A stretch of DNA of 64,000 bases from Clostridiales bacterium (GTDB taxonomy: Bacteria > Bacillota > Clostridia > Saccharofermentanales > Saccharofermentanaceae). The stretch lies in NCBI GenBank assembly GCA_017551625.1, contig JAFZLF010000055.1:1-64000 (forward strand). Reading direction: 5' to 3'. A program made the position numbers and the translations under genes. The notes below the pieces were generated by a model that made no database searches, was not told the origin of the DNA, and saw only the letters and a program-made list of their open reading frames with translations. This document shows positions 1 to 64,000 of this stretch, piece after piece (the stretch's first letter is position 1; each line of letters begins with the position of its first letter).

Positions 1-15
1 AGCGATCTCGTCCAT
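1..15 (-). CDS. 5' end of an unidentified minus-strand gene (cut by window edge)
   Basis: An ATG at 15-13 is preceded, six bases upstream on the minus strand, by a perfect Shine-Dalgarno AAGGAGG (28-22). Only five codons (M D E I A) are inside the window, so no product can be suggested. An eight-G run lies at 29-36 just upstream. Confidence 0.4.
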
Positions 16-198
16 CTTAGACCTCCTTGGGGGGGGACCCAACTTGGTCTAGTCTGCTCTAGTTGGACTTGGTTGGGTACTCTCTAACAGTATCCCATTC
101 TGTTCGTGCCCCTTAAAGACACCCGATTATTGAGCGCTTACCCTAATTCCATCAAAATACATCAAAAATCGCATGTTTAGGATCGAAAACAGCGTGTT

Positions 199-213
199 TT
201 TACATCAACCGGT
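199..213 (+). repeat. Left copy of 15-bp inverted element repeat
   Basis: TTTACATCAACCGGT here is the exact reverse complement of 6764-6778, which lies in the integrase leader. Having copies near the outer flank and beside int fits an Int/Xis or repressor binding site. The role is inferred. Confidence 0.45.
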
Positions 214-241
214 CTATTTCTTACATTGCGTTTAATTCTAT

Positions 242-262
242 TTGGGGTCAGATTTGGGGTCA
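242..262 (+). repeat. Paired TTGGGGTCA repeats, left flank
   Basis: TTGGGGTCA occurs at 242-250 and 254-262. The same nonamer pair, with the same 12-bp period and orientation, is found at 8001-8021 beside the tRNA. Direct-repeat arm-type sites of this kind are usual for Tn916-like integrases with an N-terminal arm-binding domain. Confidence 0.55.
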
Positions 263-313
263 GAATAATACTGCCAGAATCGCCTCGTATCTGGCTTATA
301 GCAGCTACTTACT

Positions 314-973
314 CTAATGCTTCTCGAGATGAAAGACCCGATTGCATTTTTGTGCAACTTCTTCGTCATGTGTGACGATGATGAGAGTGGCACCGCTTTC
401 TTTGTTTAATTCAGAAAGTAACGAGATTATGTGTTGCTCTGTTCCAGCATCAAGAGAGCCGGTCGGTTCATCAGCAAGGAGCAATGATGGATTTCCTACA
501 AGAGCGCGTCCAATAGCGACACGCTGCTTTTCTCCGCCAGAGAGCGTTGGCGGGTATTTGTCCTTTAGTTCAGTGATTCCGAGTTTTTCTAGCATATTTG
601 ATACCTGTGTCTTTATATCCTTTTTGGAAAGACCAGATTCCCACAAACCGAGCTCTATATTCTCATATGCAGTAAAATCATTGATTAGTGCAAATTGCTG
701 CAATACTATACCGACAGTGTTTCTGCGGAATCGCACGCCTTCGGAAGCGCTCTTGATTTGAATAAGCTTTCCGTCAAGATAGTATTTGCCACTGTCCGGG
801 GAATCGATGCCAGCTAGAATATTAAGCAGAGTTGTTTTTCCGCAGCCACTTTTTCCCATGACAGCAAGTTGTTCCCCTTTTTCAACTACAAGGTTTAAGT
901 CAGTCAGAACCTGTACACTTTTGTCTGCTTTTCCAAACGATTTGTTGATGCTTTTTAATTCTAGAAACGGCAT
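314..973 (-). CDS. ABC transporter ATP-binding protein (MacB/FtsE type)
   Basis: A 219-residue nucleotide-binding subunit that would power the two membrane proteins encoded just upstream. It has Walker A GKSGCGKT (40-47), Q-loop near 91-93, signature LSGGE (144-148), Walker B LLLADE (164-169) and the switch histidine (202). Length and motifs are those of the LolD/MacB/FtsE family, which drives FtsX-like permeases in export of lipids, peptides or antibiotics, often as self-protection. It is the last gene of a minus-strand three-gene operon, starting 12 bases after the preceding permease stop. The substrate is unknown. AT-rich codon use matches the mobile element, so this is probably its cargo. 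Confidence 0.9.
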   Translation of the reverse strand: MPFLELKSINKSFGKADKSVQVLTDLNLVVEKGEQLAVMGKSGCGKTTLLNILAGIDSPDSGKYYLDGKLIQIKSASEGVRFRRNTVGIVLQQFALINDFTAYENIELGLWESGLSKKDIKTQVSNMLEKLGITELKDKYPPTLSGGEKQRVAIGRALVGNPSLLLADEPTGSLDAGTEQHIISLLSELNKESGATLIIVTHDEEVAQKCNRVFHLEKH

Positions 974-985
974 ACATTCCTCCTA

Positions 986-2221
986 TCAAAATACGATTCT
1001 TTCTCGTATGAACATATCCAGATTGCATTTTTTGTTCACAAAAAAAACAGGAACAAGAGCAATACCTGATATTATCATTGCAAAAAGGATCAGTAACCAT
1101 ATTGGTATCAAAACCGTATGGTAAATACTGAATGAAATGGCAATGGTTGGGATGAGTGAAAGCATGATCCAGACTATCATTTCTAATACTACGGATGTGT
1201 TAATCTTCCAAAGCGGTATTCCGCAACACAGATAAATGCAGTTTGAAGGAAGATCTTCTGTAGCTCGGTGATACAGAATCATACTAAGTGAAGACAGACA
1301 CATTATGGTTGAAATCACTGCCAGAAAACCGATAATCCTGACGTTCTTTTCGGAAATTGTTTTCGTTTCGGTAACCTGAACACCATCAACAGGAGATACT
1401 TCAAGAGTATAGAATCCGTTTTTGGCTGTAGCATTGTTTACTACTGCCTGAACATCCACATCATCGCTTTTGGTGTAAATAAACTGGATTCTGCGGTATT
1501 CATTTGAATGATCAAACATCCGGGGAAACTCAAACGGTGAGAGTATGGCCTTATCCAACGGGTAATAGGCATTCCAGATAACATACCCTGAGTTTTGTTC
1601 CAAAAAACCGACAACTACTGCTTGATCGGAGTACTCATTATCTTTGTATTCTATAATATCACCTAGTTGAAAAACAGAGTTGAGTTCATATCCGAGAATC
1701 ACCGGTAACGGCTGCCCGCTTTTAAGATTATAATCTTCTTCCGTAAAGAAACGCCCGGAAGAAATCTTGAGGTGATATGCTTCAAAAGCATTCAACGAGA
1801 GAACTGGATTGGAGATACTACTCTCATCAAAAACCATAGTTTCTTCGATGAATGGTGATAGATCTAATTTGTTTTGAATGCCGGATAACCGGGTAGAGTT
1901 TCCTGCAAAAGAATAGACTAACAAATCAGGATCACTCTCAATATCTTCAATCACTTTCTGACCAACTAGGAACATAGGCGTCAGATTCAGTTTGTCGTTG
2001 GCGTAAATGATCTCGTCCTCATCAACTGCAAAAGCAACCTCATAGTTTGAAGCTGTTTTCCCAGAGGAAAAATACTCGCTATGGCGTTTTCGAAGGAAAT
2101 GATAGTTTTGCAGAAGAATGAAGATCACAAATGTGCAAAGTATCATGTTCAGAAGAATAGTAAGATTCCTTCGCATGTTCTTAAGCAGGTTATGAGTTGT
2201 GATACGTAATACTACTTTCAT
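986..2221 (-). CDS. FtsX-like ABC permease, second subunit
   Basis: A 411-residue membrane protein with one N-terminal membrane segment (about 20-40), a large extracytoplasmic domain of about 250 residues, then three C-terminal membrane segments: the 1+3 topology of MacB/FtsX permeases. The start is set at the ATG of 2221-2219 because it overlaps the TGA stop of the preceding permease (ATGA), implying translational coupling; a longer frame to 2299 would overlap that gene by 80 bases. It probably forms a heteromeric channel with its neighbour, energised by the downstream ATPase. Sequence similarity to named families is weak outside the membrane segments. Confidence 0.8.
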   Translation of the reverse strand: MKVVLRITTHNLLKNMRRNLTILLNMILCTFVIFILLQNYHFLRKRHSEYFSSGKTASNYEVAFAVDEDEIIYANDKLNLTPMFLVGQKVIEDIESDPDLLVYSFAGNSTRLSGIQNKLDLSPFIEETMVFDESSISNPVLSLNAFEAYHLKISSGRFFTEEDYNLKSGQPLPVILGYELNSVFQLGDIIEYKDNEYSDQAVVVGFLEQNSGYVIWNAYYPLDKAILSPFEFPRMFDHSNEYRRIQFIYTKSDDVDVQAVVNNATAKNGFYTLEVSPVDGVQVTETKTISEKNVRIIGFLAVISTIMCLSSLSMILYHRATEDLPSNCIYLCCGIPLWKINTSVVLEMIVWIMLSLIPTIAISFSIYHTVLIPIWLLILFAMIISGIALVPVFFVNKKCNLDMFIRERIVF

Positions 2222-3411
2222 ATTTTTGCCACAAGGTTCTTGGGATTGATAAGGTACTCTGAAATGGCAGTGACCAAAAGAAGGAGTACAAGTAAACATA
2301 TATCAAGAAGGATCAATTTGCATGCGGTGGAAACGACAAATGAAACCGAAAGGGAAAACAAGGAACTAGCTACAAATGCCACGATGAGAGATGTACCAAG
2401 TAATAGTCCAATCCCTCCCCATATCAGTAGTTCCCGACCGGTAATCTGTAGAATCTTTGAGAATGAAATACCACACAATCGCATTATTGCCACTTTGGAA
2501 GACTGGCGTCGTACGATCTGTATAGCAATACTTCCACTGAAAAACAAGAAGAGGAAGATAATACTAACTTTGAGATATTCCTTTAAATACATACCACCGG
2601 AAACCGTATCAATCAAAGCGGTGGGTGTTCGCCTTGTTGCAAGTGTAGTATGTAGTAATTCTAGACACGTGGCGTTCATGGTTTTAAATATGGATTCAGC
2701 TGAACGAGTATTATCAATGTAGAACATCCCATTCAATTGTTCTTCTGGAGAGAGACTTCCCAAATTAACAAATACAAGAGAATCAAGAGAAGAGGGACCG
2801 GTTAGGCCGCATGTCCCAATTACTTGGTACTTGCGGCCCAAATAGTCATAGTAGGTTTCTCCGTTTTCCTTGTAGACAGAGTCTGAAACGTTTCTTCCAA
2901 TGACAGCTAAAGGTTCGTCCTGAAGACATTCTTCAGAAGAAAAGAACCGACCGCTCGTCAGAGGAACGGTAGATGTATCACCCTGATAGTACACTGCCCG
3001 CAGAGTGCCGTTATGCAGTGAAGAAAAGTACGCACCTTTTCCCGAAGAAAGAATTGACTCAACAGCAGTACTACCATCAGAAAGGAGGGGATTTGCGAGG
3101 ACAAAATTCGGGTCCACAGGATCGATGGGGGTATAATCAAGAGCTAGCATGCCATCTGACTCAGAGACGGCAACGTTACCTACTACTGTCATCTCTCCCG
3201 TTTCTGGATCGAAATCTGTCCATCCCCACCTCGCTGTAGGTTGAGAAAGATCAACTATGTTGAAAAAAAGCGCATCTCTCGAAATATAACCACGTGCAAT
3301 CTGCTGATTTAGATTGTACTCGGCATCTGTGCAGATGAATACATAGCCCACGACCAATACAGAAAAAAGCAGGAGCACTATAGATAATTTGAAAACGATG
3401 CTTTTTGTCAT
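2218..3411 (-). CDS. FtsX-like ABC permease, first subunit
   Basis: A 397-residue protein with an N-terminal membrane segment (about 9-27), a long extracytoplasmic domain and three C-terminal membrane helices (from about residue 280), again the MacB/FtsX layout. It is the first gene of the operon and overlaps the next permease by four bases. No convincing Shine-Dalgarno precedes the ATG. A likely promoter is the extended -10 at 3476-3484. Two different permeases with one ATPase resemble bacitracin/lantibiotic-type export or immunity systems, but no sensor kinase or peptide gene is nearby, so that function is only a possibility. Confidence 0.8.
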   Translation of the reverse strand: MTKSIVFKLSIVLLLFSVLVVGYVFICTDAEYNLNQQIARGYISRDALFFNIVDLSQPTARWGWTDFDPETGEMTVVGNVAVSESDGMLALDYTPIDPVDPNFVLANPLLSDGSTAVESILSSGKGAYFSSLHNGTLRAVYYQGDTSTVPLTSGRFFSSEECLQDEPLAVIGRNVSDSVYKENGETYYDYLGRKYQVIGTCGLTGPSSLDSLVFVNLGSLSPEEQLNGMFYIDNTRSAESIFKTMNATCLELLHTTLATRRTPTALIDTVSGGMYLKEYLKVSIIFLFLFFSGSIAIQIVRRQSSKVAIMRLCGISFSKILQITGRELLIWGGIGLLLGTSLIVAFVASSLFSLSVSFVVSTACKLILLDICLLVLLLLVTAISEYLINPKNLVAKI

Positions 3412-3475
3412 ACAGACACTCGAGATTAATCATATATAATTTCGCCTTAGCCATTTTGTAGCTAAAATCAACTTA

Positions 3476-3484
3476 ATTATATCA
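3476..3484 (-). promoter_or_regulatory. Extended -10 promoter for the ABC operon
   Basis: On the minus strand the sequence reads TGATATAAT: a consensus TATAAT with an extended TGn, about 65 bases upstream of the first permease. No good -35 is seen. The surrounding 3412-3621 interval has no gene; it contains a TGTCAG/CTGACA dyad at about 3486-3510. Confidence 0.45.
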
Positions 3485-3621
3485 TGCTGATGTCAGAATT
3501 TGTATCCTTGCCACTGACAAAAAACAGAAACACATGATTAAAACTATTAACAGAACAATTGAGATTTTGGATTAATTATCTGTCAGTAATGATTGCTTTG
3601 TGGATAGAAAAATGGAGCACT

Positions 3622-4884
3622 TTACATCATAATCGGTCCCTGACCCTGTTCGTCGTCTTTCAATTCTTCGATGTTGGATTCGTGGCGCTGGATCGCGTTC
3701 TCGACTTCATCGTAGTCATATTGTCTGTTGCGGATCTTCTCCATCAGAGCATCCCATTTTCTTCGAATATAGTCTCGTATTCTTCCAAGCATGTCAGTAA
3801 TGAAGTTACCTGTTGCATCAATGTCTTCTTCTGTTCTTGCAATCTCATGTTCTGTTCTTTCAATGAATCTATCTGTTGATTCTGCTTTAGCAGCAAGTTT
3901 TCCAGCGATTGGATATCCTGTTCCTGCTGTCGGATCACTTCCAAAACCGAATTTAGGTATTCCTCTGTCTGTTTCATCCAGTTTTCTGGCTGCGCTGTAT
4001 CTTTGTTCATAGATTTCAAGTGCCTCCTTTATCTTTTCGATTTTGCGGTCGATTTCTATTCTGATTGGACTTGCAGCTCCTGTAATCAGTTTTCTAACCG
4101 CGTTTCGTTCTTTGATTTCTCTGTTAATGGAAAGTCGTTCTGACTCAATCGGATTCTGTCCTTCTTCAAGCTTTCGGGCGGCAAATCCTTCGTGGATGGT
4201 TGGCTCGATATCTATACCCTGCCGTGCATAACTCCTGTGATCAATTCTGGTGGATTCGTCCAAGTATTCATTACAGATGTCAGCCCAGGCTTTTCGCCAA
4301 ATCTCAACATTCTCCTTATTGTTCCAATCGTTATAATCTTCCTTGTGAGATTTATAGACTTTTCTGCCATCCTTGTCCGTTTTCTGATAAATGCGTTCGC
4401 CCGCTTCGTTAAGGTCATATACCTTTTTTGCTTTTGGTGCCCAGGTGCCATCTTCTTTTATGGATCGCAAAGTCGTTAGAATATGTACATGGTGGTTGCC
4501 CGGTTTCCAGTGGATATTCATATCTGCACACATACCCCGGCCGACCAACTGCTCTATGCAGAATCTTCGAGCGATTTCCTTTGCATCTTCAAAAGAGATC
4601 TCGTTTGGAAATGCCATTTCGAATTCTCTGCTTAGCTGGGCGTTCTTGTTCTTCTCGGCTTCCTGTACAGAGTTCCACAGTATAGTCCGATCCGAGAATC
4701 GAGCAGGTGCTTGAGGTGGGAGAAGGATCTCACTATGTGCAACAAAGTGCTTCCGGGAAAAGTCATACTGTATACCTGTCTCATCCTCGCGGAGAGATTG
4801 CGCAGATCTGTACGCAGCAGCGGCTACAGCCGACTTGCCTTTGCTTCTTCCGATTATGCTGATGTTCATGTGATAGATGCTCAT
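3622..4884 (-). CDS. MobA/MobL-family (MOBQ) relaxase
   Basis: A 420-residue DNA relaxase expected to nick oriT and lead the strand during conjugal mobilization. The N-terminus carries the family pattern GKSAVAAAAYRS, with Y25 the candidate catalytic tyrosine, then AFPNE (91-95) and the metal-binding histidine motif HHVHIL (131-136). The C-terminal third is charged and helical. The probable oriT lies just upstream (4941-4971), followed by an unusual GC-rich hairpin (4915-4933). No Shine-Dalgarno precedes the ATG; the start is chosen because family members begin with a similar IYH-containing strand. A separate reading frame is nested within its 3' part (3744-4010). There are no transfer-channel genes, so a helper is required. 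Confidence 0.9.
   Translation of the reverse strand: MSIYHMNISIIGRSKGKSAVAAAAYRSAQSLREDETGIQYDFSRKHFVAHSEILLPPQAPARFSDRTILWNSVQEAEKNKNAQLSREFEMAFPNEISFEDAKEIARRFCIEQLVGRGMCADMNIHWKPGNHHVHILTTLRSIKEDGTWAPKAKKVYDLNEAGERIYQKTDKDGRKVYKSHKEDYNDWNNKENVEIWRKAWADICNEYLDESTRIDHRSYARQGIDIEPTIHEGFAARKLEEGQNPIESERLSINREIKERNAVRKLITGAASPIRIEIDRKIEKIKEALEIYEQRYSAARKLDETDRGIPKFGFGSDPTAGTGYPIAGKLAAKAESTDRFIERTEHEIARTEEDIDATGNFITDMLGRIRDYIRRKWDALMEKIRNRQYDYDEVENAIQRHESNIEELKDDEQGQGPIMM
3744..4010 (-). CDS. Candidate nested mobilization gene inside the relaxase frame
   Basis: An 88-residue frame lying wholly within the relaxase gene in another phase. The peptide is rich in Gln/Glu/Leu and reads as a strong coiled coil (QQEQDIQSLENLLL, then LKEQNMRLQEQ). 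A perfect Shine-Dalgarno AAAGGAGG (4030-4023) sits inside the relaxase coding sequence, 12 bases before this ATG and 3 before an in-frame TTG at 4019. Known precedent: RSF1010 mobB lies inside mobA, and ColE1 mbeB and mbeD lie inside mbeA, each in a different frame; those small proteins help relaxosome assembly or entry. I did not recognise direct homology, so the assignment rests on position, ribosome site and coiled-coil character. Confidence 0.5.
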   Translation of the reverse strand: MNKDTAQPENWMKQTEEYLNSVLEVIRQQEQDIQSLENLLLKQNQQIDSLKEQNMRLQEQKKTLMQQVTSLLTCLEEYETIFEENGML

Positions 4885-4914
4885 AGTTTGTATGCGGCTG
4901 TAGGGGAGGGGTCA

Positions 4915-4933
4915 AGGGGGCGCTGAGCCCCCT
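4915..4933 (+). repeat. GC-rich hairpin between oriT and relaxase start
   Basis: Arms AGGGGGC (4915-4921) and GCCCCCT (4927-4933) pair perfectly around a five-base loop in the relaxase mRNA leader. No T-run follows, so it is not a simple terminator. It could restrain relaxase expression or be an outer part of oriT. Confidence 0.45.
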
Positions 4934-4940
4934 GCGCACG

Positions 4941-4971
4941 ACACCACCGGAGGTGGTGTATAAGTGCGCCT
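4941..4971 (+). other. oriT, IncQ/RSF1010-type nick region
   Basis: A perfect inverted repeat ACACCACC-GGA-GGTGGTGT (4941-4959) is followed immediately by ATAAGTGCGCC and TT (4960-4972). RSF1010-type origins have the same architecture: an inverted repeat followed by TAAATGCGCC|CT, with nicking after GCGCC. Here the nick would fall at 4970/4971. Position between relaxase and MobC-like genes supports the call. Confidence 0.8.
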
Positions 4972-4987
4972 TTCTCTCCCACTAACA

Positions 4988-5371
4988 TCATGCGCGTTCC
5001 TCCTCTTTTATAGTCTCTCTGTTTTGTGATCCGTTCATAAAGTTGAGAAATGACTCTCCGTTTTTCTTGCATCTCAAAAGAAACTCTTCGAACTTTTCGA
5101 TATCACTTTCCGTAAGCGCTCGTCCCAAATACTTCTCGACAAGGCCGCCAATCTGGCAAAGTTTGTGTGTCCGCTCTTTACGATCTGCCTCGCTCTTCTG
5201 CTGTTTTGCCTTACGCATCTGAGCATTTAGCTTCTTTCTTTCTTCTTCAAGTTTCGCCTGCCGTTGCTCAAGATCGGCAATCCGTTCCTCGTTGGTGCGA
5301 CGTCTCTTTTTCATACTTTCTTCTGTGATGATTGAATCAATCGGCGTTCTTTCATCGGTGTTTTCCATCAT
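4988..5371 (-). CDS. MobC-like relaxosome accessory protein
   Basis: A 127-residue, highly charged protein. The centre is a Lys/Glu/Arg-rich coiled coil (about 25-75: RRRTNEERIADLEQRQAKL onward), followed by a compact helical tail ending near 127. This architecture and its place immediately beside oriT and the relaxase match the small accessory proteins (MobC/DUF3847 type) of Firmicutes mobilizable elements, which help the relaxase open oriT. A good ribosome site (AGGAGG) precedes tandem ATGs; the first is taken. It lies four bases after the HTH gene, so the two are cotranscribed. Family assignment is from general resemblance. Confidence 0.6.
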   Translation of the reverse strand: MMENTDERTPIDSIITEESMKKRRRTNEERIADLEQRQAKLEEERKKLNAQMRKAKQQKSEADRKERTHKLCQIGGLVEKYLGRALTESDIEKFEEFLLRCKKNGESFLNFMNGSQNRETIKEEERA

Positions 5372-5375
5372 TGTT

Positions 5376-5591
5376 TTATCCTCCTCTCTGTGGTGTACTG
5401 TGGCTTAGCCATTCAAGAAATCTGTCTGTCGGTACTCTCAGCAATTTGACTCCTATCCGTATGGAAGGAAAATCACTTTGGTTCATGATCTTGTACGCAT
5501 TTGCAACCGATATTCCAAGATAACTCGCGATATCTTCGGCATTCATGACCGGCGGTAGTGGGGTACCGGGTTTCCATCTTTCCTTTTTCAT
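5376..5591 (-). CDS. Excisionase-like helix-turn-helix protein
   Basis: A 71-residue protein with a MerR/excisionase-type winged helix: MNAEDIASYLGISVANAYKI forms the HTH and the following strand ends in RVPTDRFLEWL, the typical wing of the excisionase family (HTH_17). It has a perfect ribosome site AAAGGAGGTGAG seven bases before the ATG. It heads the minus-strand HTH-mobC-mobA operon and faces the plus-strand gene at 5721 across overlapping promoters, so it may act both as Xis for the integrase and as local regulator. Direct evidence for excision is lacking. Confidence 0.7.
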   Translation of the reverse strand: MKKERWKPGTPLPPVMNAEDIASYLGISVANAYKIMNQSDFPSIRIGVKLLRVPTDRFLEWLSHSTPQRGG

Positions 5592-5610
5592 ATTCTCACC
5601 TCCTTTGTTT

Positions 5611-5642
5611 CGGATTTTGTAAAATCCGAAAAATAAAATCCG
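5611..5642 (+). promoter_or_regulatory. Repeated AAAATCCG boxes in the mob operon leader
   Basis: CGGATTTT (5611-5618) pairs with AAAATCCG (5621-5628), and a third copy lies at 5635-5642. These sit between the minus-strand -10 (5652) and the HTH gene start, so they could be operator sites or a leader hairpin. Confidence 0.4.
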
Positions 5643-5651
5643 ACTTTCTGC

Positions 5652-5704
5652 ATTTTACCACTTGACAGTTTGGATTGCAAGTAGTAAATTAAATGCAATC
5701 CAAA
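5652..5704. promoter_or_regulatory. Face-to-face overlapping promoters with palindromic operator
   Basis: Plus strand: TTGACA (5662-5667), 17-bp spacer, TAAATT (5685-5690), driving the gene at 5721. Minus strand: TTGCAA (5680-5675), 17-bp spacer, TAAAAT (5657-5652), driving the HTH-mobC-mobA operon. The two promoters share bases, so RNA polymerase cannot occupy both. A perfect 11-bp inverted repeat, TTTGGATTGCA (5669-5679) with TGCAATCCAAA (5694-5704), covers the plus spacer, the minus -35 and the plus start region. Confidence 0.65.
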
Positions 5705-5720
5705 TCCGAGGTAAAGAGAA

Positions 5721-6725
5721 ATGAATAGATCAGAAAAGAGAATAGGAGAAACAAATAGAATATATGCAGGATTAGTGATCTCCGAAGATTGCGAATCTGT
5801 TATGCTTGCAGCATATGATAAGAACGATCAGCTGGAACCTATCGCAGTCGGGAAGTGTGAGATCGGCATTGCTATAGGGGATATGATCGAGTTCGACTTT
5901 TCTATTATATCGGATTTCTTAAATGATATCAGAACGGCGATAGAAGCGAAGGAGGACTCCAATAAGTTAATCAGACTAATTTACATGCATATGTATACTG
6001 TATGCTCATATAACTCTAACGATGTGTTTGAGACAAATCTATATGTTATGCCCCTATACGCTGAGATGATCAATATGGTGCTGGATTATCGATCCGGAAA
6101 GAAAACGAATTACAGAGATGTTGAGCAAAAGATCGACTTTTATAAAAAACAGGCGGAGAGTTTCAGATACTTATGCGAGAGGATATTAACACCTTCACTG
6201 AAAAAAGACCCGTTAGCATTTTATCTGGACGATGATAACGTAAACCGTCCATCATCAACCTATAGTGGGAAGACTATCATTTATGATCTCAAGTTTGAGA
6301 ATTATCAGAAGATATGTGAGTATTTCTTCCCGGAGACGCTGGATGATTTCTTCGGATATTGCATCTGCAAGACACTGACAACTAGAAAGAGATTTATAAA
6401 ATGCCATTACTGTGGGAGGTACTTTGCTTATACAACGAATGGAAAGACGAAATACTGCTCACGTATGGTAGCGGATAAAGGATTTCCGTGTAATGAGATC
6501 GGAAGATCCCTTCGCTATACGGCAGATATCAATGCCAGCGAAGCAAAAACCATGTACAGGAAGTACTACAGAAAGGTAAATTACCATGTAAATGCGGGTA
6601 ATCTAAGCAGAGATGCTTTTGAGAAATGGGCTGTGAAAGCTCGAACACTAAGAGATAAAACAGAAGGAGGAAAGATGGCGCTAGAAGATTTCGAGAATTG
6701 GCTGAAGAATAATTTGCCGGTTTGA
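5721..6725 (+). CDS. Zinc-ribbon protein of unknown function (DUF6076-like)
   Basis: A 334-residue soluble protein. The C-terminal third holds a zinc-knuckle of the form CHYCGRYF...KYCSR followed by a further Cys-containing stretch, then a basic helical tail. The N-terminal two thirds is helical and acidic with no motif I recognise. Proteins of this shape (annotated DUF6076) are common just upstream of integrases in clostridial elements. It is transcribed from the promoter that opposes the mob operon and its 3' end carries the integrase -35, so it is a natural candidate for a regulator or a recombination accessory factor. Function is unproven. Confidence 0.6.
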   Translation: MNRSEKRIGETNRIYAGLVISEDCESVMLAAYDKNDQLEPIAVGKCEIGIAIGDMIEFDFSIISDFLNDIRTAIEAKEDSNKLIRLIYMHMYTVCSYNSNDVFETNLYVMPLYAEMINMVLDYRSGKKTNYRDVEQKIDFYKKQAESFRYLCERILTPSLKKDPLAFYLDDDNVNRPSSTYSGKTIIYDLKFENYQKICEYFFPETLDDFFGYCICKTLTTRKRFIKCHYCGRYFAYTTNGKTKYCSRMVADKGFPCNEIGRSLRYTADINASEAKTMYRKYYRKVNYHVNAGNLSRDAFEKWAVKARTLRDKTEGGKMALEDFENWLKNNLPV

Positions 6726-6750
6726 ATGAAGAGCTTAATCCTAATACAAT
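6722..6750 (+). promoter_or_regulatory. Integrase promoter
   Basis: TTGAAT (6722-6727), 17-bp spacer, TACAAT (6745-6750); the -35 overlaps the stop codon region of the preceding gene. The integrase ATG is 60 bases downstream. Confidence 0.55.
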
Positions 6751-6756
6751 ATATTT

Positions 6757-6786
6757 GAACATGACCGGTTGATGTAAATCATGTTC
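6757..6786 (+). promoter_or_regulatory. Operator-like dyad in the integrase leader
   Basis: GAACATGA (6757-6764) and TCATGTTC (6779-6786) form a perfect inverted repeat, with the 15-bp element repeat (6764-6778, inverse of 199-213) between them. It spans the expected transcription start, so binding there would block int. Confidence 0.5.
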
Positions 6787-6809
6787 GCCATCCTAAAAGA
6801 AAGGAACTT

Positions 6810-7979
6810 ATGTCTATACGAAAAAACTCAAGGAAAGAAAATGGTAGCGGTTCCATTAGAAAACGCAAAGACGGACGTTGGGAAGGAAGGTATTCCATTC
6901 CATCAAAAGACGGCGGCGGATCCTATATCCGCAAATCCGTGTATGCTGATACACAAGAGGAGCTTCGGAAAAAACTCACACAGATAACCGGAGAGATTGA
7001 TGACGGTATCTATCAGGAGCCATCACAATACAGGTTGTCCGAGTGGATCGAAACCTGGCTGGAGGTGTATGTTAAGCCTACGGTAAAGGATTTTACCTAT
7101 GATTCTTATTCCGGGGTTTGCAGAAACCATATTATCCCTGACCTGGGGGGAGTCAAGCTCAAAGAATTGAGTACGACCATGATCCAGAAGTTCTATAACT
7201 CTCTCTTGAAGAAGGGATTGTCGGCTAAGACACTAAAGAACATCCATGGGATCCTCCATAGGACCCTTCAGCAGGCATACGTGGTTGGTGAGATAAAGCA
7301 GAATCCGACAGACAGATGCATACTTCCCAAAGTTCCCAAACCTAAGATTGATCCTCTTGAAGATGAGGAAATTACAAGATTTCTGGAAGCGATACGGGGG
7401 CATAGATATGAAAATGTCTATTTTCTCACTCTCTTCACCGGAATGCGTCAGGGAGAAGTCCTCGGCCTGTCGTGGGATTGTGTGGATGTTCAGAACAGCA
7501 CGATTCTGATTAACAAGCAATTGAGAAGGACTTCACATCATGCCGGGGCTGAGTACATCCTTGATTCGACGAAGAACGGAAAAGAACGGGAGATAGTGGT
7601 AGCACCCTCAGTCATGATGGTACTGGCCAGACAGAGAGCTTGGCAGAAGGAATGTGCTGAGAAAGCCGGATCTGCTTGGAACAACGAATGGAATCTTGTA
7701 TTTACCGATGAACTGGGGCAACATCTTAACCATCCGACTGTATATAACAACTACAAAAGGGTGATGAAGAAGATGGGGCTTGAGAATAAGAGGTTTCACG
7801 ATCTTCGACACACTTATGCGGTGGCTTCACTGGAGAGCGGCGATGATATAAAGACATTGCAGGACAACTTGGGACACGCGACGGCTTCGTTCACACTGGA
7901 TAAGTACGGACACGTTAACAAGACCATGAAGCAGAAATCCGCGATGAATATGCAGAGATTCATCAACAAAGTATCGTAG
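6810..7979 (+). CDS. Tyrosine recombinase (phage/ICE-type integrase)
   Basis: A 389-residue site-specific recombinase that would integrate and excise the element at tRNA-Ser. Residues about 12-60 form an arm-type DNA-binding domain (GSGSIRKRKDGRWEGRY), about 72-165 the SAM-like core-binding domain, and the catalytic domain follows with R213 (TGMRQGE), K255, H330 and R333 (HDLRH), H356 (LGHAT) and the nucleophile Y366 (DKYGH). All catalytic residues are present, so it should be active. Ribosome site AAAGGAA precedes the ATG. It is adjacent to the TTGGGGTCA arm-site pair and the tRNA 3' end, the normal arrangement for tRNA-targeting elements. Confidence 0.95.
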   Translation: MSIRKNSRKENGSGSIRKRKDGRWEGRYSIPSKDGGGSYIRKSVYADTQEELRKKLTQITGEIDDGIYQEPSQYRLSEWIETWLEVYVKPTVKDFTYDSYSGVCRNHIIPDLGGVKLKELSTTMIQKFYNSLLKKGLSAKTLKNIHGILHRTLQQAYVVGEIKQNPTDRCILPKVPKPKIDPLEDEEITRFLEAIRGHRYENVYFLTLFTGMRQGEVLGLSWDCVDVQNSTILINKQLRRTSHHAGAEYILDSTKNGKEREIVVAPSVMMVLARQRAWQKECAEKAGSAWNNEWNLVFTDELGQHLNHPTVYNNYKRVMKKMGLENKRFHDLRHTYAVASLESGDDIKTLQDNLGHATASFTLDKYGHVNKTMKQKSAMNMQRFINKVS

Positions 7980-8000
7980 AACACCATGAAAACCCGACAT

Positions 8001-8021
8001 TTGGGGTCAAAATTGGGGTCA
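8001..8021 (+). repeat. Paired TTGGGGTCA repeats, right flank
   Basis: Nonamers at 8001-8009 and 8013-8021, matching those at 242-262. They lie 46 bp from the tRNA 3' end, a reasonable distance for integrase arm sites relative to the crossover core. Confidence 0.6.
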
Positions 8022-8031
8022 AAACAATATA

Positions 8032-8064
8032 AAGTCCCCGCAAACGCAGTGTTTGCAGGGACTT
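8032..8064 (-). terminator. Terminator downstream of tRNA-Ser
   Basis: A 14-bp stem with one mismatch (8032-8045 with 8051-8064) and five-base loop, followed on the minus strand by TATATTGTTTT. On the plus strand it also follows the integrase gene. Confidence 0.75.
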
Positions 8065-8067
8065 CAA

Positions 8068-8160
8068 TGGCGGAGAAGGAGGGATTCGAACCCTCGAAAC
8101 CCTTTTGGGGTTTACACGATTTCCAGTCGTGCGCGCTCGACCAGGCTACGCGACTTCTCC
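8068..8160 (-). tRNA. tRNA-Ser (anticodon GGA)
   Basis: Ninety-three bases with encoded CCA. Acceptor GGAGAAG pairs with CTTCTCC, discriminator G. The anticodon stem ACGA/TCGT encloses CTGGAAA, giving anticodon GGA (reads UCC/UCU). A long variable arm (AAACCCC/GGGTTT type) marks class II serine tRNA, and the T-loop GTTCGAATC is standard. The 3' end faces the integrase, so the gene served as the attachment site and its end was restored on integration. Confidence 0.95.
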
Positions 8161-8203
8161 ATGACTGATCGATCCGTGAGACTATTTTCTCACGTGCCTT
8201 GAT

Positions 8204-8232
8204 ATAATACCGATTTCAAGGGGGTTTGTCAA
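8204..8232 (-). promoter_or_regulatory. tRNA-Ser promoter
   Basis: Minus strand: TTGACA (8232-8227), 17-bp spacer, TATTAT (8209-8204), 44 bases before the tRNA. A copy of the over-represented 10-mer AAAAGCACTG (8242-8233) abuts the -35. Confidence 0.75.
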
Positions 8233-8305
8233 CAGTGCTTTTCGCGCAGAGAAACATGGAGAATTCTCTCCGGGTCACGGAAAGTGCCCCCGCCCCCAAA
8301 GCACA

Positions 8306-8337
8306 GAAAAAGGGGCTGCCTTTACGACAGCCCCGGA
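8306..8337 (-). terminator. Terminator of the zinc-ribbon gene
   Basis: Minus strand: GGGGCTG (8335-8329), short loop, CAGCCCC (8319-8312 region), then TTTTTCTG. A classic intrinsic terminator, 24 bases after the gene's stop. Confidence 0.8.
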
Positions 8338-8360
8338 TTTCTAATCAGATTGGATACGAA

Positions 8361-8804
8361 TCAGAAGATTCTGTACTTACCAACGATCGGGAGTTCCTTC
8401 TGTACGCCGTTCTTCGCGTTCAGGATGCCCATGATCGTGAATACGATGTACATGATCATAGCAACACCGCAAGCGATCCAGCCGAGGATCGGGATGATGT
8501 TGAGGAGCATAGCGATCAGAGCGAAGACCTCGAGGCAGAGCGCCTGATTAACATGGAAACGGATATCCGGATCTTCCTTGTTCAGTACGAGAGCGTACAG
8601 AGAGAAGATACCAAGATAAGAGAGCATGCACAGAGCTCTTGTACCGTTAGCAGCACGCGGAGCAGCGGCTACCGGAGCCTGGTAAACAGGAGCAGCCTGC
8701 GGCTGCGGCTGAACCGGGGCAGCACCGAGAGGAGCGCCACAGTTGGAGCAGGAAACGGCACCGTCAGGAAGCTGAGTACCGCACTTGGGACAGAAAATAG
8801 ACAT
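8361..8804 (-). CDS. Zinc-ribbon membrane protein (DUF4870/Tic20-like)
   Basis: A 147-residue protein. Residues 4-24 form a zinc ribbon, FCPKCGTQLPD...CSNCGAPL. A flexible Pro/Ala/Gln-rich linker follows (about 25-55), then a three-helix membrane domain with NQALCLEVFALIAMLL and IIPILGWIACG, ending in GVQKELPIVGKYR, which is characteristic of DUF4870/Tic20-like proteins. Function is unknown; similar proteins are common in Firmicutes. The ribosome site is AGGAGG, seven bases before the ATG. It is a single-gene unit with its own terminator. Confidence 0.75.
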   Translation of the reverse strand: MSIFCPKCGTQLPDGAVSCSNCGAPLGAAPVQPQPQAAPVYQAPVAAAPRAANGTRALCMLSYLGIFSLYALVLNKEDPDIRFHVNQALCLEVFALIAMLLNIIPILGWIACGVAMIMYIVFTIMGILNAKNGVQKELPIVGKYRIF

Positions 8805-8884
8805 AACACAATCCTCCTAGTTATTTATAAGCTATAAGCCGATATTGAATCGATGCTAAATATAACTACTACTATTCTTACACT

Positions 8885-8911
8885 AAAAAATAAAAAAAGC
8901 AATAGAATTGC
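8885..8911 (-). terminator. Likely terminator of the GH36 gene
   Basis: Minus strand: short stem GCAAT-TCT-ATTGC (8911-8899) followed by TTTTTTTATTTTTT. The stem is weak but the U-run is long; it lies 26 bases after the gene's stop. Confidence 0.5.
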
Positions 8912-8936
8912 CAAAGTATCCTTACATTTTCGCGAG

Positions 8937-10574
8937 TCATTCCAGAAGAGGGATACGGAGTTTCTGCGGCTGCAGATAGAGCTCATACTCGATGACCAGT
9001 TCTCTGTTTCTGATGTAGATGGACTTGACCGTGGCCTGCCGTAGCGCGTGGATGGTGTTCCAGACGACGGTGTCCTCCGCATCGTAAGATGTCAGGTCGT
9101 CGGAAGTGAGGATCATGCCCTGACAAAGGCCCATCGCACGGCCGAGAAGGACACGCCTCTCCTTCGAGAAGAGAAAGTGCGGATTGCTGATGGGAAGGAC
9201 GTTGGTAAAGAGTGTAAAGGCTCTTCCCGAGAGCTGCCTGTGGCAGAACAGACCGATCAGGGAGCGGTAGGTGGAGTTCTGCTCACGGCTGGCCTGAGCC
9301 AGAGGCGGGAACCATTCGGCGGACAGGTCGCAGCTGACCTGGCAGTAGTCCATGACGCCGGCCGCGGCCATCAGGGGCACTCCGCATCCGATGGTGGTGG
9401 AATCGCCCACGCACTCCTTAAGGAACCGGATCGCGTCATACATCTTTTCGGCGCGGGTCTGACTTGCCGACGGGAGCATGCAGGCCGCATAGAGGAAATC
9501 AAACTTGAAGACAGAGACGCCCCAGTCATCGCGCATCGTGAGCAGGACGTTCTTGAGATGCCTGCGGAATGCGGGATTGGAGGCATCGAGACAGTAGCAG
9601 TTGTGCCAGGAAGTACATGCGGGGACGGGTCTGCCCGATGCGTCCCGCAGGAGCCACTCGCTGTGGTTCTTATAGATGCGGGAGTGCTTGTCGCAGATAA
9701 AGGGCGCGATCCAGATCCCGGCCAGCATACCGCAGCTCAGGATCTTCTTCGTGATCGGGTAGATGCCGTGCGGGAAGGCATTCCGCTTCGGAGTCAGCCA
9801 GTCTCCGATGGCGTTCTCATAGCCCTCGTCGATGCAGAAGATCCGGCACGGATATCGCGCGGCCGAATCACTGACATCCTGGATATCCCGCATGAGCTTC
9901 TTCTCCGTGATGTCCGACTCGTGACGGTACCAGGTGGTGTAGCCGGTGACCGGCTTGGCCCCGGTGGACGTGATGCCGAGCTTTTCGAAGTATCCGTCAA
10001 AGACCTCGTCCTCCGTGCCTTCACAGAACCATATGTCCATCGCGGCAAAAGCACTGTCGAAGAAGCGTTTGCTCAGGTCTTTTCTGACGGTGAGAGTCCC
10101 CTGGTCCGTGTCGATGTCGAAAAAGGTGAACCCCTGTTCTTCATTAAGAGAGCCGAAGAAGCGGAACCGGGAGTCCTGCCGGACATAGCCGTAGCTCACG
10201 CCGTGGAGCCAGCGGTTCTGCTTCGGGTAGTTCGTAAATTCACGGTCGCCCGAGCGGTCCGTCTTCTTATGGCGTATGATCTTCGCCATCTGCTCGACGG
10301 CGAGGTTCGTGGTATCGATACTGTATTCTTTGCTGACGGTCCAGGACTGGTAGCCGTTCATGAAGATGTAGTCTTTCTTGTCAAAACCGTACGGGTAGGC
10401 GACGATCAGTTCCGTGATCTCGATGGATCTTGCGGGTGTGACAGCGACGCGGAAGCGGTCCTCCTCATTCTTCACTTCGAAGGACAGAAGATCACTCGTT
10501 TCCCCGGACAGAAGATCCAGCGTGCGCTGCACGCCGTTCTGCTGATAAGTTAACGATGCACTTGTCGGCTTCAT
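8937..10574 (-). CDS. GH36-type alpha-galactosidase
   Basis: A 545-residue cytoplasmic glycoside hydrolase of the melibiase (GH36/clan D) type, expected to release alpha-linked galactose from oligosaccharides. An N-terminal beta-domain (about 1-200) precedes a (beta/alpha)8 barrel. The strand motif VFKFDFLY supplies the probable nucleophile D359, and CQVSCDLSAEW the probable acid/base D416; IDEGYE (248-253) and GIWIAPF are typical barrel motifs. There is no signal peptide. The ATG at 10574 is favoured over a GTG at 10583 that sits too close to the AAGGAG ribosome site. No sugar transporter adjoins it, so the substrate is uncertain. Confidence 0.85.
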   Translation of the reverse strand: MKPTSASLTYQQNGVQRTLDLLSGETSDLLSFEVKNEEDRFRVAVTPARSIEITELIVAYPYGFDKKDYIFMNGYQSWTVSKEYSIDTTNLAVEQMAKIIRHKKTDRSGDREFTNYPKQNRWLHGVSYGYVRQDSRFRFFGSLNEEQGFTFFDIDTDQGTLTVRKDLSKRFFDSAFAAMDIWFCEGTEDEVFDGYFEKLGITSTGAKPVTGYTTWYRHESDITEKKLMRDIQDVSDSAARYPCRIFCIDEGYENAIGDWLTPKRNAFPHGIYPITKKILSCGMLAGIWIAPFICDKHSRIYKNHSEWLLRDASGRPVPACTSWHNCYCLDASNPAFRRHLKNVLLTMRDDWGVSVFKFDFLYAACMLPSASQTRAEKMYDAIRFLKECVGDSTTIGCGVPLMAAAGVMDYCQVSCDLSAEWFPPLAQASREQNSTYRSLIGLFCHRQLSGRAFTLFTNVLPISNPHFLFSKERRVLLGRAMGLCQGMILTSDDLTSYDAEDTVVWNTIHALRQATVKSIYIRNRELVIEYELYLQPQKLRIPLLE

Positions 10575-10604
10575 AGGTATCACATCTCCTTACAGTTCAC
10601 AAAC

Positions 10605-10632
10605 AGTATAGTGAGTTTTCGGGAAATTGCAA
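10605..10632 (-). promoter_or_regulatory. Promoter of the GH36 gene
   Basis: Minus strand: TTGCAA (10632-10627), 16-bp spacer, TATACT (10610-10605), about 30 bases before the start codon. Confidence 0.6.
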
Positions 10633-10688
10633 AGGTGGCATCCGCGTGGGGGAGTGAACGAAAGAGAGTCCTTCTTGCTGCCCGGCTG

Positions 10689-10717
10689 TTAACAAAGCGC
10701 GGGATTTCGGGTACAAT
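10689..10717 (+). promoter_or_regulatory. Promoter of trmB
   Basis: TTAACA (10689-10694), 17-bp spacer, TACAAT (10712-10717), about 110 bases upstream of the trmB ATG. The leader is GC-rich with no obvious structure. Confidence 0.6.
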
Positions 10718-10826
10718 AGCGTGGTGTCGGGTCTGGCGGCCGAGACACCGGACGGGTAGCGCGGAGATAGAAGTGTGCGGCCCCGACAAGGGAGTGCCGC
10801 CAAGATGCGGAAGAAGGAGAGAACTC

Positions 10827-11540
10827 ATGGCCAGAATGCGTAAGAAGAAGAACCTCATCCCGAGAACCGAGGCGTGCGCCGATCACTATTTTGAGGATCC
10901 GGCGGGAAACCGCGGGAAGTGGAGAGAAGCCTGCGGCATGCCCGCGGACTGCCCGCTCTATGTCGAGATCGGCTGTGGGAAAGGGCTTTTCTCGGAGAAT
11001 ATGGCGAGAAGAAATCCGGATGTGTGCTATGTCGCGATCGAGCGTGAGCCGTCGTGCTGCCTTCTGGCGATGGAGCGCGCGAAGAATGCGAAGCTTCGGA
11101 ATCTGTTCTTCATAAGAGGCGATGCACAGGGACTTCTCGAGTATTTCGGGCCTTCCGAGGTGGACCGGATCTTCATCAATTTCTGCGATCCGTGGACGCG
11201 TCAGAATAAACCGAAGCGTCGTCTGACATACCGTGCTTTTCTCGATATGTACCGTCAGGTGATGGTTCCGGGCGGGCAGATCCACATGAAGACCGATAAC
11301 GACCCGCTCTTCGACTTTACTCTCGAGGAGATGGAGGCATCGGGCTGGGAGACGACCTGCGTGACTCGGGATCTGCATCACAGTCAGTGGGATGGTGAGA
11401 ACATCCGGACGGAATTCGAGACGAAATATGCTGAGCAGGGTATCCCGATCAAGCGGGTCGTCGGCATCATGCGTGAGAGAACGGAAAAGCCGGAAGAACC
11501 TGCCGGCGGATCGGAAACGGATGTGCCGGAAGAGAATTGA
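10827..11540 (+). CDS. trmB: tRNA (guanine-N7-)-methyltransferase
   Basis: A 237-residue SAM-dependent enzyme that makes 7-methylguanosine at position 46 of tRNA. The SAM-binding loop is VEIGCGKGLFSENMA (about 46-60), followed by VAIERE, the family motif FINFCDPWTRQNKPKRRL (near 125-142) and the C-terminal TDND and TEFETKY segments, all diagnostic of TrmB. The ATG at 10827 is chosen because it has AAGAAGGAGAG just upstream and gives family length; an open frame to 10611 runs across the promoter. The last 20 residues are a Glu/Pro-rich tail of no known role. Confidence 0.95.
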   Translation: MARMRKKKNLIPRTEACADHYFEDPAGNRGKWREACGMPADCPLYVEIGCGKGLFSENMARRNPDVCYVAIEREPSCCLLAMERAKNAKLRNLFFIRGDAQGLLEYFGPSEVDRIFINFCDPWTRQNKPKRRLTYRAFLDMYRQVMVPGGQIHMKTDNDPLFDFTLEEMEASGWETTCVTRDLHHSQWDGENIRTEFETKYAEQGIPIKRVVGIMRERTEKPEEPAGGSETDVPEEN

Positions 11541-11562
11541 TTCCCGGGAGCGAAGATCCGAC

Positions 11563-11592
11563 TTGAGAAAAGGGATCGATCCGTTATATAAT
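11563..11592 (+). promoter_or_regulatory. Promoter of the 11658 gene
   Basis: TTGAGA (11563-11568), 18-bp spacer, TATAAT (11587-11592). Confidence 0.65.
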
Positions 11593-11657
11593 AGGGAACA
11601 TCTGAAGCAGTCGGACCGGGGAGGTTCCACAGGGCCGAGGGCACAGGAGGAAGAAAA

Positions 11658-12209
11658 ATGGCATTATTTGATCCGAAGAAGAGTCAGATTTCTCAGCTGC
11701 AGAAATCGATCGATGATAAGAACCGCATGATCGGCGTCTATTTTGACGAGATCGGCAAGCTCTACTACAAGCAGTACCGCGACATGAACGCGGATGTGTC
11801 CAGGGACATCAATACCCGCTGCGAGAGTATCTCCAATCTGTACCTCGAGATCGAGGAGTGCAGACTGCGCATCCTCTTCGAGAAGGGATATAAGGAGTGC
11901 AGGAACTGTAAGAAGGAGAACCTCCTCGAGCATGCGTACTGCTCGGCCTGCGGCGAGAAATTCCCGGAGAGCAATGACGTCTCTGTCGTTACCCGCGTCG
12001 ATCCGGCAGATATCGGGATCGTCGTTCCGGTAGTGGACAAGGTCCCGCAGGAGAATCCGGAGCGCGTCACCGAGGGCGGCGAAGCAGTAAGCGAAGGTGC
12101 CGGCGAAGCGATCCCGGTCGAGAATCCGACGGCGGAATTGACCGGTGAGTCGGTCGCAGAAGTTGCCGAGGAAGCAGAAGAGACCGTTTCGGAAGAAGCA
12201 GAAGAATAA
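11658..12209 (+). CDS. Zinc-ribbon protein with coiled-coil and acidic tail
   Basis: A 183-residue protein I do not recognise as a named family. Residues 1-75 are helical and likely coiled-coil (SQISQLQKSIDDKNRMIGVY). A zinc ribbon CRNCKKENLLEHAYCSACG (about 79-97) follows, then an 80-residue tail almost entirely Glu/Ala/Val. No membrane segment or signal is seen. The ribosome site AGGAGGAAG is strong and it has its own promoter and terminator. Comparable short-coil plus double-Cys zinc-ribbon proteins in Firmicutes are annotated only as hypothetical; regulatory or scaffold roles would be guesses. Confidence 0.6.
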   Translation: MALFDPKKSQISQLQKSIDDKNRMIGVYFDEIGKLYYKQYRDMNADVSRDINTRCESISNLYLEIEECRLRILFEKGYKECRNCKKENLLEHAYCSACGEKFPESNDVSVVTRVDPADIGIVVPVVDKVPQENPERVTEGGEAVSEGAGEAIPVENPTAELTGESVAEVAEEAEETVSEEAEE

Positions 12210-12246
12210 GATCACTGAAACACGGGAAAGTGGAGTAAGAAAATAG

Positions 12247-12275
12247 GGGCTCGGAATGGTAGATATTCCGAGCCC
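12247..12275. terminator. Bidirectional-looking terminator
   Basis: GGGCTCGGAAT (12247-12257) pairs perfectly with ATTCCGAGCCC (12265-12275). The T-rich run is better on the minus strand (TATTTTCTT) than on the plus strand, but it lies 38 bases after the plus-strand stop. Confidence 0.65.
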
Positions 12276-12349
12276 TAACATTCTTATTATAGCATAGATT
12301 GCGAAAACACTCTGACACGTATGTTACCATTCTGTGAACCTTAGTTCGA

Positions 12350-12356
12350 TATAATG
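12350..12356 (+). promoter_or_regulatory. -10 element of hpf
   Basis: A consensus TATAAT about 60 bases upstream of hpf, without a clear -35. The weak -35 would fit growth-phase-dependent expression, but that is inference. Confidence 0.4.
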
Positions 12357-12412
12357 GTTCTGTAGACAGAACAAGGGTCTACGAAATTGAACAATCGGAA
12401 GGATGTGATTAT

Positions 12413-12952
12413 ATGAAGATCACGACACAGGGAAACGGTATCAAGATCGGCAAGCGTCTGGAGGAAAAAATCGCCGGTAAACTCGCAAAGTTTGACAGAT
12501 ATTTCGGGGAAGAGGGATCCTTCAATATCAAGATCCACCCCGAGAAAGAACTGAAGAAAGTGGAGATCACGCTGAAGCTCCAGAATCATATTTTCAGAGC
12601 AGAGGCAAAAGACGATGACATTCTGAATGCGGTAGACCGCACAGTGGATAAGCTGGAGTCCCAGATCAGAAAACAGAAGACGAGGATCCAGCGTCAGAAG
12701 AAAGAGTACCCGATCCTCAACGAATATCTCAGCGATATCGTCGAAGAGGATTACGAAGAAGAGGACAACGAACCGAAGATCATCAAGCGCAAATCCTTCG
12801 AACTGGTTCCGATGGAGTCGGAAGAAGCGATTCTGCAGATGGAGATGCTTGGTCACAGCTTCCTGGTTTATCTCGATGCACAGACAGGAACAGTATGTGT
12901 GGTATATAAGCGCAAAGACGGCCAGTATGGTCTGATAGAGCCTACCTACTAA
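12413..12952 (+). CDS. hpf: Ribosome hibernation promoting factor, long form
   Basis: A 179-residue long HPF. The N-terminal beta-alpha-beta domain (1-100) is the YfiA/HPF fold that lies in the 30S decoding channel (KITTQGNGIKIGKRLEEKI...KLAKFDRYF). An acidic linker (about 120-130) leads to the C-terminal dimerisation domain, with VPMESEEAILQMEMLGHSF (the usual pattern is KPM..EEAILQMELLGH.FF) and a final YKRKDGQYGLIEP. The long form alone dimerises 70S ribosomes into 100S particles in stationary phase or stress. It is monocistronic with a strong terminator. Confidence 0.95.
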   Translation: MKITTQGNGIKIGKRLEEKIAGKLAKFDRYFGEEGSFNIKIHPEKELKKVEITLKLQNHIFRAEAKDDDILNAVDRTVDKLESQIRKQKTRIQRQKKEYPILNEYLSDIVEEDYEEEDNEPKIIKRKSFELVPMESEEAILQMEMLGHSFLVYLDAQTGTVCVVYKRKDGQYGLIEPTY

Positions 12953-13008
12953 TTCCTTCCAAGCTAAGAATTTCCTTGTTCAAATCGCCGTCTTGCGCGT
13001 GAACACCC

Positions 13009-13050
13009 GGGGGAGGGGATCTCCGAGAAGAGATCTTCTCCCCCTCTTTT
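13009..13050 (+). terminator. Terminator of hpf
   Basis: A long stem built from GGGGGAGGGGATCTC (13009 on) and GAGATCTTCTCCCCC, followed by TCTTTTT (13045-13051). It ends only 20 bases before the next start codon. Confidence 0.85.
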
Positions 13051-13070
13051 TATCATGAGGGGGAGTGGTT

Positions 13071-15461
13071 ATGAAATTACTGAAGAAAGTGACGTCGATG
13101 ATCCTGATCCTGGCGATGATCGGGGGAATCGCGGCGTGCTCGAAAACTTCGGACAAGGATTCCGATAAGAGCGACAAAAAAGCGAAGAAGACAGAGAAAG
13201 TCTCCGTATCCGGTGATGATGAAGAATCGGAAGAGACTCTGGATGAAGAGGCGCAGGCGAGTGTGGATGAGGTCGTAGCTCAGCCGGCGATCGAACCTGC
13301 TCAAGTGATCGATATAGAGACAGATATGGGTGTCAAGGTGAAGATCGAAGACGACATCGATATTCCGAAAGATACCGAGATGGAAGTGACGCAGATGGAG
13401 GAGGTCGTTGACGATCTGATCGGAGCCTCCTACACGGAGTACGAGATCACTCTGGGAGATATTCACGAGCTCGGAGGATATGTCGAACTCCGACTCCCCT
13501 ATAACGAAGCGAATATTCCTGCGGGAGAAGACCCTGAGCAGTGTGTCGCGGCTATGTACTTCGATGAGACCGAAGGAGAGTGGGTACCGGTCGACTACGA
13601 GGTCGATACGGCTACAAAAGAGGTCGTGATCTACACCGACCATTTCTCCAAGTACAGATGCTATGAGTTTAAGGATGAAGGAAAACGAATGGCCCAGATC
13701 ATCAAGGTTTCTGATGTGCTGGACAAAGTCAGCTTCGAAGATGCGAAGAAGGCCATGGAAGAGTTCATATATTATGAATTTGAAGATCAGGAATGCCGCG
13801 CCGTGGTTGCACCGTATATCGAGGAAACTTTTAAAGACTTTGTCAGTAAGACCGGAGATGCATCCACATATGTCGGAAATATTGTTACCAATCTGGTTAC
13901 GCTGAGTGGAGGTGATCAGGCTTTCGAGCATATGCCGAAATCCTCGAAGATCATCGAATGCATGGGCAAGGCCGGTCTTTACATCTCGGTCGTGACATTT
14001 ATGATGAGTGTCACGAAGTCGGATAAGACTTCCGATGATATTCTCCAGATCTATAAGGATGCGGCATATCTTCTGGTGGCGGCATCGGGCAGTTCCTGGC
14101 TCGGCGGGATCGCGGCTGCGGCATGGCTCGTGGATCTGACACTGACTGAGGCGGCCTCTTATGTGCGTGGTTCCGTCAAAGAAGATGAGATGAAAGCGTA
14201 CCGCTACTACATGAATTCGAACGGGAAATACAATAACCACAAACACCTGACTCGTGCCGAATGGAGACAGATCATCTATGAGATCGCGACCCAGCCGCCG
14301 ACGAGTAAAGACTTCGATGCCAACAATGAGATCATGAACAAGATCGATGCTTATTGTAATGAGTTCTGGACCATGAACTACGACATCCGCTATGATGTCT
14401 ATGCTGATGTCGGACTTACCGGTAAGCTACAGGCCGATGCGAAGATGCAGCAGGAGATCTCCTCAGAGTATAAGGGTGAACTGCTGGACGAACTCCAGGG
14501 CGTATTCGCAGCGGTTCAGCTTCAGCTCCAGAGAGAAGCCAGAGCAGCGGCGATGAAAGAGCTTAATAAGCTGATCAAGTATTTCAATGAGACCTATACC
14601 GTGAATATCAAAGAAGTGGTCGACAAGGACAAGAAGCCGAGATTCGGTGGATGTCAGGCAGTCTTCTCGCCGCTGTATTCCGAGGAGAATAAGGAAGAGT
14701 GGACGGTCATCCTCGACGATAAGGGCTGTGCGAAGGTGGAGATGACCTGGATCGGTTATATCCTCGCAGGTGAGCCGAAGGAGATACAGATCTACTCGCC
14801 GAATGCAGACCTGACCAAGCCGGAGACGAAACCGATCCTGACGGTGCCGTTCTCGATGCTGAATCTGGATGTCGAACTGAAGTATGAGGGCATACCGCTC
14901 GAGGAACTGATCGGAATCTATCATGGAATATGTCAATTGACGCATATAGAGTTCACAGACGAGGGATTCGAATGGTACAAGGCCCAGCTCGAAGCCCAGC
15001 ACAGTGATGACGATGATCCATTCACGATTGATGGTAAGGCGCTCTCTGAAATCACGAAACCGGAGTGCGATGCGATCCTGAACGAGGCGATCAAAGAAGG
15101 AGAAAACAATACGGATCTTTACGAACTGGAGGTCTCCTCAGATGATCCGGCAAGTGGCAAATGTGTCGTGACACTGCGTTTCAATAGTGACAGTGGCGGA
15201 ATTACGGAGATCCCTATGGATTGTGATTATGCGGATGGATTCTTCACGATCAATGGTCCCAAAGATGGTCCGATCTCAGGCGGCGGAGAAGATCAGGGCG
15301 CGATCAGCGTGATCACCGGAATGATCGCGGCATCTGAAAGCGATGAACTCTATATTCTCCAGTGCCCGTCAATAGAGATGCGCGCAGTATATGGAGACCC
15401 GGCGATCGAAGTTGAAATACTTACTTTCACTCTCGAGGTCTCGAAGGATAAGGAAGGCTGA
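13071..15461 (+). CDS. Large lipoprotein of unknown function
   Basis: A 796-residue predicted lipoprotein. The signal is KLLKKVTSMILILAMIGGIAAC with a lipobox ending IAAC (Cys about 23), then a Lys/Asp/Ser-rich tether. Residues about 85-200 look like a beta-rich domain (GYVELRLPYNEANIPAG...GEWVPVDYEV...DHFSKY), a pattern repeatedly seen in anaerobe surface proteins. The middle region is helical with one hydrophobic Gly/Ala-rich stretch (about 340-365), and the C-terminal third is mixed. The ATG at 13071 is favoured over the GTG at 13065 on ribosome-site spacing. Its stop is one base before the start of an Lgt-family gene, so the two are coupled. I recognise no catalytic motif. Confidence 0.75.
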   Translation: MKLLKKVTSMILILAMIGGIAACSKTSDKDSDKSDKKAKKTEKVSVSGDDEESEETLDEEAQASVDEVVAQPAIEPAQVIDIETDMGVKVKIEDDIDIPKDTEMEVTQMEEVVDDLIGASYTEYEITLGDIHELGGYVELRLPYNEANIPAGEDPEQCVAAMYFDETEGEWVPVDYEVDTATKEVVIYTDHFSKYRCYEFKDEGKRMAQIIKVSDVLDKVSFEDAKKAMEEFIYYEFEDQECRAVVAPYIEETFKDFVSKTGDASTYVGNIVTNLVTLSGGDQAFEHMPKSSKIIECMGKAGLYISVVTFMMSVTKSDKTSDDILQIYKDAAYLLVAASGSSWLGGIAAAAWLVDLTLTEAASYVRGSVKEDEMKAYRYYMNSNGKYNNHKHLTRAEWRQIIYEIATQPPTSKDFDANNEIMNKIDAYCNEFWTMNYDIRYDVYADVGLTGKLQADAKMQQEISSEYKGELLDELQGVFAAVQLQLQREARAAAMKELNKLIKYFNETYTVNIKEVVDKDKKPRFGGCQAVFSPLYSEENKEEWTVILDDKGCAKVEMTWIGYILAGEPKEIQIYSPNADLTKPETKPILTVPFSMLNLDVELKYEGIPLEELIGIYHGICQLTHIEFTDEGFEWYKAQLEAQHSDDDDPFTIDGKALSEITKPECDAILNEAIKEGENNTDLYELEVSSDDPASGKCVVTLRFNSDSGGITEIPMDCDYADGFFTINGPKDGPISGGGEDQGAISVITGMIAASESDELYILQCPSIEMRAVYGDPAIEVEILTFTLEVSKDKEG

Positions 15462-15462
15462 T

Positions 15463-16287
15463 ATGTATCCTTTTCTTCACCTCTTCGGAAGATATATCGC
15501 GACTTATTATGTATGCGCCGCTACAGCGGGAATTGTAGGATTCCTGCTGGCGGCGTTTACGCTGCGCAAGAAACTTCCCGGCGCCGGAAGATGGATCCTC
15601 CCGCTGATCACAGTGGTAAGTGCCATCATCGGCGCGAGACTTCTAAATGTCCTTATCAACCCGAAGGGGTATGGAGAAGGCTTCCGCGCATGGAGCCTGC
15701 AGTATAAGAATCTCTCACTTATGGGAGGGCTGGCGACAGGCATCCTGGCGATTCTCACGTTTTGTTTGTTAGCTCGAAAGGATCCACGTGGGATCCTCGA
15801 TGCATTCGTGCTTCCGGCTGCCAGCGGGATCGTGATCCTGAAAATCGGGTGCTTCCTGAATGGCTGCTGCGGAGGAAAGAGCACGAAGGTGCCGTGGGGC
15901 GTGGAGTTTCCGGGAAACAAGAATACTACACCGGTTTTCGATCCGCTCCATATTATCGTACCTTCGAAGAACATCGTCCACCCGACGCAAGTTTACGAGA
16001 TAATCGGAGCCCTGATCGCATTGGTTCTGGCTCTTGTTCTGAGTCGTCTGATGAAGAAGCCGGGAGTGAGTGCAGCTGCGTTCTCCGGTGCTTTTGCCGT
16101 CGCAAGATGGATCGTGCTGCCATTTCGAGCCTTGTCGTATCCGAAATACGTGATCCATATCCTCTATCCGATCCTCTACGGAAGTGTCGCGCTTCTTTGC
16201 CTGGCCTTTGTGCTGTGGAGCGCACGGAGACGACACGTGGATACTACAGAAGTAGGAATTTCTTCGAGGAAATTAGACTGTCAGTAA
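15463..16287 (+). CDS. Lgt-family prolipoprotein diacylglyceryl transferase homologue
   Basis: A 274-residue polytopic membrane protein of about seven helices. Lgt attaches diacylglycerol from phosphatidylglycerol to the lipobox cysteine of prelipoproteins. The family motif HPTQVYE is present (near 172-178). In place of the usual GRxGNFINGE it has KIGCFLNGCCGG, a Cys-rich variant found in divergent Lgt-like proteins, so activity on ordinary prelipoproteins is uncertain. The ATG follows the upstream stop by one base, coupling it to a very large lipoprotein gene. It might be the only Lgt, a second specialised copy, or a different lipid transferase; the window cannot tell. Confidence 0.75.
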   Translation: MYPFLHLFGRYIATYYVCAATAGIVGFLLAAFTLRKKLPGAGRWILPLITVVSAIIGARLLNVLINPKGYGEGFRAWSLQYKNLSLMGGLATGILAILTFCLLARKDPRGILDAFVLPAASGIVILKIGCFLNGCCGGKSTKVPWGVEFPGNKNTTPVFDPLHIIVPSKNIVHPTQVYEIIGALIALVLALVLSRLMKKPGVSAAAFSGAFAVARWIVLPFRALSYPKYVIHILYPILYGSVALLCLAFVLWSARRRHVDTTEVGISSRKLDCQ

Positions 16288-16308
16288 CTGTTGTGCCCTT
16301 ACCTGGTA

Positions 16309-16317
16309 TGTTACAAT
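16309..16317 (+). promoter_or_regulatory. Extended -10 promoter of the ABC exporter
   Basis: TGTTACAAT: TACAAT at 16312-16317 with an extended TG, about 60 bases before the first exporter gene. Confidence 0.5.
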
Positions 16318-16377
16318 CTCAAGTTGAGAGAGTGGAAAAAGTCGGGCAGGAAGTAACGACGAAAGTGGGAACGACGC

Positions 16378-18276
16378 ATGAGCGCGGAAAAAGAGGGAAA
16401 CAAGGAGACCGGGACGCAGGATAAAGGCAGCCCGGTAGAGAAAAGGAAGAAGAAAAAGAACAAGGATAAACTGTCATTCCGAAGAACGGTCGGGAATAAT
16501 ATCTTTGCCATGAAGCTGGCATCGAGATATAGCAGGGGCATGGTCATCGCCGGTCTGCTGTTCGCGATCTTCGGGTATTTCGAGTGGGTATTTTTCGACG
16601 GGTTTTTCATAAGAAGGATCATCGAAACGATCGATCAGGAGGCATCTTTCCGATCGGTCATGGTGTTTATCGGCATCTCGTTTGTGATGTTCTTCTTCAT
16701 CGAACTATATAGTAAGTATGCAGATAACGTGATCTTCCCCTTAGGGACGGTCAAGCTCTACGGCGGCATCTATAAGCTTCTCTTTGCCAAGGCGAAGAAC
16801 GTCGAGCTCCGGTGTTACGAGGACTCGGATTTCTACGACAGATACACGATGGCGATGGACGGGGCAGAGGAGAAGATCTGCTCGATCATCAAGAATTTCT
16901 GGGGCCTTCTGGTATCGGTGCCGGCTGTGGGCGTTGTCTTCTACCTCATGTACGACATCGATCACTATGTCGTGCTCTTTATCATCTCGCCGCTGATCGG
17001 TAACTTCATCTTCGGTAACTACAAGCAGAAGTACGAATACAAGCGCTATCAGGCGCAGGTCCCGCAGAACAAGGTGCATAACTACGTGAGCCGTATGATG
17101 TACCTGCCGGACGGCGCCAAAGAGATCCGCCTGTCGGAGGTCTTTGAACTTCTGAAGAAGCAGTACAAGGAAGCGACGGAGAAGAATGTCAAGGCTGCGG
17201 TGAAGTATGCTTTTGCCAACTGCTCGCTGTCGTTCTGGAGGATCACGTTCACGTTCACGATCATCTTCGAGGGCGTGCTCTTCTACGCGATCTACAGGAA
17301 TCTCGTGAGTAAGACGATCACGCTCGCCCAGTTGACGATCATGACGAGCCTCATGGTGGCGATGACGTGGATATTGATCCGTGCTTTTGAAAATGTCATG
17401 GAGCTTATCAAGAACGGCGTCTTCGTCAATAACCTCCGGACCTTCCTCGAGTACGAGGAGAAGATTCCGCAGGATCAGAGCGGCGATGTTCCGGAGGGCT
17501 TCGAGAGCCTCGAGTTCCGGGATGTGTGCTTCTCCTATAAGGACGAAGAAACGATCCGCGATCTGTCATTCCGGATCGATAAGGGCGATATCGTCGCGCT
17601 GGTCGGCCATAACGGCGCGGGCAAAACGACGCTCATCAAGTTGCTGCTCCGGTTCTACGATCCGACCTCGGGCGAGATCCTCCTCAATGGCAAGAATATT
17701 AAGGAATACGACCTTCGCGCGTACCGCCGTCTCTTCGCGACGACATTCCAGGATTTCGCGATCTTCGCGATGAGTATCCGGGAGAACGTCCTGATGGGAC
17801 GGCACTATGAGAATGAGGACGAGATCGTCAGAAGATCGCTCCGGCGCGCGGGTATCCTCGAGAAGGTCGAATCGCTCCCGAAGGGCGTCGATACGATCAT
17901 GACGAAGGAATTTGATGAGAACGGCGCGGTCTTTAGCGGCGGCCAGCATCAGAAACTCGCCGTGGCCAGAACTTTTGCCAAGGACTCGCCGGTCAAGATC
18001 TTCGACGAGCCCTCTTCGGCCCTCGATCCGATCGCGGAGTATGAGCTCTTCAAGAATATCCTGAAAGAAGGACGCGACCACACGATGGTCTTCATCTCGC
18101 ACCGCCTGTCCTCGGTCAAGAACTGCGATAAGGTCTTCATGCTCGAGAAGGGCACGATCGTCGAGCGCGGATCGCACCGCGAGCTCATCGATCAGAAGGG
18201 GAAATATGCGAAGATGTATATCCGCCAGGCGATGAACTATCTGGCCGTAGAAAAGGAAGAGGAGGTGATCCTGTGA
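16378..18276 (+). CDS. ABC exporter half-transporter, subunit A
   Basis: A 632-residue half-transporter: a charged cytoplasmic N-terminus (to about 40), six membrane helices (about 45-340), then the ATPase. Walker A is GHNGAGKTT (near 410), signature FSGGQHQKLAVAR, Walker B VKIFDEPSSALD and H-loop FISHR. It overlaps the next gene by four bases, and the two share about the same layout, indicating a heterodimer. Type IV exporters of this kind move lipids, peptides or drugs; no substrate gene is adjacent. The preceding lipoprotein/Lgt pair is in the same direction but separated by a promoter. Confidence 0.9.
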   Translation: MSAEKEGNKETGTQDKGSPVEKRKKKKNKDKLSFRRTVGNNIFAMKLASRYSRGMVIAGLLFAIFGYFEWVFFDGFFIRRIIETIDQEASFRSVMVFIGISFVMFFFIELYSKYADNVIFPLGTVKLYGGIYKLLFAKAKNVELRCYEDSDFYDRYTMAMDGAEEKICSIIKNFWGLLVSVPAVGVVFYLMYDIDHYVVLFIISPLIGNFIFGNYKQKYEYKRYQAQVPQNKVHNYVSRMMYLPDGAKEIRLSEVFELLKKQYKEATEKNVKAAVKYAFANCSLSFWRITFTFTIIFEGVLFYAIYRNLVSKTITLAQLTIMTSLMVAMTWILIRAFENVMELIKNGVFVNNLRTFLEYEEKIPQDQSGDVPEGFESLEFRDVCFSYKDEETIRDLSFRIDKGDIVALVGHNGAGKTTLIKLLLRFYDPTSGEILLNGKNIKEYDLRAYRRLFATTFQDFAIFAMSIRENVLMGRHYENEDEIVRRSLRRAGILEKVESLPKGVDTIMTKEFDENGAVFSGGQHQKLAVARTFAKDSPVKIFDEPSSALDPIAEYELFKNILKEGRDHTMVFISHRLSSVKNCDKVFMLEKGTIVERGSHRELIDQKGKYAKMYIRQAMNYLAVEKEEEVIL

Positions 18277-20207
18277 GCAGTAACGACGCAAAGAACAGTG
18301 TATCCGGCGCCGGAAAAGACAAGAAGAACAAGCAGCCTGCTTCCCAGGTCCTGAAGAATAACCTCTTCTTCATGGGCATGATGTTCCGGGCCTCCCCGAA
18401 GTTTGTGGTCTTCCCAGCGCTCGACGCGATCCGCGGACAGGTCTCCATCTTCTTCGAGCACATGATCCTCATCGGATTCGTCCTCGAGGCGGCCGAGTTC
18501 GGTTACGACTTCAGCAGGGTCGGCACGACCATCATCATCTTCGCCGCCCTGATCACGCTCGGCATGGTATTCACGGTCCTCGCCGGCGACTACATGCAGG
18601 AGAAAGAGCGCCCGAAGGTCAGGGAGAAGATCAAGCTCGTGCTCTACGAGAAGGCCCGTTCCGTCGATCTCTCCTGCTACGATGATCCGGATTTTTATAA
18701 CAGCCAGGTCATGGCGATCGCGGAGGTCGACAAGCAGATCGACCAGACGATGGAGTTCATCAAGAACGTCCTGTCCGGACTGACCGTTTTCCTTCTGACC
18801 GGCGGCTACTTCCTCGTGAAGGACAAGCTCTCGATCGTGTTCGTCGCGATCACATTCATCTTCAGCGTCATTTTCTCCAAGGCGTACAATAAGCTCGCCT
18901 ACGAGATCCGCATGCGCCGCTACCCGCCGGAAAGAAAGCGTGACTATGTCAAGCGTGTCTTCTATCTCAAGGACTATGCGAAGGAGATCCGTCTGGATCC
19001 GGAGGTCACCGATTCTCTGGAAGAGCGTTTCTTCCTGGCAAACGATGAGGTCTACCAGGCGGAAGCATCACTGGCCAGAAAGAAGTTCGGCATGGCTTTC
19101 CTGAAGGACTTCGTCTGCGGCCATCTGGTCAACGACTACATCTATACGGCCTATCTCGTATACAGATATCTCATCCAGCACGCGATCTCGCTGTCTTCTC
19201 TGGTCATGCTCTTCAACTGGTTCGGCGGTCTCAAGAGAAGCATGCGTGTCTTTACCGAGACCTATCCGAAGGCCTGCGAGACGAGCCTGTATATCCAGAA
19301 GATCCGGGACTTCCTGGCCTACGAGCCGAAGGTCATATCCGAGGGCGATGTGGTGCCGTCTTCTCCGGCAAAAGCACTGTCGCTCGAGGGTGTCGGTTTC
19401 TCCTATAAGAAAGATCTTCCGGCGGTGCTGTCGGACATCTCGCTTTCCGTCGAGCCGGGCGAGAAAATCGCGCTCGTCGGCTATAACGGCGCCGGCAAGA
19501 CCACTCTGGTCAAGCTTCTGATGCGCCTCTATGATACGACTTCGGGCCGGATTCTCGCAGACGGTGTGGATGTCAGAAACTATAACTTAGAGGCCTATCG
19601 GGATTCGATCGGAACGGTCTTCCAGGACTTCGAGATCTTCGCGGGAACGGTCCGCGAGAACGTCATCCTCGATGTGCCCGAAAGAAAGAGCAAGGCGGGC
19701 GACGCGCTGACGGCGCATGGCATGGACGGCTCGGAGTCTCAAAAGGACAGCGCGGAAGAACTGGCGGAACTGGACGAGCATGTGCGCGCAGCCCTTCAGG
19801 ACAGTGGCCTTATGCGCCGTGTCGAATCGCTTCCCATGAAGCTCGACACTCCGCTGACTCATGAGTTCTCAGAGAAGGGTGTGGATCTGTCCGGAGGTGA
19901 ACAGCAGAAGCTCGCGATCTCCCGTGTCTTCTACCAGAACGCGTCTCTGATGATCCTCGACGAGCCGTCCTCGGCCCTCGACCCGATCGCGGAGTACCAG
20001 CTCAACCACGCGATGCTGCAGGCTACGAAAGATAAGACGGTTATCTTCATCTCGCACCGGCTGTCGACCACGCGCCTGGCGGACAGGATCTTCATGCTCG
20101 AAGAGGGACGCATCGTGGAGGAAGGTTCGCACGAATCGCTCCTTTCACGCGGCGGGAAATACGCTGAGATGTGGAAGGCTCAGGCCGGGGCATATATCGA
20201 AGTGTAA
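18273..20207 (+). CDS. ABC exporter half-transporter, subunit B
   Basis: A 644-residue paralogous half-transporter starting at a GTG inside the last codons of subunit A, with AAGAGGAGG just upstream. It has a six-helix membrane domain, then Walker A GYNGAGKTT, signature LSGGEQQKLAIS, Walker B LMILDEPSSALD and H-loop FISHR. Compared with subunit A it carries an extra 30-residue insertion before the signature (SKAGDALTAHGMDGSESQK region). Both ATP sites look catalytically complete, unlike many heterodimeric exporters with one degenerate site. Confidence 0.9.
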   Translation: MSSNDAKNSVSGAGKDKKNKQPASQVLKNNLFFMGMMFRASPKFVVFPALDAIRGQVSIFFEHMILIGFVLEAAEFGYDFSRVGTTIIIFAALITLGMVFTVLAGDYMQEKERPKVREKIKLVLYEKARSVDLSCYDDPDFYNSQVMAIAEVDKQIDQTMEFIKNVLSGLTVFLLTGGYFLVKDKLSIVFVAITFIFSVIFSKAYNKLAYEIRMRRYPPERKRDYVKRVFYLKDYAKEIRLDPEVTDSLEERFFLANDEVYQAEASLARKKFGMAFLKDFVCGHLVNDYIYTAYLVYRYLIQHAISLSSLVMLFNWFGGLKRSMRVFTETYPKACETSLYIQKIRDFLAYEPKVISEGDVVPSSPAKALSLEGVGFSYKKDLPAVLSDISLSVEPGEKIALVGYNGAGKTTLVKLLMRLYDTTSGRILADGVDVRNYNLEAYRDSIGTVFQDFEIFAGTVRENVILDVPERKSKAGDALTAHGMDGSESQKDSAEELAELDEHVRAALQDSGLMRRVESLPMKLDTPLTHEFSEKGVDLSGGEQQKLAISRVFYQNASLMILDEPSSALDPIAEYQLNHAMLQATKDKTVIFISHRLSTTRLADRIFMLEEGRIVEEGSHESLLSRGGKYAEMWKAQAGAYIEV

Positions 20208-20274
20208 GAAAGCAGTTAATCGTTGGTTATGTCACACTTTAGTGTTGATGTCGATGATCCATCATCGCACGACC

Positions 20275-20325
20275 CAGTCTCCAAACTGTCTCTTTTCAAG
20301 GAAAAAGGAGACCAAAAGGAGACTG
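20275..20325 (+). repeat. Palindromic ~50-bp dispersed repeat, copy A
   Basis: CAGTCTCC (20275-20282) pairs with GGAGACTG (20318-20325); inside, GTCTCTTTT and AAAAGGAGAC arms also oppose each other. The whole unit recurs inverted and in tandem at 56241-56343. It sits between two convergent genes. Confidence 0.7.
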
Positions 20326-20357
20326 GAACTAAGATCAACAATAAGAGAGGACAGAGC

Positions 20358-20828
20358 CTAATCGTTCTCCCGGAGCTGTTCGTCGGCGAGGAGGATCGGC
20401 TGGCGCTTGTTGTAGCAGACGATCGTGGCGTGACTGCCTTCCTCAAGAAGATGAAGTGTTTTTGCCGAGAAAACAGGCATGGCATCCATGACTTCGCCAT
20501 TTTCGGAAGTGAAGGTGACGGCGTCATAGTAGAGCCCCGTGTCCTTGTCCGTCTGGATCTCGCGCTTGTTGGAAACGACGCCTTTGCAGACGGTGCAGTG
20601 CCAGGCGGGCATGTCTTCGATGACGATATAGAGGAGAACTGCGGCGGCCAGGCCGAGGCCGATGCCGGTCAGGAGGCGCACACGGCCAGGAATGAGAAAG
20701 ACGGCGGCGATGGCGATCAGGGCGCAAACGAGCCAGATCGTGTTACGAAGATTCAGAACGCGGAAGATCCGCTTCTTCTCGTCTTTGGATGCATCACAGA
20801 AAGTCAGTGATGAAACGTCGATATCCAT
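20358..20828 (-). CDS. Small two-helix membrane protein
   Basis: A 156-residue protein of unknown family. Two adjacent membrane helices (about 30-75: TIWLVCALIAIAAVFLI and LLTGIGLGLAAAVLLYIVI) are followed by a cytoplasmic or surface beta-domain containing CTVCKG and ending LLADEQLREND. The ATG at 20828 follows GGAGAGAGAG by two bases and is preferred over a start at 20891. A TATAAT lies at about 20868 on the minus strand. Nothing indicates a specific function. Confidence 0.6.
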   Translation of the reverse strand: MDIDVSSLTFCDASKDEKKRIFRVLNLRNTIWLVCALIAIAAVFLIPGRVRLLTGIGLGLAAAVLLYIVIEDMPAWHCTVCKGVVSNKREIQTDKDTGLYYDAVTFTSENGEVMDAMPVFSAKTLHLLEEGSHATIVCYNKRQPILLADEQLREND

Positions 20829-21104
20829 TTCTCTCTCTCCGGAAAATGTCAAAATCACAATTATAGTATCATACGCGCGCAATATGGGCAAATAGGCCGG
20901 CTTCGCGATGGGGGGGGGAGAAGTCAGGCGAAGCAGTGAACTTCGGTATGGTGCGAAGATGAGGACAAATCTTCGGGATTTCGTGATAACAAAGTGGTAT
21001 TATTCCGCGCCGCGATTCGGTACAATGGAAACATAATGACGAAAGCATACATATGCAAAAGCGCTGAGATTGTTTTCCGGTAGATAAATGGAGGAGGATC
21101 GCTT

Positions 21105-22226
21105 ATGTTTACAAGAACGATGAATGGCTTTGATAAACCTGTATCACTTCTGGGATTCGGGTGCATGCGTTTCCCGACGACAGAGGACGGAAAGATCGAT
21201 CGCGTGAGGACCCGTGCGATGCTCCTTCGCGCACACGAGATGGGCGTGAATTACTATGACACCGCCTATCCGTACCACGGCGGCGAGTCCGAGATCGTAG
21301 TCGGCGAAGTGCTGAAAGAGCTCCCCCGTGATTCCTACTTTCTCACGACGAAGCTCCCGGTGTGGGAGATCAAAACGAGGGAAGACGCCGAGAAGATGTT
21401 CGAGAAGCAGCTCGGCAAACTCCAGCAGGAGTATCTCGACCTGTATCTTCTCCATGCCATGGATGAGAAGCGTTTCGAGGAGATGGAGAAGGCGGGCGTG
21501 ATCGACTTCATGTTCGACCTCAAGAAGCAGGGAAGAATCAAGAACGTGGGGTTCTCGTTCCACGATGATTACCCTGTTTTCGAGAAATGGATCGGGAAAT
21601 ATCCATGGGATGCGTGCCAGATCCAGTTCAACTTCATGGACACCGAGAATCAGGCCGGTACCAAAGGCCTGAAACTCGCGGAGTCGCTGGGTATCCCGGT
21701 GATCGTCATGGAGCCGATCCGCGGCGGATCCCTGTGCATGTACCCGGATGAGCTTCTCGATGAACTGAACAGTATCCGGCCCGGCAAGTCCAAAGCTTCG
21801 TGGGCGCTTCGTTTCGTGGCTTCTTTCGAGAACGTCAAGGTCATCCTCTCCGGCATGTCTTCTGAAGAGCAGCTCGAGGACAATCTCGATACGTTTAACC
21901 GCTATGTGCCGATGACTGAGGAAGAGCTCGCCGCCATCGGCCGGCTCCGGGAAGCGCTGGACGCCCGTGTCTTTAACCCCTGCACAGGTTGCCGCTACTG
22001 CATGCCGTGCCCGGGCGGTGTGGACATCCCGAAGTCCTTCCGCATCTGGAACGAGTACGGGAAATACGGGAACGTCGGTCACACCAAGTGGGAGTGGAAT
22101 ATGCTCAAGGACGACGAGAAACCGGCGAACTGCCTGCAGTGCGGGGCCTGCGAGGAGCAGTGTCCGCAGCATATCTCTATCCGAGAGGACCTTGTGAAGG
22201 TTACGGACCTGATCGGCAATCTCTGA
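21105..22226 (+). CDS. Aldo/keto reductase with C-terminal 4Fe-4S domain
   Basis: A 373-residue fusion. Residues 1-275 are an aldo/keto reductase barrel with the tetrad D52, Y57, K83 and H117 (YDTAYPYHGG, LTTKLP, YLLHAMD). The tail is a ferredoxin-like domain with CTGCRYCMPCPGG (near 289-301) and CLQCGACEEQCPQ (near 344-356), expected to hold two 4Fe-4S clusters. Such fusions are widespread in anaerobes and probably couple ferredoxin-level electrons to carbonyl reduction; substrates are mostly unknown. Ribosome site GGAGGA precedes the ATG. A TACAAT box at 21021 may be its -10. Confidence 0.9.
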   Translation: MFTRTMNGFDKPVSLLGFGCMRFPTTEDGKIDRVRTRAMLLRAHEMGVNYYDTAYPYHGGESEIVVGEVLKELPRDSYFLTTKLPVWEIKTREDAEKMFEKQLGKLQQEYLDLYLLHAMDEKRFEEMEKAGVIDFMFDLKKQGRIKNVGFSFHDDYPVFEKWIGKYPWDACQIQFNFMDTENQAGTKGLKLAESLGIPVIVMEPIRGGSLCMYPDELLDELNSIRPGKSKASWALRFVASFENVKVILSGMSSEEQLEDNLDTFNRYVPMTEEELAAIGRLREALDARVFNPCTGCRYCMPCPGGVDIPKSFRIWNEYGKYGNVGHTKWEWNMLKDDEKPANCLQCGACEEQCPQHISIREDLVKVTDLIGNL

Positions 22227-22262
22227 TCCGATCCGACGCCCGAAGGTTCTCTTTCGGTGGCT

Positions 22263-22291
22263 CGAAAAGCACTGAAACGAAGTGCTTTTCG
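22263..22291 (+). repeat. Hairpin built from an inverted pair of the AAAAGCACT motif
   Basis: CGAAAAGCACT (22263-22273) and AGTGCTTTTCG (22281-22291) form a perfect 11-bp stem with a seven-base loop, 37 bases after the aldo/keto reductase stop. There is no T-run, so it is either a weak terminator, an mRNA 3' stabiliser or a motif pair. Confidence 0.6.
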
Positions 22292-22306
22292 TGCGGTAAA
22301 CGACGG

Positions 22307-22331
22307 AAAAATGCGCAGAATATGCATTTTT
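22307..22331 (+). terminator. Possible terminator of the aldo/keto reductase gene
   Basis: AAAAATGC (22307-22314) pairs with GCATTTTT (22324-22331). The T-run is part of the stem, as in many A/T-flanked bidirectional terminators. It overlaps nothing of the rpsU promoter that starts at 22334. Confidence 0.5.
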
Positions 22332-22333
22332 CA

Positions 22334-22362
22334 TTGACGAGCGCCGAAATTTAGAGTAATAT
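22334..22362 (+). promoter_or_regulatory. Promoter of rpsU
   Basis: TTGACG (22334-22339), 17-bp spacer, TAATAT (22357-22362). Confidence 0.7.
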
Positions 22363-22427
22363 ATGCCTTGTTCGAAACTGATTCTTATGGGTTTCGCGAG
22401 TTTAACGTATGGAAGGAGGGATAACAA

Positions 22428-22601
22428 GTGTCGGAAATCAGACTTAAAGAAAATGAGTCCCTTGACAGTGCTCTGCGTCGTTTTAAGCGTTCCTGCGCTC
22501 GTTCTGGTGTACTCGCTGAGGTACGCAAGAGAGAGCACTACGAGAAGCCTTCTGTACGCCGTAAGAAGAAGTCGGAGGCGGCGAGAAAGCGCAAGAGATA
22601 A
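22428..22601 (+). CDS. rpsU: Ribosomal protein bS21
   Basis: A 57-residue basic protein starting at GTG, preceded by GGAAGGAGGG eight bases upstream. The sequence opens [19 protein letters not shown] and ends in a Lys/Arg-rich tail ([14 protein letters not shown]), the complete bS21 pattern. The protein sits on the 30S platform near the mRNA exit and assists initiation. Here it is a monocistronic unit with its own promoter and terminator, whereas in many Firmicutes it is next to yqeY or dnaG. Confidence 0.97.
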
Positions 22602-22634
22602 TCTTGGTTCTCAATTCAACTTAAGTAAAACGAA

Positions 22635-22666
22635 AGCCTGTCGGAACTGATCCGGCAGGCTTTTTT
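22635..22666 (+). terminator. Terminator of rpsU
   Basis: AGCCTGTCGG (22635-22644) pairs with CCGGCAGGCT, followed by TTTTTT (22661-22666). Confidence 0.9.
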
Positions 22667-22691
22667 CGTGCTTCCTGAGATGCTAGATATG

Positions 22692-24188
22692 TCAGAAAAT
22701 CACCCTCGTTGTGGTATCGCACCAGATGCTGATATAGGAGTCGAAGTCTACCTCATAACTGTATTCACAGACTCCTTCCCAGTCTCCGTCAAAACCAATG
22801 GGCTCCGTATCTTCAAGTTTGCGGAATGCATCGATACCATGTACATTTATCTCCGCAATGTCGTTATGGTAGATTTCCAAACTCCGCAAGTGGATGTTCT
22901 TCGACACATCAAGAGAGGTCAGCTCGTTGTCGGAACAAATAATATAGGCTAGAAGCGGGCATGTACTTGTGTCGAGAGAAGTGAGCTTGTTGCCCGAACA
23001 ACCAAGTACCCGTAACTTGGGATTGCCGGAGATATCTATTTCGGTCAGGAAACTGGCACTGCAGGTCAGATCCTCGAGCTCCGGACAGTTACTGATATTT
23101 ATAGAAGTAAGTCCGTTTTCGTAACAATAGAGATAATTCAATTTCGGGTTTGAAGAAAAATCCAGTTCGGTAAGCGCGGGATTCGAAGTGAAAGTGCCAC
23201 TCTCGAGTTCCGGATTATTCGAAAGATCGATCGATCGAAGTTGTGTCCCATAAAGTGAGAAATACTCGAGCTTCGGATTCCGGCTCAGATCCAGACCGGA
23301 AAGAAGGTTCACGTCGGCGTCTTCACCACCGCCGATTTCCAGAATTTTAAGCTCGGGGTTTTGACTTAGATCGATTCTTCCGGTCGTGGCCGTCACGCGC
23401 AGTTCTTTCAGCTTCGGATTATGACTTAGGTCTAATTCCGAAAAATCGTCCACGATACACCACAGGGACTCTAATTCCGGTAAAGCGCTGATATTCAGAA
23501 GTTTTGCGTCAATGTGTCCAAGCGACAGACTCTTCAGTTTTTTGCAGTCGCTGATGCCGGTCAGGATCTGTATGTCGGTAAATCCGCTGAAGTCGAGTTT
23601 TTCCAGGCTTGTGCATCCGCTGATATTCAGATTGCTGATAGGATTTCCCTGACCCGAAACGTTTTCCAAGTTCGCGCATCCGCTCAGATCCATCTCAGAG
23701 ATGTTATTACAATAACAGTCAATAAATTCCAGAGCCGGGTTTTTACTTGCATCAAGAGTGGTCACGTATCCTGCTTCGAAAGACAGATCAGTCATGTTTG
23801 GGAAGTGCTCGATCCCGACTAAAGATGCCAGTTCATAAGTACCGTTGATCTCGATCGCATTCACGGCTTCGCGCTCTTCGCTGCTCAGGAAACCATCCGA
23901 ATCGGTGTCTATGTTTTCGGTTACGTATTGGAGAAATACCGGATCCGGGAAATATGTACTGTCGACCGGGAGCGGATCAGGAATGGTCGTCTCTGTCGGA
24001 GGTTCCGTTGTCGCATCGGTTTCTGTCCCTGATGAGGTTTCGGTTGTGGCGGACGGCTCCGTTTCTGAAAGACTTGCCTGCGACGGCTCCGTTTCTGAAA
24101 CGGAAGTCGTGGTCTCTTTCTCTTTCGTGCAGGCGGAAGAAGAGAGGATCATACATAAGATAAGAAAAACGGAAGTGGCTCTTTTCAT
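22692..24188 (-). CDS. Leucine-rich-repeat lipoprotein
   Basis: A 498-residue predicted surface lipoprotein. The signal ends in a lipobox SSAC (Cys about 20), followed by a 55-residue Thr/Glu/Ser tether. An EF-hand-like loop DTDSDGFLSSEE (near 93-104) precedes an LRR array of about 14 units, each with the core LxxLDLSxNPxLxxL (for example LRSIDLSNNPELES). Bacterial LRR surface proteins usually bind host or polysaccharide ligands; the ligand here is unknown. The ribosome site AGGAGG is six bases before the ATG. The gene is monocistronic. Confidence 0.85.
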   Translation of the reverse strand: MKRATSVFLILCMILSSSACTKEKETTTSVSETEPSQASLSETEPSATTETSSGTETDATTEPPTETTIPDPLPVDSTYFPDPVFLQYVTENIDTDSDGFLSSEEREAVNAIEINGTYELASLVGIEHFPNMTDLSFEAGYVTTLDASKNPALEFIDCYCNNISEMDLSGCANLENVSGQGNPISNLNISGCTSLEKLDFSGFTDIQILTGISDCKKLKSLSLGHIDAKLLNISALPELESLWCIVDDFSELDLSHNPKLKELRVTATTGRIDLSQNPELKILEIGGGEDADVNLLSGLDLSRNPKLEYFSLYGTQLRSIDLSNNPELESGTFTSNPALTELDFSSNPKLNYLYCYENGLTSINISNCPELEDLTCSASFLTEIDISGNPKLRVLGCSGNKLTSLDTSTCPLLAYIICSDNELTSLDVSKNIHLRSLEIYHNDIAEINVHGIDAFRKLEDTEPIGFDGDWEGVCEYSYEVDFDSYISIWCDTTTRVIF

Positions 24189-24226
24189 AGTGGCCTCCTG
24201 TAGTCCATATTCTCACCCCGATAATG

Positions 24227-24255
24227 ATTATACCCTTTGCGCGCCGGACTTGGAA
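24227..24255 (-). promoter_or_regulatory. Promoter of the LRR lipoprotein
   Basis: Minus strand: TTCCAA (24255-24250), 17-bp spacer, TATAAT (24232-24227). Confidence 0.55.
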
Positions 24256-24616
24256 TACCTGTATTTTTCAGAACGCGCGATTTTATCATGCATCGCGCAA
24301 AAAGAAAAGGGCAGATTTTCATGTTTAGGCATTTTCTCACGGCAGATTTTCCGTGGGAGCGGAGCTTTCTCGGAATATCTCCGGGTTTTCAGATCCGGAG
24401 ATGACGACTACACTGGAAACGTATTAGGGAGTAGCTTACATGCTTCGGGACCCTTCAGGAGCCGCATCAGGACCGGATCCGCATCGGAAGCATGTGACAT
24501 ATTTCGTCATCACGGGAAAATCCCCGGGATATGTCGGGAGAAGCGAGACTTTTACTGCACAAGAAGATGCAGCAAAAAGCTCGTTTTTTGTTGCCCGATG
24601 TAAAGGAGGTGGCGAG

Positions 24617-24706
24617 ATGGCCCTTGGCAGAGTTTTCCAAAAACGGAATCATGAAAAGCCTAAAGATTGTATCCCCTGTCCAAAGAATCGATGTTGCAAT
24701 GTATGA
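24617..24706 (+). CDS. Possible short Cys-rich peptide gene
   Basis: In the 602-base gap 24189-24790, an ATG at 24617 follows an excellent Shine-Dalgarno AAAGGAGGTGG (24602-24612) and opens a 29-codon frame ending DCIPCPKNRCCNV, with four cysteines in the last 12 residues. The same frame is open back to an ATG at 24440 (88 codons) with AGGGAG upstream. The 3' end overlaps the -35 of the ABC promoter. I recognise no family. The strong ribosome site is the main support; it may be a chance frame. Confidence 0.25.
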   Translation: MALGRVFQKRNHEKPKDCIPCPKNRCCNV

Positions 24707-24722
24707 ACACATGAATTATAAT
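24694..24722 (+). promoter_or_regulatory. Promoter of the FtsX-like ABC operon
   Basis: TTGCAA (24694-24699), 17-bp spacer, TATAAT (24717-24722), about 70 bases before the ATPase gene. Confidence 0.75.
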
Positions 24723-24723
24723 A

Positions 24724-24745
24724 CATATGAACGGTTGTTCATATG
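24724..24745 (+). promoter_or_regulatory. Palindromic operator (TetR-like) at the transcription start
   Basis: CATATGAAC (24724-24732), GGTT, GTTCATATG (24737-24745): a perfect 9-bp inverted repeat directly after the -10. The size and placement fit a TetR-family repressor. A further TATGAAC half-site lies in the promoter spacer (24702-24708). No regulator gene is adjacent. Confidence 0.7.
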
Positions 24746-24790
24746 ATAAACCGTTTACCAATATGATAATGACAGCGTGAGGTAATAGTT

Positions 24791-25501
24791 ATGTCTTTAG
24801 AAGAATTCCTGGTAGTAAGTAACGTACACAAAGCATTTGGCACAGGCGACAGCCGGCAGGAGGTCCTTCGGGGGATGGACTTCACTGTGGCAAAAGGTGA
24901 GTTCTGCGTCCTGCTCGGCCCGTCGGGCTCAGGTAAGTCGACGCTCCTTAACATCATCGGCGGCATCGACAGCGCCGATGACGGATTTATCTCGATCGCC
25001 GGCGACAAGCTCCGCGACATGGATGAGCGGGCACTGACCCGCTACAGAAGAAAGCACCTGGGATACGTCTTCCAGCTTTATAACCTGATCCCGAATCTGA
25101 ACGTCAAGGAGAACATCGAGGTCGGCGCGTATCTCTCGGATGCCCCGCTCGACATCGACGAGCTTCTCAATACCCTGGGTCTGTGGGATCACCGCTACAA
25201 GCTCCCGAACCAGCTCTCCGGCGGCCAGCAGCAGAGGACCTCGATCGGACGCGCGATCGTCAAGAATCCGGACATCCTCCTCTGCGACGAGCCGACCGGC
25301 GCACTCGATTATCAGACCTCGAAGGAGATCTTAAAGCTCATCGAGGACGTGAACAAAAAGTACGGAAACACGATCATCATGGTCACCCACAACGAAGAAA
25401 TCAGCAAGATGGCAGACCACACCATCAAGCTCCGTGACGGTAAAGTGAGAAAGAATATCATCAACGACAACAGGGTCTCCGCAGAAGACCTCGAATGGTA
25501 A
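24791..25501 (+). CDS. ABC transporter ATP-binding protein (FtsE/LolD type)
   Basis: A 236-residue ATPase with Walker [10 protein letters not shown] (near 43-51), Q-loop VFQLYNLIP, signature [14 protein letters not shown], Walker [13 protein letters not shown] and H-loop MVTHN. It pairs with the large permease that starts 16 bases after its stop. Complexes of this type (one ATPase, one 800-residue FtsX-like permease) export or extract amphiphilic substrates or give antimicrobial resistance in Firmicutes. The palindromic operator upstream suggests repression relieved by a ligand. Confidence 0.92.
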
Positions 25502-25516
25502 GCGGAGGGAGAAATC

Positions 25517-28012
25517 ATGGCAACGAATATCAAGAAAACAACAGGAGCGGAATTTGCCAGGGGCGCCGTTACTTCGCAGAAGAAAGTCGGAAACCCGATG
25601 CGCAAGCGCCTGCTCCGCGAGATTAAGAAAGACTGGAAGAAGTATATCGTCCTCGTTCTCCTGATGGTATTTATGATCGCGCTCACGTCCGGTGTTGACG
25701 TCGCAAATGACAGCATGATGGCCGCGATCGATGAATCCTATGAGAAGTACACGATCGAAAACGGACACTTCGAGCTCCGGAATAAAGCTTCAGAGGCTCT
25801 GCTCAATGAGATCGAATCCGAAGGCATCACCGTGTACGAACAGTTCTATAAGGACTTAAGTGAAAGTAAGACCTCGCCGAACGATACTAAAGCGGCATCT
25901 TCCGATGAGAGCGAAGTTACCGTCCGCATCTTCAAGGTCAGGACTGACGTCAACCGCGCGTGCATCATGAAGGGCGAACTTCCTGCGGCCGCAAACGAGA
26001 TCGCGATAGACAATAACCACGCATACATCAAAGGCATCAAGGTCGGCGACACACTGTACATCGGGGAGAGTGCTTTTACCGTATCCGGACTGATCTCGTC
26101 TTCCGACTACACCACGCTTTTCAAAAACAACTCCGACTTCATGTTCAACGCGGTCGACTTCGACATCGCGGTCATGACACCGGAAGGCTGGGAGGCACTT
26201 CCGTCCTCGACATTCTATCAGTATGCGTTCATGTACAATGAAGCGCCGGCAAATACTTCCGAACAGAAGGAAAAGGCATCTGTCCTGATGGAAAAACTCG
26301 CGGTGCTCTCGGCGACGGGTGGTTTTACCGATGAAAAAGCACTCGCCGAGGAACTTCAGGTGAAGATCCAGAGCCAGGATCCGGAGGCACTGCAGCTTCT
26401 TTCTGAAAAGAAAGGCGACATCAACGAACTTACAGATTTCGTGCCGGAATACGCGAATCAGGCGATCCATTTCGCGCCCGAGGATATGGGTTCCGACAAA
26501 GCACTCACATCGGTACTGGTCTACGTCTTCATCGTGGTACTGGCTTTCGTCTTCGCGATCACGGCCAGAAACACCATCGTAAATGAATCGGCAGTCATCG
26601 GAACTCTCCGCGCGACCGGCTATACCAGAGGCGAGATCGTCCGTCACTACATGCTCGTTCCGATCATCGTGACACTTCTGGCATCGGTCGTCGGTAACAT
26701 CCTCGGCTACACGCTCTTCAAGGACGCGTGCGTCGCGCTGTACTACAATTCCTACAGCTTCGTGACCTATGAGACACGCTGGAATATGAATGCTTTCCTC
26801 GTAACGACACTTCTGCCGATGATCCTGATGATCTTCATCAACTTCATCGTCATATGCAGAAAACTGCGTCTGTCGCCGCTTCGCTTCCTGCGCCGCGACC
26901 TGAACACATCGAAGAGAAAGAAAACTATGAGACTTCCGTCCTGGAGTTTTCTTAAGAGATTCCGTCTGCGTATCCTCTTCGACAATATCGGTGGTTACTT
27001 CGTACTGTTTGTCGGTATCGCGTTCGTCATGCTGCTTCTTGCTTTCTCGATCGGACTGCCGGAGACGCTCGATCACTACAAGTCCAATCTGGATGAGAAC
27101 CTGATCTCGAACTATCAGTACATCCTGAAGGGATCTAAGGACGAAGAAGGTAACGTCATCACGACTTCGGAAGAAACAGCGGAACGGTATTCCGTGGGCA
27201 CTCTCGAGACCGTCGATGGTGCGCACAAGGGCGAGGAGATCAGTGTTTACGGCTACGAAAACGGAAGCCGGTACATTAAAGTCGACGAGGAGCTTTCCGG
27301 AAATGAGATCTGGATCTCATCTCCGTATCAGAAGAAGTTCATGCTGAAGAAAGGCGACACAATTACGCTGAAGGAGAAGTATGAGGACAAGTCGTATGAC
27401 TTCGTGATCAAGGGCGTTTACGACTACGACGGAGCGCTCTGCATATTCCTCCCGCAGGAGAACTTCAACAAGACCTTCGGGCTTTCGGAGGATTCGTTCA
27501 CCGGATACCTTTCGCAGAACGCGATCTCGGATATCTACTATGAGAACATTTACGCCGTCGTGACTCTCGAAGAGGTCATGAGCATCGCGACACAGCTCGA
27601 TCATTCGATGGGCGACATGATGGATATGGTCTCCTGGGTATGCATGGTCATGGCGATCCTAATGATGTATCTGCTGACGAAGATCATCATCGAAAAGAAC
27701 GCGACCTCGATCTCGATGGTCAAAGTTCTGGGCTACGAAAACGGCGAGATCAACAGCCTCTACATCCTTCTGACTTCGCTCGTGGTCATCGTGAGTGCGA
27801 TTCTGACCGCTGCACTGGCGATCCTCGGCCTGGCGGGCGTCTTCCGCCTCTATATGAACTCGCTGAACGGCTGGTTCGATATCTACATCAGCCCGATGGG
27901 TATCGCGAAGATGATCCTGATCCTTGTCGTTTCCTACGCAGTCGTTGCAGTCTTCGACATGGTCCGCATCAAGAAGATCCCGCTGGCCGACGCACTGAAG
28001 AATGTCGAGTAA
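25517..28012 (+). CDS. FtsX-like ABC permease, large two-module type
   Basis: An 831-residue membrane protein: one helix near the N-terminus (about 45-62), a large extracytoplasmic domain (to about 335), three helices (about 335-460), a fourth at the start of the second module (about 490-515), a second extracytoplasmic domain, then three C-terminal helices (about 700-820). This is the duplicated 10-helix-like architecture of BceB/YxdM-type and related permeases. The extracytoplasmic domains probably gather the substrate. It is cotranscribed with the ATPase and followed by a strong terminator. Confidence 0.9.
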   Translation: MATNIKKTTGAEFARGAVTSQKKVGNPMRKRLLREIKKDWKKYIVLVLLMVFMIALTSGVDVANDSMMAAIDESYEKYTIENGHFELRNKASEALLNEIESEGITVYEQFYKDLSESKTSPNDTKAASSDESEVTVRIFKVRTDVNRACIMKGELPAAANEIAIDNNHAYIKGIKVGDTLYIGESAFTVSGLISSSDYTTLFKNNSDFMFNAVDFDIAVMTPEGWEALPSSTFYQYAFMYNEAPANTSEQKEKASVLMEKLAVLSATGGFTDEKALAEELQVKIQSQDPEALQLLSEKKGDINELTDFVPEYANQAIHFAPEDMGSDKALTSVLVYVFIVVLAFVFAITARNTIVNESAVIGTLRATGYTRGEIVRHYMLVPIIVTLLASVVGNILGYTLFKDACVALYYNSYSFVTYETRWNMNAFLVTTLLPMILMIFINFIVICRKLRLSPLRFLRRDLNTSKRKKTMRLPSWSFLKRFRLRILFDNIGGYFVLFVGIAFVMLLLAFSIGLPETLDHYKSNLDENLISNYQYILKGSKDEEGNVITTSEETAERYSVGTLETVDGAHKGEEISVYGYENGSRYIKVDEELSGNEIWISSPYQKKFMLKKGDTITLKEKYEDKSYDFVIKGVYDYDGALCIFLPQENFNKTFGLSEDSFTGYLSQNAISDIYYENIYAVVTLEEVMSIATQLDHSMGDMMDMVSWVCMVMAILMMYLLTKIIIEKNATSISMVKVLGYENGEINSLYILLTSLVVIVSAILTAALAILGLAGVFRLYMNSLNGWFDIYISPMGIAKMILILVVSYAVVAVFDMVRIKKIPLADALKNVE

Positions 28013-28092
28013 CGACGTCACACTACGTTGCGCCGGAAGGTGCAAAACCGTGATTGTCTATTTCTCATAATACACCCTCCACTTTTTGATAT

Positions 28093-28141
28093 ACGCCGTT
28101 CCGCAGTCTTTAAGACTCCGGAGCGGCGTGTTCTTCTTTCT
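28093..28141 (+). terminator. Terminator of the ABC operon
   Basis: A long near-perfect stem (28093-28110 with 28111-28129, arms ACGCCGTTCCGCAGTCTT and its partner) followed by TTCTTCTTTCTT. Confidence 0.85.
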
Positions 28142-28179
28142 TGGGGGGAGCGTTGTTCTTGCTTAGGGGCGTGTTCTTC

Positions 28180-28210
28180 TTGATAAGGAAAAGATATCTT
28201 ATGCTACAAT
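28180..28210 (+). promoter_or_regulatory. Promoter of recJ-relA
   Basis: TGCTACAAT (extended -10, TACAAT at 28205-28210) with TTGATA at 28180-28185 (19-bp spacer). Confidence 0.55.
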
Positions 28211-28241
28211 ATATCTAGTAAAGATTTGTGAGGCGTGATCA

Positions 28242-30434
28242 GTGATACTTCTTGAGAAAAAATGGCGTTTGCCGGATGAGAAAAAAATAGCGGAAAGCGA
28301 GGGCGCGCAGTCGCTCCTTGACGGTATTCTGAAGGCGCGCGGCATTGATAGCGAATCGGAAAAAGCGACATTCCTCAAGAGCCTCCCGGAGGACTTTTAC
28401 GACCCGTTCCTCATGAACGATATGGATGTGGCAGTGGACCGTCTTATTGCGGCGGTCTCCGGCGGAGAAAAGATCCTCATCTGCGGCGACTACGATGCTG
28501 ACGGTGTGACGGCCACGGCGATATTGACGCTCTTTCTTAGAAGACTCGGCGCGAACGTCGATCACGTGATCCCGAGCCGCCTCGTGGAGGGGTACGGTGT
28601 ATCCGGTGCGCTTACGGACAGGATCCGGGCCCGGAAACCGGATCTCGTCGTGACGGTGGACTGCGGTGTCTCCAATGCCGCGGAAATCGGCGAACTCATG
28701 GACGAAGGTCCGGACGTCATCGTGACGGACCACCATGAAGTAAAGGAAGTGCTTCCGCCGGCGCTGGCTGTCATCGATTGTAAAAGACCGGACAACAGGT
28801 ATCCTTTCGTGCACCTGTGCGGCGCGGCAGTGGCGCTCAAACTCGTTCAGGCATGCTGCATCAGGCTTAACAGTGCCGATTCTCCGGCCGGATCACTTTC
28901 TGTTGCTCCGGATGACTGGAAAAACTATATCGACATCGCCGCCCTCGGCACGATCGCCGATGTGGTCCCGATGATCGGGGAAAACCGCGCGCTCGTCCGG
29001 GAGGGAATCGGACTTCTGAATAACACCGGCAGAGTCGGACTAAGAGCGCTTTTTGACATCGTGCGCCCGTCGGCAAATGCGCCTGTACGGCTGAACTCGA
29101 CGGATATTGCCTTCCAGATCGTCCCGAAGATCAACGCCTGCGGAAGAATGGGCGATGCGGTGAGGGCGCTCGACCTGATCCTCACGGAAGATGAAAAAGA
29201 GGCGATGAATCTCGCGCAGGAACTGGTGACGGAGAACTCGAGAAGACAGCTCCTCGAGCAGAAGATCCTCGAGGAAGCCGTCGAGAAGATCGAGTCGAAC
29301 CACCAGCTGATCGAGGGCCTCCGGAATCCCTCGATGCCCATCGTGGTGGCCGGAGAGAACTGGCACGTCGGTATCCTCGGTATCGTGGCCAGCAGACTCG
29401 TCAGCAGATACCAGCGTACGGCGATCGTATTCACGAGGATCGACGATATGCTTAAGGGGAGCTGCCGCACAGCGGGAGACTATCCGATACTCGATTGCCT
29501 GAAGGCCTGCGGCGACTCGGTCGCCCAGTATGGCGGGCATAAGCGCGCCGCCGGCGTCAGCGTCGAGGTCGCAAGATACGGAGAATTCCTCGGAAGGATC
29601 GGCGAGTGGGCACAATCGAGAAATAGTGAAGCGGACATCGCCGAGATCGACGTTGACTGCACCGTGCGGCCGGAGAGGATCACGGTGACCGCAGTCGAGG
29701 AGCTCTCTGCGCTCGAGCCCTATGGAGAGGGGAACCGAGAACCGGTGTTTCATCTTCAGGGACTCCGGATCACGCAGACACAGCTCGTAGGCGCGGAGAA
29801 GCAGCACCTCAAGCTGACGGTCGCATATAAGAAGAACGACAGCGGGAAAGAAAAAACGGAGACACTCGATGCCATCGCTTTCCGCGCGGCCGAGATGGCG
29901 GACATGTTCGTACCGGGAAGTATGGTCGACATGCTCGTCGCTCCCGGGATCAACGTCTGGAACGGGAATAAGCAGGTGTCGCTCCGCGTGCAGGACATGC
30001 ATTTCATGCCGATCGGCAGAACGATCTGGGACCAGCCGCAGCTTCTCGAGAACCTCTACAGGAACAGGATCGGGATCGACAAGGTCGCCCTGATCGGTAA
30101 GTGCCGCGTGCAGGACCTCTGCCCGACGGGGCCGGAGATGGGGATCCTTTATCAGTTCCTGCGCGACAATTGCAGCGAAGCGACAAATATCGTGGATCTT
30201 TCGTACCTGGCGCGGCTCGTGACTGGACGCTATAAAAAACCGCTGCATGCTTTTAAGATCTCGCGCGCGATGGACATCTTCTGCGAGGCCGGCCTTGTGC
30301 AGATGCAGAGGATCAACGACGACCGCTGCTGCTTCTCCTTGATATCTGTAAAAGACAAGGTTAAACTGGAGGATACGGAGACTTATCAGATTCTTCGTCC
30401 ACATATGGGGGATGTGCCCGGAGGGCAGGGATGA
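28242..30434 (+). CDS. recJ: Single-stranded-DNA-specific exonuclease RecJ
   Basis: A 730-residue 5'-3' ssDNA exonuclease for recombination and repair. The DHH-phosphoesterase core has GDYDADG (82-88) and VTDHHE (161-166), with the DHHA1 nucleic-acid-binding region around GRMGDAVRALDL and the GGH motif YGGHKRAAG. A C-terminal extension of about 150 residues beyond the E. coli length is usual for Firmicutes RecJ. It starts at GTG with a weak ribosome site. The stop is three bases before the relA start, so the two form an operon, as in many Firmicutes. Confidence 0.95.
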   Translation: MILLEKKWRLPDEKKIAESEGAQSLLDGILKARGIDSESEKATFLKSLPEDFYDPFLMNDMDVAVDRLIAAVSGGEKILICGDYDADGVTATAILTLFLRRLGANVDHVIPSRLVEGYGVSGALTDRIRARKPDLVVTVDCGVSNAAEIGELMDEGPDVIVTDHHEVKEVLPPALAVIDCKRPDNRYPFVHLCGAAVALKLVQACCIRLNSADSPAGSLSVAPDDWKNYIDIAALGTIADVVPMIGENRALVREGIGLLNNTGRVGLRALFDIVRPSANAPVRLNSTDIAFQIVPKINACGRMGDAVRALDLILTEDEKEAMNLAQELVTENSRRQLLEQKILEEAVEKIESNHQLIEGLRNPSMPIVVAGENWHVGILGIVASRLVSRYQRTAIVFTRIDDMLKGSCRTAGDYPILDCLKACGDSVAQYGGHKRAAGVSVEVARYGEFLGRIGEWAQSRNSEADIAEIDVDCTVRPERITVTAVEELSALEPYGEGNREPVFHLQGLRITQTQLVGAEKQHLKLTVAYKKNDSGKEKTETLDAIAFRAAEMADMFVPGSMVDMLVAPGINVWNGNKQVSLRVQDMHFMPIGRTIWDQPQLLENLYRNRIGIDKVALIGKCRVQDLCPTGPEMGILYQFLRDNCSEATNIVDLSYLARLVTGRYKKPLHAFKISRAMDIFCEAGLVQMQRINDDRCCFSLISVKDKVKLEDTETYQILRPHMGDVPGGQG

Positions 30435-30437
30435 ATA

Positions 30438-32957
30438 ATGAGTGGAGAGAATAAGAAAACAGTAGAATTGGCGCCGGAGATCCAGGAGCTTTTTGACGAG
30501 CTCCGGGACAGCACGATGCCCGAGGGCGTGAGCGAAGAGATCCTCGATATGCTCGATGAGGTCACATCGAAGTACAGATCAGACGCGTCCAAAGATGAGA
30601 ATACTTCGGGCTGGAATGGCGGTGTGGGATCTGCCGGTTCCGATCCCGCCACAGCGGATAAGGAACGTTCCGAGGCGATCGAGGCCGATATTGAGCGGAT
30701 CCGCAGAGCCTTTGTCTTCGCGTATAAGGCGCACAGCACCCAGAAGAGAAAAACAGGTGAACCGTATATCATCCACCCGCTCGCGACGGCACAGATCCTG
30801 ACGGAACTTGAGGTCGATGCGGACACACTGGTGGCGGCGCTCCTGCACGATACAGTGGAGGACACCCCGGTCACGATCGAGCTCATCAACGAAGTCTTCG
30901 GAGAGGACATCGGGCTTCTCGTCGACGGCGTCACCAAACTCGGCCAGATCCCGTATTCTTCGCGCGAGCAGCAGCAGGCCGAGAATATGCGTAAGATGTT
31001 CCTCGCGATGGCGAAGGATATCCGCGTCATCCTGATCAAGCTTGCCGACCGTCTCCATAACATGCGTACCATGAAGCATCAGGATCCCGCCAAGCAGAAG
31101 GAAAAAGCGCTGGAGACGAGAGATATCTACGCGCCTCTGGCGCACCGTCTCGGTATCTATAAGATCAAGTGGGAACTCGAAGACCTGTGTCTCCGATATA
31201 CGGACCCGGATGCTTACTACGAGCTCGTGGGCGCGATCTCCCAGAAGCGTTCCGAACGTGAGAAATTCCTCGATAAAGTGGTAGGGGAGATGGATGCCCG
31301 CATCAAGGAGATGGGGATCCATGCCGAGATCGAAGGCCGGCCGAAGCACTTCTACAGCATCTATAACAAGATGAAGCAGCAGGGCAAGCACTTAGACCAG
31401 ATCTATGACATCTTCGCCTGCCGCATCATCGTGGATACGGTCTCGGACTGCTACGCGGTCTTAGGTCTCGTCCATGAGATGTACTACCCGATGCCGGGAC
31501 GTTTCAAGGATTACATCGCGATGCCGAAGCCGAATATGTACCAGTCGCTCCATACGACGGTCATCGGCAAAGAAGGTATCCCCTTCGAGGTGCAGATCCG
31601 CACCCTCGCGATGCACCGTACTGCAGAGTACGGTATCGCGGCCCACTGGAAGTATAAGGAGGCCGGTAACTCAAACGTCAAGGCGAAGAACACGGCGCTC
31701 GACACGAAACTGTCATGGCTCCGCCAGATCCTCGACTGGCAGGGCGATTCGAAGGACGCAGGTGAATATCTCGATTCTCTGAAGACCGGACTTGCGGCGG
31801 AGGAGGTTTTCGTATTCACACCGAAGGGGGATGTCATCTCTCTGCCGCTGCACTCGTGTCCGATCGATTTCGCATACTCGATCCACAGCGGTATCGGTAA
31901 CCGCATGTATGGCGCGAAGGTCAACGGCCGTCTCGTGCCGCTGTCGTACGAACTCCAAAATGGCGATATCGTCGAGGTCCTGACGTCGGAGCAGATCAAG
32001 GGCCCGTCACGGGACTGGCTGAAGATGGTCAAGACATCTGCCGCAAAGTCGAAGATCAACTCCTGGTTTAAGAAGGAATCGAGAGACGACAATATCCTCC
32101 TGGGCCGCGAGATGGTGGAGCGTGAGATCAAGAAGATCGGTTTTACTCCTTCGCAGCTTCTGCAGAAGGCATATGTCGCGGTGATCCTCAAGAAGACCAC
32201 GCAGAATACGCTCGATGACCTCTATGCCGCGATCGGCTACGGCGTGATCACGGCGCAGAAGGTAGTCGGCCGTCTGCGTGACGAATATATCCGCTCGCTT
32301 CCGGAGGATGAGAGATTCGAACTGGGGTACCGTGTCACGTCCGGCGGCCAGGTCGTCTATCAGCCACTGGCTAAGGACATCCTCGACGAGAAGAGCATCA
32401 TGGCCGGTCCGGCGCTGGTCGCAAGCTCACAGGAGCAGACCCACACCGGCAAGCGCGCATCGAATAAGGCCCATCAGGAGACAGGCGTCGTCGTGACGGG
32501 CATCGAGAACTGCCTCGTCCATCTGTCCCGTTGCTGCAATCCTGTACCGGGCGATGAAATCATCGGTTATATCACCAGAGGCAACGGCGTCGGCGTACAC
32601 CGTAAGGACTGCAGTAATATCCGGAACATCATGAGGAATGCGACCGCTTCGGCGCGGGCCGCAGAGCGCGCCTCGCGTCTGATCGAAGTGTACTGGAACA
32701 ATCAGAAACATACGAAGGCGATCTATCCAGTGGAGTTTACGGTCATCGCGCATGACCGCCGTCATCTGCTCGCGGATATCAGTAATGCGATCGCAGAGGA
32801 GAGGATCCCGATCACATCGGCGCAGATGTCCGCCATGAAGGATATCACCGCGAGGTTTAACATGACGATCGAGGTCAAGGACCAGGAGCAGCTCGACCGC
32901 GTACTCGGCCGCATCAAGGCGATCCGCGACGTCATCGAAGTAAGAAAAGGAAACTAA
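30438..32957 (+). CDS. relA: Bifunctional (p)ppGpp synthetase/hydrolase, Rel
   Basis: An 839-residue stringent-response enzyme. The hydrolase HD domain has H113 and H137-D138 (ALLHDTVED); the synthetase domain includes GRPKHFYSIYNKM and YQSLHTTV; TGS starts at VFVFTPKGDVISL (near 455); the zinc-finger/CC region is CLVHLSRCCNPVPGDEIIGYI; ACT is C-terminal (from about 760). All catalytic motifs appear intact. Odd: the HD domain is preceded by an acidic, low-complexity extension of roughly 60 residues (1-70) absent from typical Rel. It is cotranscribed with recJ and, two bases later, with the first of three membrane paralogs. Confidence 0.95.
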   Translation: MSGENKKTVELAPEIQELFDELRDSTMPEGVSEEILDMLDEVTSKYRSDASKDENTSGWNGGVGSAGSDPATADKERSEAIEADIERIRRAFVFAYKAHSTQKRKTGEPYIIHPLATAQILTELEVDADTLVAALLHDTVEDTPVTIELINEVFGEDIGLLVDGVTKLGQIPYSSREQQQAENMRKMFLAMAKDIRVILIKLADRLHNMRTMKHQDPAKQKEKALETRDIYAPLAHRLGIYKIKWELEDLCLRYTDPDAYYELVGAISQKRSEREKFLDKVVGEMDARIKEMGIHAEIEGRPKHFYSIYNKMKQQGKHLDQIYDIFACRIIVDTVSDCYAVLGLVHEMYYPMPGRFKDYIAMPKPNMYQSLHTTVIGKEGIPFEVQIRTLAMHRTAEYGIAAHWKYKEAGNSNVKAKNTALDTKLSWLRQILDWQGDSKDAGEYLDSLKTGLAAEEVFVFTPKGDVISLPLHSCPIDFAYSIHSGIGNRMYGAKVNGRLVPLSYELQNGDIVEVLTSEQIKGPSRDWLKMVKTSAAKSKINSWFKKESRDDNILLGREMVEREIKKIGFTPSQLLQKAYVAVILKKTTQNTLDDLYAAIGYGVITAQKVVGRLRDEYIRSLPEDERFELGYRVTSGGQVVYQPLAKDILDEKSIMAGPALVASSQEQTHTGKRASNKAHQETGVVVTGIENCLVHLSRCCNPVPGDEIIGYITRGNGVGVHRKDCSNIRNIMRNATASARAAERASRLIEVYWNNQKHTKAIYPVEFTVIAHDRRHLLADISNAIAEERIPITSAQMSAMKDITARFNMTIEVKDQEQLDRVLGRIKAIRDVIEVRKGN

Positions 32958-32959
32958 AG

Positions 32960-34276
32960 ATGGATGTAAATGATTCCCGCGAAAACAGCTCTTCTGCACA
33001 GGATACAGCCGGTCAGACCGTGAACACAAGTCCGGTGCTCTCGCCGGAAACGATCCGGCAGCCGTCCCATCCGGAATCTTCTCTTCCGGACACACGGCCG
33101 TCCTATCCGGAGTCTTCGATTTCTGACACCCAATCGCAAAAGAAGAGCATAAAGAAACGGGCGATCATTATCTCGGTCATTTCCGTCTTTCTCGTAGGCG
33201 GCATAGTGACCGCAGGACTTGCGATGAGCGGCGCATTTTCCAAGGATGACAAGGCAGAAAGCAGCAAATCTCCGAAGCGTAAAACCGTAGGCAAAGAAGA
33301 GGATGACGAAGAGGACGAAGAGGAAGATGACGAAGAGACGTCATCGGAAACTCAGCCGCATGAGATCGTTACTTCTCTTTACGGCATCACGGACGATCTT
33401 CTGGCTGTGATCAACAGCCATGCGGAGGAATACTTTACCGATACGGTCAGCTCTAAGTATCCGGACGGCATCACGGTAACGAGTTTCAACTATATCGGGA
33501 TAACGATGACAGATGACTCATGGAGTGGTTTTCCTGATACTGAACATAGTATCAATACGATATACCAGGTGATCGTAGAGGATGCTACCGGCAGGAACGT
33601 AGTAGAACGACAGTTTTTCTGGTTTTTGGGGATTCACGGCATCTATAAGGATGGTTCTTTTGTTGATACTAACGCTCATTCGATCCCCGGAAGAGACGTA
33701 TGCTTCGACAACTGGTGTACGCAGGGATTCCAGTCATTCGAAAACATCAATGATGCATGGATCGTCCGGGAAGCGATGGAGAAGGATATAGATGTGTGCC
33801 TGATTCTTCCGATCAACCATAAGCCGTACGAGGAACAGGATAACTCCAGAGTGGACTATCTGAGTGAGATCACGCGAGGTCAGATGATGGCGATGGATGA
33901 CCATGCGCGGGATATTTATTCCAGACTGTATTCATATAGTGATGTAGAGTACCAATCGATGGAACTGATCGGGCAGATCATGGCGTTTGATGACCAGGAG
34001 CAGACCATGGTCGTCCTGATGGTCTATGAGATCACTGCCAAAAAGGGAGACGAGACCTGCACATACTACTGGTACAGGGGATTTGAGGACTTGCTTAAGG
34101 GCGGCGAAATGAGAATAGAGTGTGGTATCTGTCCGTCGGATACTCCGGTAGAGATAGATGGGATCGAAGTATGCGGGCTGCCCGATATATTCTCGGTGAA
34201 GGATAATATACGGGATTATTCGGGTCTCATCATCCTCGAGTGTAACATCGAAGGATACGAACAAAAACCGTCATAA
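32960..34276 (+). CDS. Membrane-anchored paralog 1 (no YARHG domain)
   Basis: A 438-residue type II membrane protein: a 57-residue Ser/Pro-rich cytoplasmic tail, one membrane helix (about 62-87), an acidic Glu/Asp linker (about 98-132) and an extracytoplasmic region. The latter contains two similar modules, each with a pattern like FNYIGIT...YQVIVEDATG...QFFWFLGI and MELIGQI...LMVYEITA...YYWYRGF. It begins two bases after the relA stop (ribosome site AAAGGAAA). It resembles the two genes that follow but ends without the C-terminal YARHG domain. Function unknown. Confidence 0.7.
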   Translation: MDVNDSRENSSSAQDTAGQTVNTSPVLSPETIRQPSHPESSLPDTRPSYPESSISDTQSQKKSIKKRAIIISVISVFLVGGIVTAGLAMSGAFSKDDKAESSKSPKRKTVGKEEDDEEDEEEDDEETSSETQPHEIVTSLYGITDDLLAVINSHAEEYFTDTVSSKYPDGITVTSFNYIGITMTDDSWSGFPDTEHSINTIYQVIVEDATGRNVVERQFFWFLGIHGIYKDGSFVDTNAHSIPGRDVCFDNWCTQGFQSFENINDAWIVREAMEKDIDVCLILPINHKPYEEQDNSRVDYLSEITRGQMMAMDDHARDIYSRLYSYSDVEYQSMELIGQIMAFDDQEQTMVVLMVYEITAKKGDETCTYYWYRGFEDLLKGGEMRIECGICPSDTPVEIDGIEVCGLPDIFSVKDNIRDYSGLIILECNIEGYEQKPS

Positions 34277-34330
34277 CCGCGCGGTTGTCTGCAGACGTTG
34301 TCTGCGGCGGAAGAGGAAATAGGGATAAAA

Positions 34331-34403
34331 ACCATTGTCGTGAAAAAGACTAAGGTTGGGAAGAAGAACCATTGTCTAGATAGGAAACTAAGGCTTGGGA
34401 AAG
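34331..34403 (+). repeat. Two degenerate ~36-bp direct repeats
   Basis: ACCATTGTC...GACTAAGGTTGGGAAG (34331-34363) recurs as ACCATTGTC...AACTAAGGCTTGGGAAAG (34368-34403), period 37, just before paralog 2. Confidence 0.5.
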
Positions 34404-34418
34404 GGAAGGTAAGAAGGT

Positions 34419-36071
34419 ATGTCTGAGAATTCCGGTAATTCATTTGATCCGAAGAATTTCGTGGAGGCAGCTCCGCATTCGCCAAGCCAGGGCGCGGGGG
34501 GACCGGGTGTTCCGGGGCAGCCCGCGCAGGTGGTACAACAGGCGCAGGCAGGGGTGCAGCCACCGGCACAGGAACCGAAGAAGGGGAAAGGTAAGGTTAT
34601 CGCCCTCGTCAGTATCCTCGGCGTCGTGATCGTAGGTTTGTGCGTCGCTGTCGGGCTGATCATATCCGGTGCTTTTGCCAAGGAAACAGAAAAATCGAAA
34701 AAGCCCTCAAAGACTGCGAAGAAAACGACGACGGAAGAGTCTGATGATCCGACAGATGATCCGACCGACGATCCTACAGAGGACCCGACATCGGAAACGA
34801 CAGAGCCGACGGCCGATCCGACTTCAGATACATCCGGCACCACGGCGGCGACATCAGGAACGACCGATCCGAATTTGCAGCCTGAGATGGTTTCCTCGAT
34901 CGATCAGGTCTCGCCGGAGCTTCTCGATACGCTCATCAGTGTTTCCAAGGAGCGTTTCGAGACAGATCCGGATACCCAGCTTCCGGACAAGGTTACGCTT
35001 CTTAATTTCAACTATCTTGGAATGGCCATCACGGATGAATTCTGGGAGGGGGACGATGGATATGATTTCTACACCTACAACCTCTGGCTGCTGTTCCAGG
35101 TCCAGGTGACGGACAGTACGGGGGGGCAGGCGCAGGAGCGGCAGTTCTTCTGGTATGCATACTTCCGGGAAGTGTATACCGATGGTACGTATGATTCGAG
35201 CGTCGATATTGCATATAAGCCTGTCATGTGTTTCGATAACTGGTCGATAAGCGGTCTGCAGTCTGTCGCACGTTTCTTCAAAGAAGCGGGTACAGTGGTC
35301 GAGACGAACGTGGATGAGAGCCTCATTCTGCCGCTCGACGGAAAACCCTATAGTCCGGAAGAGGATGTCCGGGTCACAAAGGAGAGCGAGCTTACTTCCG
35401 GTCAGTTCAAGAAGATGCAGGAAGTGGCCGAGGAGCGCATGAATAATTACGAGCGTCCGAGTAATACGACGGTGCGAATCGATAAGATGACTCTCCTGGG
35501 AACCTATTTCGGGACCGATAACTACGAAAGTACGATCGTCGCGCTGGTATATGAGATGAGTCTGGTCTATCAGGGCAATACGTATGTCTATTACTGGTAT
35601 GCCGGATTCTACGGAACCTTTACCGGTGGAGAGTGCCTCACTTCATATATGCTGAGACCTACGATGACGATCGACTATGGAGAATTTACGGCCACGGGTC
35701 TGCCGACGGTGGACGATGTGATCGCGGAGATCGAGGGCTGGGGATACAGGAACAATGTGGAAAATAACGTCGACATCTCCCTCAGCACCGTAGGCTTCAT
35801 CTTCCCGAACAGTGATAAAGAGGAGATTTCGGAAGACCGGATCAAGGCGCTCTCGGATGAGGGGCTGCGCATGGCGATCAACGAGATCTGGGCGCGTCAC
35901 GGCTACATCTTCAGAAACCAGGATATCCTCGACTACTACCGGCAGTTTGCCTGGTATGAGGAGAAGATCCCGGCCGACGAGTGGGACAGCCACGGACAGG
36001 ACTACTATCTCAACGACATCGAGAAGAAGAATATCAAGAAGATGACGGACGAGCGCGAGAGACGCGCATAA
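34419..36071 (+). CDS. Membrane-anchored YARHG-domain protein, paralog 2
   Basis: A 550-residue type II membrane protein. A Pro/Gln/Ala-rich cytoplasmic tail (1-50) leads to a membrane helix (VIALVSILGVVIVGLCVAVG, about 55-80), then a Thr/Asp/Pro/Glu-rich stalk (about 90-150) with DPTDDPTDDPTEDPT repeats, two copies of the FNYLG/FWYA module, and a C-terminal YARHG domain (about 465-550: RMAINEIWARHGYIF...WYEEKIP). YARHG domains occur in extracellular proteins and are thought to bind cell-wall or surface ligands. The gene is the middle of a tandem family. Ribosome site AAGAAGGT. Confidence 0.8.
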   Translation: MSENSGNSFDPKNFVEAAPHSPSQGAGGPGVPGQPAQVVQQAQAGVQPPAQEPKKGKGKVIALVSILGVVIVGLCVAVGLIISGAFAKETEKSKKPSKTAKKTTTEESDDPTDDPTDDPTEDPTSETTEPTADPTSDTSGTTAATSGTTDPNLQPEMVSSIDQVSPELLDTLISVSKERFETDPDTQLPDKVTLLNFNYLGMAITDEFWEGDDGYDFYTYNLWLLFQVQVTDSTGGQAQERQFFWYAYFREVYTDGTYDSSVDIAYKPVMCFDNWSISGLQSVARFFKEAGTVVETNVDESLILPLDGKPYSPEEDVRVTKESELTSGQFKKMQEVAEERMNNYERPSNTTVRIDKMTLLGTYFGTDNYESTIVALVYEMSLVYQGNTYVYYWYAGFYGTFTGGECLTSYMLRPTMTIDYGEFTATGLPTVDDVIAEIEGWGYRNNVENNVDISLSTVGFIFPNSDKEEISEDRIKALSDEGLRMAINEIWARHGYIFRNQDILDYYRQFAWYEEKIPADEWDSHGQDYYLNDIEKKNIKKMTDERERRA

Positions 36072-36159
36072 AGAGATCCGGCCGGAAGCGTGAAAGGGGA
36101 AACGCGGGGGATAACTGTATAGACATTTCGGGGAAACAAGGAAAGAAGAGGTACAGAAG

Positions 36160-37791
36160 ATGTCCATGAACACGAATGATCCGTTGCATCCGCAGCCGCT
36201 CCAATCGCAATCTCCGGTCCAGCCGCAGTCGCCGGTCCTTGCACCCGATTCACCGGTTCTTGCGCCACAGCCGGCGCCGGCCCAGCCGGTTAATACTCCG
36301 GATCCGACAGATCCTCCGAAGAAAGGTAAAGGGAAGATCATCGCGATCGTATCCATCATGGGCGTGGTGATCGTGGGCCTGATCGTTGTTATTGTGCTCC
36401 TTCTGACCGGTGTGATCGGTGGGACCAAAGAGACGGAGAAAACGAAGAAAACAAAGTCCGGGAACGACAAAAAGACCTCGGCTACAATTACGGATGACGA
36501 TCCGACAGAGGAACCGGCCGAGGATCCTACCGAGGCTCCGACTGATACATCGGATCCGTCGGGGAATCCCAATACGGGTGGACGCCATCTCTTCGTCGAG
36601 TCTGAAAGTGATATCAGTGACAGCCAGCTGAGGGAGATGCGGCAGTTCGCAGAAGACTTTTTCAAGACGGACGAATCGACCAGCATGCCGCCGGCCGTGA
36701 ATGTCGACCTGTTTAACTATGTCGGCCTGAACATATCTCACTGGGATACGGATTCGCAGGTCGGTCATGTCTGTCTTTTCTATCAGGTGCAGATCACAGA
36801 CAAGACCGGACCGGAGCCTGTCCATCGGAATTACTTCTGGATGATCGGATTTACGGAAGTGTACCAAGACGGTTATCTGGATACAAGTATTCTTTTTACT
36901 CTTGGTGACTCGCTGTACTTCGAAGACTGGAGCACTGCAGGTATTCTTTCGATCGACGGATTCCGCGACGATCTGCGTCGCGACGGCAACATCATCGTCG
37001 AGGATACGGTCGATGAAGCGCTTTTCCAGCCCCTTCCGGGTGATAGCACATACGTGCCGCAGGAACGTCTCGGCGTGACTTCGGCCGATCAGGTGAGTCC
37101 CGCACAGATGACGGCAATGAAGGAACAAGCCCGTGAACTCTTTGGTATCATGGCGAATCTTAATAATGCATCGCTCAAAGAGATGAAGCTCCTGGGCACG
37201 GTGGTCGGCTCAAATGGAAAAGACAGCATGTTCTATCTCGTGTATGAAGTGGATATCACGTATGGAAATCAGGGAACCGATACCTTCTACTGGTACGTAG
37301 GTTTCCCCGGTGTGTATCAGGGCGGTGAGCTTGATATGACATATTTTGATCCACCTTGGTACGAGATCGGACGCAACGGATGGACGGCTAATGGAGTCGA
37401 ATCAGTCGATGAACTGATTTATCAGATTACCGGCGAATACGGATACTATTACGAAGTGCGGGTCGGCGAGAACTCGGATCCGGGCACATCTGCGACTACA
37501 AGTAACAGCGACGGCTTCATCTTCCCGAACAGCGACACAGATGAGATCCCGGACGCGGATATCAAGGCCCTGTCGGACGAGGATCTGCGTATGGCGATCA
37601 ATGAGATCTGGGCGCGCCACGGCTACATCTTCCGGAACAAGGATATCCTCGAATACTACCGTCAGTTCGACTGGTACGAGGAGAAGGTCCCGGCCGACGA
37701 ATGGGATAAGAACGGACAGGAAGAATATCTCAATGACGTCGAGCTGCATAACGTCAAGAAGCTCGTCGACGAGCGCGAGAGCCGGACGTAA
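36160..37791 (+). CDS. Membrane-anchored YARHG-domain protein, paralog 3
   Basis: A 543-residue protein with the same order as paralog 2: Pro/Gln-rich cytoplasmic tail, membrane helix (IIAIVSIMGVVIVGLIVVIVL, near 65-88), Thr/Asp/Glu stalk, module 1 (LFNYVGLNIS...YQVQITDKTG...YFWMIGF), module 2 (MKLLGTVVGS...YEVDITYGNQ...FYWYVGF), and YARHG domain (RMAINEIWARHGYIF...WYEEKVP). The YARHG domains of paralogs 2 and 3 are nearly identical while the modules have diverged, suggesting recent duplication or gene conversion at the 3' ends. It converges on rnj with only 15 bases between stops. Confidence 0.8.
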   Translation: MSMNTNDPLHPQPLQSQSPVQPQSPVLAPDSPVLAPQPAPAQPVNTPDPTDPPKKGKGKIIAIVSIMGVVIVGLIVVIVLLLTGVIGGTKETEKTKKTKSGNDKKTSATITDDDPTEEPAEDPTEAPTDTSDPSGNPNTGGRHLFVESESDISDSQLREMRQFAEDFFKTDESTSMPPAVNVDLFNYVGLNISHWDTDSQVGHVCLFYQVQITDKTGPEPVHRNYFWMIGFTEVYQDGYLDTSILFTLGDSLYFEDWSTAGILSIDGFRDDLRRDGNIIVEDTVDEALFQPLPGDSTYVPQERLGVTSADQVSPAQMTAMKEQARELFGIMANLNNASLKEMKLLGTVVGSNGKDSMFYLVYEVDITYGNQGTDTFYWYVGFPGVYQGGELDMTYFDPPWYEIGRNGWTANGVESVDELIYQITGEYGYYYEVRVGENSDPGTSATTSNSDGFIFPNSDTDEIPDADIKALSDEDLRMAINEIWARHGYIFRNKDILEYYRQFDWYEEKVPADEWDKNGQEEYLNDVELHNVKKLVDERESRT

Positions 37792-37806
37792 GATGTAGTT
37801 TCAGAT

Positions 37807-40023
37807 TCAGATTTCCGATACTGTGATGAGGATCAGCGGACGGCGCTTGGTGCTCTCGTAGAGCATACTCTTCAGCGCATCGCGGATGTGGTTCGACTCG
37901 ACGGCCTCGCGGATCGACTTCGTCGATTTCTGCGACTCGAGACGGTGCAGGTAGTTATAGAGTTTCTGCGAGCACTCGTGCTGGATCGGACCCGCTTCAC
38001 TTTCGAAGAGGAAACCCACAGACTGCAGTACCGGCGGGCAGAGAAGCTTGCCGGAGACCTTGGAGATCACGATCGAGACGGATACGACACCGTCGTCCGC
38101 CAGGATCCGTCTGTCGCGGAAGACGCGGTTGTCGATATCGCCTGCGCCGGCACCGTCGATGAGGACAGGCGCAGCAGGAACATAGCCGTTGATCTTGGCG
38201 GAGTCCGCTGTCAGCTCAAGCACGTCGCCGTTATTGAGGATGAACGTGTGGGAATCGGGTGTGCCCAGACGCTTCGCCAGTTCCGCATGACGGAAGAGCA
38301 TCCTGTATTCACCATGACACGGCACGAAGAACTTCGGCTTGACCAGTGTGTGGATCAGCGTCAGCTCGGCAAGATAGGCGTGGCCGGAGACATGGACATC
38401 GGCCAGAGACTCGTAAATGACATGTGCGCCACGGCGGAAAAGCTCGTTGATGACGCGATAGATCGGCTTCTCGTTGCCCGGGATCGGGTGGGCCGAGAGG
38501 ATCACGGTATCGCCCTCGTGGATATCGACCACGCGGTGCGAAGCAAAAGCCATCCGCGACAGAGCACTCATCGGCTCGGCCTGCGATCCCGTCGTCAGGA
38601 TCACGACCTCTTCCGGCTCGTACTTGTTGATGTCGTTGATATCGATGAGCGTGCTGGGATTCATATTGATATAGCCCAGAGAATTCGCAACGGAGAAGGT
38701 GTTGAGCATCGAGCGGCCGATGAGCGCGACCTTGCGGTTATACATCTCCGCGGCCGTGAAGATCTGCTGCATGCGGTGGACGTGCGAACTGAACGTCGCG
38801 ATGATGATCCTTCCCGTCGTGTTCTGGAAGATCCGCTGGAATGACTCGCCCACGTGCTTCTCGGAAGGGGAAGAACCGGGGATCTCGACGTTCGTGCTCT
38901 CGGCGAGCATCAGGAGAACGCCCTGACGGCCGTATTCCGCGAAACGCCCGAGGTCGATCGGTTCGCCGTTGATCGGAGTGAAGTCGATCTTAAAGTCACC
39001 TGTGTGGATGATGTTTCCGATCGGTGTCCGGATCGCAAAGGCAAAGGCATCGGCGATGCTGTGGTTGACGCGGATGAACTCGACGGCGAAAGACGTTCCG
39101 GCCTTGATCGTGTCTCCGGCCGCACAGTACACCATCTCGATGCCGCGCGTGCCGACACCGGCGTCCATGAGCTTATGGCGCGCCAGCTCGATCGTAAGCT
39201 TGCCGCCATAGAGCGGACACTTCAGCTCGCGCATCAGATACGGAAGGGAACCGATGTGGTCCTCGTGTCCGTGCGTCAGGAAGATGCCGCGCACGCGGTC
39301 CTTATTCTGGAGTACATAGGTATAGTCCTGGATCACGGAATCGACGCCGAGCATGCTTTCTTCCGGGAAGGCAACGCCGACATCGACGATGATGATGTCA
39401 TTGCCGTACTCGAAGAGCGTCATATTCTTGCCGATCTCCTGCATGCCGCCGAGCGGGATGACCTTGAGCTTATACGTCTCGCGCTTGCTTGCAAATGCTT
39501 TCTCCGCGTCCTTTACCGTCTGCATAAAGGTGCTGTTGATCTGGTCGAGCACATCGTCCGAAGACGAGCGGGAAGAGGTACTCTTCGGGACTTTGGCCGA
39601 GGTAGTGCTCTTTGATGCTTTCCCTGAACCTGTAATCTTTGACGCTTTGACCGGGATCTCGATAACCGTGTCTTTTGACATGTCGGCAAAAGCACTGTAA
39701 TCGATCATATCTTCGACCATCTCGCGGAAGTTGGACTTGGCCGCCTTGCTCTTATTGCCTCTAAGGTTGGAAGAAGCCAGCTTCGAAGTGGTCTTCTTTT
39801 TCTTGGAAGATACGGCCTTGCTGCCGGACTTGGATGAGGACTTCTTACTTCCGGAACCAGTAGATGCTTTCTTTCCGGATGATTTTTCAGATGAACGAGA
39901 AGAACCCGAAAAAGCGGCGCTTCTACGGGAACGGGTGGAGGCGGAAGGAAGGCGGACGGCGTTGTTATACTTCGCGCCGGACCCTTCGGAACCGGATCCT
40001 TTTCGGTTTTTCAGTTGTGCCAT
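37807..40023 (-). CDS. rnj: Ribonuclease J with long basic N-terminal extension
   Basis: A 738-residue metallo-beta-lactamase/beta-CASP ribonuclease, central to mRNA decay and rRNA processing in Firmicutes. The nuclease core starts near residue 190 (LKVIPLGGMQEIGKNMTLFE) and has the zinc motif LTHGHEDHIG. Its length of about 550 residues is normal for RNase J. Preceding it is an extension of about 185 residues made largely of Ser, Lys, Gly and Thr (such as SGSKKSSSKSGSKAVSSKKK), probably disordered and RNA-binding. The 3D-domain gene lies 11 bases upstream, so the two are cotranscribed. Confidence 0.93.
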   Translation of the reverse strand: MAQLKNRKGSGSEGSGAKYNNAVRLPSASTRSRRSAAFSGSSRSSEKSSGKKASTGSGSKKSSSKSGSKAVSSKKKKTTSKLASSNLRGNKSKAAKSNFREMVEDMIDYSAFADMSKDTVIEIPVKASKITGSGKASKSTTSAKVPKSTSSRSSSDDVLDQINSTFMQTVKDAEKAFASKRETYKLKVIPLGGMQEIGKNMTLFEYGNDIIIVDVGVAFPEESMLGVDSVIQDYTYVLQNKDRVRGIFLTHGHEDHIGSLPYLMRELKCPLYGGKLTIELARHKLMDAGVGTRGIEMVYCAAGDTIKAGTSFAVEFIRVNHSIADAFAFAIRTPIGNIIHTGDFKIDFTPINGEPIDLGRFAEYGRQGVLLMLAESTNVEIPGSSPSEKHVGESFQRIFQNTTGRIIIATFSSHVHRMQQIFTAAEMYNRKVALIGRSMLNTFSVANSLGYINMNPSTLIDINDINKYEPEEVVILTTGSQAEPMSALSRMAFASHRVVDIHEGDTVILSAHPIPGNEKPIYRVINELFRRGAHVIYESLADVHVSGHAYLAELTLIHTLVKPKFFVPCHGEYRMLFRHAELAKRLGTPDSHTFILNNGDVLELTADSAKINGYVPAAPVLIDGAGAGDIDNRVFRDRRILADDGVVSVSIVISKVSGKLLCPPVLQSVGFLFESEAGPIQHECSQKLYNYLHRLESQKSTKSIREAVESNHIRDALKSMLYESTKRRPLILITVSEI

Positions 40024-40034
40024 ATATTACCTCG

Positions 40035-41156
40035 TTAGTTTACGATATATACCGTGTAGCCACGCAGCGTATTCATGCTCTCGCCATCCTCTGCGAAGAT
40101 GTCGATGTGGTGGCCATCCACGCCCCAGCCGGTATCCTCGGCGATGTAATAGCCATCGCCGCCCAGCGGGTCATTTTCAATATAGATCTTCGTACCGACC
40201 GGGATCACAGCCGGATCGACCGCGACGGTGCGGCCTTCGCAGCACGTCGTGCCGGAAGCGGTGGTACGGTTATCGGTGCCGGGACCTGCGTAGTCCGGAC
40301 CATAGAAAGTGATCTTAAAGTCTGTGCCGACAAGTGTCATGCCATCCTTCGACGGCGCGTCATAAGTCTCCTTCGGCTCCGGTTTCGGTGTCGGCTTCGG
40401 TGTCGGAGTCGGGTCGGAATTCTTCTCAGGCTTCGGTGTCGGCTTCGGAGTGGGGGAGGCCTGCGGTTTCGGTGTCGGAGTAGACGGAGGTTCGCTCGTG
40501 CACATCGATACGGCTACATATGTGTCGCGCACGGTGTGGTACCAGCCGTTGCTGGTGATGCCTACCGTCTCGATCGCATCTCCGGGCTTCAGAGTCTTGA
40601 CGATCTCATATTCCGTGCCCGGGCCCGAACGGACATTGACTTCGCCGATCGTGTAGAAGATCGCTTCCCACGGTTCTTCCGTGATCACAGGTGTCGGCGT
40701 GGGCGTCGGAGAAGGAGTAGGTGTAGGCGTCGCGGTCGGCGTCGGAGTACGGGTCGGCGTCGGCGACGGAGTGGAGGTCGGCTCAGACGGAACAGAAGCA
40801 TCCGGATCCACGACATCGGAAGACTCCGCCGGTGCAGTGGTGGTCGTCTCGGGGACAGTGGTCTCCGGGGCCGTCGTTTCTTCCGTAGTCTCTCCGGTAA
40901 CGGAAGGATCAGCGGTATTCCCGCTTTCTGCGAGGGATCCGGTTACAGTCGTCTGGTTCTCGGAATAGGAATAATAATCCGGAGTCACCATGTCGTAGTT
41001 CTCGCCCTCGGTACGCGCGGAAGGATCGGTCAGGAAGGAGTCTGCGCCGACGACGCAGGAAAAGGCCAGAAGGATAGCGATGCCCGTACCGATGACTGTA
41101 GAGACACGGTTCTTATTCCGATATGTAGATTCCTTCGGACGGCGGATATGCTTCAT
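40035..41156 (-). CDS. SH3- and 3D-domain cell-wall protein
   Basis: A 373-residue secreted or membrane-anchored protein. An N-terminal helix (about 20-38: VIGTGIAILLAFSCVVGADS) is followed by a Thr/Glu stalk and a PT-repeat linker. An SH3 domain (VNVRSGPGTEYEIVKTLKPG), a second Pro/Lys linker, and a C-terminal 3D domain follow; the 3D domain shows its three aspartates in AVDPAVIPVGT, AEDTG and HIDIF. 3D domains resemble MltA lytic transglycosylases and occur in Rpf/Sps-type wall-remodelling proteins. The ATG at 41156 has GAAAGGAGG six bases upstream. Expression comes from a promoter with a dyad in the spacer. Confidence 0.88.
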   Translation of the reverse strand: MKHIRRPKESTYRNKNRVSTVIGTGIAILLAFSCVVGADSFLTDPSARTEGENYDMVTPDYYSYSENQTTVTGSLAESGNTADPSVTGETTEETTAPETTVPETTTTAPAESSDVVDPDASVPSEPTSTPSPTPTRTPTPTATPTPTPSPTPTPTPVITEEPWEAIFYTIGEVNVRSGPGTEYEIVKTLKPGDAIETVGITSNGWYHTVRDTYVAVSMCTSEPPSTPTPKPQASPTPKPTPKPEKNSDPTPTPKPTPKPEPKETYDAPSKDGMTLVGTDFKITFYGPDYAGPGTDNRTTASGTTCCEGRTVAVDPAVIPVGTKIYIENDPLGGDGYYIAEDTGWGVDGHHIDIFAEDGESMNTLRGYTVYIVN

Positions 41157-41191
41157 GCCTTTCCTCCTTTCTGGACGCATAATTATTTCTC

Positions 41192-41220
41192 ATTCTACCA
41201 CAAAAGAACCGTTCTTGCAA
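41192..41220 (-). promoter_or_regulatory. Promoter of the 3D-protein/rnj operon
   Basis: Minus strand: TTGCAA (41220-41215), 17-bp spacer, TAGAAT (41197-41192). A dyad AAGAAC-C-GTTCTT (41204-41216) fills the spacer. Confidence 0.7.
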
Positions 41221-41374
41221 AAACGGTGCCCCGGGAGGGGGATCTGCCCCACAAAAACAGCCGCTCGGGAAGTGCTTTTGGACAGGAAACTTAGATTGTC
41301 AAAGAAATAATTCACGGCCGGGGGAGACCTCTTCACTCATTTAACAATGTTACTTATCCCGAGATTCCGCCACT

Positions 41375-43141
41375 TCAGGAAACACTGCCTCTCTTGGCAT
41401 CGATCGAGACGGTCGCGCCGTCCTTGAGAAGCTTCGTGCAGTTCTCACACGACAGGATCGCCGGGATATCGAGCGCCATGGCGACCGTCGCCGCGTGAGA
41501 AGCGGAATCGTCATCCTCGACGATCAGGGCTTTGGCATGCTTGATGTAGGGCATCATCTTATTGTTCGTGTACGGCGCCACGAGGATGATGCTGTCGTCC
41601 TCGGAAAGCGGGAGCTGCTCATCGAGGTGCTCCGGATCCTTGACGATATAGACCGTGCCCGTGACCGTCGAACCCTGCTCATCTGCGGTCGGCTGGCCGT
41701 TGCCGTGCACGATGGACTTGCCGAGGGCCTGGACCTTGATGGTGTTCGTCGTGCCGCTCATGCCGACCGGTGTGCCGCCCGTCATAACGACGAGGTCGCC
41801 GTTACTTAAGAAAGAGCACTTCTGGGCGGCTTCCATACCGACCTCGAACATCTCGTCGGTGGTCTGTACTTCCGGGACGAGGATCGGGTACACGCCCCAG
41901 CTGAGGTTCAGCTGGCGCTGCACACGCGGGAAAAGCGTGCCGGCCACGATCGGGCTGGCGGGACGGAATCGGGAGATCTGGCGGGCGGTTCTGCCGCCGT
42001 GGGTGACCGTCACGATGGCCTTGGCGTTTAGATCCATGGCGGTGGTGCAGGTCGCATGCGAGATCGCGTTCGCGACAGAGGGCATCATGGACGGCTTGGA
42101 CTTGCTGAACTGATCCCAGTAATCGATCGAGGCCTCCGTCTGCTCCGCGATCTGGACCATCATCTTCAGCGCTTCGACCGGATACTTGCCGTTTGCGGTC
42201 TCACCACTGAGCATGACCGCGGAAGTGCCGTCGTAGATGGCATTTGCGACATCCGAGACCTCCGCTCGGGTCGGACGGGGATTACGGATCATGGAGTCGA
42301 GCATCTGCGTCGCGGTGATGGAGATCTTACCGGCCGTGTGGCACTGCTGGATACATCTCTTCTGCACGATCGGGACATTTGCCGCCGGGATCTCGACGCC
42401 GAGGTCGCCACGTGCGACCATGATGCCGTTACTGACTCTGAGGATCTCGTCGAAATTCAGGATACCTTCGTTGTTCTCGATCTTCGCGATGATGCTGATG
42501 CCGTGATCGCCGTGCTTCTCGAGGATGTGGCGGATCTCCTGGACGTCCTTCGCCTTTCTTACGAAAGAAGCGGCGATAAAGTCAAATTCATTCTTTACGG
42601 CGAAGAGGATATCTTCTTTATCCTTCGCGGTCAGCGCCGGCAGGCACAGCTCGACGTCCGGGACATTGATGCTCTTTTTCGTGCTGACCGGGCCGCCGTT
42701 TCTGACGGTGCAGTAGATGTCGCCGCCCTCGATGCGGTTTACGGTCAGCTCGATGAGACCGTCGTCGATGAGGATGCGCGAGCCCTCCTTGACGTCGCCG
42801 GCGAGCTCTTTATACGAGACGGAGAATTCCTTATCATTTCCGATGACGTCTTTCTGGCGGATGACGATCTCGGATCCCTCTGCCAGAGTGGTTTTGCCGC
42901 CTTCAAATTCACCTGTTCTGATTTCCGGTCCCTTCGTATCGAGCAGAAGGGCGACCGGCAGGTCGAGCTCCTCACGGATCCGCTTCACGCGGTCGATGCG
43001 GGCCTGGTGTTCTTCGTAGGAACCGTGCGAGAAATTTAATCTCGCGACGTTCATGCCCGCGAGCATCAGCTGCCGTACGACCTCGTCCGAGTCCGCCGCC
43101 GGACCGAGGGTACAGATTATCTTCGTCTTACGCATACACAT
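41375..43141 (-). CDS. pyk: Pyruvate kinase with C-terminal PEP-utilizer domain
   Basis: A 588-residue glycolytic enzyme (PEP + ADP to pyruvate + ATP). The A domain starts RKTKIICTLGPAADS, with NFSHGSYEEH, LDTKGPEIRTG, the B-domain, the signature IAKIENNEGI and RGDLGVEIP, and TRAEVSDVANAIYDGTSAVMLSGETA. The last 110 residues form the extra PEP-utilizer-like domain seen in Bacillus and Geobacillus enzymes (DDDSASHAATVAMALDIPAIL). The ATG at 43141 has AAGGAGA seven bases upstream; an in-frame ATG two codons later is possible. Confidence 0.96.
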   Translation of the reverse strand: MCMRKTKIICTLGPAADSDEVVRQLMLAGMNVARLNFSHGSYEEHQARIDRVKRIREELDLPVALLLDTKGPEIRTGEFEGGKTTLAEGSEIVIRQKDVIGNDKEFSVSYKELAGDVKEGSRILIDDGLIELTVNRIEGGDIYCTVRNGGPVSTKKSINVPDVELCLPALTAKDKEDILFAVKNEFDFIAASFVRKAKDVQEIRHILEKHGDHGISIIAKIENNEGILNFDEILRVSNGIMVARGDLGVEIPAANVPIVQKRCIQQCHTAGKISITATQMLDSMIRNPRPTRAEVSDVANAIYDGTSAVMLSGETANGKYPVEALKMMVQIAEQTEASIDYWDQFSKSKPSMMPSVANAISHATCTTAMDLNAKAIVTVTHGGRTARQISRFRPASPIVAGTLFPRVQRQLNLSWGVYPILVPEVQTTDEMFEVGMEAAQKCSFLSNGDLVVMTGGTPVGMSGTTNTIKVQALGKSIVHGNGQPTADEQGSTVTGTVYIVKDPEHLDEQLPLSEDDSIILVAPYTNNKMMPYIKHAKALIVEDDDSASHAATVAMALDIPAILSCENCTKLLKDGATVSIDAKRGSVS

Positions 43142-43471
43142 ATCGTATCTCCTTATCTTGCAGTTCGCCATTTGCAGTTTCAACTATGGATAGAGATTTC
43201 TCTTCCATGCGAGAAGAACTGACTCTTGCAGCCCTGCGAGCGTTATTATCAATGAAACAATTTCTGTCTCTTATACCATACCACCGCAAGAAGAAAAGCG
43301 TAAGTCGATACATCTACCAAAGATTCATGGGGCTTGCCGCATATGTTTGTACCATTGTCTTCCTAAAAACCTAAAGAATCTGACTCAGTCAGAAATTTGT
43401 CAGATTCGAGAGCAAAATTAGACACGAATCTGACTCAGTCAGAAATCTGTCAGATTCGTGAAGTCCTTATC
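43142..43471. other. Gene-free region upstream of pyk
   Basis: It holds the probable pyk promoter (minus strand extended -10 TGGTATAAG near 43276-43268) and the tandem hairpin repeat at 43376-43458. No convincing gene was seen on either strand. Confidence 0.5.
43376..43458 (+). repeat. Tandem pair of 33-bp palindromic units, 50-bp period
   Basis: Units at 43376-43408 and 43426-43458 differ at one base. Each has GAATCTGAC opposed by GTCAGATTC, and a nested CTGACTCAGTCAG palindrome. They lie between a gene's 3' end and the pyk leader. Confidence 0.75.
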
Positions 43472-44152
43472 CTACTGTTCAAAATCACTGAAGTCGTCGT
43501 CGGGATTGTCGTTTTCCCAGAGCGGGCGGGTGGCCGTCGGGGCCTCATAGATCGGCTCGTTCGGATCGAACTCGGGCAGGGCATCGCCTGCGTCGCTGCC
43601 CTTCGATGTCATGGCATCTGTGGTCGTCGCTTCAGAAGATCCGGGAACAGTGCCTCTCGCGACGGAAGAACCGGGAACTGCGCCTTGTGCATCTGAAGAG
43701 CCGGATACTTTGCCGGACTTCTCTTTCGGGGAGCCTGCTGCGGCGGACTTCATCTTATTCTCCGGGGAGTCGGACAGAAGCGCCAGTTTCCTCAGTTCCG
43801 CCTTGACCGCTTCCACATCCACGTTCTCGTCTCCCGGCTTCGGGATGTAACGCTCGACGGGCTGAAACGGAGGAGCAGAAAGCTTATGACATGCATAGTC
43901 GACCATGCTCTTCTCGTTCGTAAACATCGTCATGGCAAGCTCGGCGTAGGAGTCGAAGATCGGACCGGGGATGACCGGGCCGAAGTCCTCTTTTGAAGTG
44001 AAAGTGACGCCGACTGTGAAATCATCAATGCCCGGCTTACTTTCCCCGCCGATGATGTTCGACCGGCGCAGGAGCCACGACATCAGAAGAAGTGCGCCGC
44101 CGATGCCTCCGAGCAGTCCTAAAGCTATACCTGCAAACCAGAATCCATCCAT
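43472..44152 (-). CDS. Single-pass membrane protein of unknown function
   Basis: A 226-residue protein with one N-terminal helix (ALGLLGGIGGALLLMSWLL, about 10-28), then a cytoplasmic domain (VGVTFTSKEDFGPVIPG...YAELAMTMFTNEKSMVDYACHKL), and a long Ser/Ala/Gly-rich disordered tail ending in acidic residues. The tail includes repeats of the form GSS-A-GTVPGSS. I recognise no family. It begins seven bases after the zinc-ribbon gene and is probably cotranscribed with it. Confidence 0.6.
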   Translation of the reverse strand: MDGFWFAGIALGLLGGIGGALLLMSWLLRRSNIIGGESKPGIDDFTVGVTFTSKEDFGPVIPGPIFDSYAELAMTMFTNEKSMVDYACHKLSAPPFQPVERYIPKPGDENVDVEAVKAELRKLALLSDSPENKMKSAAAGSPKEKSGKVSGSSDAQGAVPGSSVARGTVPGSSEATTTDAMTSKGSDAGDALPEFDPNEPIYEAPTATRPLWENDNPDDDFSDFEQ

Positions 44153-44159
44153 GCGCCGA

Positions 44160-45443
44160 TCACCCCTCTTTCTTTCTTAAGAAGTTGAACATCGAGGCGG
44201 ACTGAGAGAGCTTAAGCTGTTTCACCGCGCGACGGAAACGGCGTATGCCGAACTCGATCATGAATCCGAAGATAAAGAGGAGTAGCGAGACCAGGATGGA
44301 GATCGTGGTACTGTCTCTGTCGGAGCTGCCGTACTTGGGGTAGCTGTTGGCCGGCACCTCGGGAGGGTAGACGGCCGGAAGGACGAACTTGGCCAGGACC
44401 ACGCTGATGATCGCGGTCAGAACGATCGCGGTCAGGATCGTTAATGCATAGAATGCTTTCTCGTTCCACGGCGCGCCGCAGACGACCTTTCCGGTCTGCC
44501 CGTTGACGAGGACCGTACTCTGGAAACCATTGTGCTTATACGTGACAAACCAGACAGGAATCATGGTGTACCGCAGGTCACGGTCGATAAGGAGGAGCTG
44601 CCGGTTCGTGTACAGACGCTTCTCCGAACCTCCGAAAGTATCCTTCGCCGCCTCATCATATGCCTCGTGACAGCGGTGGGAGACAGCGTGCTCCAGCTGC
44701 TCGTTGTTGATGCTGGAACTGTTGGAGTAAAAGCCTAGGAGGTAGTCCTCGTCGAAGCTCTTGAGCTGCGAATAATCGAAAGGCTCGAGGCACTGGATAC
44801 TCTTCGTCGAGAGCATCCGCGCGCCGTCGACGGGAAGATTCCTGACCATAAGCTCGCCGGAACGCCCCCAGTAAAGAGTCTCATAACTGTTCTCGTCTTT
44901 CTTGACGCGGGAACTGAAAACCCCGGCCTCCGCGAGCCGCGCATTGACGAGCCAGTACGGCAGATAGATCCCGTGCACCTGCTCGGGATTGAAATTTCGG
45001 ATGGAACGGGGGATGAGCCAGCCACGCGCGAAACGCTTCCGGATCAGGTCGACCGCCTGCTCCTTCGTGATCTGGAACGGGATGATGAACTCCGGTGATT
45101 TTTCCTTCGCGATCCGATTGAAAACCACTGTGGTGTTGCCGCAGTAGATGCACTTGGTCGAGATATCGGTGCCGTTGATGGCGACCTCGCCGCCACACGA
45201 ACTGCAAGTGTAGATATAGCAGTCCATGTAGTCTTTCCTGACTTCATCGAAGCCATGGATCTCGTCGTCGTCCTTGCCGTACACTTCCTCGGCGGAGACA
45301 GGCTGCTTGTCGCTTACGAAAGCCTTATCGGTGGACTCGACCTCCTCGGCCGTCCACGAACTTCCGCAGCTTCTGCAGACGACGCGCTGCGTCGCCGGAT
45401 CGAAAACCAGAGGTGCCGCGCAGTTTTTGCATAAAGTGGCCAT
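44160..45443 (-). CDS. Zinc-ribbon membrane protein of unknown function
   Basis: A 427-residue protein with two N-terminal zinc ribbons, CKNCAAPLVFDPATQRVVCRSC (5-26) and CSSCGGEVAINGTDISTKCIYC (near 81-102). A soluble middle domain (ITKEQAVDLIRKRFARGWLIP, YLPYWLVNARL) precedes two membrane helices (about 325-405) and a basic tail. The architecture is that of uncharacterised TFIIB-zinc-finger membrane proteins common in Clostridia. The ATG at 45443 has AAGGAG eight bases upstream; a longer frame to 45476 lacks a ribosome site. Confidence 0.75.
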   Translation of the reverse strand: MATLCKNCAAPLVFDPATQRVVCRSCGSSWTAEEVESTDKAFVSDKQPVSAEEVYGKDDDEIHGFDEVRKDYMDCYIYTCSSCGGEVAINGTDISTKCIYCGNTTVVFNRIAKEKSPEFIIPFQITKEQAVDLIRKRFARGWLIPRSIRNFNPEQVHGIYLPYWLVNARLAEAGVFSSRVKKDENSYETLYWGRSGELMVRNLPVDGARMLSTKSIQCLEPFDYSQLKSFDEDYLLGFYSNSSSINNEQLEHAVSHRCHEAYDEAAKDTFGGSEKRLYTNRQLLLIDRDLRYTMIPVWFVTYKHNGFQSTVLVNGQTGKVVCGAPWNEKAFYALTILTAIVLTAIISVVLAKFVLPAVYPPEVPANSYPKYGSSDRDSTTISILVSLLLFIFGFMIEFGIRRFRRAVKQLKLSQSASMFNFLRKKEG

Positions 45444-45510
45444 AGAGAAACTCCTTAAGGCAGAGCGCCTGATCATGTGCGTCAGAGTTCATACGGATAA
45501 ATACTATTTA

Positions 45511-45519
45511 AGTATAGCA
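45511..45519 (-). promoter_or_regulatory. Extended -10 of the zinc-ribbon operon
   Basis: Minus strand TGCTATACT (45519-45511), about 70 bases before the start codon. No good -35. Confidence 0.5.
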
Positions 45520-45542
45520 CAATATGGGAAAGGGGCAGAGTA

Positions 45543-46631
45543 TCAGTCCTGCAGTTCCTGACGGGCCTGATTGATCTTCTCGTAGACCCGCTCGAAAGCC
45601 TCCACGACCTTTGTATCGAACTGCGTGCCTTTTCCCTTCACGATCTCGTCGTAGGCCTTGGTGTCATCCCACGCTTCCTTATAGCTGCGGCGGGACGTGA
45701 GCGCATCGTAAACGTCGGCAACGGCCACGATCTTCCCCTCGATACTGATGTCGTCCAGTGCTTTTGAAGAGGGATAACCACGGCCGTCCGGACGCTCGTG
45801 ATGCTCGAGCGCGACTGTTCGGGCCATCTTCATTACATCGCCCTCGACATGATCCAGAAGATCTCCGCCGTAGGTGGTGTGCTTCTTGATCTCGGCAAAC
45901 TCGTCGTCGGTGAGTCTGCCGGGCTTCTCGAGGATCTCCTTCGGGATCAGGAGCTTACCGACGTCGTGCATCGTGGACGCGAGGCGGAGTTGGTCAGCCC
46001 GGACCGTATCCAGCCCGAGCTCGAGCGCTAAGATCTTACTGTACTCGGCGACGCGGCGGACGTGCTTGCCGGTCTGGCCGGACTTATTCTCCGTGATTTC
46101 AGCGAACGACAGGATCATCTCTTCCTGGATCTTATTGGTCTCATCCGCGCGCTTCTGAATATACGCGCCGTACTCGAAGATGTAGGCGAAAAGCTTGACC
46201 AGCAGGAAGGCGATGATGGCCACGAAAATATCATAGACAAGGAAGATCAGCATGAACCAGGACATCTTCTTCAGCTCGGAGGCGAGATGATCGGTAAAAG
46301 GCGTGTCGCCATCCACCATCTCTCCCAGGACTTTTCCGATCCGGAAGACCGCGACCAGAAGGATGGCCATGGTCAGCGCGAACATGGCGCCGGAGATGAC
46401 GAGCTGGGTCTTCAGGGAGACCCCGTCCAGGTTGGCCACCATGTCGACGAGAAATGCATTGTTGTCCTCGAACATGTCGTGGAAGTCAGTGACGACGTTG
46501 TCGTCGAGCAGGGCGGAGCCCGCGATGCCGAGTCCGGCGATGATCGCGATGACGAGTGCGATCTTCAGGATGAAGATGATGCCCTTGATGATCCTGCCGG
46601 TTTTCCTGATCCGTAATCTCGATTCTTCCAT
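45543..46631 (-). CDS. Membrane HD-GYP domain phosphodiesterase
   Basis: A 362-residue membrane protein with helices at about 14-42, 76-97 and 125-152, then a short coiled region and a complete HD-GYP domain: H190 (GKHVRRVAEYS), HD at 222-223 (STMHDVGKLLIP), and HHERPDGRGYP (near 283-293). HD-GYP enzymes hydrolyse cyclic di-GMP or related cyclic dinucleotides. The metal-binding histidines are present, so it should be active. No partner is in the operon; the GGDEF protein at 51736 is the only visible candidate source of c-di-GMP. Confidence 0.9.
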   Translation of the reverse strand: MEESRLRIRKTGRIIKGIIFILKIALVIAIIAGLGIAGSALLDDNVVTDFHDMFEDNNAFLVDMVANLDGVSLKTQLVISGAMFALTMAILLVAVFRIGKVLGEMVDGDTPFTDHLASELKKMSWFMLIFLVYDIFVAIIAFLLVKLFAYIFEYGAYIQKRADETNKIQEEMILSFAEITENKSGQTGKHVRRVAEYSKILALELGLDTVRADQLRLASTMHDVGKLLIPKEILEKPGRLTDDEFAEIKKHTTYGGDLLDHVEGDVMKMARTVALEHHERPDGRGYPSSKALDDISIEGKIVAVADVYDALTSRRSYKEAWDDTKAYDEIVKGKGTQFDTKVVEAFERVYEKINQARQELQD

Positions 46632-46711
46632 ACTGTACACCCCTGTTCTTATGTCTGATGCGCAAATACGTGCATTTATGCCCGATGATCGAGCACTCTG
46701 TCCCATGCACT

Positions 46712-46720
46712 ATTTTAGCA
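46712..46720 (-). promoter_or_regulatory. Extended -10 of the HD-GYP gene
   Basis: Minus strand TGCTAAAAT (46720-46712), about 80 bases before the start. The interval 46721-46869 holds no gene. Confidence 0.5.
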
Positions 46721-46869
46721 CTTTTTTGCATTCCCGCTTTGCGCGCCGCGTGCAGGGAGAGATGGATTCGGCTCGCCCGCCCGCCTGATGCATGGTCCGT
46801 TGCCAAAAGCGATAAGTAGAGCGCTTGATGAGGTCAAGGAATTTGTATAAAAAATCTTCCTCAAACCGG

Positions 46870-46898
46870 ATGACAGAGAGGGTGGCTTAGGCTATGAT
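46870..46898 (+). promoter_or_regulatory. Promoter of the pfl operon
   Basis: ATGACA (46870-46875), 17-bp spacer, TATGAT (46893-46898). The mRNA would carry a leader of roughly 280 bases. Confidence 0.6.
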
Positions 46899-46956
46899 GT
46901 AGGAGTAATGAGAATCACTTGGAACAGAAGATGATTTCTTTTTCTGTAGCGCCTGT

Positions 46957-47047
46957 GGACGGGGTGGCTCCCGTCCCTTGGAAATCGGGCTTTGTGGCGG
47001 GGTGGCGCCTGCCGGGAAACAGAGCTTGTGTCAGGGTGGCACCTGAC
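46957..47047 (+). promoter_or_regulatory. Three tandem RNA hairpins with a shared hexaloop in the pfl leader
   Basis: Hairpin 1: GGACGGG-GTGGCT-CCCGTCC (46957-46976). Hairpin 2: GGCGGG-GTGGCG-CCTGCC (46996-47013). Hairpin 3: GTCAGG-GTGGCA-CCTGAC (47030-47047). The loop is GUGGCN each time while the stems differ but stay paired, which is compensatory change and argues for a selected RNA structure. Loops start at 46964, 47002 and 47036. Downstream are a small AATCG/CGATT stem with T-runs (47079-47117), which could act as an attenuator. Confidence 0.7.
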
Positions 47048-47189
47048 GAAAGAGGACCGGTGCTCTGGCAAAGGAAAGAATCGGAAGCGACGATTGGTTT
47101 TTATGCAAGGCTTTTTTAGATAACTGATTCGGGAGAGGGCCCGACTAAGGGTGCTCCGCAGAAAATGTTCGATAGGGAGGATTATTGCA

Positions 47190-49400
<2,211 letters not shown>

Positions 49401-49402
49401 TA

Positions 49403-49482
49403 TTTCGCTGTAAATATGTTTTGCCGATCTGTCCTCGGCGCAAGCGCCTGCGGAGGCTCGGCAAAAACATATTTCAGCGAAA
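49403..49482 (+). repeat. Long inverted repeat between pflB and pflA
   Basis: A 25-base arm (49403-49427, containing TTTCGCTG and TGTTTTGCCGA) pairs with 49458-49482, with only two single-base bulges; a GC-rich inner hairpin (CCTC...GGAGG) fills the loop. No T-run follows. A second perfect hairpin, CCTCAAT/ATTGAGG, lies at about 49534-49551. Probable roles are mRNA processing or 3'-end protection of pflB. Confidence 0.75.
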
Positions 49483-49609
49483 GAATAGATACATCGCATG
49501 TTCGGTTCCTCGAGAGCTTCGATATGTTTCCTCAATGGTGATATTGAGGAGCGATTCCGCAGGTCGAAGACCGAGGACCAGCGAAGAGATACTTCGCGGG
49601 AAGATTACT

Positions 49610-50386
49610 ATGATAGATTCTGCAAAAGGATATGTGCATTCGATAGAGACGCTTGGCGCGGTCGATGGACCGGGTCTCCGCTTCGTCATTTTTCTCCAGG
49701 GCTGCCCGCTGAGATGCAAGTTCTGTCATAACCCGGACACGTGGCGATTCGAGGGAGGGGAAGAGTACACCGTTGACGAGATGGTGAAAAAAATTCTTCG
49801 TTACAGAACGTACATCAAGTCAGGTGGAGTGACGATCTCCGGAGGAGAACCGCTGCGTCAGGCGGAGTTCGTTTTGGCCCTTACAGAAGCGCTTCAAAAA
49901 GAGGGCCTTCATGTGGCGGTCGACACATCCGGGATCTACTGTGAAGGCGTCGCACTTGAGGCGGCTTTGAAAGCAGATCTGATCCTTCTCGATATCAAGT
50001 CTTTCGACAGAGAAAAAGCGAAAGATCTGACCGGGTTTACGACGGATCATGCATGGTCACTTTTAGAGGCGAGACAGAAGGAAAATAAACCGGTCTGGAT
50101 CCGTCATGTTATGGTCCCGGGAATCACCCTGATCGACAAGAAAACAGACGGAAGTTCATTTGAATCAGAAGAAGAGTGGAGATCCGCAAATAGCGAATTG
50201 CTAGATGGCATGCGTAGACTGAACGATTATTCATGCATCGAGAGGATCGACCTTTTACCTTTCCACAAGATGGGTGAATTCAAGTACGAAGAACTCCATT
50301 TCCCATATGAATTAAAAGAAGTAGAAGAACCCTCCGAAGAGGTCGTAGAGTGGGCCGAAAACGCCCTCGAAGAAATCAGAAAATAA
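49610..50386 (+). CDS. pflA: Pyruvate formate-lyase activating enzyme
   Basis: A 258-residue radical-SAM enzyme that installs the glycyl radical on PflB. The 4Fe-4S motif is C32-x3-C36-x2-C39 (GCPLRCKFCHNPDTW), followed by GGVTISGGEPLRQAEF and the typical C-terminal RIDLLPFHKMGEFKYEEL. The ATG at 49610 gives family length (246 in E. coli); the open frame to 49421 is the hairpin region. No strong ribosome site is visible, so its translation may be kept low or depend on the hairpins. Confidence 0.95.
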   Translation: MIDSAKGYVHSIETLGAVDGPGLRFVIFLQGCPLRCKFCHNPDTWRFEGGEEYTVDEMVKKILRYRTYIKSGGVTISGGEPLRQAEFVLALTEALQKEGLHVAVDTSGIYCEGVALEAALKADLILLDIKSFDREKAKDLTGFTTDHAWSLLEARQKENKPVWIRHVMVPGITLIDKKTDGSSFESEEEWRSANSELLDGMRRLNDYSCIERIDLLPFHKMGEFKYEELHFPYELKEVEEPSEEVVEWAENALEEIRK

Positions 50387-50430
50387 CGAGCTCCGGGAAG
50401 CGGAAAAGAACGTCAGAAACATACGTCGCG

Positions 50431-51567
50431 TCAGGCGTAATTCGACTCCACGTATTCGTACACCATTCTGGACACTTCACCGATGATCTTCTGGGCCTGG
50501 CTCGCATCGCCGCTCTCGGTCATGACTGCCAGTACATAGTCTTCCGAAGCAAATACGATCGCGACATCGTTATTGGCGAAGTACGAAGTGTTAAATCCGA
50601 CCTTGTGCGCGACCTTCACATCACTCGGTACGCCACCAGGTACGCCCCAGCTGTACTCGGTGTTGCAGAGGTCATCGATCAGGGGCTGGTAGTGCGCTTG
50701 ATTGCCTTCGTAATCCTTGTAGAGGTGCTCAGCGTACTTGGCGAGGTCGATGGCGCTGGTTCTTCTCTTACCGCTTTTTTCTGTGCCTGTATAGTCGGTG
50801 TAGGTCGCGGTTCCGCGGTAATCAACGGCTGCGCTGATCGGCTTGAGAAAGTTGTTGTTGATGGCATCCTCGCCACCGAGACGGCGGATGACCATGTTGG
50901 TACCGCAGTTGTCGCTGATGGTGATGGACAGGTGAGATACCTCATAGAGCGTGAACTCCGTGCCGTCAGGCTTGTTCTGGATCGTTCCGGTGCCATACTC
51001 GAGGTCGCCATCCGGATAAGCGGTCGCCTTGTAAGCGATTTTCTCGTCGAGAGAAAGCTCGCCGGACTCAGCCTTCTCATAGAGGTAGGTGTTGTATGCC
51101 ATCTTGATGGAAGAAGCGGCGACGATCGGCTGGCTCTCTTTATAAGCCATCGTCTCGCCGTTGCCCATGTTGATGTAGTACACGCCGAAGCGTCCGTTCT
51201 GCTTGGCGAGGTAATCGGCTACATCGTTCTGCAGCTTCTCGAGGTTCGCGGCACGTGTCGCGGCATCGACAGTCTGTACTTTTGCAGCAGACGTCTCGGC
51301 TGTGTCACTGGATAGTCCCGGATCACCCGAAGACGGTATGATGATGTTACCGGAATCATCGGTCTCATGTGTACCGGATGATGTGGTCGGAGCGGTCACG
51401 TCGTCCTTACTCTTAGAGGCGAGTTTGCTGATGAAGATGATGTCTAAAATGACACAGATCATGCAGATAAAAAGGCAGACGACGACGAAGGTCTTTCTTC
51501 TGTCATTGCTGCTCCGGCGTCTGGAATTCGAATATATGTTATAGCCTGTTCCGGCATTATGTTTCAC
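50431..51567 (-). CDS. Membrane-anchored beta-lactamase-fold serine hydrolase
   Basis: A 378-residue protein: cytoplasmic tail, one membrane helix (about 27-47), Thr/Ser/Asp linker (to about 105), then a class-A beta-lactamase-like domain with SSIK (S152-K155), SDN (218-220) and KVG (322-324, in place of KTG). I see no equivalent of the omega-loop Glu166, so deacylation of beta-lactams is doubtful; a DD-peptidase-like or other serine-hydrolase role is as likely. It starts at GTG with GGAG eight bases upstream. Confidence 0.8.
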   Translation of the reverse strand: MKHNAGTGYNIYSNSRRRSSNDRRKTFVVVCLFICMICVILDIIFISKLASKSKDDVTAPTTSSGTHETDDSGNIIIPSSGDPGLSSDTAETSAAKVQTVDAATRAANLEKLQNDVADYLAKQNGRFGVYYINMGNGETMAYKESQPIVAASSIKMAYNTYLYEKAESGELSLDEKIAYKATAYPDGDLEYGTGTIQNKPDGTEFTLYEVSHLSITISDNCGTNMVIRRLGGEDAINNNFLKPISAAVDYRGTATYTDYTGTEKSGKRRTSAIDLAKYAEHLYKDYEGNQAHYQPLIDDLCNTEYSWGVPGGVPSDVKVAHKVGFNTSYFANNDVAIVFASEDYVLAVMTESGDASQAQKIIGEVSRMVYEYVESNYA

Positions 51568-51593
51568 GGTGCGATTCTCCTTATATATGCGGT

Positions 51594-51646
51594 GTGACGG
51601 GTGTCACGTAGGTTCATCTGAAAACTTGGTAAAACCAAGTATATCA
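51594..51646 (-). promoter_or_regulatory. Promoter with palindromic operators for the serine hydrolase
   Basis: Minus strand extended -10 TGATATACT (51646-51638). A perfect dyad ACTTGGT-AAA-ACCAAGT (51624-51640) overlaps its edge, and a second GTGAC-GGGT-GTCAC (51594-51607) lies in the leader. No regulator gene adjoins. Confidence 0.6.
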
Positions 51647-51735
51647 TCGTAAAGTTACGATTCAATTTGCATATTGTAACAAGACATATACATAAGGGCA
51701 AGGAAGACTTTTTTGATAATTGCGGGAGCTTCGCG

Positions 51736-53037
51736 TCACAGGTGGCTCTGGGCGCTCTGGTGCTCGGCGGCGCGAAGGACTTCCTGGATGGACTGGGAAT
51801 TCCCGGATCTCGTGGCATATCCGATGTGGGCGCGAAGCGGCACTCCGTTGACGGTCACACCCGGAAATTCGCACTTGCAGATATTCGTCAGCGCCTCGGC
51901 CGTGGCGGCATCTACGTTCGGGAGAAGCACGATGAATTCATCGCCGCCCCAGCGCGCGATCGTGCCGTTATCCTTGATGGACTTGCTTAAAAGTTCGCTG
52001 ACCTTGATCAGGAGATTGTCTCCGGTCTGTCTTCCGTAATTGTCGTTGATGAGACGCATGCCTGCGATGCTTGCCACGATGATGCTGTACGGCTCGATCT
52101 GATCACGCTCCGCCTGCTCAAAAAGCTCTTCACAGTAGACCCGGTTATAAAGCCCCGTCAGCGGGTCGTGGTAACTGAGGAACAGGTTCTTACTCTGTGA
52201 CTGTTTCAGCGACGTGATGTTGATAACGAAGCACGACACGCCGATGACCTTCTTATTGTCGTCGAGGATCGGTGCGTAGTACGTCTGCCAGTACATCGCG
52301 GTGAGGGGATTATCCCCGTACTGCTCGATGTTGGAAGCATATTCTCCGTTGAGTGTGTTGCCCAGGAGTGTACGTATCTTCTCCCGAAGTTCCTCATCTT
52401 TGATGTAATCGAGGAGATGCTCGCCGATGCGTATCTCTGCGTGCCAGATCCGCAGCATCGAATATTTGTGACTGTTGTTGAAGGAGGTGTACCGGAGATC
52501 ACGGTCGAGTGTATAGACCAGCGTGTCCGGGAGCGTTTCCATCATGGACTGCTGGATCGCCTGCCACTCCTTTACCTCTTTACGGGCTTTTTTGCTGTCC
52601 TGCTCAAGGTGATACGTATTTGCAAACTGTGTGCAGAAGAGACGGTACATAAATGTCGCCAGTACGATCATGAAGATGGCATCCTTGATCATGAAGATCA
52701 CGAGTGTCCTTCTGTTCAGAGAGTGCAGGGTACCCACTACCGTGTGGGAGACAGCGATCCATATGAGGGTGATCAGCACGAAGAAAAGAACGGACAGGAA
52801 ACTGTTGCGGATGAAGGGAAGTGAGATTTTCTTCCACAGTGACATCTTCTTCTCCTCCGAGGTGAAAGGTCCGGAGGTGCTGTCCGAGAAGTTTCCGTCT
52901 GCGTCCGGGGAGGATGACGGCGCACGGTTGTCACCTGCTCCGTTTCTGGCAGGTGCGCGCGGCGCATACCCGGCCGGATCGTTGATGTCGATCCCGGCTT
53001 CTTTTCTTAGCTTTTCCAGATCGTCTTTATACGTCAT
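51736..53037 (-). CDS. Membrane diguanylate cyclase (GGDEF)
   Basis: A 433-residue protein: a disordered N-terminus, two membrane helices (about 75-100 and 105-130), a PAS-like segment (VYTLDRDLRYTSFNNSHKYSMLRI) and a GGDEF domain with an intact RWGGDEFIVLLP, so it should make cyclic di-GMP. An RxxD inhibitory site is not obvious. The ATG at 53037 is seven bases after the stop of the sugar-binding lipoprotein gene, whose stop is embedded in the ribosome site TGAGGTG. This coupling suggests the extracytoplasmic binding protein supplies the sensory input. Confidence 0.9.
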   Translation of the reverse strand: MTYKDDLEKLRKEAGIDINDPAGYAPRAPARNGAGDNRAPSSSPDADGNFSDSTSGPFTSEEKKMSLWKKISLPFIRNSFLSVLFFVLITLIWIAVSHTVVGTLHSLNRRTLVIFMIKDAIFMIVLATFMYRLFCTQFANTYHLEQDSKKARKEVKEWQAIQQSMMETLPDTLVYTLDRDLRYTSFNNSHKYSMLRIWHAEIRIGEHLLDYIKDEELREKIRTLLGNTLNGEYASNIEQYGDNPLTAMYWQTYYAPILDDNKKVIGVSCFVINITSLKQSQSKNLFLSYHDPLTGLYNRVYCEELFEQAERDQIEPYSIIVASIAGMRLINDNYGRQTGDNLLIKVSELLSKSIKDNGTIARWGGDEFIVLLPNVDAATAEALTNICKCEFPGVTVNGVPLRAHIGYATRSGNSQSIQEVLRAAEHQSAQSHL

Positions 53038-53044
53038 ATGCACC

Positions 53045-54289
53045 TCATGACAACTGGTCTTCTGTGTAGTATCCGGAGTCGATCAGGACTTCTTTGTAGT
53101 TGTTCTTGTCCGCAAAGATCGGAGCTACAAGAAAAGAGGGGACATTGATTACGCCGTTGTTGTAGGTGGACGTGTCGTTTATCTCCACTTCGGCACCGGT
53201 CAGGATCTGCTCCACCATCAGAACCGTCCGGTCAACCAGGCTGCGTGTATCCTTAAAGACGGACATTGACTGCTTCCCGTTGAGGATGTTCTTCATGTTG
53301 GCAAGATCGCAGTCCTGTCCCGTGATGACAGGGTAGACTCCGACATACATGGCTTCGAGTGAGTTGGTGACGCCGAGGGCCGTGGAGTCGTTCGAGCAAA
53401 GCACGGCGTCAAGAACTGCTCCATCGCTGTAAAACGAGCTGATGATCGCGTCCATACGATTCTGCGCATCTTCTGTTCTCCAGGCGGCTGTTGCCACGTC
53501 CTGAAAATCGACCTGCCCGGATCTCACGACGAGTTTTCCGGAGTCGATGTAGGGCCGGAGCACGTCCATCGCGCCGTTATAGAAGAACACGGCGTTAAAG
53601 TCGCCCGGATCCCCGGCAAAGATCTCCAGGTTATACGGCCCGTCGCTGTAGTCGAGATCCAGATTTTGACGGATGTATTCCCCTTGGATCAGCCCGGCCA
53701 TATAGTTATCAAAGCTCGCGTAGTACGTCACGCCTTCCGTATCCCAGATCAGGCGGTCGTAAGCGATGACCGGGATATTTGCCGCCTGGGCCTCCTCGAC
53801 CACGTTGCCGAGGGAGAAGCCGTCGATCGGAGCGATGACGAGGACCTTACAGCCTGAATTGATCATAGACTCGATCTGACTGTTCTGAATGGAGACGTCG
53901 TTATCAGCATACTGCAGGTCGACAGTATAACCGTCCTCTTCGAGCTGCCGCTTCAGATTCTTGCCATCTTCATCCCATCTTCGTAGTAATTTGGTCGGCA
54001 TCGAGATTCCGACCTTCTGGCCGTTTCCACCGTCCAGCGGGTCCGTGGGATCAGGCTGGCTGAAGGGATCATCGGTGGGATCAGTCTTATCCGTCGGATC
54101 AGAAGGATCGGATGGATCGCCCGGAATGTCCGTATCGTCTGTCTCATCGGTATCGATGACTTCTGTCTTCGTCGTCTTCTTGACTTTCTTTTTCTTCTTC
54201 GTCGTCTCTTCACTCTTGCCGCAGGCACAAAGACCGAGGCTCAGAACGAGCGCGGCTGTGAGGATCAGACTGATGAAACGCTTACACAT
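53045..54289 (-). CDS. Sugar-binding lipoprotein (XylF/ChvE type) without a transporter
   Basis: A 414-residue lipoprotein with signal FISLILTAALVLSLGLCAC (Cys about 23), a Lys-rich then Asp/Pro/Thr tether (to about 90), and a periplasmic-binding-protein domain of the pentose/multiple-sugar family: GISMPTKLLRRWDEDGKNL, LVIAPIDGFSLGNVVEEA, IPVIAYDRLI, VYPVITGQDCDLANMK. Permease and ATPase genes are missing; the next gene is a GGDEF cyclase. It may therefore sense rather than import sugar. The ATG at 54289 has AAAGGAAA upstream; its leader contains three ~27-base repeats. Confidence 0.88.
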   Translation of the reverse strand: MCKRFISLILTAALVLSLGLCACGKSEETTKKKKKVKKTTKTEVIDTDETDDTDIPGDPSDPSDPTDKTDPTDDPFSQPDPTDPLDGGNGQKVGISMPTKLLRRWDEDGKNLKRQLEEDGYTVDLQYADNDVSIQNSQIESMINSGCKVLVIAPIDGFSLGNVVEEAQAANIPVIAYDRLIWDTEGVTYYASFDNYMAGLIQGEYIRQNLDLDYSDGPYNLEIFAGDPGDFNAVFFYNGAMDVLRPYIDSGKLVVRSGQVDFQDVATAAWRTEDAQNRMDAIISSFYSDGAVLDAVLCSNDSTALGVTNSLEAMYVGVYPVITGQDCDLANMKNILNGKQSMSVFKDTRSLVDRTVLMVEQILTGAEVEINDTSTYNNGVINVPSFLVAPIFADKNNYKEVLIDSGYYTEDQLS

Positions 54290-54309
54290 ATCGATTTCCT
54301 TTCTTTTTC

Positions 54310-54389
54310 GCACGTGGATATGGGCCACAGTGCTTTTCACGAGGGCATGAGCCAGTGCTTCCGGCACGTGGACATGAGCTACAGTGCTT
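54310..54389 (-). repeat. Three ~27-bp direct repeats in the lipoprotein mRNA leader
   Basis: Outer copies 54310-54335 and 54364-54389 share CACGTGGA-ATG-GC-ACAGTGCTT with few differences; a degenerate middle copy is at 54338-54360. All end in CAGTGCTT. They lie between the -10 at 54410 and the start codon, so they are transcribed. Confidence 0.7.
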
Positions 54390-54409
54390 CCTGTTTCGTT
54401 TCCCTGTCT

Positions 54410-54415
54410 ATTATA
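54410..54415 (-). promoter_or_regulatory. -10 of the sugar-binding lipoprotein operon
   Basis: Minus strand TATAAT (54415-54410), with a poor -35 (GTTAAA, 16-bp spacer). It is divergent from the SCIFF promoter 40 bp away. Confidence 0.5.
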
Positions 54416-54455
54416 TACCGTGCGCGCGTATTTTAACAGTTGGCGCGCATGACAG

Positions 54456-54484
54456 TTGACACTCATGGCGGTGCATGCTAATAT
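54456..54484 (+). promoter_or_regulatory. Promoter of the SCIFF peptide gene
   Basis: TTGACA (54456-54461), 17-bp spacer ending TGC, TAATAT (54479-54484): a strong near-consensus promoter with extended -10. Confidence 0.8.
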
Positions 54485-54517
54485 TCTTGTAGCATTTTAA
54501 GAAAGAGGTACACTTTC

Positions 54518-54664
54518 ATGGAGCATATCAAGACTGTTGAGACACGTAACCTTTGCGAGAGCGCGAAGAAGGGCGGTTGCGGCGAGTGCCAGACATCCTG
54601 CCAGTCTGCCTGCAAGACTTCCTGCGGTATCGCGAACCAGAAGTGCGAGAGCGAGAAGAAGTAA
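54518..54664 (+). CDS. scfA: SCIFF ranthipeptide precursor
   Basis: A 48-residue precursor, MEHIKTVETRNLCESA then a Cys-rich core GGCGECQTSCQSACKTSC and a charged tail. It matches the six-cysteines-in-forty-five-residues family of Clostridia, in which the maturase next door forms Cys-to-residue thioether links (ranthipeptide class). It contains seven cysteines counting the one in the leader half (residue 13) and one in the tail. The ribosome site is AGAGGT. It has a strong promoter and is separated from the maturase by a terminator, so peptide should be made in excess. Ranthipeptides are implicated in quorum-like signalling in some clostridia. Confidence 0.95.
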   Translation: MEHIKTVETRNLCESAKKGGCGECQTSCQSACKTSCGIANQKCESEKK

Positions 54665-54693
54665 TTCCCGCTTTCCGTAAGAAGAATTGAACG

Positions 54694-54731
54694 GCTGTCT
54701 TTGAGCCTTGATGCGCAAAGACAGCTTTTTT
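54694..54731 (+). terminator. Partial terminator between scfA and scfB
   Basis: GCTGTCTTTG (54694-54703) and CAAAGACAGC (54716-54725) form a perfect stem followed by T6 (54726-54731). Leaky termination would explain high peptide and low enzyme output from one promoter. Confidence 0.9.
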
Positions 54732-54744
54732 AATGAGGTTTAAC

Positions 54745-56193
54745 ATGATACATCAATACAAACTCGGCGGATACAATATCGTGCTGGACGTGTGTTCCGG
54801 CGCGCTGCATGTCGTGGACGATCTGTCTTATGACATTATCGCGGGGCTCGATGAGATCTATTCGCATCAGGAGAAACTCAATCGTGGAAACGACGGGAAG
54901 TCCGGCGGCATGATCGATATCGAGACGCTCTCGGAGCGTGTGCTCTATGATATGCAGAAGAAGTATGCGGGCACGAAGATGGGCGATCCTTCTGAGATCC
55001 GCGAGTGCTATGAGCAGATCATGGCGCTGAAAGAGCAGGGCAAGCTCTTCACGCGCGATGAATACGAACCGATGGCGGGCGAACTGAAGGCCCGTACTTC
55101 CGGCGTGGTAAAAGCACTGTGTCTCCATATCGCGCATACCTGCAACCTTAATTGTTCCTACTGCTTTGCATCGCAGGGCAAGTACCACGGCGAGCGCGCG
55201 GTCATGAGCTACGAAGTCGGTAAGCGCGCGCTCGATTTTCTCGTCGAGAATTCGGGCACGAGAAGGAACCTCGAGGTCGACTTTTTCGGCGGCGAACCGC
55301 TCATGAATTTCCAGGTCGTCAAGGACCTCGTCGCGTACGCGCGCTCGATCGAGAAAGAAAAGGGAAAGAACTTCCGATTTACTCTGACTACGAACGGTGT
55401 GCTGGTGGATGACGATGTCATCGAGTTTGCTAACCGCGAGTGTCATAATGTAGTGCTTTCGCTGGATGGGAGAAAGGAAGTGCACGACCGCTACCGCGTC
55501 GATTACGCGGGAAACGGCAGCTGGGAGAAGATCGTCCCGAAGTTCCAAAAGTTCGTCGAGGCCAGAGGCGGCAAGAACTACTATATGCGTGGTACTTTTA
55601 CCCATGCGAATCCGGATTTTCTCGAGGACATCAAGGTCATGCTCGACCTCGGTTTTACGGAGCTTTCCATGGAGCCGGTGGTGTGCGGCGAGGATGATCC
55701 TGCGCGCCTTACCGAGGAGGATCTGCCGATCGTGCTCGAGCAGTACGAGAAGCTCGCCGAGCTCATGATCCAGCGCGACAAGGAAGGCAAGCCTTTTACT
55801 TTCTACCATTACATGATCGACCTCAAGGGCGGTCCCTGCATATATAAGCGAATCTCGGGCTGCGGCTCGGGAACCGAGTACATGGCGGTCACACCGTGGG
55901 GCGACCTCTATCCCTGTCACCAGTTCGTCGGTGAGGAGAAGTTCCTGCTCGGCAACATCTACAAAGGTGTGAAGAACAAGAAAGTGCAGGATGATTTCAT
56001 GGCGTGCAACGTCTACGCCCGCGAGGAGTGCCGGAACTGCTGGGCGCGCCTTTATTGCAGCGGCGGCTGCGCAGCAAATGCGTACCACGCGACAGGCTCC
56101 GTGCGCGGCGTCTATAAGTACGGCTGCGAGCTTTTCAAAAAGAGGATCGAGTGCGCCCTCATGGTCGCGATCCATCGCGAGTTCGCGGAGTAA
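54745..56193 (+). CDS. scfB: SCIFF peptide radical-SAM maturase
   Basis: A 482-residue enzyme with an N-terminal peptide-recognition (RRE-like) region (MIHQYKLGGYNIVLDVCSGA), the radical-SAM core motif C133-x3-C137-x2-C140 (CNLNCSYC), and a C-terminal SPASM domain for two auxiliary clusters (CGSGTEYMAVTPWGDLYPC and CRNCWARLYCSGGC). It would install thioether crosslinks in the SCIFF peptide. The ATG at 54745 is preferred: TGAGGT lies just upstream, and the earlier ATG at 54733 touches the terminator. Confidence 0.95.
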   Translation: MIHQYKLGGYNIVLDVCSGALHVVDDLSYDIIAGLDEIYSHQEKLNRGNDGKSGGMIDIETLSERVLYDMQKKYAGTKMGDPSEIRECYEQIMALKEQGKLFTRDEYEPMAGELKARTSGVVKALCLHIAHTCNLNCSYCFASQGKYHGERAVMSYEVGKRALDFLVENSGTRRNLEVDFFGGEPLMNFQVVKDLVAYARSIEKEKGKNFRFTLTTNGVLVDDDVIEFANRECHNVVLSLDGRKEVHDRYRVDYAGNGSWEKIVPKFQKFVEARGGKNYYMRGTFTHANPDFLEDIKVMLDLGFTELSMEPVVCGEDDPARLTEEDLPIVLEQYEKLAELMIQRDKEGKPFTFYHYMIDLKGGPCIYKRISGCGSGTEYMAVTPWGDLYPCHQFVGEEKFLLGNIYKGVKNKKVQDDFMACNVYAREECRNCWARLYCSGGCAANAYHATGSVRGVYKYGCELFKKRIECALMVAIHREFAE

Positions 56194-56240
56194 GGGCTAA
56201 GATAGGAGTGGACTTTTTGTTGGCGAGCCCATCAGAGGCT

Positions 56241-56343
56241 CAGTCTCCTTTTGGTCTCCTTTTGCTTCAGAAAGAGACCGTTTGGAGACCCAGTCTCTTT
56301 TGGGTCTCCTTTTGCTTCAAAAAGAGACAACTTGGAGACTGGG
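56241..56343 (-). repeat. Palindromic ~50-bp dispersed repeat, tandem copies B and C
   Basis: Two units (56241-56290 and 56291-56343) share CAGTCTC, TTTTG-GTCTCCTTTTGCTTCA, AAAGAGAC and TTGGAGAC. They are the reverse complement of copy A at 20275-20325. They lie in a 299-base intergenic region that otherwise holds a GAGCC/GGCTC hairpin (56225-56241) and a promoter. Confidence 0.8.
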
Positions 56344-56395
56344 ACTGAATCTGAACAGCCTGCTTTCCAGTCATGCTGCCAGTACCCCCCTCAGA

Positions 56396-56424
56396 TTGAC
56401 CGAACTGTTCCTTGGCGGTAAAAT
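56396..56424 (+). promoter_or_regulatory. Promoter of the amino-acid decarboxylase gene
   Basis: TTGACC (56396-56401), 17-bp spacer, TAAAAT (56419-56424). Confidence 0.75.
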
Positions 56425-56492
56425 CCCTTTATACACCAGAGCCCATCGCGGCTTCTGGATACGATACGAATCACGACTGCCAAGGAGGCCGC

Positions 56493-58088
56493 ATGAACAC
56501 CCCGATTTGTGATTTTGTCAGAGAATACGCGGCGAAGGAAGCGATCCGTGCGCACATGCCCGGACACAAGGGAAGAGGCGATATCTTCGCTGTCGTTCCC
56601 GGGGATGAAACAAAAAACCAGTACGACGAATCTTTTTCCAGGATCACGAGATACGATATAACGGAGATCTCGGGTGCGGATGATCTATATTATCCGCATG
56701 GCATCATCGCAGAAAGCGAGGCAAACGCGTCGGAGGCTTTCCAATGTCCGACATATTACTCTACTGAGGGATCATCTCTTTGCATCCGGGCGATGCTGTA
56801 TCTGGCCATGATGAAGCAGCGGGAGGATCCCTCTCAATCAAATGCACGCGGTTCTCCTCCTTGGGTACTGGCTACGAGAAATGCACATAAATCTTTCGCA
56901 TCAGCGTGTATCCTTCTGGGCATCGACGTGGAGTGGCTCACTTCGGAGAAAACAGATGAGGAGGAAGAGCAGGTCGATTACACTTCGTTTAAGGAGAAAC
57001 TACCGGAGGCAATCGGCAGACACGGCTGCCTTCCGTGCTGTGTATACCTGACATCGCCGGATTATCTGGGCCGTTTTCTTGACATCGAGGGAATCTCGAA
57101 ACTTTGCCACGTCCGGGGAGTGACGGTCGTGGTCGATAATGCCCATGCCGCATACTCGTATTTTCTTTCCGGTCCCGATTATCGTTACGAGGATGACATG
57201 AGTCCTATCGCACAGGGAGCCGATATGTGTTGCGATTCCGCACACAAGACACTACCTGTTCTGACAGGAGGAGCATATCTTCATGTGAGGAAGGGATTTT
57301 TCCTGGGAAATGCTGATTATATGCCGCCATACCTGAGAACGACGGATGTGAACACCGCGTACAGGCAGGAAGAAAACACACGAAGAGTCAAGGAAGCGAT
57401 GGCGCTTTTTGCGTCTACGAGCCCGTCATGGCTGATATTGCAATCCCTCGACAAACAGAATCCATATCTGGACGGGGTATTCTTCAGAGACCTGGGAGAA
57501 ACCAAAATGCGGATAATGAGTCAGAAGTTTATCCTTGAAAAAGCCGGGTTTGAACTGATCGGCGACGATCCACTCAGGATCACTGTCAGAACGAGATCCT
57601 GGGGATATACCGGCTATGAATTTGCGCAGATCCTTCGTGATCCGACCGGGATCCGTACGTTAGAGGATGAGAACCCGGATGAGACCGAAAGCAAGGAAAG
57701 AAGCGAGATCAGACCGATCGAGGTGGAGTTTTCGGACCCGGACGTGGTCGTCCTGATGTTCTCCGTGAGAAATGCTTTCAAAGAAATCGATGAAGCAGGC
57801 GATCGGATCCTGAAGATCCGAAGACGCCTCCCACTCCTGCCGGCGCCTCTGCTAAGCAGCCGGCTCCCGGAAAAGGTCATGACGATGCGCGAGGCTGCAC
57901 TGCGACCGTATGAGATCGTCCCTGTCGGCGAAGCACTCGGGCGCATCGCACATGTGATGGATGTGACCTGTCCGCCGGCAGTCCCGATCGTGTTCCCCGG
58001 AGAACGGATCGGCGAGAAGGAAGTGGAACGTCTCTGCTATTACGGTTACAATGAGTGTAAAGTCTTGCGGGAAAATGTGACGAAGTGA
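56493..58088 (+). CDS. Orn/Lys/Arg decarboxylase family protein (fold type I)
   Basis: A 531-residue PLP enzyme of the SpeA-like biosynthetic branch of the Orn/Lys/Arg decarboxylase superfamily. It opens with RAHMPGHKGRGD, then DITEISGADDLYYPHG, the PLP-phosphate/aspartate motif VVVDNAHAA (D215), and the lysine motif DSAHKTLPVLTGGA (K252). The C-terminal domain is shorter than in inducible E. coli enzymes, as expected for this group. It likely feeds polyamine (agmatine or cadaverine) synthesis, but substrate cannot be read from sequence. The ATG at 56493 follows AAGGAGG by four bases. Confidence 0.88.
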   Translation: MNTPICDFVREYAAKEAIRAHMPGHKGRGDIFAVVPGDETKNQYDESFSRITRYDITEISGADDLYYPHGIIAESEANASEAFQCPTYYSTEGSSLCIRAMLYLAMMKQREDPSQSNARGSPPWVLATRNAHKSFASACILLGIDVEWLTSEKTDEEEEQVDYTSFKEKLPEAIGRHGCLPCCVYLTSPDYLGRFLDIEGISKLCHVRGVTVVVDNAHAAYSYFLSGPDYRYEDDMSPIAQGADMCCDSAHKTLPVLTGGAYLHVRKGFFLGNADYMPPYLRTTDVNTAYRQEENTRRVKEAMALFASTSPSWLILQSLDKQNPYLDGVFFRDLGETKMRIMSQKFILEKAGFELIGDDPLRITVRTRSWGYTGYEFAQILRDPTGIRTLEDENPDETESKERSEIRPIEVEFSDPDVVVLMFSVRNAFKEIDEAGDRILKIRRRLPLLPAPLLSSRLPEKVMTMREAALRPYEIVPVGEALGRIAHVMDVTCPPAVPIVFPGERIGEKEVERLCYYGYNECKVLRENVTK

Positions 58089-58161
58089 AAGTGTCTGATA
58101 ATATGCAGAAAACAAAGCCGTGAAAGCATCCGGAAAACAAGCAGAAAAGAGGACGAAACCG

Positions 58162-59229
58162 ATGAAAGAGATCACACGCGAGAACATCTGGAACGAGGGC
58201 GAATACAACTACGAGGCGGCCTATGGTTTCGTGCCGAATATCGTCCTGTATATTCATGACGGGGACGCGGAGCCGGATGGCGCGGACAAGCCCGGTTCCG
58301 GGTGTGAGGACTCGTCCGTTTCCGTCGCGAAATGCACTAGCCCCCGGCCTTTTATGCTCGTGGTCCCGGGTGGCGGATACTGCATGTGTGTCCCGCCGGA
58401 GGGCGAGGTCGTTGCGAAGGAGTTTTACGATCGCGGCATGAACTGCGCGGTGCTTACGTACACGACGGATATCACGATGTCGGTGCCGCTCCTGCATCAG
58501 CCGGAAAACGACATCTCGCGCGCCGTCCGCTACATCAGAAAAAACGCGGCACGCTTTGGGGCCGATTCCGGAAAGATCGTGATCTGCGGCTTCTCGGCCG
58601 GCGCGCATGTCTGTGGAACGCTGGGCGTGCACTATAAAGATATCAAGGATCCGGATGAGAAATTCGACGCAGTCAGCAACCGCCCGGATGCCATGATCCT
58701 AAGCTACCCCGTCATCACTTCGGGTGAGTTTACGCATATCTACTCGATGTGGGCGCTGATCGGAGAGCATGGCCCGAAGGAAGAATACGAGTACTTCTCG
58801 CTTGAGAAGCACGTCACTTCCGACACGCCGCCGACATTCCTGTGGCAGACCGTCACGGATGACCTCGTCCCGGTCGAGAACAGCATGATGTTCGCCGAGG
58901 CCTGCAGAAAAGCCTCTGTGCCCTATACCTACCACGCCTTCCCGCAGGGTTTCCACGGACTGTCGGTATTTAACAAAGCATGGAAGAACGGCGATTTCGG
59001 TGAGCCATACACGATGGAACAGGTCGATCGCGCCGTCGCGGCCGTAAAAGAGGGAAGAGGCGTCCGTGTCTCGGAGAAACGTGTCGCAGAACTGCGCGCG
59101 CAGTTTCCGGATCCTTCCGATGCCCCGCAGGACCCGCCGGCGTTGCCGGATCTTCCGTACATACCGGGTGTCGCACTCTGGCCGGAGCTCGCCGGGGAAT
59201 GGATGAAGAACCTCTGGGAAGCCGGATGA
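58162..59229 (+). CDS. Alpha/beta hydrolase (esterase family)
   Basis: A 355-residue hydrolase resembling the BD-FAE/acetyl-esterase group. The oxyanion loop is LVVPGGGYCMC (near 65-75), the nucleophile elbow GFSAGAHVCG (Ser near 150), and the C-terminal histidine motif FPQGFHGLSVF. There is no signal peptide, so it acts inside the cell, probably on acylated sugars or small esters. The ATG at 58162 has GAGGA about nine bases upstream. It follows the decarboxylase in the same direction with a 73-base gap. Confidence 0.8.
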   Translation: MKEITRENIWNEGEYNYEAAYGFVPNIVLYIHDGDAEPDGADKPGSGCEDSSVSVAKCTSPRPFMLVVPGGGYCMCVPPEGEVVAKEFYDRGMNCAVLTYTTDITMSVPLLHQPENDISRAVRYIRKNAARFGADSGKIVICGFSAGAHVCGTLGVHYKDIKDPDEKFDAVSNRPDAMILSYPVITSGEFTHIYSMWALIGEHGPKEEYEYFSLEKHVTSDTPPTFLWQTVTDDLVPVENSMMFAEACRKASVPYTYHAFPQGFHGLSVFNKAWKNGDFGEPYTMEQVDRAVAAVKEGRGVRVSEKRVAELRAQFPDPSDAPQDPPALPDLPYIPGVALWPELAGEWMKNLWEAG

Positions 59230-59256
59230 TCCGAGCGGACTGCTCTGAAAAGATGC

Positions 59257-59315
59257 CTCAGAAGATGAACTGATCTGCGATCAAAAGAACTCAGAAGACG
59301 AACTGATACGCGATC
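59257..59315. repeat. Duplicated 26-bp sequence at the 3' end of the ydcF-like gene
   Basis: CTCAGAAGATGAACTGATCT...GATC (59257-59282) recurs with two differences at 59290-59315, where it encodes the final residues of the minus-strand gene. Period 33. Confidence 0.7.
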
Positions 59316-60082
59316 GCCAGGATCTCGCGGAGATAATTCGCGGGCAGGAGCCACCACGCCGTCGGCGCGCCGGCGCCGCCACAGCGGAGCCCCAGGTCAG
59401 ACGCGATCGTCTGTGCGCGGAATTCGTGCCAGGAATTGGTGACGATCACGGCGGTATCGCCGAGATCCTCGCGGTCCATGATCTCCTTACAGTACTTCAG
59501 ATTCTCGCGCGTGGTTGTCGAACGGTCCTCGAGAAAGAGCCTCTCGGGCGCGATACCGGAAGAAACCAGCGAATCGTACATGCACTGCGCCTCGGAGATA
59601 GCTTCATCCGGACCTTTCCCGCCGGAGAGGATGCATTTACAATCGGGATGCGAAACGAGATAGTCGTACGCAGTATCGATCCTGGCCTGAAGAAGCGTAC
59701 TGGCCCGACCGTCTCTGACCTGGCATCCGAGCACGATGACCACGGGCGGCTTCTCGGAATCAGGCGCTTCCCGATTGGCGTACATGACCATGAAGACTGT
59801 CTCGACGACCGTCAGGACGATTCCCGTAACGAGAAAAACAGCGACCACGATCAGGGCGGTACGTCCTGCGCCGGCTCTCTTCCAGACCGCCGCGATCCAC
59901 TTATGGACGCGTGGCATGAAGATCGCGTAGAGAAGAAGGAGTCCACAGGGAAACATCCCGAAAATCGCACCGACGCTTCGGCTCGCGCCGATGAGTAACA
60001 GTGTTACAAAGTTCAGAATAAGGGCGCTTGCAGCGATTCCTATCAGTAGACGCGGGATGAGACTCAGACTGAGGTGATGCAT
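59291..60082 (-). CDS. YdcF/DUF218 family membrane protein
   Basis: A 263-residue protein with three or four N-terminal helices (about 8-28, 35-55, 72-95) and a cytoplasmic or surface DUF218 domain: VVIVLGCQVRDGRAST, CILSGGKGPDEAISEAQ, LEDRSTTTRENLKYCKEI and VIVTNSWHEFRAQTIA. DUF218 proteins (YdcF, SanA, ElyC) bind nucleotides or envelope precursors and affect envelope integrity. It is the last gene of the Dlt-like operon, three bases after the SGNH gene. Confidence 0.85.
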   Translation of the reverse strand: MHHLSLSLIPRLLIGIAASALILNFVTLLLIGASRSVGAIFGMFPCGLLLLYAIFMPRVHKWIAAVWKRAGAGRTALIVVAVFLVTGIVLTVVETVFMVMYANREAPDSEKPPVVIVLGCQVRDGRASTLLQARIDTAYDYLVSHPDCKCILSGGKGPDEAISEAQCMYDSLVSSGIAPERLFLEDRSTTTRENLKYCKEIMDREDLGDTAVIVTNSWHEFRAQTIASDLGLRCGGAGAPTAWWLLPANYLREILAIAYQFVF

Positions 60083-60085
60083 CGT

Positions 60086-61039
60086 TCAGCCGACTTCTTC
60101 CATGAATTTTTCGTAGCACTCGTCCCAGGAAGCATAGTCCGGATCATCCTTGTGACTCTCCAGCAGACCGGAATCTACGAGATACTCGGTCAGATAGGCG
60201 GTCACTTTCTGCGCGCCGGGATAATTGAGGTGATCCCCTTTGTCGCGTGTTTCCGTCTCCCAGTCGATCGGGATCTCCTCAGTGAGAAGATTCATATCGA
60301 TATAATCGCAGTCGAGGCTATCGGCCAGAGACGATATGGCGTTATGACGGGCATAGCTCCAGTTCGCCGGACTGGGAACACTGATCAGGACGAGCTTCGC
60401 ATCATGCTTATCACAGTACCACTTCATCAGCTGGACACAGAGCTTGTTCCGAATACTCATTCTTTCTTCGGTCAGGGAGTGGGCCATGTAGTTGAGACCG
60501 TCGTCATCGCAGGCCTCGACGCGGGTGGAATACTCATATCCTTTATCGTTCACGATAAAGTCGTGCTCCACTTCAGAATAGAAATCATCTGCGTTCAGGT
60601 CCTTCCAGCGGTCGTGATACTGGAAGACGGGAAGTGCTTCACCGATAGCGGTGTAGAGGATATAGCCGGATTCCTGGGCGCGATAAGCGGCATCCATCTC
60701 GAGGAATACGATCTTAGGAGACTGGTTCTCGAAGACCCGCTGCAGCATGGTAAAAGAATAACTCAGACGCTGACCGGAAGATCCGCAGTTATAGCAGGTA
60801 TACCCTGTATCATTCCAGATCTGGAGAGGAATAACGGAACTATACAGTACACTGTCGCCGATGAAGAAAGCATCGATGCTGTTTTCCTTTTCCGCGAGAA
60901 AACCATTGGCATTCACTTCTTCCATTCCGGCTTCTTCCGAGTTTGACTTCGGGATGAAGATCTGGGAGGCGACCACGAGGAGGAAGACAAGCCCTGCCAG
61001 GAACACGAGTGCGGTAAAGATTCTTTTCAGATATTTCAT
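60086..61039 (-). CDS. SGNH/DltD-like membrane-anchored protein
   Basis: A 317-residue protein with an N-terminal membrane anchor (about 8-28) and an extracytoplasmic SGNH-type domain: FFIGDSVLYSS (Ser63), an oxyanion-type NCGSSGQRLS, and a C-terminal GDHLNYPGA (D269, H270). It is the usual partner of a membrane O-acyltransferase, as DltD is of DltB or AlgX of AlgI. It probably completes acyl or aminoacyl transfer to a cell-surface polymer. It lies 13 bases after the MBOAT gene. Confidence 0.85.
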   Translation of the reverse strand: MKYLKRIFTALVFLAGLVFLLVVASQIFIPKSNSEEAGMEEVNANGFLAEKENSIDAFFIGDSVLYSSVIPLQIWNDTGYTCYNCGSSGQRLSYSFTMLQRVFENQSPKIVFLEMDAAYRAQESGYILYTAIGEALPVFQYHDRWKDLNADDFYSEVEHDFIVNDKGYEYSTRVEACDDDGLNYMAHSLTEERMSIRNKLCVQLMKWYCDKHDAKLVLISVPSPANWSYARHNAISSLADSLDCDYIDMNLLTEEIPIDWETETRDKGDHLNYPGAQKVTAYLTEYLVDSGLLESHKDDPDYASWDECYEKFMEEVG

Positions 61040-61052
61040 ATGACCGCGCCTC

Positions 61053-62651
61053 CTAGAAATTCGCGTAGATCGGATCGAGCGGGATATAGCCCGTGCCGTA
61101 TGCGCCGAAGATGATGATGAACAATATGAGTGCGTAGAATATCGCGAACTGAAGAACGATATTTCTTCGTGCGATGGCCTCGCGGATATGCACGCCCTTC
61201 TCCTGTATCAGTCCGATCACGAAGAGGATGAGCACGGCGACACCGATGATGATGAAGTCCGGTTTATCCATGCCGTAGGTAAAGATCGCTCCATCGCTGA
61301 CCGGCGCGAAAGATCTGTCCGTGAAGATCTTGAGGAACATGGCAAAACCGGTGCGGAGTCCTTCCGCGCGGAAGAACAGCTCGCCGATCATCACGAGGAT
61401 CGTAGTGCGCACGATCTGGAAACACTTATATGGGAGACAGGTCCTCTTGATGTGCAGCTTCTGCGTGACCTTGATGACCAGCGGCTCGATCGTACTTCCG
61501 ATCAGGATCAGCACGAAGTGATACATGCCGAAGAAGATGTAATTCCAGCCTGCGCCGTGCCACAGACCGTTGAAGAGCCATACGCAGAAGAGCGCGATCG
61601 CGCCGGAAAGCAGAGGCCCGAAATGGTTGCCGAGCTTCTTTCTAGCCTTAGTGGTCAGCTTCTTCAGAGGTTTGGACATGGAAAGAGGGTAGAAGACATA
61701 GTCCTTAAAGAACGTGCCGAGCGTGATGTGCCAGCGCTGCCAGAACTCGGAGATCGTCGCGGAGAAGAACGGACGTCTGAAGTTCTCGGGGAGCTTGACA
61801 CCGAAGATCTGCGCGCTTCCGATGACCACATCCATGGTCCCGGAGAAATCACAGTACAGCTGGATCGTATAGAAGACCGCACTGATCGCGATCACGATCC
61901 CCTCATAGTCGTTGTAGCTCGCGAAGACATCCTTGATCAGGATGTTGAGACGGTCCGCGATGACGAGCTTCTTCATGACACCGTAGAGGATCCGCTGTCC
62001 GCCCTGGATCAGCGCGCTGTACTTGATCCTCTCAGCCTGCCACAGGCTCTCCGCGGTATCGGAATACCGGCAGATCGGACCTTCCATGATCTGAGGGAAG
62101 AAACTCATGAACATCGCCAGTCGCAGGAGATTCCTGTCTGCGGGGATCTTCTGGCGGTACACGTCGAAGAGGTAGGATACGGCCTGAAGAGTATAAAAAG
62201 ATATGCCGATCGGCACCAGAAGCCTCGGTGTCGGGAGCGTCAGGGAGATGCCCGCAAGATCGAAAAGTGCGTTGATGTTTCCGATCGTAAATGGCGTATA
62301 CTTCAGGACGAAAAGTGTCCCCACATGGAGGAAAACAGCGAAGCACATGATGCCGCGCAACCTCTTCTGATACGAAGCGGACAGCGCTTTTTTCTCTTCT
62401 TTGGGGATCTCTTTCATCTTGAGTTTGCACTCGGCCTGCACATCAGACAGCCACAGTCCGATGTGGTGCACAGACAGTGTCGACAGCATGAGGTAGATGA
62501 CCAGTTTCCGGCTGATCAGGAAGAAAAAAAGGTAACTAAAGAGGAGCAGCACCCAGCGGCGTGCCCTCTTAGGGAAAACCTCATAAAGCAGTATTGCGCC
62601 GAGAAGCAGCAATACATATGCCATCGAAAAATAGGTCGAGATCGTGAACAT
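61053..62651 (-). CDS. MBOAT-family acyltransferase (DltB/AlgI-like)
   Basis: A 532-residue polytopic protein of 10-12 helices. The catalytic histidine motif is LWHGAGWNYIFFG (H365), and the family motifs FMSFFPQIMEGPICRY, YTIQLYCDFSGTMDV and FWQRWHITLG (H308) are present. These proteins pass an acyl group from a cytoplasmic carrier across the membrane. A carrier-protein gene ends one base before its start, and an SGNH partner follows, giving a DltC-DltB-DltD-like order. The group transferred is unknown; the decarboxylase at the operon's head suggests an amine-containing one. Confidence 0.92.
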   Translation of the reverse strand: MFTISTYFSMAYVLLLLGAILLYEVFPKRARRWVLLLFSYLFFFLISRKLVIYLMLSTLSVHHIGLWLSDVQAECKLKMKEIPKEEKKALSASYQKRLRGIMCFAVFLHVGTLFVLKYTPFTIGNINALFDLAGISLTLPTPRLLVPIGISFYTLQAVSYLFDVYRQKIPADRNLLRLAMFMSFFPQIMEGPICRYSDTAESLWQAERIKYSALIQGGQRILYGVMKKLVIADRLNILIKDVFASYNDYEGIVIAISAVFYTIQLYCDFSGTMDVVIGSAQIFGVKLPENFRRPFFSATISEFWQRWHITLGTFFKDYVFYPLSMSKPLKKLTTKARKKLGNHFGPLLSGAIALFCVWLFNGLWHGAGWNYIFFGMYHFVLILIGSTIEPLVIKVTQKLHIKRTCLPYKCFQIVRTTILVMIGELFFRAEGLRTGFAMFLKIFTDRSFAPVSDGAIFTYGMDKPDFIIIGVAVLILFVIGLIQEKGVHIREAIARRNIVLQFAIFYALILFIIIFGAYGTGYIPLDPIYANF

Positions 62652-62652
62652 C

Positions 62653-62886
62653 TCAGCCCTCTTCTTGCAGGCGTACGATCATTTTCCACATATTCTCGGC
62701 GGAATTAAAATTCTCCGGGATGATCTCTACCGTCGGGATGGTCACGTCAAAGGCCTCCTCGAGCTCGGCCACCAGCGAGATGATCGCCAGGGAATTGAGG
62801 TAGTGATCGTCGATCAGCGTCGTGCACGTGTGATAGTCCACTTCCGGCTGAATATCCTCTAAGATCTCAAATAATTTCTCGTCCAT
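62653..62886 (-). CDS. Acyl/aminoacyl carrier protein (DltC-like)
   Basis: A 77-residue acidic four-helix protein with the phosphopantetheine site DDHYLNSLAIISLV (Ser32). The canonical DSL is NSL here, an uncommon substitution, though the serine is kept. It resembles DltC-type stand-alone carrier proteins rather than fatty-acid AcpP. The ribosome site is AAGGAGATA. It lies between the PLP decarboxylase and MBOAT genes, so its cargo is probably an amino-acid derivative. Confidence 0.88.
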   Translation of the reverse strand: MDEKLFEILEDIQPEVDYHTCTTLIDDHYLNSLAIISLVAELEEAFDVTIPTVEIIPENFNSAENMWKMIVRLQEEG

Positions 62887-62989
62887 TTTTGTATCTCCTT
62901 ACATTTATTTCCCTTGTTCCTATCTTGATCCACACCAGTTCACTTCTTCACGAGATGAACTGTTCCCCCCCGTGTGTTCTCGATGCTTT

Positions 62990-64000
62990 CTAACTCTTAG
63001 GCATATTAAACTGTGCCGTCTCGATGTGTTCCCTCGCGACGGTTTCCTGCCCGTTTGCGCCTAATAGAATAACACGCGGAAGCTCTCTGCTCAAGAACAG
63101 CGAGATGCCTTCTGTCGGACAGTAGGCGCCCGCGCGCTCGAAAACCAGTATATCCCCGATGTCAAGCCCCGGCAGCGGGAGCTTCTTGACCAGAAAATCG
63201 TTGATCGTGCACAGCGATCCGCAGATGTTCCAGTCCTGCGTCTCCGCTCCGGAAGATGTTTCCGCGCCCTGCGCGAAAAGACGGATCTTTGGGTGCTTCA
63301 TGGCCATGAACTGGCCGTAGTAGACGATCTGGTGCATGCCGCCGTCCACGATAGCGTAGTTCTCGCCGCAGTTTCTCTTCGTGTCGACGACCGAAGTCAG
63401 ATAGGTGCCACAGCTCGCAGCGATACTGCGGCCGACTTCGAGCGCGATCTTTCCTTCGAAAGCCATGCCGGTAAGAAGGGAAGAGAACTCGGCAAGGAAT
63501 GCATCCTCTTCGAAGGTCTCGCCCTCGAAGTAGGCGACCGGGAATCCCGTGCCGTACTCGAGTTTCCTCGTCTCAAAACCATATTCCGCGCGCAGATCCG
63601 CGATGAACTGATCGACATAGTCGAGTTCGCGCTTCAGTTTCTTTAGAGAATTCTTCTGCGTGCCCGAGAAATACTGTATCCCGCAGATATCGATCCACGG
63701 ATCGTCCTTATAGTCGCGCACGATCGCCATAAGATCTTCCTTATCAAGACCGAACTGGTTTCCGGATGTCAGGCGGAGAAGCGCCGTGATGCGGCGCTGT
63801 GCCTTCTCGGCGCCATTTCTGAGCAGGTGGAACTGGCTTACGGACTCAGCGGTGTAGTAGCCGACCGGATCTTCGGATGCGATCGAATCTTCGATGAAGT
63901 CCGCCTGCTTATTTACGCCGGAAACGACATACATGCCGTGCGGGATGCCGAACTTCTCGCAGATCCGGTACTCACCGGGCGAGCAGATCTCGAGAAGATC
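62990..64000 (-). CDS. PLP-dependent decarboxylase, fold type III (partial, N-terminus beyond window)
   Basis: Visible are 336 C-terminal residues; the frame runs open to the edge (LLEICSPGEYRICEKFGIPHG is the first visible part). It belongs to the DAP/ornithine decarboxylase fold-III group: a barrel part with FGLDKEDL and GIQYFSGTQ, EVGRSIAASCGTYLT, and the C-terminal CGSLCTINDFL and ERAGAYCPTEG motifs. The SLCT form of the active-site cysteine motif is closer to BtrK-like and exosortase-associated decarboxylases than to LysA (CESGD). BtrK decarboxylates an amino acid while it is attached to a carrier protein, and a carrier-protein gene follows here. Confidence 0.85.
   Translation of the reverse strand, partial: DLLEICSPGEYRICEKFGIPHGMYVVSGVNKQADFIEDSIASEDPVGYYTAESVSQFHLLRNGAEKAQRRITALLRLTSGNQFGLDKEDLMAIVRDYKDDPWIDICGIQYFSGTQKNSLKKLKRELDYVDQFIADLRAEYGFETRKLEYGTGFPVAYFEGETFEEDAFLAEFSSLLTGMAFEGKIALEVGRSIAASCGTYLTSVVDTKRNCGENYAIVDGGMHQIVYYGQFMAMKHPKIRLFAQGAETSSGAETQDWNICGSLCTINDFLVKKLPLPGLDIGDILVFERAGAYCPTEGISLFLSRELPRVILLGANGQETVAREHIETAQFNMPKS

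Follow-up and report, generated by a model that had tools for sequence, protein, structure and literature searches.

A Dlt-like operon with a carrier-type decarboxylase in a Clostridiales bacterium and its probable role in surface aminoacylation

Genes at the locus

The window, i.e., the entire stretch of 64,000 nucleotides from a Clostridiales contig that was analysed here, ends within a minus-strand operon whose decarboxylase gene is truncated by the window end. With the sequence beyond this edge included (locus L011), the complete operon reads, in gene order:

window-equivalent 64194-65759 (L011:6195-7760), outside the window: A, DltA-like adenylation gene, 521 aa, PF00501 match
62990-64000, minus strand: DC, fold-III PLP decarboxylase, 3′ part; full gene 62990-64180 window-equivalent (L011:4991-6181), 396 aa
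62653-62886, minus strand: carrier protein, 77 aa, DltC-like, phosphopantetheine Ser in LNSL; PF00550
61053-62651, minus strand: MBOAT protein, 532 aa, DltB-like, C-terminal PIYANF (fused acyl-shuttle motif); PF03062
60086-61039, minus strand: SGNH acyltransferase-type protein, 317 aa, one N-terminal helix, Ser of GDS and His of DxxH
59291-60082, minus strand: YdcF/DUF218 membrane protein, accessory; PF02698

The five genes within the window lie exactly where a preliminary description of this DNA had placed them, with gaps of 103 (DC to carrier), 1 (carrier to MBOAT), 13 (MBOAT to SGNH) and 3 nucleotides (SGNH to YdcF). An adenylation gene, which that description had proposed to look for to the right of position 64,000, was indeed found there, 13 bp upstream of DC. 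Pfam matches were obtained for DC (Orn/DAP/Arg decarboxylase), the carrier (PP-binding), the MBOAT protein and YdcF (DUF218). A promoter scan yielded no signal exceeding chance and PADLOC gave no match. Genes for a glycerophosphotransferase, a cytidylyltransferase, an Asn-synthase-like protein and a flippase are located 3-7 kb upstream in the same genome.

At least 562 relatives of DC are present in GTDB contigs, and the five-gene core is widespread. Among the best 80 of these relatives from named genomes, A adjoins DC in all 80 loci (in one of them the DC reading frame was missed by the script), and 58 of the 80, from Clostridia and Coriobacteriia, show the exact order A-DC-carrier-MBOAT-SGNH, with most of the remaining 22 being explained by contig ends or minor rearrangements. 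This degree of adjacency and order cannot be attributed to chance. The cassette is conserved across many genera, including many gut Clostridia and Coriobacteria; Catenibacillus scindens DSM 106146 is a culturable strain that carries it. YdcF, which had been counted as a member of the operon, was found only in the genus of the window and is absent from other cassettes; it is thus a genus-level addition outside the conserved unit. A response regulator and a histidine kinase are encoded immediately upstream in 21 of 77 loci.

Decarboxylase and adenylation enzyme

The nearest solved relative of DC is BtrK (2j66). At the two positions where LysA carries a stacking His and the Glu of its CES motif (22-23 of 23 LysA sequences), all 46 cassette DCs examined contain Phe/Tyr and Thr/Ser, respectively, and none has the LysA residues. 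As BtrK, VinO-type and exosortase-type enzymes agree with DC at these positions, its active-site residues assign DC to the carrier-dependent type (BtrK, VinO) and not to LysA, just as had been presumed from the window sequence. DC also scores only 152 bits against the LysA cut-off of 297.9 (TIGR01048), and the genome encodes a separate LysA homologue, so that DC as LysA or as a member of a lysine operon was rejected. A tree, which had been suggested as a check, gave a mixed result: DC adjoins VinO-type enzymes with a support of 95/92, albeit with a long-branch warning, while in an AU test a sister relation between DC and LysA was not rejected (p = 0.218) and a grouping with BtrK alone was disfavoured (p 0.023). 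The nearest named relatives of DC serve polyketide clusters, of the VinN/VinO type with a methylaspartate mutase. An identification of DC as alanine racemase was likewise discarded, as its C-terminal domain matches PF00278 (decarboxylase) and not PF00842, and as the genome has its own alanine racemase (Alr).

The adenylation enzyme A exhibits the specificity code DVKALSLCNK, which is nearly invariant (DVK..S.CN; 96 loci). In comparison to the code of DltA, DLMTLCTVAK, the Leu, Met and Cys of the D-Ala pocket are replaced by Val, Lys and Ser. Together with a score of 295 bits against the DltA cut-off of 559.85 (TIGR01734), this rules out that A is a classical DltA. A paralogous cassette, in which an Asp/Glu-type racemase takes the place of DC, has an A enzyme with the code DAKVAGLGMK. 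Lys239 (Lys222 in the numbering of the A protein) is common to both types of A (22 of 22 of the racemase type), and it also occurs in the L-Glu adenylation code DAKDLGVVDK. Positions 236 and 301 are, in contrast, Val and Ser in the A enzyme of the DC cassette and Ala and Gly in that of the racemase cassette; as both types form separate clades, this pocket comparison represents one contrast and not many. These two positions have been tied to the loading of beta-amino acids in VinN (PMC11253843). Two Streptomyces VinN-type proteins (L188, L191) served as reference in place of VinN for the pocket comparison. The short loop of VinN with Lys330/Arg331 is missing in A, where the loop is of normal length and contains Cys/Asn, and A belongs to a distant clade, which excludes it as VinN orthologue. 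A Foldseek search with the model of A was non-discriminating. That A is of the amino-acid type argues against a carrier restricted to fatty acyl groups.

Carrier, MBOAT and SGNH proteins in comparison with known systems

The phosphopantetheine Ser of the carrier is present in 91 of 91 sequences; the match of the carrier to DltC is weak. The MBOAT proteins have retained the MBOAT His (93 of 93) and a C-terminal shuttle Tyr (91 of 91). The MBOAT protein of the operon is DltB-like but stays below the DltB cut-off (150 bits against 375 for TIGR04091), and it differs from DltB by carrying itself the acyl-shuttle motif xIYAxF, which in Dlt systems is located on the separate DltX. No small DltX-like ORF with this motif was found in L011, while the same test was positive in all three control dlt operons. 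The acyl-shuttle hexapeptide has been proven for PatA and DltX, and for PatA the acyl-Tyr intermediate was shown by labelling (PMC12148441). The SGNH protein matched neither any Pfam family nor the DltD family, yet its AlphaFold2 model (pLDDT 88) displays an SGNH fold, and the solved structures that it matches include DltD (6pfx) and PatB (7tjb). Its Ser and His are conserved in 90 and 89 of 91 sequences, respectively.

The cassette resembles the Dlt system (DltA, DltB, DltC, DltD, DltX) in combining an adenylation enzyme, a small carrier, an MBOAT protein and an SGNH partner in one operon together with an acyl-Tyr shuttle motif. Unlike Dlt, it includes an additional decarboxylase, an A pocket that is not of the D-Ala type, a motif fused to the MBOAT protein and no DltX ORF, and every cassette score is far below the Dlt family cut-offs. 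In the vicenistatin (VinN-VinL-VinO) and fluvirucin (FlvN-type) pathways, Asp or 3-methyl-Asp is loaded by its beta-carboxyl group and a fold-III PLP enzyme decarboxylates it on the carrier. The cassette shares with them the DC residues and the bulky positions 236 and 301 of A; it differs in its non-orthologous A, in the lack of methylaspartate mutase and polyketide synthase and in having MBOAT and SGNH proteins as proposed recipients. The butirosin set BtrI-BtrJ-BtrK offers, besides the closest solved structure, a precedent for the on-carrier decarboxylation proposed here, but its loading enzyme BtrJ is an ATP-grasp ligase, whereas in the cassette an A enzyme would load the carrier. The exosortase-A-associated set of ligase, decarboxylase and carrier (TIGR03098, TIGR03099) also has A beside DC and a carrier near polysaccharide genes. 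The cassette stays far below the cut-offs of both models (181.6 against 592.35 and 161 against 478.45); the A code of the exosortase set is DASVATMRSK, and no MBOAT or SGNH neighbour is annotated at the two of its loci that were examined. PatA/PatB, which carry out peptidoglycan O-acetylation, likewise consist of an MBOAT protein with fused C-terminal shuttle Tyr (FIYANF in NgPatA) and an SGNH partner, but PatA uses acetyl-CoA without a carrier, while the cassette has carrier and fused motif together.

Proposed pathway, alternative readings and significance

We consider it likely that the cassette performs a Dlt-like surface aminoacylation with decarboxylation on the carrier, whereby we infer its substrate, the order of steps, the acceptor and its function from the genes described above. 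The substrate of A would be an acidic amino acid (L-Asp in the first place, L-Glu in the second), which A would activate at the side-chain carboxyl group and load onto the carrier. Loading via the side chain would be needed as an alpha-thioester leaves no free alpha-carboxylate to be lost. In a PLP-dependent step, DC would then remove the free alpha-carboxyl group, so that Asp would yield beta-alanyl-carrier and Glu would yield GABA-carrier. Subsequently, the MBOAT protein may carry this acyl group through the membrane to the Tyr in its C-terminal PIYANF motif, from where the Ser of the SGNH protein would accept it and esterify a surface polymer. The product would be a cationic group similar to D-Ala, with the difference that in beta- and gamma-amino acyl groups the amine is more basic and the ester less labile. 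A sequence of loading, decarboxylation and transfer had already been envisaged, and this order and its Dlt-like logic are supported; the loading by the side-chain carboxyl group had been omitted. Besides the conserved gene set and the residues described above, the two-component genes upstream of 21 of 77 loci count in favour of this reading. Counting against it are the missing Lys330/Arg331 loop, the distance of A from VinN, the AU result for LysA and the DltA of genome G155 described below.

A classical teichoic acid would not be required as acceptor. No homologues of TagB/F or TagD were found in any of the 77 other loci. Among 19 cassette genomes, ten contain a Glyphos_transf protein above the cut-off and 15 contain sulfatase-type proteins, the superfamily of LtaS.

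The same end product would result if free aspartate or glutamate were decarboxylated by DC before A loaded the finished beta-alanine or GABA. Free amino acids are the substrates of many fold-III decarboxylases, and in the incednine system (IdnL3) the beta-amino acid is made before loading (PMC11284099). In VinN/VinO, however, the order of loading before decarboxylation is proven, with the thioester being required for decarboxylation (PMC11284099), and the DC residues are of this carrier type. Moreover, the pocket of A retains the Lys239 that it has in common with the racemase type, although beta-alanine and GABA have no second carboxylate. We therefore regard this order as rather unlikely.

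It is less probable still that the operon performs ordinary D-alanylation, with the PLP protein acting as a racemase that supplies D-Ala. The general layout as in dlt and a weak Ala_racemase_N match of DC would fit, but the domain composition of DC, the separately encoded Alr, the exchanged pocket residues of A and its low DltA score do not. It also appears very improbable that DC converts diaminopimelate, free or carrier-bound, to lysine and that the surface then receives lysyl groups: DC is a member of the broader LysA fold family and the AU test would tolerate a sister relation, but the exchanged His and Glu and the separate LysA homologue speak against it, and a lysine side chain should be repelled by Lys239 in the pocket of A. 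The chance is equally slim that the cassette is a small pathway for natural-product starter units, since, despite the polyketide context of the closest named DC relatives and a large NRPS cluster on a different contig of the genome, no ketosynthase or condensation gene lies within the cassette, and its constant partners are an MBOAT protein with shuttle Tyr and an SGNH protein, pairs of which acylate envelope polymers (PMC12148441).

D-alanylation of teichoic acids determines surface charge and resistance to cationic antimicrobial peptides. As none of the 19 cassette genomes contains a classical DltA above the cut-off, the cassette may do the job of D-alanylation with a different acyl group. 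One cassette genome (G155) has, besides the cassette, a DltA of 488 bits with its own carrier and DltB. Cassette and classical dltA did not co-occur in any of 391 genomes; as only about 0.6 genomes would be expected by chance, this mutual exclusion is not significant.

A literature search of open-licence papers found no account of such a cassette. Two chemistries known separately, on-carrier decarboxylation from antibiotic pathways and the acyl-Tyr shuttle of MBOAT and SGNH proteins, would be combined in it. Fused shuttle motifs were paired with acyl-CoA donors in a recent paper (PMC12148441), unlike the pairing of carrier and fused motif seen here. The chances appear even that the cassette represents a widespread class of surface modification for which no description was found, with polymers bearing beta-alanyl or GABA esters that arise when Asp or Glu, bound through its side chain to a Dlt-like carrier, is decarboxylated there. 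As the decarboxylase type, the cassette would then exist in parallel with Dlt-like systems of the racemase, GNAT and double-A types, every one of them having an adenylation code of its own, and these systems would jointly replace classical D-alanylation. If true, wall-bound beta-alanine or GABA would be present in the gut.

Gene content and conservation of the cassette

The window corresponds to bases 1-64000 of contig C59 of a 3.18-Mb genome consisting of 66 contigs. The five minus-strand genes which a preliminary description had placed at its right end (fold-III PLP decarboxylase, carrier protein, MBOAT, SGNH and YdcF) were all confirmed, together with the gaps between them, and the adenylation gene that was to be sought right of position 64000 is indeed present in the DNA beyond the window end. 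Both genes reaching into this DNA are:

L011 (the locus spanning the window end):6195-7760, window-equivalent 64194-65759: adenylation enzyme (A), 521 aa, 13 bp upstream of the completed decarboxylase gene
Running past the window end, minus strand: decarboxylase (DC), 396 aa at full length

Transcription thus follows the order A, DC, carrier, MBOAT, SGNH, YdcF. Genes for a CDP-glycerol glycerophosphotransferase, a cytidylyltransferase, an asparagine-synthase-like protein and a polysaccharide flippase lie 3-7 kb upstream of the cassette (L011:10515-14809, window-equivalent 68514-72808) and may form a local polymer locus. Near the cassette, but on the opposite strand (56412-58088, plus strand), is a decarboxylase-family gene of the Orn/Lys/Arg type (PF01276), with no link shown between the two.

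Members of the DC family turned up in several bacterial families when the family, order and class were searched, and their neighbourhoods hold the same gene set. When the DC alignment was used to scan contigs of GTDB species, at least 562 relatives were confirmed; among the best 80 of these, A adjoins DC in all 80, many pairs overlap by 4 bp, and the exact order A-DC-carrier-MBOAT-SGNH is found in 58. Judged by record titles, the hosts include members of the Clostridia (Oscillospiraceae, Lachnospiraceae, Ruminococcaceae, Catenibacillus, Pseudoflavonifractor, Agathobaculum, Acetobacterium) and of the Coriobacteriia (Collinsella, Enorma, Thermophilibacter, Atopobium, Eggerthellaceae), as well as Traorella. 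Among the cassette neighbourhoods compared, only those from the window's genus contained YdcF. Four cassettes (L118, L121, L123, L124) carry two MBOAT-SGNH pairs, and one (L145) comes from a contig of 595 kb that bears the name Streptococcus suis SSHP-D, a species label that looks doubtful. Genes for a histidine kinase and an OmpR-type response regulator lie immediately upstream of the cassette, on the same strand, in 21 of 77 loci. Systems sensing antimicrobial peptides are known to control dlt, and the upstream pair may be likened to this type of control.

Relation to Dlt and other MBOAT/SGNH pathways

A exceeds the cut-off of the general amino-acid adenylation model (TIGR01733, 335 bits) and stays far below that of DltA (295 bits; cut-off 559.85). 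MBOAT reaches 150 bits against DltB (cut-off 375), and the carrier shows a PP-binding match together with a weak DltC match. The SGNH protein is without a Pfam match; its AlphaFold2 model (pLDDT 88) resembles SGNH enzymes and matches DltD (6pfx; Foldseek E 6.5e-6) and PatB (7tjb; Z 12.8). The catalytic residues are intact: the conserved His of MBOAT in 93/93 and Ser of the carrier in 91/91 proteins, and the SGNH Ser and His in 90 and 89 of 91, respectively.

In nearly all named loci MBOAT ends in PIYAxF or PMYAxF, that is, in the acyl-shuttle hexapeptide FxYxxF, the Tyr of which was shown to bear the acyl group in DltX and PatA, with N. gonorrhoeae PatA ending in FIYANF (PMC12148441). Unlike in Dlt, where the motif resides on the DltX ORF, it is here fused to MBOAT. 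It was absent from the four clostridial DltB proteins examined, and each of three control dlt operons had a small DltX-like ORF (ending FTYAEF, FTYSEF or FVYSQF), whereas the same test revealed none at the window cassette. MBOAT/SGNH pathways besides Dlt are reported to carry the motif on MBOAT and to lack a carrier (PMC12148441), evidently because they use acyl-CoA; the cassette, in contrast, combines a carrier with the fused motif. None of the 19 cassette genomes checked contained a classical DltA above the cut-off, and one of them (G155) has a DltA match of 488 bits, below the cut-off, with its own carrier and DltB. Cassette genomes and DltA genomes did not overlap in the class sample, a separation which is not significant.

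Decarboxylase type and candidate substrate

DC scored far below the cut-offs of both TIGR03099 (161 bits) and LysA (152 bits), and its closest solved relative is BtrK (2j66, E 3.4e-26). It retains the PLP Lys, E-x-G-R, Cys-xxx-Asp and Tyr. LysA proteins of relatives have the stacking His (23/23) and the CES Glu (22/23), while all 46 cassette DCs sampled have Phe/Tyr and Thr/Ser at these positions, as do BtrK, Streptomyces VinO-type and exosortase-type proteins. The earlier assignment to a BtrK rather than a LysA type therefore stands as far as these carrier-type residues are concerned; in tree tests, a grouping of the cassette DCs with LysA is not rejected (p 0.218) and one with BtrK is disfavoured (p 0.023). 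The cassette DCs form one clade (100/100) adjoining VinO-type proteins (95/92), at a point where long branches meet. A separate LysA homologue and an alanine racemase are encoded in the window's genome, on contigs C43 and C41, respectively. Some of the nearest named DC relatives, on plasmids, lie in polyketide clusters beside an AMP-binding gene, a cobalamin-dependent protein and a methylaspartate mutase, which is the vicenistatin arrangement; others belong to an exosortase-type A-DC pair near glycosyltransferases.

A PLP decarboxylase requires a free alpha-carboxylate beside the amine, and as a substrate linked through its alpha-carboxyl leaves none, loading would have to occur through the side-chain carboxyl. 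In the case of BtrK, Glu is attached via its gamma-carboxyl. VinN/VinO use 3-methyl-Asp, loaded via the beta-carboxyl (PMC11284099). The pocket of A is unlike that of DltA: 79 of 96 proteins share the ten-letter code DVKALSLCNK, the remainder have near-identical ones, and the Lys239 of this pocket is absent from the DltA (DLMTLCTVAK), VinN-type (DYYVTTQRIK) and exosortase-type (DASVATMRSK) codes compared. These residues support a predicted preference for an acidic substrate.

Cassettes with a racemase and other variants

A second cassette of the same genome (contig C13, L178:5820-10085) lacks DC and consists of an Asp/Glu-family racemase, A, carrier and MBOAT. Model matches of this racemase are TIGR00035 (asp_race) and, with a score just above the cut-off, the cysteate racemase CuyB. 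Such cassettes occur in many genomes and are common in the class, mostly with an SGNH gene as well (survey; L178, L179, L193-L211), and apparently represent a separate, hitherto undescribed surface modification. Their A code, DAKVAGLGMK, is invariant (22/22). As both A types contain Lys239, it would be paired with an acidic amino acid, supplied by the racemase in one and consumed by the decarboxylase in the other. Changes between the decarboxylase-type and racemase-type pockets include positions 236 (Val vs Ala) and 301 (Ser vs Gly), a comparison that amounts to a single contrast because each A type forms one clade. VinN is also bulkier at both positions (F231, S299), and A236V was fixed in all engineered beta-Phe TycA variants (PMC11253843). 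Val236 and Ser301 would thus fit binding of the substrate in the manner of a beta-amino acid, namely of Asp via its beta-carboxyl. The shortened loop of VinN with Lys330/Arg331 is not found in A, which speaks against this reading.

A third type combines A, a GNAT acetyltransferase, carrier and MBOAT (L212, L215, L217, L218, L222, L224, L227, L228), and in most of its codes Asp is retained at 331 and either Lys or Gln at 239. Three loci (L223, L225, L226) have tandem adenylation genes ahead of those for carrier and MBOAT, an arrangement that would suit the loading of a dipeptide or of two amino acids. In A-carrier-MBOAT-SGNH cassettes L214, L216 and L221, the Asp235 that binds the amino group is missing from A (code SMLVLALDIK), which perhaps loads a hydroxy or other acid. 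Contig C50 of the window's genome carries a large cluster of NRPS genes that includes one open frame of 8463 aa and shows about 14 adenylation matches.

For the DC cassette, chances are about even that Asp is the substrate of A, with Glu as the next, less likely candidate. Decarboxylation probably takes place on the carrier, and the acyl group would then be transferred as an ester to a surface polymer. Despite this Dlt-like working, the cassette does not pass membership tests for the dlt operon, nor those for VinN-type enzymes, LysA and the exosortase set. Targeted searches of open-licence papers yielded no description of such a system, which we rate as a new version of the Dlt theme.
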